Source: a virus. From it: DNA of 21,199 bases. Location: positions 1 through 21,199 of IMG/VR virus record IMGVR_UViG_3300033146_000224, one strand, 5' to 3'. Positions 1 through 21,199 of this stretch are shown one piece after another. The notes beneath the pieces were generated by a model. It did not search any database. It saw nothing but the letters and a program-made list of their open reading frames with translations, and was not told the DNA's origin. A program made the position numbers and the translations under genes. Each line of letters opens with the position of its first letter. Positions within the stretch are counted from its first letter, which is position 1.

Positions 1-238
1 GCGTAAACTGTATGCGCCTTTGTCTGGTAACAGGCATCGATAATTGGATGAATTGCTGGAAACCCTATTATACAAATTGTATAAGGGCAATCAGCAGCGA
101 AGCCTTAGGTACACCTAGGGAACGTTCAGAGACTACTGGAGGGGTAGAGTCCCCTTAATAACCAGACTAGCGTCCAACCCCTATGCCGATAGGGTGATGA
201 GATAGTCCGACACTTATAGTAATATAAGATTACAGATG
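1..238 (+). ncRNA. Group I intron (3' part) interrupting nrdJ
   Basis: This is the 3' portion of a self-splicing group I intron; its 5' end lies before the window. Visible helices are a probable P2 hairpin with a GTAA loop (21-36), P3 GGATG (46-50) with CGTCC (171-175), P4 GCTG (55-58) with CAGC (92-95), P5 closed by ACCC/GGG, and P7 GACTA (131-135) with TAGTC (203-207). P8 is near 177-195 and P9 is CTTATA-GTAA-TATAAG (213-228). Extra helices between the P7 strands fit subgroup IA. P6 holds no ORF, so this copy has no endonuclease in the visible part. The proposed 3' end is G238, giving an intron tail ..ACAGATG like the ..AATG tails of the two introns downstream. The exact 3' junction is inferred from protein continuity. 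P5 is extended by a near-copy of the palindrome seen elsewhere in the window. Confidence 0.85.
68..84 (+). repeat. Palindrome variant in the nrdJ intron P5 loop
   Basis: TTATACAA-A-TTGTATAA is the same inverted arms with one extra central A. Here it extends the P5 stem (ACCC..GGG) of the ribozyme, showing that the element can be carried as an RNA hairpin. Confidence 0.6.
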
Positions 239-1029
239 GTGCAGAATTTATTACAGATACTGACAGTGACCTTTGTAATTTGGGTAGTATTAATCTAAGT
301 AAGATAAACTCTTTGGAAGAGATGGCGCATGTAGTAGACCTAGCTTCTAGCCTAGGCCTTATGGGGGTGCATGAATGGATGCTAAAGAGGGGTATGAACT
401 ATGGAATCTCTGATGAACTTAGGGAGTATCTTGAGATCTACCAATCCTATAGCAAGGGTTCTGCTGACACTCTTACGAACAGGCTTGGTTGTACTCCTTG
501 TGTTAGGTATCGTTGTGTTGCTCCTGCTGGGACTATTTCTATACTTGCCGGGACTTCTTCTGGTCTTGAGCCTCTCTTTAGCGTGGGAACTAAGCGTCGT
601 TATCTGGAAGGCAATGTATGGAAGTATCAATATGTTATTGATCCGCTTGCAGAAACTCTTATAAAATCTGGGGTAGATCCAGATAGCATAGAGACCTCAG
701 CAGACCTGGCTAAAGATCCCGAGAGACGGATAAAATTTCAGGCTGACATACAAGAATACGTAGATATGGGGATTAGCAGTACCTTGAATTTACCCCCCTG
801 GGGTACAGAATATAATAACAAGGATTTAGTACCAGGCTTTAGTACTATGATTAGGAAGTACGCTCCTAAACTTAGGGGGATTACCTGTTACCCTGATGGT
901 AGCAGAGGAGGGCAACCCCTTACGCATGTGTCTTACGGGGAAGCCTTAGGCAATGTAGGGTTAGCCTTTGATGAGCAACTAGAATTTCTAAGTACTACGA
1001 GCTGTCCTTCAGGCGCTTGCGGTACTTGA
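239..1029 (+). CDS. nrdJ: Adenosylcobalamin-dependent ribonucleotide reductase, 3' exon
   Basis: This exon encodes the C-terminal part (about 262 residues) of a class II ribonucleotide reductase, which makes deoxyribonucleotides in the cytoplasm using coenzyme B12. Visible motifs in order are CNLGSINL, with the Cys that normally pairs in the active site; APAGTISILAGTSSGLEP, the phosphate-binding barrel segment; STLNLPPWG; LRGITCYPDGSRGGQ, typical of NrdJ; and a C-terminal CPSGAC pair for thioredoxin-type re-reduction. The reading frame is open upstream of TTG 280 (reading ..AEFITDSDL) into the intron, so TTG 280 is not a start. With the 3' splice after G238 the first complete codon gives C-A-E-F, so the exon would begin inside the catalytic (thiyl-radical) Cys codon. 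Exon 1 is outside the window. Family assignment is firm; class II rather than class I rests on the DGSR region and the C-terminal tail. Confidence 0.9.
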
Positions 1030-1044
1030 TTTAAAGGAGGAGGT

Positions 1045-1359
1045 ATGCATATTAGAACAGCAGATGAAATTATCGGGGCATCTCCTGTAGTAAGTACACC
1101 TGAGAGTAATAGTTATCGACCAGACTTATATTCAGCAGCTACTCCTGAGCCTGCTCCTAAAGTTTCTCTGGAGCCTGCTATTCTGCCACTAGTGATGCAG
1201 GATTTAGTAGCGAGGGCTGAGGTAGGACTAAAGACGTACAAGACTTTACTCAAGCCAAACAACGGTAGAGATGCTTTAATGGATGCTTACCAGGAATCCT
1301 TAGACCTTTGTATGTACCTGAGACAGGCTATAGCCGAACGGGAAATAAATGCTAAATGA
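1045..1359 (+). CDS. Small phage protein, helical RDAL-DAYQE family
   Basis: This encodes 104 residues and starts at ATG 1045 behind a strong AAAGGAGGAGG site, 15 bases after nrdJ. The first 45 residues are Pro/Ser/Thr rich and probably disordered. The rest (about 50-100) is predicted helical and holds the pattern R-x-E-x-GLKTY-x3-L, then GRDALMDAYQESLDLCMYLRQAI. I recall similar short proteins in many phage genomes, usually annotated as hypothetical. The acidic helix next to RDAL is loosely reminiscent of all-alpha (MazG-like) nucleotide pyrophosphohydrolases, which would suit a neighbour of nrdJ, but I cannot see a full E-xx-E-E-xx-D signature. I treat the function as unknown. The 3' end overlaps the next gene by 11 bases. 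Confidence 0.75.
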   Translation: MHIRTADEIIGASPVVSTPESNSYRPDLYSAATPEPAPKVSLEPAILPLVMQDLVARAEVGLKTYKTLLKPNNGRDALMDAYQESLDLCMYLRQAIAEREINAK

Positions 1360-1561
1360 AATAGAAAAATTAATCAAAGCCTCAACAATAGAGGAGGCTA
1401 TGGAATGCCTACGAGACGGATACGCAGTCCCTGACTACGTACAGGAGAACTTGAAGAAATACGGATTAACTACCACAGAGTTAGAGGAGCTAATTTATGA
1501 CATACCAACCATGCCCAGTAGTACCGAAATCCCTTGTGACGCATTTGAAGATTCTCTTTAA
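1349..1561 (+). CDS. Small acidic hypothetical protein
   Basis: This encodes 70 residues, acidic and Leu/Glu rich, with two likely helices (about 1-20 and 25-50) and a loose C-terminal tail. It begins at ATG 1349 inside the end of the previous gene in another frame. The Shine-Dalgarno match (CGGGA) is weak, so it may be translated by coupling. A later in-frame ATG at 1400 follows GAGGAGG, but the spacing of two bases is too short for a normal start. It overlaps the next small gene by 65 bases. No family is recognised. Confidence 0.55.
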   Translation: MLNEIEKLIKASTIEEAMECLRDGYAVPDYVQENLKKYGLTTTELEELIYDIPTMPSSTEIPCDAFEDSL

Positions 1562-1697
1562 TAAATCTTTTGTAGTAACCGATCCTCTGTTAGCCCAGAA
1601 GCAAACCTGGGCAGCAGGGGAGCAGCAGGTGATAAATTATTTGAACGATATGTCTAACAGAGAAGGGGAAGCGTATGCTCTCAGTAAGTTCATGTAA
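1497..1697 (+). CDS. Small hypothetical protein, overlapping start
   Basis: This encodes 66 residues. It starts at ATG 1497, preceded by AGAGGAG with seven bases of spacing, which supports real translation despite the 65-base overlap with the preceding gene. The first 28 residues, which lie over the neighbouring gene, are less conserved-looking. The remainder (FVVTDPLLAQKQTWAAGEQQ, then VINYLNDMSNREGEAYALSK) resembles a short helical protein found between DNA-metabolism and head genes in podophages. That resemblance is from memory and has not been checked. It ends 23 bases into the next gene. The function is unknown. Confidence 0.6.
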   Translation: MTYQPCPVVPKSLVTHLKILFNKSFVVTDPLLAQKQTWAAGEQQVINYLNDMSNREGEAYALSKFM

Positions 1698-2019
1698 ATC
1701 TACAGGCGTATTTGAAACCTTGCCTAATAAAACTCTAGTACTTGTGTACTCGACTGACAAAGGAGTTGCTTACGTAGGTTGCGAGATAGGTAGGAGAAGT
1801 ATGGCTACCTTGCATCTGCACGTCCCGAAGATCCACAAGACACGAGAATTTATTATACAATTGTATAACGCAGGTATGCAGGAAGTTCAGGAGTACTTAG
1901 CAGAAGAGGAAGGAATTACTATGCTTATTGCAACCTGTTCTATGGCTGATGGGAGTACCAGCAGATTCTTACAAGACGCTGGCTTTGACTGTAATATCCT
2001 AGGAGTCAAGGAGGTGTAG
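1675..2019 (+). CDS. Possible GNAT-like acyltransferase
   Basis: This encodes 114 residues and starts at ATG 1675 behind AAGGGGAA. The pattern is a beta-rich N-terminal half (LVLVYSTDKGVAYVGCE at 21-37), a His-rich stretch (LHLHVPKIHKTR, 47-58), a helix (59-77), a strand (ITMLIATCS, 81-89), then S-x-RFLQDAGF (96-104) and a final strand. The S-x-R-F-x3-AGF ending is typical of the last part of small GNAT N-acetyltransferase folds seen in phage morphogenesis regions, but the acetyl-CoA loop (Q/RxxGxG/A) is not clear. Function is tentative. The gene contains an exact copy of the repeated palindrome at 1853-1868, read as IIQLYN. It ends on the strong Shine-Dalgarno site of the next gene. Confidence 0.6.
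   Translation: MLSVSSCKSTGVFETLPNKTLVLVYSTDKGVAYVGCEIGRRSMATLHLHVPKIHKTREFIIQLYNAGMQEVQEYLAEEEGITMLIATCSMADGSTSRFLQDAGFDCNILGVKEV
1853..1868 (+). repeat. Palindrome copy inside the GNAT-like gene
   Basis: TTATACAATTGTATAA, 16 bases, an exact match to the core of the two intergenic copies. It is read in frame as I-I-Q-L-Y-N with the reading phase differing from the copy at 8312. Confidence 0.75.
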
Positions 2020-2023
2020 TATC
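2008..2023 (+). promoter_or_regulatory. Strong ribosome binding site before an ATC codon
   Basis: AAGGAGGTG (2008-2016) is a nine-base match to the complement of the 16S rRNA 3' end. The only ATG downstream in the gp7.3-like frame is 2048, about 32 bases away, too far for this site. Six bases after the AGGAGG comes ATC (2021-2023), which is in frame with that gene and followed by a coding-looking stretch. This suggests an ATC start or coupled re-initiation after the stop at 2017-2019. Confidence 0.5.
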
Positions 2024-2326
2024 GGAACAGTAGCAGCTTATTTAGGCATGACCGTAGGTCAGATGATCGTAGCTGGAGCAGTAGTAGGCTCCGCTGTTGT
2101 AGCAGCAACTAATCAACCCAGTACTCCGAGTTTACCAGAAGTAACAGATCCAGTGGTAGACAAGACAGCTATGCAAACAGAAGAAGATACAAAGGACGCT
2201 ACCCTTGGTTCAGAGGAAGCGAAGAAAAGGAAGGCTAAAGGCAAAGCTCAGTTCCAAGTAGACCTTCCTACGCCAGTAGACACAGGCCTGAGTTCTGGTA
2301 CAGGGCAAACAGGAGTTCAACTATGA
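2021..2326 (+). CDS. T7 gp7.3-like virion protein (ATC start proposed; ATG at 2048)
   Basis: It encodes 92 residues from ATG 2048, or 101 from ATC 2021. The N-terminus is a Gly/Ala/Val-rich hydrophobic stretch (about 20-25 residues), followed by an acidic, Thr/Asp/Glu-rich linker and a basic KKRKAKGKAQF segment that ends in a Gly/Ser/Thr tail. T7 gp7.3 (99 residues), a small virion protein encoded just before the portal, has the same acidic-basic-Gly/Ser layout and the same map position, so an equivalent role is likely, although sequence identity is low. The longer form adds IGTVAAYLG, extending the hydrophobic segment, and would match the length of gp7.3. The stop overlaps the portal start (ATGA, 2323-2326). 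Confidence 0.65.
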   Translation: MGTVAAYLGMTVGQMIVAGAVVGSAVVAATNQPSTPSLPEVTDPVVDKTAMQTEEDTKDATLGSEEAKKRKAKGKAQFQVDLPTPVDTGLSSGTGQTGVQL

Positions 2327-3428
2327 GTGCTATATTCCAGACAGAACCTGGCTTTATTAAGCAGAGATATAATACCCTGAACGAGAAGCGGATACCTTAC
2401 GTAGACAGGGCTAAGGAGTACAGTAAGGTAACGCTCAGGTACATTATCCCAGACGATGAAGCTGCTGACACAGGTACGCAGGAATTTCAGAGAGACTTTT
2501 CATCTGTGGGAGCAGATAACGTGAACTTCTTAGCTAATAAGTACATGCTGACTTTGTTCCCGCCGAATAGATCTTTCTTTAAATTACAACTGAATGTATC
2601 GAATCAGACAGCAGAACACCTGGGGGTAACTACTGCTGAGATGGATGTTATGATGACTAAAGCTGAGAGAGAAGCCCGCTGGTTGCTTGAGAAGAAGCAC
2701 GGGAGAAGTACTCTCATAGATATTATTAAGCACCTGATAGTAGCTGGTAACGCCCTCTTGTACTATCCAGAAGACGGAAATATCCAAATGTACGCCCTGG
2801 ATCAGTACGTTATTCAGAGAAGTCTGGACGGTACAATTACTGAGATCGTTACTAAAGATAAGAAGTCCCTGGCTTCCTTAGATCTGGATACCAGAGAAGC
2901 TGTGCTAGCCGCTATGGATTACGGGGATACTATAGACTTTCATAAAACTAATGTTAATCTGTACACGTACATTCATACTAACCGTGACAACCCTGAGGAA
3001 ATGCTAGTAGAACAAGCTGTTGAGGGGGAGCCTATCAATACCCCTTTTGTTATTAAGAAAGAAAAGAACAGATGGATACCCTTAGCCTGGCAGAGAACTA
3101 GACGAGAGACGTACGGAAGAGGGTTAGTTGAGGATCACTATGGTTCCCTCTGGGCTATAGCTGTTCTATCTGAAGCTATAGTAACAGGTGCTGCTGTTAT
3201 GTCTGATATTAAATTCTTGGTTAAACCTGGATCTATCCTTGACGTAGCTGAGATGAATGCAGCAGCTAGCGGTACTTATCATGTAGGGGAACCTGATGAC
3301 GTAGCTCCTGTTGGGATTGATAAGGCTAGGGATCTTCAATTTATACAGGGTTTAATAGAGAAGTACGAACAGCACCTCGGAAAGGCCTTTCTTTCTCTTA
3401 GCTCACAAATGAGACAAGCAGAGAGGGT
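2323..3428 (+). CDS. Portal (head-tail connector) protein, exon 1
   Basis: This is the 5' exon of the portal protein (T7 gp8 family), the dodecameric ring at the head vertex through which DNA is packaged and ejected. It starts at ATG 2323 behind AGGAG, overlapping the previous stop. Visible family features include the N-terminal RYNTLNEKR helix, the NFLANKYMLTLFPPNRSFFKL segment, and near the exon end LSLSSQMRQAERV. The exon supplies 368 codons plus GT of a Val codon. Joined to 4207-4672 it gives 523 residues, against 536 in T7. Without splicing, the frame would read nine intron codons after Val and stop at 3459. The split falls inside the conserved AERV-TAEE motif. Confidence 0.95.
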
Positions 3429-4206
3429 TAACATAGTAGCTCTCTTTAAACTACTTTAAAACGGTGAAACTCCTTAGGGACAATACCGTGCTAATTGAAT
3501 CTTAAACTACGCAAAAGGATATAAACTTATGTACAGTAAGATACCATTAAGAATTGACGGCGTTAAATTGAAACACACCTATAGTATTGATACCAATGGT
3601 GTTGTTGTGAATGAGACAGATAATAAAATTTTAAAAGGGACTTCTATTAATAGGTTAAACAGATACGTAGACATTCACTTTGAAAAATTTTATAAACTTC
3701 ATAGATTAGTAGCGGAGCACTTTTTATTAAATCCACTTGATTATGATGAGGTAAATCATATTGATGGTAATAGGAATAATAATACCGCAGCTAACTTAGA
3801 ATGGTGTTCACATTCCGAGAACATGCTTCACGCTTATAGGACAGGTTTAAAATCTAATAAGGGGATGAACTCCCCTACTCGTATACTGCATGAAGAGCAA
3901 GTAAAGCAGATTTGGGGCATGCGTAAGATGAAGCTCACTGCTAGGCAGATACGTGACAGATTGAAACTACCTGTTTCTGTGGATTGCGTAAAATCAATAC
4001 GCTCTGGTAAAACTTGGGTGCATTTAACGTCTACTTTACCTTGATGCGGAATGAGTGTAACGACTATCCCATAAGGGAGTAGGGCTAAGTAGCTCGAAAC
4101 AAGTAGGCTCTAGTGAATAGAGCAAGATATAGTCTAATCTGCATGGTAACATGCAGCAGTTCATAAGAGAACGGTACAGGCTTAACGACCCTGTATGAAT
4201 ATAATG
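3429..4206 (+). ncRNA. td-like group I intron in the portal gene
   Basis: This is a 778-base group I intron of the T4 td type. P1 is a nine-base-pair helix between the exon end (3420-3428, ending in U) and the guide 3439-3447 (GCTCTCTTT), with the required U.G pair at the splice site. AGTA (3435-3438) can pair with exon 2 TACT (4207-4210) as P10. P3 is CTACTT (3451-3456) with AAGTAG after P7. P2 appears absent. The stretch ACGGTGAAACTCC..ACAATACCGTGCTAATTG closely parallels the td P4-P5 region, and the HNH gene sits where td carries I-TevI, in the P6 region. Downstream are P7 (GACTA/TAGTC), P8, P9 CTGCATG-GTAA-CATGCAG and the tail TGAATATAATG ending in G4206. Splicing restores the frame exactly. 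Confidence 0.93.
3529..4044 (+). CDS. Intron-encoded HNH homing endonuclease
   Basis: This encodes 171 residues inside the portal intron, starting at ATG 3529 behind AAAGGA. It is an HNH_3-type nuclease. H58 lies in KLHRLVAEHFL, and the core NHIDGNRNNN (76-85) with NLEW (89-92) and the following EN-x2-HA forms the beta-beta-alpha metal site that cuts DNA. The C-terminal part (about 120-165) has a helix-turn-helix look (LTARQIRDRL.., SVDCVKSIRSGKTW) that would bind the target. Its expected target is the intronless portal allele around AERV-TAEE, which would spread the intron to other phages. It is paralogous to the HNH protein in the capsid intron. The base composition is more AT-rich than the flanking exons, consistent with separate origin. 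Confidence 0.93.
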   Translation: MYSKIPLRIDGVKLKHTYSIDTNGVVVNETDNKILKGTSINRLNRYVDIHFEKFYKLHRLVAEHFLLNPLDYDEVNHIDGNRNNNTAANLEWCSHSENMLHAYRTGLKSNKGMNSPTRILHEEQVKQIWGMRKMKLTARQIRDRLKLPVSVDCVKSIRSGKTWVHLTSTLP

Positions 4207-4672
4207 TACTGCCGAAGAAAACAGGTTCAGGGCACAGGAGCTAGAACAGGCTCATGCTGGCGTGTTCTCTGCTTTAGCCCTCAGTATGCAGTATCCCTTA
4301 GCTACTTTGCTTTTAGATGAATTTGATGTAACACTTAAAGGATCCGAGATAGATCTGGTTATTGTATCAGGTCTGGATGCTATGGGTAGAGTATCAGATA
4401 ACGAGAAACTTATTCAGTTATTCCAGGATTTAGCAGGGTTACAGAATATACCAGAATCTCTTTTGCCTATATTCAAATTTGTAGAGACTGTTAAACTCTT
4501 AGCTAACGGGCGGGATGTTGACGTTGATAAGATAATCAAAACAGCAGAGGAGCAGGCTAAGGATGCGCAAGCGAATAAGGAAGCGACCAGCGCTGCTATG
4601 GCTGAAGAGGCAATGCTCAATAAAGCGTCACCTGAACAGCTTGCGGAAGGCATATCTCAAACAGAAACGTAG
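4207..4672 (+). CDS. Portal protein, exon 2
   Basis: This is the C-terminal 155 residues or so of the portal protein. The exon begins with T4207, completing the Val codon, then reads TAEENRFRAQELEQAHAGVF, which matches the conserved T7 gp8 segment (ERVTAEE..ELEQ..GGVYS) closely. The GTG at 4262 is an internal Val (from HAGVF), not a start. The tail end is Ala/Glu rich (about 4540-4672), as in related portals. The stop is TAG 4670-4672. Confidence 0.93.
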
Positions 4673-4728
4673 TACAGAAACTACAAGTAATATAAGATAT
4701 TTACGCATCATAGAAAAGGAAAGAATAC

Positions 4729-5391
4729 ATGTCAGAAGAAACTAATCTAACGCAAGATACTCAAGAAGCTTTAATAGAACAGGGAGGTACGCCAGCAGTA
4801 CCGCAAGGTACGCAATCTGCAGTACCCTCAGGTACACAAACCCCTGCTGTGCCTCAAGTACCCCCTATTGCACCTGTTGATAATAAGCAAGAAGAGAGAC
4901 TTGCTTCTGCTGAGAAGACCATAGCAGATATGGCAGCAGCAGATGCCGCAAGGCAGGCAGAACAAGCTACCGTTAAGATGAACCAGTACATCTTTGAACA
5001 AGTGAAGGGTGAGCAGAACTTTAGAGCTATGTCAAGTATTCTGAAAGATAACCTAAAACCAGACGAACTTGCAGCACTTAACACGTTGCTCGGTTCAGGT
5101 AACAAAGCTCAGGTAGACATAGCATTAAACACTGCTGTACAGAAATATAATGCTATCAAAGGAAAAGGAGTACTAATGCAAGGTGATTCTCAAGGAGCTG
5201 CGCAAGAACCATTCACTCCTTTAACTAAAGATGAGTTCTATATGATTATGCGAACAGAGAAATACAAAACAGATCCTTTGTATCACAAACTGATAGATGC
5301 CCGACGATTAAGAACAAAGCAGTTAGACAAGAAAAAGTACATGCCAGGGGAGTACTGGGGGCAAGGCCAGAACGGTCGTTATGCGTTATAA
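4729..5391 (+). CDS. Capsid assembly scaffolding protein
   Basis: This encodes 220 residues starting at ATG 4729 behind AAAGGAAAG. It matches T7 gp9-type scaffolds in position and style. It has an acidic Gln/Pro/Thr-rich disordered N-terminus (1-55) and a long Ala/Glu/Gln helix (about 55-95). A helical middle segment follows, with PDELAALNTLL at about 118-128. The conserved C-terminal segment LTKDEFYMIMRTEKYKTDP-x-YHKLIDARRLR ends in a basic tail that normally binds the coat protein. It would guide prohead assembly around the portal and then leave the head. It is shorter than T7 gp9 (307 residues). The 56 bases before it hold only the ribosome site and an AT-rich leader. Confidence 0.85.
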   Translation: MSEETNLTQDTQEALIEQGGTPAVPQGTQSAVPSGTQTPAVPQVPPIAPVDNKQEERLASAEKTIADMAAADAARQAEQATVKMNQYIFEQVKGEQNFRAMSSILKDNLKPDELAALNTLLGSGNKAQVDIALNTAVQKYNAIKGKGVLMQGDSQGAAQEPFTPLTKDEFYMIMRTEKYKTDPLYHKLIDARRLRTKQLDKKKYMPGEYWGQGQNGRYAL

Positions 5392-5492
5392 AAAAGGGTT
5401 TATGAAGTAAGTACCCGGCCTTTAGAGAATAGCTGATAACTATTACTAACTAATGTTAACTAATATTAACCATTATTAAAGGATACAGAACT
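5392..5492 (+). promoter_or_regulatory. AT-rich leader of the capsid gene with TTAAC/TAA repeats
   Basis: This 101-base non-coding stretch precedes the most highly expressed gene expected in the phage. It holds near-repeats AACTAATGTT, AACTAATATT and AACCATTATT (about 5448-5478) and a weak GGGT..ACCC pairing near the scaffold stop. The ribosome site AAAGGATA precedes ATG 5493. It could be a promoter or a translation-enhancing leader. I see no phage-promoter consensus that recurs elsewhere, so the role is unproven. Confidence 0.3.
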
Positions 5493-5594
5493 ATGGCATT
5501 ACAAGATATTTCAGCTCAACTAAACTGGCCGGGACAAGAAAACCTTGACACTGCTTCCAGCGGTGACAACTTCGCAATGGCTATTGACAGTGAT
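5493..5594 (+). CDS. Major capsid protein, exon 1
   Basis: This is the first 34 codons of the coat protein, ATG 5493 behind AAAGGATA, reading MALQDISAQLNWPGQ and continuing to NFAMAIDSD. An in-frame TAG follows at 5598-5600, so the frame only continues if the intron is removed. Joining GAT 5592-5594 to ACA 6420 gives FAMAIDSD-TVHETVQKES, which fits the spacing (FSGMVEGTIARRS-like) that I recall for podophage capsids. The exact 5' splice site is less certain than for the portal intron because no good P1 helix is seen at U5594. Confidence 0.8.
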
Positions 5595-6419
5595 GTGTAG
5601 TTTGAAGAGTGTGAACTCAGGGGACACCCTTTTAAGGGCAATCCTGATCTTAGTTAATAGTTTGTTTTCTACCTTAGAAAGGAAAGAAAATGAACTTTAA
5701 AGAACTGAAGTACATAGCAGAATACCCACGTTATGCAGCAACACCTGATGGAAAGATTTATTCTTTCAAATCAGATCAATTTTTAAAACCAATAATGACA
5801 CCTAATGGTTATTATAAAGTAAGTTTATGTAAGCATGGTTCAACAAAGCAGATTTCAATACATCGAATTGTAGCGAGTCTCTTTTGTAAGAGAGAAGATG
5901 GTGCTACTCAGGTTAATCACATCAATGGTATTAAGTCAGACAATAGATACCAGAATCTTGAGTGGTGTACAGCTTCACATAATATGAAACATGCTTATAG
6001 TATGGGACTAGCTAAAGGAATTTCCAAATGGGGAGAATCTAATAGTTGTTCTAAACTTACTGAAGTTGAAGTTGAACAAATAATAACAGCATTTATGCAA
6101 GGTAAGTCGCAGAAACAAGTAGCAAAATTAGTAGGTGTTAATCTTAATACTGTTAGACAGATCACTAGTGGAAGAACATGGAGATCTGTGTCTAAACGGT
6201 TAGGTTATACTCCTAAATTTGGGTTTAAAGATAAATAATATAACGAGCTATTAACTAAGAGCAACGACTATTCCGAAAGGAAGTAGGGTTAAGTAACCCG
6301 AAGCGCACTCCACCCTTTGTAAGGGTGATGATATAGTCTAATCTGTATAGTAATATACAGACGCATATTCCTGTACAAGTATGCTGGATAGGGTTAACGC
6401 CCCTATTTGAATATAAATG
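5595..6419 (+). ncRNA. td-like group I intron in the capsid gene
   Basis: This is an intron of about 825 bases, similar to the portal intron. Visible helices are P3 GAGTGTG (5607-5613) with CGCACTC near 6304-6310, P4 TCAGG/CCTGA around a P5 stem, P7 GACTA (6266-6270) with TAGTC (6334-6338), P8 CACCCTT-TGT-AAGGGTG (6311-6327) and P9 CTGTATA-GTAA-TATACAG (6343-6360). A P9.1-like GCATA/TATGC hairpin follows, then ATAGGG/CCCTAT, and the tail TGAATATAAATG ends in G6419. The HNH gene lies in the P6 region. The 3' end is well supported. The 5' end (U5594/G5595) is set by protein continuity; a six-pair alternative P1 exists at 5579-5584 with 5597-5602. Confidence 0.85.
5690..6238 (+). CDS. Intron-encoded HNH homing endonuclease
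   Basis: This encodes 182 residues inside the capsid intron, ATG 5690 behind AAAGGAAAG. The N-terminus (ELKYIAEYPRYAATPDGKIYSFKSD, about 5-29) resembles a NUMOD4-type module. The HNH_3 core has H58 in IHRIVASLF, NHINGIKSDN (76-85) and NLEW (89-92) with HN-x2-HAY after it. The usual Asp of NHxDG is Asn79 here, a mild deviation seen at a non-catalytic or weakly conserved position. The C-terminus (about 121-165: KLTEVEVEQII, KSQKQVAKLVGVNLNTVRQI, SGRTW) is a helix-turn-helix of the NUMOD1 or repressor style. It is homologous to the portal-intron enzyme from VNHI through HAY..GL and again at the C-terminal SGxTW. The likely target is the intronless capsid gene. Confidence 0.93.
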   Translation: MNFKELKYIAEYPRYAATPDGKIYSFKSDQFLKPIMTPNGYYKVSLCKHGSTKQISIHRIVASLFCKREDGATQVNHINGIKSDNRYQNLEWCTASHNMKHAYSMGLAKGISKWGESNSCSKLTEVEVEQIITAFMQGKSQKQVAKLVGVNLNTVRQITSGRTWRSVSKRLGYTPKFGFKDK

Positions 6420-7277
6420 ACAGTACATGAGACTGTACAGAAAGAATCTATCACCAGCGGAGTGTTTGCACGCAAGCCCTTAATCGGTACTGATACGATG
6501 TCTAACTCAGCAATGGGAAACCCCTCTCTCCAGAAAGTTGCTGCTGTACAGGATCATCTGGATATCAAATCCAGAACTCCTGCGAACTTTGGTAAGAAGA
6601 TTGCAAAGCATGAGGACGAGGTTCTTCTTCTTCAATGCGTGAAGTCTGTACTGTACGAGCACGATACTATTGTGCCTATTCATCCGCCTACTGCTGGTAC
6701 TACTGTAACAGGTAAGGGTACAGGCGGTATCCTGATCCGAGGTACTACTGTGATTCTCGGAGCAGGCGGAGATGAAACTGACGCTGATAAGATGGATATC
6801 GCAGTTACTACTTTGCACCAGACGCTAGCTGAGAACGACCTAGATCCTACATCTGACGGGTTCTTGTACATGGCTCCTGCTCAGTACTTCGCTATGCTGA
6901 AATCTGATAAGCTGATCTCTAAGGACTTCAGTTCTAACGGTGACTACGCTAACGCTGCTATCGCTAAGATCTGCGGTATGCCTATCAAGATGACTAACAG
7001 ACTGGCTCAAGCTCAGAACGATGCTTCCTCTGGGTATACCTCAGGTGACGGTACTCTGTACGATCTTTACGGAGCAGCTTACGGGACTTCTGCTACGGAA
7101 GCTAAGAACGTAGCCCTGTACGCTACAGGTTCTACTATCATGGTAGCCCAGAGTATCCCCCTTACTACAGATGTGTACTGGGATAAACGACTCCTCTGCT
7201 GGTTCATTGACTCTTATGAAGCTTTCGGTGCTGGTCCAGATAGAACCGACCTATGCGGATGTATCTTCAAAGCTTAA
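6420..7277 (+). CDS. Major capsid protein, exon 2
   Basis: This exon carries 285 codons of the coat protein, which forms the icosahedral shell. With exon 1 the product is 319 residues, a normal size for podophage coats of this group. Features include ARKPLIGTDTMSNSAMGNPSLQKV near the start, a Gly/Thr-rich middle (GTTVTGKGTGGILIRGTTV), LDPTSDGFLYMAPAQYFAMLKSDKL, and INWD-like MVAQSIPLTTDVYWDKRL near the end, all typical of this HK97-fold family. The ATG at 6417-6419 is intron sequence, has no Shine-Dalgarno site, and is not a start. Confidence 0.9.
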   Translation, partial: TVHETVQKESITSGVFARKPLIGTDTMSNSAMGNPSLQKVAAVQDHLDIKSRTPANFGKKIAKHEDEVLLLQCVKSVLYEHDTIVPIHPPTAGTTVTGKGTGGILIRGTTVILGAGGDETDADKMDIAVTTLHQTLAENDLDPTSDGFLYMAPAQYFAMLKSDKLISKDFSSNGDYANAAIAKICGMPIKMTNRLAQAQNDASSGYTSGDGTLYDLYGAAYGTSATEAKNVALYATGSTIMVAQSIPLTTDVYWDKRLLCWFIDSYEAFGAGPDRTDLCGCIFKA

Positions 7278-7304
7278 TTTAACTTAATGGAAAGGAGCCT
7301 AGAA

Positions 7305-7874
7305 ATGGCTACAAGAAAAATTACAGTATTGAACACGCAAGGAATTTATGATCATATCCATAAGTACATGAGTTACAACCCTGATACAGGTAGTATGACT
7401 TGGAAGAAAAGTACGGGAGGTGGTCAGACTCTCGGTGCAGAAGTAGGACATACTAATAGCAAAGGCTATAGGGGTTGTAAAGTTTGTGGTAGGTCTTATA
7501 AACTTCATAGACTTATATGGTTGTACCAAACAGGCAGCTTTCCTAAACATGATATAGATCATATTAATCGTAACAGGTCTGATAATCGTTGGTCTAATCT
7601 ACGGGATGTTAAATCTGATGTGAATGCCTATAACCATAAAGTCAGAAAAGATTCTAAGACAGGTATATCAGGTGTGAGTGTTACTTGTGATAAGTACAAG
7701 TTACCATATCATGTTAGGATAGCAGTTGATAATGAAGAGAAACACCTAGGCTTTTATAAGACTTTAGATGAAGCTGCTATGGTTCGGTATAACGCTGAAT
7801 GTAAATACGGACTTCATGAAGCTATGGAATATTCTTCTGCTCATCAGTACTTGAAAGAGCATAACTTACTATAA
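7305..7874 (+). CDS. Freestanding HNH-AP2 homing endonuclease
   Basis: This encodes 189 residues. ATG 7305 is chosen because AAAGGAG (7291-7296) sits eight bases before it; an in-frame ATG at 7287 overlaps that site and has none of its own. The HNH_3 domain (about 20-112) has KLHRLIWLYQTG with H68, HDIDHINRNRSDN (82-94) and NLR (98-100), followed by N-rich AYNHK. The C-terminal AP2-like DNA-binding domain (about 119-170) reads TGISGVSV-x6-LPYHVRIAVDNEEKHLGFYKT, with LDEAAMVRYNAECKYG after it. This architecture is common for phage HNH enzymes. It is not inside an intron: capsid ends at 7277 and gene 11 starts at 7942 in intact form. It lies next to the intron-bearing capsid gene and may cut near the same locus in rival phages. 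Confidence 0.92.
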   Translation: MATRKITVLNTQGIYDHIHKYMSYNPDTGSMTWKKSTGGGQTLGAEVGHTNSKGYRGCKVCGRSYKLHRLIWLYQTGSFPKHDIDHINRNRSDNRWSNLRDVKSDVNAYNHKVRKDSKTGISGVSVTCDKYKLPYHVRIAVDNEEKHLGFYKTLDEAAMVRYNAECKYGLHEAMEYSSAHQYLKEHNLL

Positions 7875-7891
7875 TTATACAATTGTATAAT
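7874..7891 (+). repeat. 18-bp perfect palindrome (intergenic copy)
   Basis: ATTATACAATTGTATAAT lies just after the HNH-AP2 stop codon and before tail tubular protein A. It is identical over 18 bases to 17715-17732 and shares the 16-base core with 1853-1868. It could form a DNA operator for a dimeric protein or a short RNA hairpin (seven pairs, AAUU loop). Confidence 0.75.
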
Positions 7892-7902
7892 AAATAAGAA
7901 CA

Positions 7903-7924
7903 ACCCTGGGGTAACTCCCAGGGT
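7903..7924 (+). terminator. Hairpin at the T7 Tphi position, no U tract
   Basis: ACCCTGGG (7903-7910), a six-base loop GTAACT, and CCCAGGGT (7917-7924) form a perfect eight-pair stem between the capsid block and gene 11, where T7 has its Tphi terminator. There is no run of T after the stem (AAACATAAGG), so it may act as an attenuator, RNA processing or stability element instead. Confidence 0.35.
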
Positions 7925-7941
7925 AAACATAAGGGGTAGAT

Positions 7942-8523
7942 ATGCAAACAATGCTTTCTGCTGTTAATTCTTTATTGACAGCCATAGGTGATAGCCCTCA
8001 GAATACACTGGATGTATTGAACCCTGATATAGCTATAGCTCAAAGTACTATAGAGTCAGCGTCAGTAGATATTCAATCAGAAGGCTGGTGGTTTAATAAA
8101 GAACGCTGGGATATGTCCCTAGATACTGAGGGTAGACAACCTGTACCTGTTAATGCCTTGTACGTAAATACTTATAATACTTCCTGGGTTAAACGAGGGG
8201 TTTATCTGTACGACCTGGCTAAGCATACGTACGATTTATCTGAAACAGACGTAGATTCATTAAGTATGATAGTAACAACGGAACTTCCATTAGAGGAGCT
8301 GCCAGGTTTAGTATACAATTGTATAATAAACATAGCTAAGGTTCAGTTCCTTACTGAGTTAGAAGGTGAGTACGACAAAGCTAAATTCGCTCAGTCTATG
8401 GCTAATACGCAATATACGCAGATGAAGAAACTTAATCTAAAGTTTTCAGAACCTTCTGCTTTATCTTCCCCTACTGCAAGGAAGCTCCTGCAGAATATAC
8501 AAAGTTATAATACCAGGGGGTAA
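7942..8523 (+). CDS. Tail tubular protein A (adaptor)
   Basis: This encodes 193 residues (T7 gp11 has 196), starting at ATG 7942 behind AAGGGG. The N-terminus MLSAVNSLLTAIGDSPQNTLD is followed by a helix, SEGWWFNKERW (about 45-56), and a C-terminal helical bundle with FAQSMANTQYTQMKK, all typical of the gp11 adaptor family. It forms a ring that joins the portal to the nozzle protein encoded next. It contains a 14-base copy of the palindrome (8312-8325), read as YNCI. Confidence 0.93.
   Translation: MQTMLSAVNSLLTAIGDSPQNTLDVLNPDIAIAQSTIESASVDIQSEGWWFNKERWDMSLDTEGRQPVPVNALYVNTYNTSWVKRGVYLYDLAKHTYDLSETDVDSLSMIVTTELPLEELPGLVYNCIINIAKVQFLTELEGEYDKAKFAQSMANTQYTQMKKLNLKFSEPSALSSPTARKLLQNIQSYNTRG
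8312..8325 (+). repeat. Palindrome copy inside tail tubular A
   Basis: TATACAATTGTATA, 14 bases, followed by AT as in the other copies but preceded by G instead of T. It is read as V-Y-N-C-I-I. Confidence 0.7.
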
Positions 8524-8524
8524 G

Positions 8525-10933
8525 ATGACGGAATACATAGGTAGCTATGATAATTTTATTCAAGGGGTAAGTCAGCAACCAGAAAGCCAGCGAGTACCAG
8601 GACAGGTAACTGAGCAGATTAATTGCTTGAGTTCTGTTGTGCATGGTTTAACCAGGAGGCCTAACCTTGAGTTATTTGCTAATCTTTCTTTAGACACGCA
8701 TAGTAATTTCTATACTTACGATAGAGGGGATGGGCAAGAGAAATACTTAATCTACACGTACAACGATGCTATAAAAGTTATTAATTTAGAGACAGGTGCA
8801 GACTGCGTAGTAAACAAAGATGTAGCCCTTGGCTTTAATTACATAACAGGAGCAGGTGCAGGGGACTTAAAGTTCAGTACTATAGGAGATACTACATTCA
8901 TAGCTAATGCTAATAAAATACCCGCTATGAATACCCCTTCTTACATAGACACAAAGCATAGATGGATCTTTCATTTAAAGAAAGCTAGTTTTGGTATCAC
9001 TTATGAAATACGATGCCAAAGGTACGCTGGACTTATAGATACAGCGGCTACCGTTACTACACCTGATACTGCTGTAATCTCTGCAACAGAAGCTGATAAA
9101 CGTATTTCTTTAGATACTCTGGATATTTTAACAGACCTGAAAGATTATTTGAATAACTACGCTACCTTACGAGGTTGGACAGACTACGATATCTGGGCTG
9201 AGAATGGTATTATTTATTTAATATCAGATACTTATAAAGAGTTCTCAGTTATGGATGGTAACGGTAACTCTGAACTAATGATGACGTACACTAGCGTACA
9301 AAGTTATGATGATTTACCAAATACAGCAGCAGCCTTCATAAATGTAAAGGTTAAAGGTGCAGACGATTCTGATGCTAATGACTATTACGTAGAATTTATT
9401 CCTGACCTAGACACCTCTACACCTTCCTCTGGGCATTGGGAGGAAGCGCTAGCCCCTGGCTTAGACCAGCATATAATAAGTACTTACATGCCGCATACCC
9501 TTACTAGGACAGGCGTAGATACTTTTTACTTCGGTGCTAAATCCTGGGTAGACAGAGGGGCTGGGGATGACTTATCTAATCCAGTACCTTCATTCATAGG
9601 TAGAGGTATTACTGACATAGCCTTTTATAAAAACCGTATGGTACTGAGTACAGCAGATACAGTATGCGCTTCTGCTGTAGACGATTACTATAATTTCTTT
9701 AGTTCTACAGTTGTTACAACGGAACCCGACGGGCCGCTAGATTCTGAAAGCTCAGGAGCGCAGGTAGCTAACCTGCATCATATGCTACCTTTCCATGGAT
9801 CTCTTGTTACCTTCGGTGAGGAATCGCAGTACGTGCATTCAGGTAGCACAGCCTTTGATCTAAAGAACTTTGCTTTGAACCCTACGTCTAATTACGGGAG
9901 TACGCCTATTTGCAGGCCTGCTGTCTCCTCTGATAAACTGTACGTACCTTTTAAGAAAGGGACGCATACTGGTATCAGAGCTTTTAGTATGGACGATTTA
10001 ACTGGGAACTTCAGAGGGTACGATTTAACTGAGCACGTTCCTTCTTACTTAGCTGGTACTTGTAAGAAGGTAGTTGTAAGCAACGATCATAATATTCTTT
10101 TTGTTCTAGCGAGTTCTTACGAGCTGTACGTGTATCAATGGTATCAATCTGGAAATGAAGTAAAGCAACAAGCCTGGCATAAATGGACGTTCCCGCAGGT
10201 GTACGCTATTAAAGATATTGCCTGTATTCATAGTAAGTTATACGTAGTATACAGAAGTTCATCAAGTACGTATCAGCTAGGTTTCTTAGACCTGACTAAA
10301 GAGGCACTACCTGGGACAGCTAACCTTTGTCATATGGATTACGGACAAGGGGTTATAGCTACAGATACAGGAAGTACTTACGATTTAACAATACCTTCTT
10401 ATTTCATAGACAATGACCTAGTAGACTATTTATGCATAACACCAGCTTACTATTTCTCTGAAACAGGAACAGAATTAAACCCTAGCAGGTACGTGATATC
10501 AGGTAGTACTATCAGTATAAATAAAGAAGGTCTTACATTTAACGGTGGGGATCTTAAATTTATTCTAGGAGTCCCTTACGTTAGCGGTATTACTTTAACT
10601 AGACCTTTTGTTAAAGATCAACTAGGGAGATCTAAAATCGGGCATACCTTACGTATCAAGGATATGCACTTTGCCTTAGAAAATACAGGGTACATAGATT
10701 TTACTTTTCATGCTTACGGGGCAAGCAAGACAATCTCCTTTGACTCGAACTTAATCGGAGTCCTTACTCTGAATCAACAGCGAAGTTTAGTTGATTATGT
10801 TCTTAGAGCACCTCTTAGAGTTAGGTCTGATAAGCTGCAAATTACAGCTTCTTCTGATAAGCTAGATCAATTTAATTTAATCAGTGCTTCCTGGAATGGT
10901 ACGCATAGAGAAAAGGGTAGGAGGACTAACTAA
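8525..10933 (+). CDS. Tail tubular protein B (nozzle)
   Basis: This encodes 802 residues (T7 gp12 has 794), starting at ATG 8525 one base after the previous stop codon, behind AGGGGGT. The N-terminus YIGSYDNFIQGVSQQPESQR, with QINCLSSVVHGLTRRPN, is the family signature. Further marks include FIGRGITDIAFYKNRMVLS, GPLDSESSGAQVANLHHMLPF and a C-terminal GTHREKGRR. It is mostly beta structure and forms the hexameric nozzle at the tail tip that holds DNA until ejection and anchors the fibres. It ends TAATG with the next gene. Confidence 0.95.
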   Translation: MTEYIGSYDNFIQGVSQQPESQRVPGQVTEQINCLSSVVHGLTRRPNLELFANLSLDTHSNFYTYDRGDGQEKYLIYTYNDAIKVINLETGADCVVNKDVALGFNYITGAGAGDLKFSTIGDTTFIANANKIPAMNTPSYIDTKHRWIFHLKKASFGITYEIRCQRYAGLIDTAATVTTPDTAVISATEADKRISLDTLDILTDLKDYLNNYATLRGWTDYDIWAENGIIYLISDTYKEFSVMDGNGNSELMMTYTSVQSYDDLPNTAAAFINVKVKGADDSDANDYYVEFIPDLDTSTPSSGHWEEALAPGLDQHIISTYMPHTLTRTGVDTFYFGAKSWVDRGAGDDLSNPVPSFIGRGITDIAFYKNRMVLSTADTVCASAVDDYYNFFSSTVVTTEPDGPLDSESSGAQVANLHHMLPFHGSLVTFGEESQYVHSGSTAFDLKNFALNPTSNYGSTPICRPAVSSDKLYVPFKKGTHTGIRAFSMDDLTGNFRGYDLTEHVPSYLAGTCKKVVVSNDHNILFVLASSYELYVYQWYQSGNEVKQQAWHKWTFPQVYAIKDIACIHSKLYVVYRSSSSTYQLGFLDLTKEALPGTANLCHMDYGQGVIATDTGSTYDLTIPSYFIDNDLVDYLCITPAYYFSETGTELNPSRYVISGSTISINKEGLTFNGGDLKFILGVPYVSGITLTRPFVKDQLGRSKIGHTLRIKDMHFALENTGYIDFTFHAYGASKTISFDSNLIGVLTLNQQRSLVDYVLRAPLRVRSDKLQITASSDKLDQFNLISASWNGTHREKGRRTN

Positions 10934-11547
10934 TGTACGCACAGATGGGACTTGCAGTAGCCTCTAGCGTCTTAGGTACTATGCAGAAGAACGCTAATCT
11001 GAAAGCTCAGTACAAGGCTATAGAGCAACAGCATGAACTTAATGTCTCCATAACTCGGAGTATGCTTAACACTTTAGATATGCGAGTCAATAGGCAATCC
11101 TCTGAAATTACAAGAGATAAGCTCAGGACTCAAAGGGATATACAGGCGCAGGCTACTACTGCAGTAGGAGAGAGTAGAGTCCAGGCTGCTCAGATAGGAG
11201 TAACAGGCAGGCGAGCTTCTCTAGCAGTCTCTCAAGGGATAGAGAGGAAAGCTGCTGACCTTATGTCGGACGCTCAGATTAACGCTGAGACTGAGCAGTG
11301 GAATCTTATTCAGAGTCACCAGGATCAGGCCTCCAGGGCTATAGCTAATTTGAATAACAGCATACCTAATATCCCGCAAGCTGACTCACCTTGGTTAGGT
11401 GTTGTTGGTGCTGTTCAGACAGGAGCTAATGTTTATTTTGGTTCTGATAAGTTCGATAAGGCGAAGTTCAAACAGTACTTTAGCTCCGAGAGTACACCAG
11501 AGGTGGCTAATATAACAGAATCATCTAATTCTTTTAGAGGTAGGTAA
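10933..11547 (+). CDS. Internal virion protein, T7 gp14-like
   Basis: This encodes 204 residues (T7 gp14 has 196), starting at ATG 10933 behind AGGAGG. A short hydrophobic N-terminus (MGLAVASSVLGTM, 5-17) is followed by a long Gln/Arg/Ala helix (about 20-150, with QQHELNVSITRSML and AAQIGVTGRRASLAVSQ), then a Pro/Gly break and a polar tail. This fits the ejection protein that inserts in the outer membrane as the first part of the trans-envelope channel. Its position between nozzle and gp15-like genes supports the call. Confidence 0.85.
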   Translation: MYAQMGLAVASSVLGTMQKNANLKAQYKAIEQQHELNVSITRSMLNTLDMRVNRQSSEITRDKLRTQRDIQAQATTAVGESRVQAAQIGVTGRRASLAVSQGIERKAADLMSDAQINAETEQWNLIQSHQDQASRAIANLNNSIPNIPQADSPWLGVVGAVQTGANVYFGSDKFDKAKFKQYFSSESTPEVANITESSNSFRGR

Positions 11548-11549
11548 AT

Positions 11550-14444
11550 ATGGCATTAGAGCGTACAGCTTTAGGAAGCCCTACGCAGGGTTTGCAGAAA
11601 GCTCGTCAAGTCAATCCTAATCAGACAGCAGGAGTCCTTAGCCAGCTCAGTACATTAGGGCAAGGGGTGGCTAAAGAATATCGAGAAACCCAGAAGCTTA
11701 ATATGTCTCGAAAAGCCCAGACAGACGCTATCAATAAACAAATTAATCCAGATCTAAAGAAGTCCTCTGCTGTTTATGCTGGTAAAACTTTAGAGTACGA
11801 ACAGACGCAGGTCTATAATACCTGGAAGAGTGACATACAAGCAGGCAAGTACGATGATACAGATCCCGAAGCCTTTCAGCAGTACTTAGAGAAACAGCAC
11901 AGAGATACTACAAAGACTCTGGGAAATAAAGAATACTCAGATCTTATGCAGGAAATTCATGCTGGGTTCTGGTTCAAGAACGAGGGGAACTTGGTAGCTG
12001 CTCAACGAGGTATGGCTACTGCCAAGCTGAAGAAAAATCAAGAGAACCTCTTTCTAAGCCAGACTAGAGAGTCCTTTCAGGACGGCATGACTGCTGAACA
12101 AACTGCTGATGTTATAGCGCACCTTATGCAGAAGGGGGCTGGGGATCTGGTAAGCAACGAGCACAAGAAGACAGTGCTAACAGTAGCTGCTGGACTTCAG
12201 GCCTTGACAGGGGACGATACTATTCTAGCAGTACTTGACGATAAGTACAATATCAGTATAGATCCTAAACTTGCTCCGATGTACAAAGCTGCTAGAAAAT
12301 CCTTTGCTAGTTCTCAGAAAGATCGGAATGATGCGTATTCTTTTACCGAGATGTCTAATATAGATAACGATGCTGAAGCTGGTATCCTGACAGAAGCTGC
12401 TGTTATAAAAGCTTTAGATGATCCTAAAGTAAAGATAACTCCGCTATGGGCTATTGGTAAAATGAATAAAAGCAGGAGAAGGGCAACAGAGCTAGATATC
12501 CTTGAGCGGAATATTCAAAGGATCCTATCAGGTAAAGCTGCGGATCTTACTGGTATGCCTAAGTCAGATGTTCAAACTATGCACAAGAAAATATTTGAAG
12601 AGCATATACTGACAGAGAAAGATCCAGAAATAAGAGGACAAAGAGCTGCTGTCCTTTATGGTGAGCATGAGCAACCTCCTGAAATATTAAAGAATGAGAC
12701 GCATGTCTTTTCTGACTTCCCTATGCTGACCGCTGAGGGTGAGATTAACCCTGCAGTAATGGAAGCTTTTTCTTTCTTTAACGGAATGAAGAAGAGTCCT
12801 GCTTATACTACTGAGCATTTCAATAGAATCTTTGAGGGGAACAAGGAAGCCCTTAGGAACTTCCATGACCTGGAGTTCTATGCTAAAGCCTTTACAGGAT
12901 CTCAAGCTGATAGAATGAAGTTCGCTGGTTCTAAGATAGAAGCACTCAGGGAAACCAAGGAGCAAGTAGATCCTCAAACAGTTAGCGTAAAGTATAATCA
13001 GGCTGTGGATTCTTTTGACGATGCCTTAGCTAAAAGGCAGACCTGGAAATTCTGGCAGAATACTTCAGATGAGTCTATGCGGAATATGTATCATAGCCAG
13101 TACTTGCGGGCTGTAAAGAATGAACTTAGAATGGGTAGGCCTTTGGAAGCAGCTCAGGAAACAGCCTTTGCTTTAGTCGATAATCAGTACACCTTTGGTT
13201 TCGGGCAAATGCAATACACGGGTGGCGTATCTGCTGCTACTAGAGGTGGCTTCAGGACTACAGAAGCTTGCGATCAGGCCTTTGATATAGTAACTACACA
13301 AGATCCAGAAGTAAAAGAAATGCTTACATCCACCTTTGGGAGTACAGACTTAACTGAACAGTCAATTTATTTTGATGCAGACACTAATAATATTATCATT
13401 GGGGGAGACACAGAAGCTGCTGTTTCTTTTAATATAGAAACCCTTAAAGCGAAGCACGAGCTTTACGAGGAGCGTATCCAAGCAGAGTACAAAGAAGAAC
13501 GGAAGCTATCAGCGGAAGCTATAGCAGACAGGAAGGAAGCTCAAAGATTACTAGCTAATGATAAACTTTCTAAGCACTTACTTAATCTGGAGATGCGTAC
13601 TATTACTAAATCCCCCTGGGGTATGGAAGAGAGAGCTTCTTCTAAGAAATTCGAGTACATCCTGAACAGGCTACCTGGAGTATATTCAGGTATGACTTAT
13701 GATAAGTACAAGGAACTAGATACTGATTCTCAGACTGATGTAAGGAAGCTTGTTAATCATGCCCTTGCTTCTACAGTAGCTATTGCAGGAATCTCAACTC
13801 CCTGGTGGAAAGAATTGTATTTAACGCTAAGTAACAGACAAGAGGAAATTACTCCGCATATGGGACTATGGTCAATTATTAAAAGTAAGTTTAATTTCGG
13901 AGCAGAAGCAGAAGCATCACCTATGCCTGTAGGGCAAGTACAAGAAACTGACGGGGAAACTTCTAGCACCAGTGATTTAATCGAGCCTATGAAGTACGAG
14001 GAGAACAGAGGAGGGACAGGAAAGAAGGACGGTAAATGGTTCCCCTTTGGTTCAGTAGAGGGCGGTACAGATACCATAGCGTACGGGCATAAGCTTACTA
14101 AAGCAGAAGTTAAAGCAGGTACTTATAAAGACGGGATTACAGAAGAAGAAGCTACAGCCTTATTGAAGAAAGATTTAGAAGCAGCAGAAAGTACAGCTAA
14201 GAAATCCTGGACAGGGTACACAGAACTTCCTAATAAATATCAGCAAGTTATCAAAGCGCTAGCTTTTAATATCGGATCAGTGACTAAAGCTAAGTGGCCT
14301 AATTTAGCTGATGCTATGAAAGCTAAGGATGATTCTAAAGTCAGAGCTGAAATGATAACTTCCTTCACTACAGCTTCTGGGACAAAGAAACAACTTACTG
14401 CAAGGGCTAAACGGATAGCCGATGAAATCGGCCTAGGAGCTTAA
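11550..14444 (+). CDS. Internal virion protein, gp15-like, with C-terminal lysozyme
   Basis: This encodes 964 residues, starting at ATG 11550 two bases after the previous stop. Residues 1 to about 800 are helical, Gln/Lys/Glu rich and resemble T7 gp15 or phiKMV gp36 core proteins. Residues from about 808 to 964 look like a GH24 (T4-lysozyme-type) muramidase. E817/E818 are candidate catalytic Glu residues, VEGGTDTIAYGHKLT (836-850) matches the Asp/Thr-IGYGH hairpin, and EEEATALLKKDL is followed by NKYQQVIKALAFNIGS. The position of T4 Asp20 seems filled by E837 or D841. T4 lysozyme has D20 six residues before T26, so the catalytic acid arrangement is not certain. T7 carries its wall-cutting domain on gp16 instead; phiKMV places it on this protein. 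It would locally cut peptidoglycan during DNA entry. Confidence 0.88.
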   Translation: MALERTALGSPTQGLQKARQVNPNQTAGVLSQLSTLGQGVAKEYRETQKLNMSRKAQTDAINKQINPDLKKSSAVYAGKTLEYEQTQVYNTWKSDIQAGKYDDTDPEAFQQYLEKQHRDTTKTLGNKEYSDLMQEIHAGFWFKNEGNLVAAQRGMATAKLKKNQENLFLSQTRESFQDGMTAEQTADVIAHLMQKGAGDLVSNEHKKTVLTVAAGLQALTGDDTILAVLDDKYNISIDPKLAPMYKAARKSFASSQKDRNDAYSFTEMSNIDNDAEAGILTEAAVIKALDDPKVKITPLWAIGKMNKSRRRATELDILERNIQRILSGKAADLTGMPKSDVQTMHKKIFEEHILTEKDPEIRGQRAAVLYGEHEQPPEILKNETHVFSDFPMLTAEGEINPAVMEAFSFFNGMKKSPAYTTEHFNRIFEGNKEALRNFHDLEFYAKAFTGSQADRMKFAGSKIEALRETKEQVDPQTVSVKYNQAVDSFDDALAKRQTWKFWQNTSDESMRNMYHSQYLRAVKNELRMGRPLEAAQETAFALVDNQYTFGFGQMQYTGGVSAATRGGFRTTEACDQAFDIVTTQDPEVKEMLTSTFGSTDLTEQSIYFDADTNNIIIGGDTEAAVSFNIETLKAKHELYEERIQAEYKEERKLSAEAIADRKEAQRLLANDKLSKHLLNLEMRTITKSPWGMEERASSKKFEYILNRLPGVYSGMTYDKYKELDTDSQTDVRKLVNHALASTVAIAGISTPWWKELYLTLSNRQEEITPHMGLWSIIKSKFNFGAEAEASPMPVGQVQETDGETSSTSDLIEPMKYEENRGGTGKKDGKWFPFGSVEGGTDTIAYGHKLTKAEVKAGTYKDGITEEEATALLKKDLEAAESTAKKSWTGYTELPNKYQQVIKALAFNIGSVTKAKWPNLADAMKAKDDSKVRAEMITSFTTASGTKKQLTARAKRIADEIGLGA

Positions 14445-14445
14445 T

Positions 14446-17400
14446 ATGTTTGAATTGCTTAAAGAAGCTACAGACCTGGAGCCTATCGACCTGGATATTA
14501 GAGGTATGACAGAATCAGAGGTCTATGCGAAAGAAGCAGAAGTCCAGGCTATGGCAGAACCAGAAACAGAGTCAGGATCTATATTGCACGAGGGAGCTGG
14601 GCATCTGCGCTTTAATACTATGATAGGTTCCTGGGGGGAGCATCTTATACAGTTGAACTCCCAGGACTTTGATCCAGAGTACAGTTTAGTACAGAGCTTA
14701 CAAGATAAAGGAAGCCCGTTAGAGGACTTCCTACCAGCGGAGCAGGACTTACTGAGCAGAACAGTTAATCCAGAGCATCTCGATGAAGTCTTAGAACAGA
14801 TATCAGATCGTAGAGCCTGGTCAGATAACGCTCAGAACTTAGGAGGAGTAACTAAATTCGTTACAGATATTTCAGCAGAGGTTCTTAATCCCTTGAACTG
14901 GGTTCCTATAATGCCTGTAGCTAATAGCATCTCACGAGCTAAGAGAGTTGTTCAAGCTGGGCTAGTAGCAGGCGGCCTGGCAGGAGCAGAGGAACTAGCT
15001 ATCAAGCAGGTCTATACGGATAAAACCATTACGGATGTAATAGCAGGGACTTTCATGGGGGGTACAGTAGGGGCAGGTATAGGGGCTGTGATAAAACCTA
15101 CTGCGCTTACAAAACTACAAGATGCAGTAGCTACTGATATTCATAAGTCAGCAGAATCTTTAATAAAAACTTCAGTAACAGAGAGAGTAGCGCAGGTTCA
15201 AGAGGGATCGGTAGGAGCTGCTAGACTAGATCCTTACGCAGAATTAACAGGTAAGATGCACGCTCAGTTCAGGGGGGATATAGATGATCCTACTGTTATG
15301 CAAGCCTTCAATAAGCTCATAGATGAAGAACTACCTCAGATGAAAGGGGTACTCCGACCAGACGAGACCGTAGGTATGGGTGAGTCATTACAGAGATCAG
15401 CTAACCCAATGTCTAGGTACATAGGATCTAAAGTACTTGAGCACGGTGAAGGTACAGGGGGTAAAATAGTAGCCGAGCATTCAGCAGATCTCAAAGCTGA
15501 TCTTTACTTTAATCAGATAGGGACTAAATACAGCCTGGATTATATTCATAATTCTGGGAACTTTAAGTCCGCTGTGAAGAAGTCAGGAAAGTCCCCTGGT
15601 AGCTTTGATGAGCTAGTGTACAGAGAAATCTCAGATCAGGAAATAGGCCTAGACTCAGCCTTGAGTAAGAAAGAAGTACTCGAAGCCTGGGAGAAACCTG
15701 TCTTAGAGCACGCTTATAAAATCCAGAATTATAACCAAAAGATCACTAGTATGTGCAAGAAGAAAGGGGTTACCGAGTTCCAAGACCTGTCTCCTTCTAG
15801 TCAGTATCATATGACTAGACAGTACGATGCTAAGAAGTTCGTACGGCTTGCTAATGAGTTCGGGAAAGATACCGTTACCCGTATGATTCAGAAAGCTATC
15901 AGAACTGGTGAAGGCTTTGAAGCTAAATTCTCTAAAGTAGAAGAAGGTATGGAACCTCCTGACATAGATGCAATAGCCTTGAATATGGCTAAGGCTGTAT
16001 TTAATAGGATGTCTAACCGAAGTATTCATACAGGAGCAGATGCTAATATCTTAAATACTTCTAATAAGAAACTATTACTTGATGCCCTTCGGGATGTAGA
16101 GTTACCTAACGCAGAGTACCAGCATATCAAGAAAGTACTAGATTCAGCAGGTAAGGATAGATTCGCTAACCCTAATAAATCCAGAATTAATATGAATATG
16201 TCTGCTACTGAAGGTAGTATGAAGATGACAGATCTTCTTAATACTGACCTAGCAGCAGGGTACATGGGTGAGATTAGACGTTGGTCAGGTAGGGCAGCGC
16301 TAGCTGAGAAAGGCTTTCCAGATAGAGGGGTTTATGATAACGCCTTGAAGAATATGACTGAAGTTGGAAAGTCTATGGATGACAGCACAAAAGGTATTAG
16401 GAAAACGCAAGCTGACTTTGATAGACTTAATGCTTCTTGGGATCTCATTCAAGGAATCCCTATAGATAAAGATATCAGCTCAGGGGCTAGGCAGGGTATG
16501 CGAGCACTGAGGAAGATGGCTTCTGCTGCTAAGTTAGGAAAGTTAGTAGTTGCGCAAACCTCTGAAATGGGTAGAGCTATCGGGGCTATCGGAGTTCTGA
16601 GAAGCATAGAAGGTATCCCTGCTTTAAGAAAAATTATAAGGAACGCTAAGACAGGCCGACTTTCTGATACGTTCCTCCGTGATATAGAAGACGCTGGTCT
16701 AGGTAGGATAGGGGACGAGTACTTTCTTAGGCATAAGGACTTTAGAGTAGAAGAGATGCATGAAGGAGCCTTTCCTGGGGAACGTGTACTAGATGACGCT
16801 AACTACAAACTTGCTCAGTACACAGGGTTTAATGCTGTACAGAAGATGCAGAAGCGGTTCTTTGCTAGACAGTACGCTATGAAACTCTGGCGTGAAATTA
16901 AAACAGATTCTTTAAACCCAGCCTTGGCTAAAGATTTAGGCATTAGCCCCAGACTACAGAGGTTATTCAAGAACGAAATGGAGCGACATGCTGAAGAGAT
17001 ATCTGGATTCGGTAGTCGTAAGGTTACTAATCTTAATGTTAGAAAGTGGAAGCCAGAGGCAAGAGAAGCCTTTATTACTGTACTGCATAAGAAGAGCAGT
17101 AATGCTATACAGAAAATTAATATCGGGGACGTCCCCCTCTGGGCGCATAAAAGTATCGGGCAGTTCTTCTTGCAGTTCCGATCCTTCGGTCTTGCTTCTG
17201 CTGGTAAACATGGGGTACATGACTATAGAATGCTTAAGTCAGGGAACACTGAAGGAATTAATGCTTTTCTTTATTCTGCTAGTTTGGCTACTGCTTTATA
17301 TACGGCAAAGACGAACGTAGAATCCTTCGCCCTGAATAAAAGAAAGAGAAAGAAATTCTTAAAGAATAGACTGAATAGCAAGGCTATTGCCAAAGGTTCT

Positions 17401-17715
17401 GTTAATTGGATGGGACAGCTAGGCCTCAGTACAGATATTGCTTCTATGCTGCTTTCAGGACTATCTCCAGGCATTCTAGGGGATGATATAAGTCACGCAA
17501 GGACAGGAGATGTAGGAGATGCCTTATCCTCTATTCCTGGCATAGGCTACCTAGGGGATGCAGTCCGAGGAGGGACAGGAGCTTTTAGGGCGGCTACTTC
17601 TGACTACGAGTTCAGCTCGTCTGACTTCAAAGCCCTCTGGGGAACCATCCCCATGAATAACGCTTTTGGGATAAGTAATCTCAGGAATTTTATTGACACC
17701 AAATATTTTGAATAA
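14446..17715 (+). CDS. Internal virion protein, T7 gp16-like, lacking a transglycosylase
   Basis: This encodes 1089 residues, starting at ATG 14446 behind TAGGAG, one base after the lysozyme gene. Position, size and the C-terminal FKALWGTIPMNNAFGISNLR (near the end, like the xLPxxNTWxLRN tail of gp16 proteins) identify the large ejection protein. T7 gp16 is 1318 residues with an N-terminal soluble lytic transglycosylase. No such motif (catalytic Glu with ESxxNP..GLMQ) is visible here, and the missing length fits its absence. Hydrophobic Gly/Ala segments at about 168-180 and 198-213 could enter the membrane. It would form the inner-membrane end of the ejection channel. Confidence 0.88.
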   Translation: MFELLKEATDLEPIDLDIRGMTESEVYAKEAEVQAMAEPETESGSILHEGAGHLRFNTMIGSWGEHLIQLNSQDFDPEYSLVQSLQDKGSPLEDFLPAEQDLLSRTVNPEHLDEVLEQISDRRAWSDNAQNLGGVTKFVTDISAEVLNPLNWVPIMPVANSISRAKRVVQAGLVAGGLAGAEELAIKQVYTDKTITDVIAGTFMGGTVGAGIGAVIKPTALTKLQDAVATDIHKSAESLIKTSVTERVAQVQEGSVGAARLDPYAELTGKMHAQFRGDIDDPTVMQAFNKLIDEELPQMKGVLRPDETVGMGESLQRSANPMSRYIGSKVLEHGEGTGGKIVAEHSADLKADLYFNQIGTKYSLDYIHNSGNFKSAVKKSGKSPGSFDELVYREISDQEIGLDSALSKKEVLEAWEKPVLEHAYKIQNYNQKITSMCKKKGVTEFQDLSPSSQYHMTRQYDAKKFVRLANEFGKDTVTRMIQKAIRTGEGFEAKFSKVEEGMEPPDIDAIALNMAKAVFNRMSNRSIHTGADANILNTSNKKLLLDALRDVELPNAEYQHIKKVLDSAGKDRFANPNKSRINMNMSATEGSMKMTDLLNTDLAAGYMGEIRRWSGRAALAEKGFPDRGVYDNALKNMTEVGKSMDDSTKGIRKTQADFDRLNASWDLIQGIPIDKDISSGARQGMRALRKMASAAKLGKLVVAQTSEMGRAIGAIGVLRSIEGIPALRKIIRNAKTGRLSDTFLRDIEDAGLGRIGDEYFLRHKDFRVEEMHEGAFPGERVLDDANYKLAQYTGFNAVQKMQKRFFARQYAMKLWREIKTDSLNPALAKDLGISPRLQRLFKNEMERHAEEISGFGSRKVTNLNVRKWKPEAREAFITVLHKKSSNAIQKINIGDVPLWAHKSIGQFFLQFRSFGLASAGKHGVHDYRMLKSGNTEGINAFLYSASLATALYTAKTNVESFALNKRKRKKFLKNRLNSKAIAKGSVNWMGQLGLSTDIASMLLSGLSPGILGDDISHARTGDVGDALSSIPGIGYLGDAVRGGTGAFRAATSDYEFSSSDFKALWGTIPMNNAFGISNLRNFIDTKYFE

Positions 17716-17732
17716 TTATACAATTGTATAAT
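17715..17732 (+). repeat. 18-bp perfect palindrome (intergenic copy)
   Basis: This is identical to 7874-7891 and sits between the gp16-like stop codon and the tail fibre ribosome site (TAGGAGGG), in a 30-base gap that holds little else. Confidence 0.75.
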
Positions 17733-17745
17733 ACTTAGGAGGGTT

Positions 17746-20487
17746 ATGTCCTACAGTCACGTAGAATACACGTACGTAGATCAGTTATCCTACAGTATCC
17801 CGTTTGAATACCTCAGTAAAGATACCGTACATTTGTACGTGAATGATATACAGATGCCTGATGAGGATATAACCTGGATCTCTGATTACTTAATTTCAGT
17901 TAGTACTGTACTAGAAGTAGATGATGTCATTAGACTACAGAGAGATTCTTCTATTACAGCCTCTATCGTAGACTATCAAGCAGGTTCAGTACTAACAGAA
18001 AGTAACTTGGATATTGCTAATACTCAGCAACTTTATTTACAGCAAGAGACTAGAGATCTGCTACTAGACCAAGAGGTAGATCCTGCGCATGACCATGACG
18101 AGAGGTACTACACAGAAGCTGAAATAGAAGATAGGCTATCTGGTGTTTCTCTTGAAGTGCATTACCATGACAATTTGTATTACAGAAAATTTGAGCTAGA
18201 CTTCTACCTAGATTCTGATTATTACGATAAAGTAGAAATGAATACTTTGCTTGCAGGGAAATCTGATACAGGGCATACGCATATAATAGCCTGGTCTAGT
18301 ATTACAAATAAACCTATACTAGAACAGCCTACGCAGGACGGTACGTTCCTGGACAACACAGGGCATTATTCTGTACCAGCTACTTCGGGGAACTCTGACT
18401 GGAATAGCACCTCAGGTTCTTCTAAGATTCTGAACAGACCAGACACTTTTAATGGTACAGGGGATCCAGCAGCAGCAGGAGATCTGATACTACTAGATGC
18501 TAATGCTAAACTGCCAGCACTGGATGCTTCTAATCTGACTAATATAGATATGGATCAGCTAGTAAATATAGACGCTACGATAGTACCAGGGGTAGATTTA
18601 GTCTCTGGGGATGCTAATTTGTATTTGAACCAGACAGGAGTATTTTCAGCAGCAGGCTCAGGCGGAGGTGAAAATAACGTACAAGCTGACTGGACTCAGA
18701 CTGCTACTGGGCATGACAGTTATATCTTGCATAAGCCTACCCTAGGTACAGCAGCTTTGGTTAATACAGAGAGTACCTTGACTGCTAGTTCTAATGTCCC
18801 TTTATCCTCTGCTGTTCTAAGCACTCTAGCAAATTACTACACAGAAACAGAGGCCGATGCTTTGTTCTCACTAGCTACGCATCTGCATACAGGGACGTAC
18901 TCTGCTGCTGGGCATAACCATGATACAGCGTACTCCAGTATTAGTCATGCTCATGCTACGCTGTATTCTGCTATATCTCATACGCACTCTGGAGTTTACC
19001 TGGAAGCTCATCCTAATATATCCGCTGCTGTCTCCTCTGTCAATTCAGGGGGTACAGTTATTCAGGATATAGTACTAGACTCTAACGGGCATATCACAGG
19101 CCTGATAGCGCACCCCCTAACCATAGCAGACCTGGGGCTTACTTCCAGTACTGCTAATATTAATACCGTAAGTTCTAGCAGTACTGCCAAAAATAGTCAT
19201 ACGCACGGAGATCTGTACTACACAGAATCTGAGGTAGACACACTTATAGCTGGGGTGTCTGCTTCTACGCATCCTACGATACCTGGGGCTAATGCTGAGA
19301 CTATAAATAATAGCAATGCGTATGTTATACAAGATATTAGTACTGATGCTAACGGGCATGTAACTAATATCGGGAGTCACGAACTGACTTTAGCTAACCT
19401 GGGAGTAGGAGCTACCGCTGGAAATATAGACACTGTCAGTATTACGAACACATCTAAGAACGGGCATACGCACGGGGATCTGTACTACACAGAGACTGAA
19501 GTAGATGCCCTTTTCTCTACTCTAGGTTCTGCGGCTAATAAAGCTTTTCAGTTAATTATTACAAATACTGACTTAGCCCTACCTACCTCTAAGGCAGTAA
19601 TTGATTACTTAGGGGCGTATTCACTAACAAGCCACACGCATACTGGAACTTACTTAGAAGCTCATCCTAATATAGCAGGGGCTAGCTCGTCTGATAATTC
19701 AGGCACTACCTTTATTCAAGATTTAGTATTTGATTCTGACGGGCATACAACAGGAGTGACTACTAGCACCTTAACCTTAACCAGTCTTGGTGTTACTGCA
19801 CCAGCTTCTATGCTCAATACGGTAGCCCTGACTAATAACTCCAAGAACGGGCATACGCATGACGATCATTACTATACTGAAACTGAAATAGATAACCAGT
19901 TTGCTTTATTAAAATCTTCGACTACTAAAGATTTTCAGACTGCACTGACTGACGTAGATACGCATCTTCCTACAGGCTCTGCTGTCATCGACTACCTAGG
20001 ATCTTACTACACAAAGACAGAAGCTGATGCACGGTACTCTCAGCTAGCGCATACGCACGACACTAGGTACTACACAGAAACAGAGGTAGATAATTTATTC
20101 TCTGCTTTAGGCTCTGCTGCTCATAAAGCCTTTCAGTCTGCTATAACTAATACTGATCTAGCACTACCTACATCAGGTGCTGTTATTGACTACCTTGGTT
20201 CTTATTATACCAAAACTGAGGCCGATGCTAAGTACTCTTTACTTACGCATGATCACGATTCAGACTACCTAGCAAAAGATGCCTTAGAAAGAGTTAAGGC
20301 TGATACCGCTGCTACTTCCTGGGAGTGGAAATCAGGAACAAGTACAGTAATGACAGTAGAGGATGATGGACATCTATGGGCTAAGAAATTTTCTTTTAAC
20401 GAGGGTTCTGGCTTGTACCTAGGTGGGGGTAACTTATATTTCTATAAGCATTCTACAGGTACCTTTCATCAAATAGCTTTTGTATAA
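17746..20487 (+). CDS. Tail fibre protein, T7 gp17-type N-terminus with His-rich repeats
   Basis: This encodes 913 residues, starting at ATG 17746 behind AGGAGGG. Residues 1 to about 110 match the T7 tail-fibre N-terminal domain that docks on the tail (SIPFEYLSKDTVHLYVND, with DYQAGSVLTESNLDIANTQQ). The shaft is built from units of the form H-T-H-x2-x-YYTETEVD, repeated many times from about residue 118 to 845. Three copies of a longer module of about 83 residues start near 422, 509 and 640 (HPNI.., IQD-x3-D-x-x-GH, LGV, NTV, KNGHTH, YYTE-x-E-D). The C-terminal part (about 850-913) is beta-rich (WEWKSG, GSGLYLGGGNLYF). HxH motifs in trimeric fibres can bind metal. It should bind the host receptor. 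Confidence 0.92.
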   Translation: MSYSHVEYTYVDQLSYSIPFEYLSKDTVHLYVNDIQMPDEDITWISDYLISVSTVLEVDDVIRLQRDSSITASIVDYQAGSVLTESNLDIANTQQLYLQQETRDLLLDQEVDPAHDHDERYYTEAEIEDRLSGVSLEVHYHDNLYYRKFELDFYLDSDYYDKVEMNTLLAGKSDTGHTHIIAWSSITNKPILEQPTQDGTFLDNTGHYSVPATSGNSDWNSTSGSSKILNRPDTFNGTGDPAAAGDLILLDANAKLPALDASNLTNIDMDQLVNIDATIVPGVDLVSGDANLYLNQTGVFSAAGSGGGENNVQADWTQTATGHDSYILHKPTLGTAALVNTESTLTASSNVPLSSAVLSTLANYYTETEADALFSLATHLHTGTYSAAGHNHDTAYSSISHAHATLYSAISHTHSGVYLEAHPNISAAVSSVNSGGTVIQDIVLDSNGHITGLIAHPLTIADLGLTSSTANINTVSSSSTAKNSHTHGDLYYTESEVDTLIAGVSASTHPTIPGANAETINNSNAYVIQDISTDANGHVTNIGSHELTLANLGVGATAGNIDTVSITNTSKNGHTHGDLYYTETEVDALFSTLGSAANKAFQLIITNTDLALPTSKAVIDYLGAYSLTSHTHTGTYLEAHPNIAGASSSDNSGTTFIQDLVFDSDGHTTGVTTSTLTLTSLGVTAPASMLNTVALTNNSKNGHTHDDHYYTETEIDNQFALLKSSTTKDFQTALTDVDTHLPTGSAVIDYLGSYYTKTEADARYSQLAHTHDTRYYTETEVDNLFSALGSAAHKAFQSAITNTDLALPTSGAVIDYLGSYYTKTEADAKYSLLTHDHDSDYLAKDALERVKADTAATSWEWKSGTSTVMTVEDDGHLWAKKFSFNEGSGLYLGGGNLYFYKHSTGTFHQIAFV
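19009..19912 (+). repeat. Three long tail-fibre modules (about 83 residues each)
   Basis: The coding modules begin near 19009, 19270 and 19663. Each reads HPxI..(I)QD..xD..GHxT..LT..LG(V/L)..NTV..(K)N(G/S)HTH.D..YYTE(S/T)E(V/I)D. The DNA has diverged but the protein pattern is plain. Between modules 2 and 3 lies a shorter insert with ITNTDLALPTSKAVIDYLG that also recurs further on (twice near 19950-20190). Confidence 0.7.
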
Positions 20488-20496
20488 GGAGCATTA

Positions 20497-20985
20497 ATGA
20501 CTCAATCTAATTGGACAAGTACAGACTCAGGGTCAGATGCTTATATTCTAAATAAGCCTACGATACCTACTGAAATAGAAATAAAGGCGGAGAGTGTACA
20601 GAACGGCCTGTTCCTAGACAATACAGGTAACTATACCTCTCCTTTGAAAGTCCCAGTACAGGATACCCTGGGGTGGGACTTAACCTGGGAACTACCCTGG
20701 AACTCTAAGACCAGAGACTATGATACCCTGGCAGAAGCTTTCTATAGGCATGAGCATGATACTCAGTATTATACAAAAAGCCAAATAGACTCTTATAATA
20801 CGGAGCATGATACTCAGTATTATACTAAAGGTCAAATAGACTCTTATAATACTAATTATAGCGAACACTTGCACGATACTCGGTATTATACTAAAGGTCA
20901 AATAGACAGCACTATAACAGGTATTCAAGCAAGCTTTACAGAAGACATTCTGCACCACTACGAACTAAAGTGCAAGATTATATGA
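20497..20985 (+). CDS. Second, short fibre-like protein
   Basis: This encodes 162 residues, starting at ATG 20497 behind ATAAGGAG, so it is a real gene rather than the frameshifted end of the main fibre. Its N-terminus (SNWTSTDSGSDAYILNKPT, then QNGLFLDNTGNYTSP) is homologous to internal parts of the main fibre (ADWTQTATGHDSYILHKPT and DGTFLDNTGHYSVP). Then comes GWDLTWELPWNSKTRDYDT, shared with the next gene, and three YYTK-x-QID units (85-138). It lacks the T7-type docking domain, so it may join the main fibre or be a chaperone-like or branching fibre part. Its stop overlaps the next start (ATGA). Confidence 0.8.
   Translation: MTQSNWTSTDSGSDAYILNKPTIPTEIEIKAESVQNGLFLDNTGNYTSPLKVPVQDTLGWDLTWELPWNSKTRDYDTLAEAFYRHEHDTQYYTKSQIDSYNTEHDTQYYTKGQIDSYNTNYSEHLHDTRYYTKGQIDSTITGIQASFTEDILHHYELKCKII
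20752..20853 (+). repeat. Tandem 51-bp repeat in the short fibre gene
   Basis: Two adjacent 51-base units (20752-20802, 20803-20853) differ at a few bases and each codes for EHDTQYYTK(S/G)QIDSYNT. A third, partly diverged unit follows (about 20866-20907, HDTRYYTKGQIDS). The near identity points to recent duplication by recombination. Confidence 0.85.
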
Positions 20986-21199
20986 CCTGGGATTTAGACT
21001 GGAACGTTACCTGGAATACGGAGACTAGGGACTTTGATAATACAGCACCTCTCGTTCATACGCATGACGATTTGTACTCAAGATCAGAAGACATAGCAGC
21101 TAATCTTGCAGCAGGTTTATCAGCATTAGATACCAAGTCGAACGTAGGACATCTGCATAATGACCTGTATTATACTAAAGCTGAAATAAATACTATAGA
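20982..21199 (+). CDS. Third fibre-like protein (5' part, runs off window)
   Basis: An open frame starts at ATG 20982, overlapping the previous stop by ATGA, and is open to the last base (72 codons seen). It begins MTWDLDWNVTWNTETRDFD, homologous to residues 58-77 of the preceding protein, then HTHDDLYSRSED and GHLHNDLYYTKAEI of the same repeat family. There is no good Shine-Dalgarno site, so translation is probably coupled. Function is likely as another fibre subunit. Confidence 0.75.
   Translation, partial: MTWDLDWNVTWNTETRDFDNTAPLVHTHDDLYSRSEDIAANLAAGLSALDTKSNVGHLHNDLYYTKAEINTI

Follow-up and report, generated by a model that had tools for sequence, protein, structure and literature searches.

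The window, by which we mean the whole 21,199-nucleotide stretch of viral DNA analyzed, encodes a T7-like portal protein in two pieces between positions 2323 and 4672. Excision of the 778 nucleotides that separate the pieces yields a single 523-amino-acid portal with MRQAERV/TAEENR at the join (Table 1). The insertion point falls inside the conserved ERV/TAEE motif of the portal, and the uninterrupted portals of other podoviruses align in one piece through the junction. The splice junctions at 3428 and 4207 given by an earlier reading of the sequence alone are correct, as the frame is restored and the homologues align across the join. The inserted segment is a group I intron of the IA subgroup with a P3/P7 pseudoknot core, and an open reading frame (ORF) for an HNH homing endonuclease lies in its L6.

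Table 1. Features of the interrupted portal gene (all on the strand shown; positions are those of the window)
Feature	Position	Strand	Evidence
Portal (head-tail connector) exon 1	2323-3428	+	Pfam Head-tail_con 5e-38, phrog_449 5e-103
P1 5' strand, in exon	3420-3428	+	9 pairs with 3439-3447; splice-site pair U.G
AGG (Arg) codon touching splice site, footprint of intron-bearing portals	3424-3426	+	AGG/CGN counts
Group I (IA-type) intron, 778 nt	3429-4206	+	Frame restoration, P1, covariation
P10 5' strand	3435-3438	+	Pairs with 4207-4210 (sequence)
P1 3' strand/internal guide sequence	3439-3447	+	Exon covariation across 10 portal introns
P3 5' strand	3451-3456	+	Pairs with 4101-4106; covariation
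P4 (3461-3465/3485-3489), P5 (3471-3473/3478-3480)	3461-3489	+	Covariation
P6 5' strand	3490-3492	+	Pairs with 4054-4056; covariation in relatives
HNH homing endonuclease ORF, 171 aa, in L6	3529-4044	+	Pfam HNH_3 E 8e-8, phrog_59, I-HmuI 1u3e match
P7 (4062-4067/4129-4134)	4062-4134	+	Covariation
P7.1 (4068-4070/4075-4077), P7.2 (4082-4086/4091-4095)	inside P7	+	Covariation
P3' (4101-4106), P8 (4107-4111/4119-4123)	inside P7	+	Covariation
P9 (4140-4145/4150-4155)	4140-4155	+	Part match to Rfam RF00028, covariation
Terminal guanosine of intron, G4206	4206	+	Sequence; portal frame restored by join
Portal exon 2	4207-4672	+	phrog_449 3e-23; joined protein

To assess the structure, 23 phage introns were aligned by their cores with the ORFs removed, and a 42-pair structure was scored on them. 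Paired cells amounted to 97.8% compared with 79.5% in shuffles, and 27 of the 42 pairs had changed on both sides, so the structure is supported far beyond chance. The covariation score was 0.551 versus 0.198, and 0.06-0.12 with the partners slid. P7.1 and P7.2 were paired in 100% of cases across the 23 introns. The portal intron has no P2. The nine-pair P1 and four-pair P10 that had been proposed to define the intron ends are both present in the window, with U3428.G3439 as the splice-site pair of P1, and P10 is shorter in certain relatives, with two pairs in Gaspode. Covariation in P1 reaches into the exon: in all 10 portal introns, a Glu codon (GAG or GAA) has a third base that matches the facing guide base (C or U). 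A covariance-model search had been suggested as a check of the ribozyme. Rfam model RF00028 found the P7/P9 part of the intron at 26.5 bits, below the gathering cutoff of 50, which is a detection threshold and not a biological defining feature. The score is low because the ORF splits the core and only the P7/P9 part is detected. Based on this anatomy, the portal intron is predicted to be self-splicing.

The HNH ORF is open and its motif intact, with residues invariant in the six lineages compared. It matches I-HmuI (PDB 1u3e) in sequence over the HNH region (2e-5). Its nearest relatives are the HNH enzymes of the same portal intron elsewhere, and the HNH gene is the normal cargo of the intron at the ERV/TAEE site. 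Nicking or homing activity can be predicted from the enzyme family, the optional presence of the intron, and the conservation of the HNH.

Searches of IMG/VR with the HNH, a core pattern, and an HNH alignment recovered relatives; a search of IMG/VR with the portal protein found no close portal relatives. The best DNA matches of the window are Phimunavirus genomes. Phimunavirus phages (Gaspode, PP90, Clickz, and others) have the same intron with an HNH ORF at the same portal codon, as does Pseudomonas phage Ep4. Their intron cores are 75-79% identical to that of the window while the portals are only about 30% identical, and in these genomes the insertion is annotated as split ORFs plus an HNH. 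Site, core, and HNH are also shared by IMG/VR contigs L032, L042, L127, L143, L144, L146, and L147 (L141 repeats L042 and L145 repeats L032). Together, at least nine distinguishable portal introns occupy the identical site, namely those of the window, Phimunavirus, Ep4, and at least six IMG/VR contigs. Contig L120 was rejected as a further carrier; its core is close, but the site reads CGT and the portal gene runs through it without a break.

In every comparison made with the window, the HNH is more conserved than the portal. The respective identities are 60% and 51% for L042, 60% and 34% for L127, 54% and 29% for Gaspode, 53% and 30% for Ep4, and 47% and 27% for L032. An HNH identity of 47-60% above a portal identity of 27-51% suggests the unit spreads by homing, though causes other than transfer could also produce this difference. 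The movement between distant phages proposed in the sequence-only reading is supported by the shared site, core, and HNH, and by HNH identity exceeding that of the portal.

The intron-bearing portals carry a footprint at the splice site. All 10 examined, including those of Phimunavirus and Ep4, have an AGG codon there, while the 14 intronless portals all have CGN. AGG pairs with the P1 guide of the intron, which reads GCCCU (or GCUCU). We joined the Gaspode portal exons as 250 + 250 nucleotides and compared them with intronless genomes. The joined exons match intronless CB5, PhiM1, and Peat1 in one piece. Over the 500 nucleotides, CB5 and Gaspode differ at two positions only, -5 and -3, which change CGT in CB5 to AGG in Gaspode, both Arg codons. 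PhiM1, Peat1, and Rambam have the same -5/-3 differences plus others. The intron is therefore present or absent among exons that are 97-99.6% identical, and it is optional within one genus.

As CGN is found in intronless relatives both within and outside the genus, the more parsimonious direction is acquisition of the intron along with AGG. One possibility, which we put forward tentatively and rate somewhat below even, is that CGN is replaced by AGG through a very short co-conversion tract of five nucleotides or slightly more, enabling the HNH-intron unit to home into portals mismatched to the guide. If so, short co-conversion would explain how one intron reached portals only about 30% identical. 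The footprint could instead reflect later selection for P1.

Taken together, the locus very probably holds a mobile phage IA intron in which ribozyme, HNH, and AGG codon form a portal-specific unit, with the T4 td intron only a cousin. In the pathway suggested by the anatomy, the guide would pair with the exon to form P1, guanosine would attack after U3428, and the exons would join at G4206/U4207 with P10 assisting. The HNH would cut or nick portals that lack the intron, close to the conserved ERVTAEE codons, and donor-templated repair would copy the intron together with its enzyme gene, possibly along with the splice-site codon. That databases annotate two portal pieces plus an HNH might instead be taken to mean there is no intron, with a free-standing HNH gene splitting the portal into two proteins. 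This is hardly credible given a covarying ribozyme with P1 at the exact junction, an excision that restores the frame, and the same junction in intronless genes. It is also improbable that mobility has been lost and the intron is inherited vertically with the portal, the HNH being a relic or serving the phage in another way. Most Phimunavirus records do keep the portal intron, and intron-encoded nucleases can help phages compete (PMC11620839). However, the open HNH with its intact motif in six lineages, its conservation above that of the portal, and the presence and absence of the intron among nearly identical exons all argue against such a loss.

The sequence-only reading had emphasized a close resemblance to the td intron, with a different enzyme at the equivalent site. 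The likeness was confirmed for P4-P5 and for the 3' half, the window core being 70% identical to that of T4 td over 155 core columns, and the portal gene does contain a td-type (IA) ribozyme whose HNH ORF takes the place of I-TevI in td. The two introns share the IA ribozyme, P7.1/P7.2, and an ORF in P6a; td differs in its GIY-YIG enzyme I-TevI, its P2 hairpin, and its location in thymidylate synthase. Among the matches listed, however, identities of the window core to introns of phages outside the portal family span 62-78%, with td inside that range, and the 78% is to an intron with an EndoVII-type ORF. We also built the core tree that had been proposed, using 64 cores sampled among the matches listed, a sample that the search pattern biased. 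In this tree the portal introns, with seven rows of which two are identical, form one clade with support of 99/92. Among the matches listed, this clade is nested with support of 99/96 in an 11-row set that includes EndoVII-type and ORF-less introns and excludes td, which groups with nrdD in a clade of its own (100/99).

The portal intron might nonetheless derive from td, or from a direct common ancestor, with I-TevI swapped for an HNH gene. The 70% identity of the cores and an ORF at the matching position speak for this, and an exclusive clade of portal introns and td is not rejected (AU p=0.18), although the best tree does not favor it and sets the portal introns apart. The nearer EndoVII-type and ORF-less introns among the matches listed, the separate td clade, the unexceptional identity to td, and the P2 present in td but missing here make this derivation unlikely. 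The relation to td thus seems generic, and td is not favored as a special relative. A single origin of all HNH-bearing introns was rejected (AU p=0.003). Since, among the matches listed, the 11-row set mixes HNH, EndoVII-type, and ORF-less introns, and since a single HNH origin is rejected, cargo has been swapped on this type of ribozyme. The exchange of endonucleases suggested earlier thus holds for the ribozyme type; a direct GIY-to-HNH replacement involving td is unlikely. One P7/P7.1/P7.2 pattern matches at least 119 IMG/VR stretches. With the same core this widespread in phage contigs, likeness to td is not a mark of ancestry, and the td-like cores in these contigs carry several enzyme types or none.

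L120, L006 (2842-3456), and L015 have cores near that of the portal intron with an EndoVII-type ORF instead of an HNH. The L006 ORF is a Pfam Endonuclease_7, and its intron adjoins a DNA polymerase gene. At 20 loci, including L023, L035, L048, L052, L104, L114, and L119, td-type introns have an ORF that overlaps the core. The starts of these ORFs (MKTPSQ, MTIPSQ, MVIPSQ) are encoded by P5-P4 of the ribozyme core. For most of them the stop codon falls within the conserved TAACGACTA belonging to the other half of the core, and such a gene thus overlaps the catalytic core at its start and at its stop. Pfam gave no match for one member, which contains a CxxC...DHxNN pattern.

IA introns that encode HNH enzymes had been described before, with I-PfoP3I, I-HmuI, and I-TevIII as examples. 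The IA2 intron in the DNA polymerase gene of Pf-WMP3 encodes I-PfoP3I, with both splicing and nicking demonstrated (PMC3428280). Like the intron of the window, it is found in a T7-like phage, has all helices except P2, and carries its HNH ORF in P6a; it differs in residing in a polymerase and not a portal gene. The T4/RB3 nrdB intron is a T-even IA intron with the HNH enzyme I-TevIII, the T4 copy of which carries a deletion (PMC2988022); it shares the IA type and HNH with the portal intron and differs in its gene. I-HmuI is the HNH enzyme of a Bacillus phage group I intron (PMC2988022), an HNH homing endonuclease like that of the window from the intron of another gene. We found no description of a portal group I intron in the literature. 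The nearest is the split head-tail connector gene of PP90, noted in 2018 (PMC6115819) in passages that do not describe it as an intron.

The portal family is an exceptionally clean natural test case for the mobility of introns. Within one genus, cultured phages differ, over 500 nucleotides of exon, by the intron and two bases of the codon that pairs with the guide. Both the length of exon that travels with a homing intron and guide mismatch as a block to invasion are testable here. Most phage introns lie in genes for nucleotide and DNA metabolism (PMC11878797), so the portal intron and the neighboring capsid intron add to the minority in structural genes.

This capsid intron is a second group I intron, in the major capsid gene at about 5598-6416, which RF00028 scores at 45.1 bits, just under the cutoff. 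It has its own HNH ORF (5690-6238), and IMG/VR contig L137 carries a relative of this intron and of its HNH (51%), apparently at the same capsid position. A free-standing HNH gene (7287-7874, phrog_99) is directly behind the capsid gene. A third group I intron (1-229, 87.7 bits with RF00028) starts near the beginning of the window and precedes a ribonucleotide reductase large-subunit ORF (280-1029). The window therefore has three group I introns within 6.4 kb.
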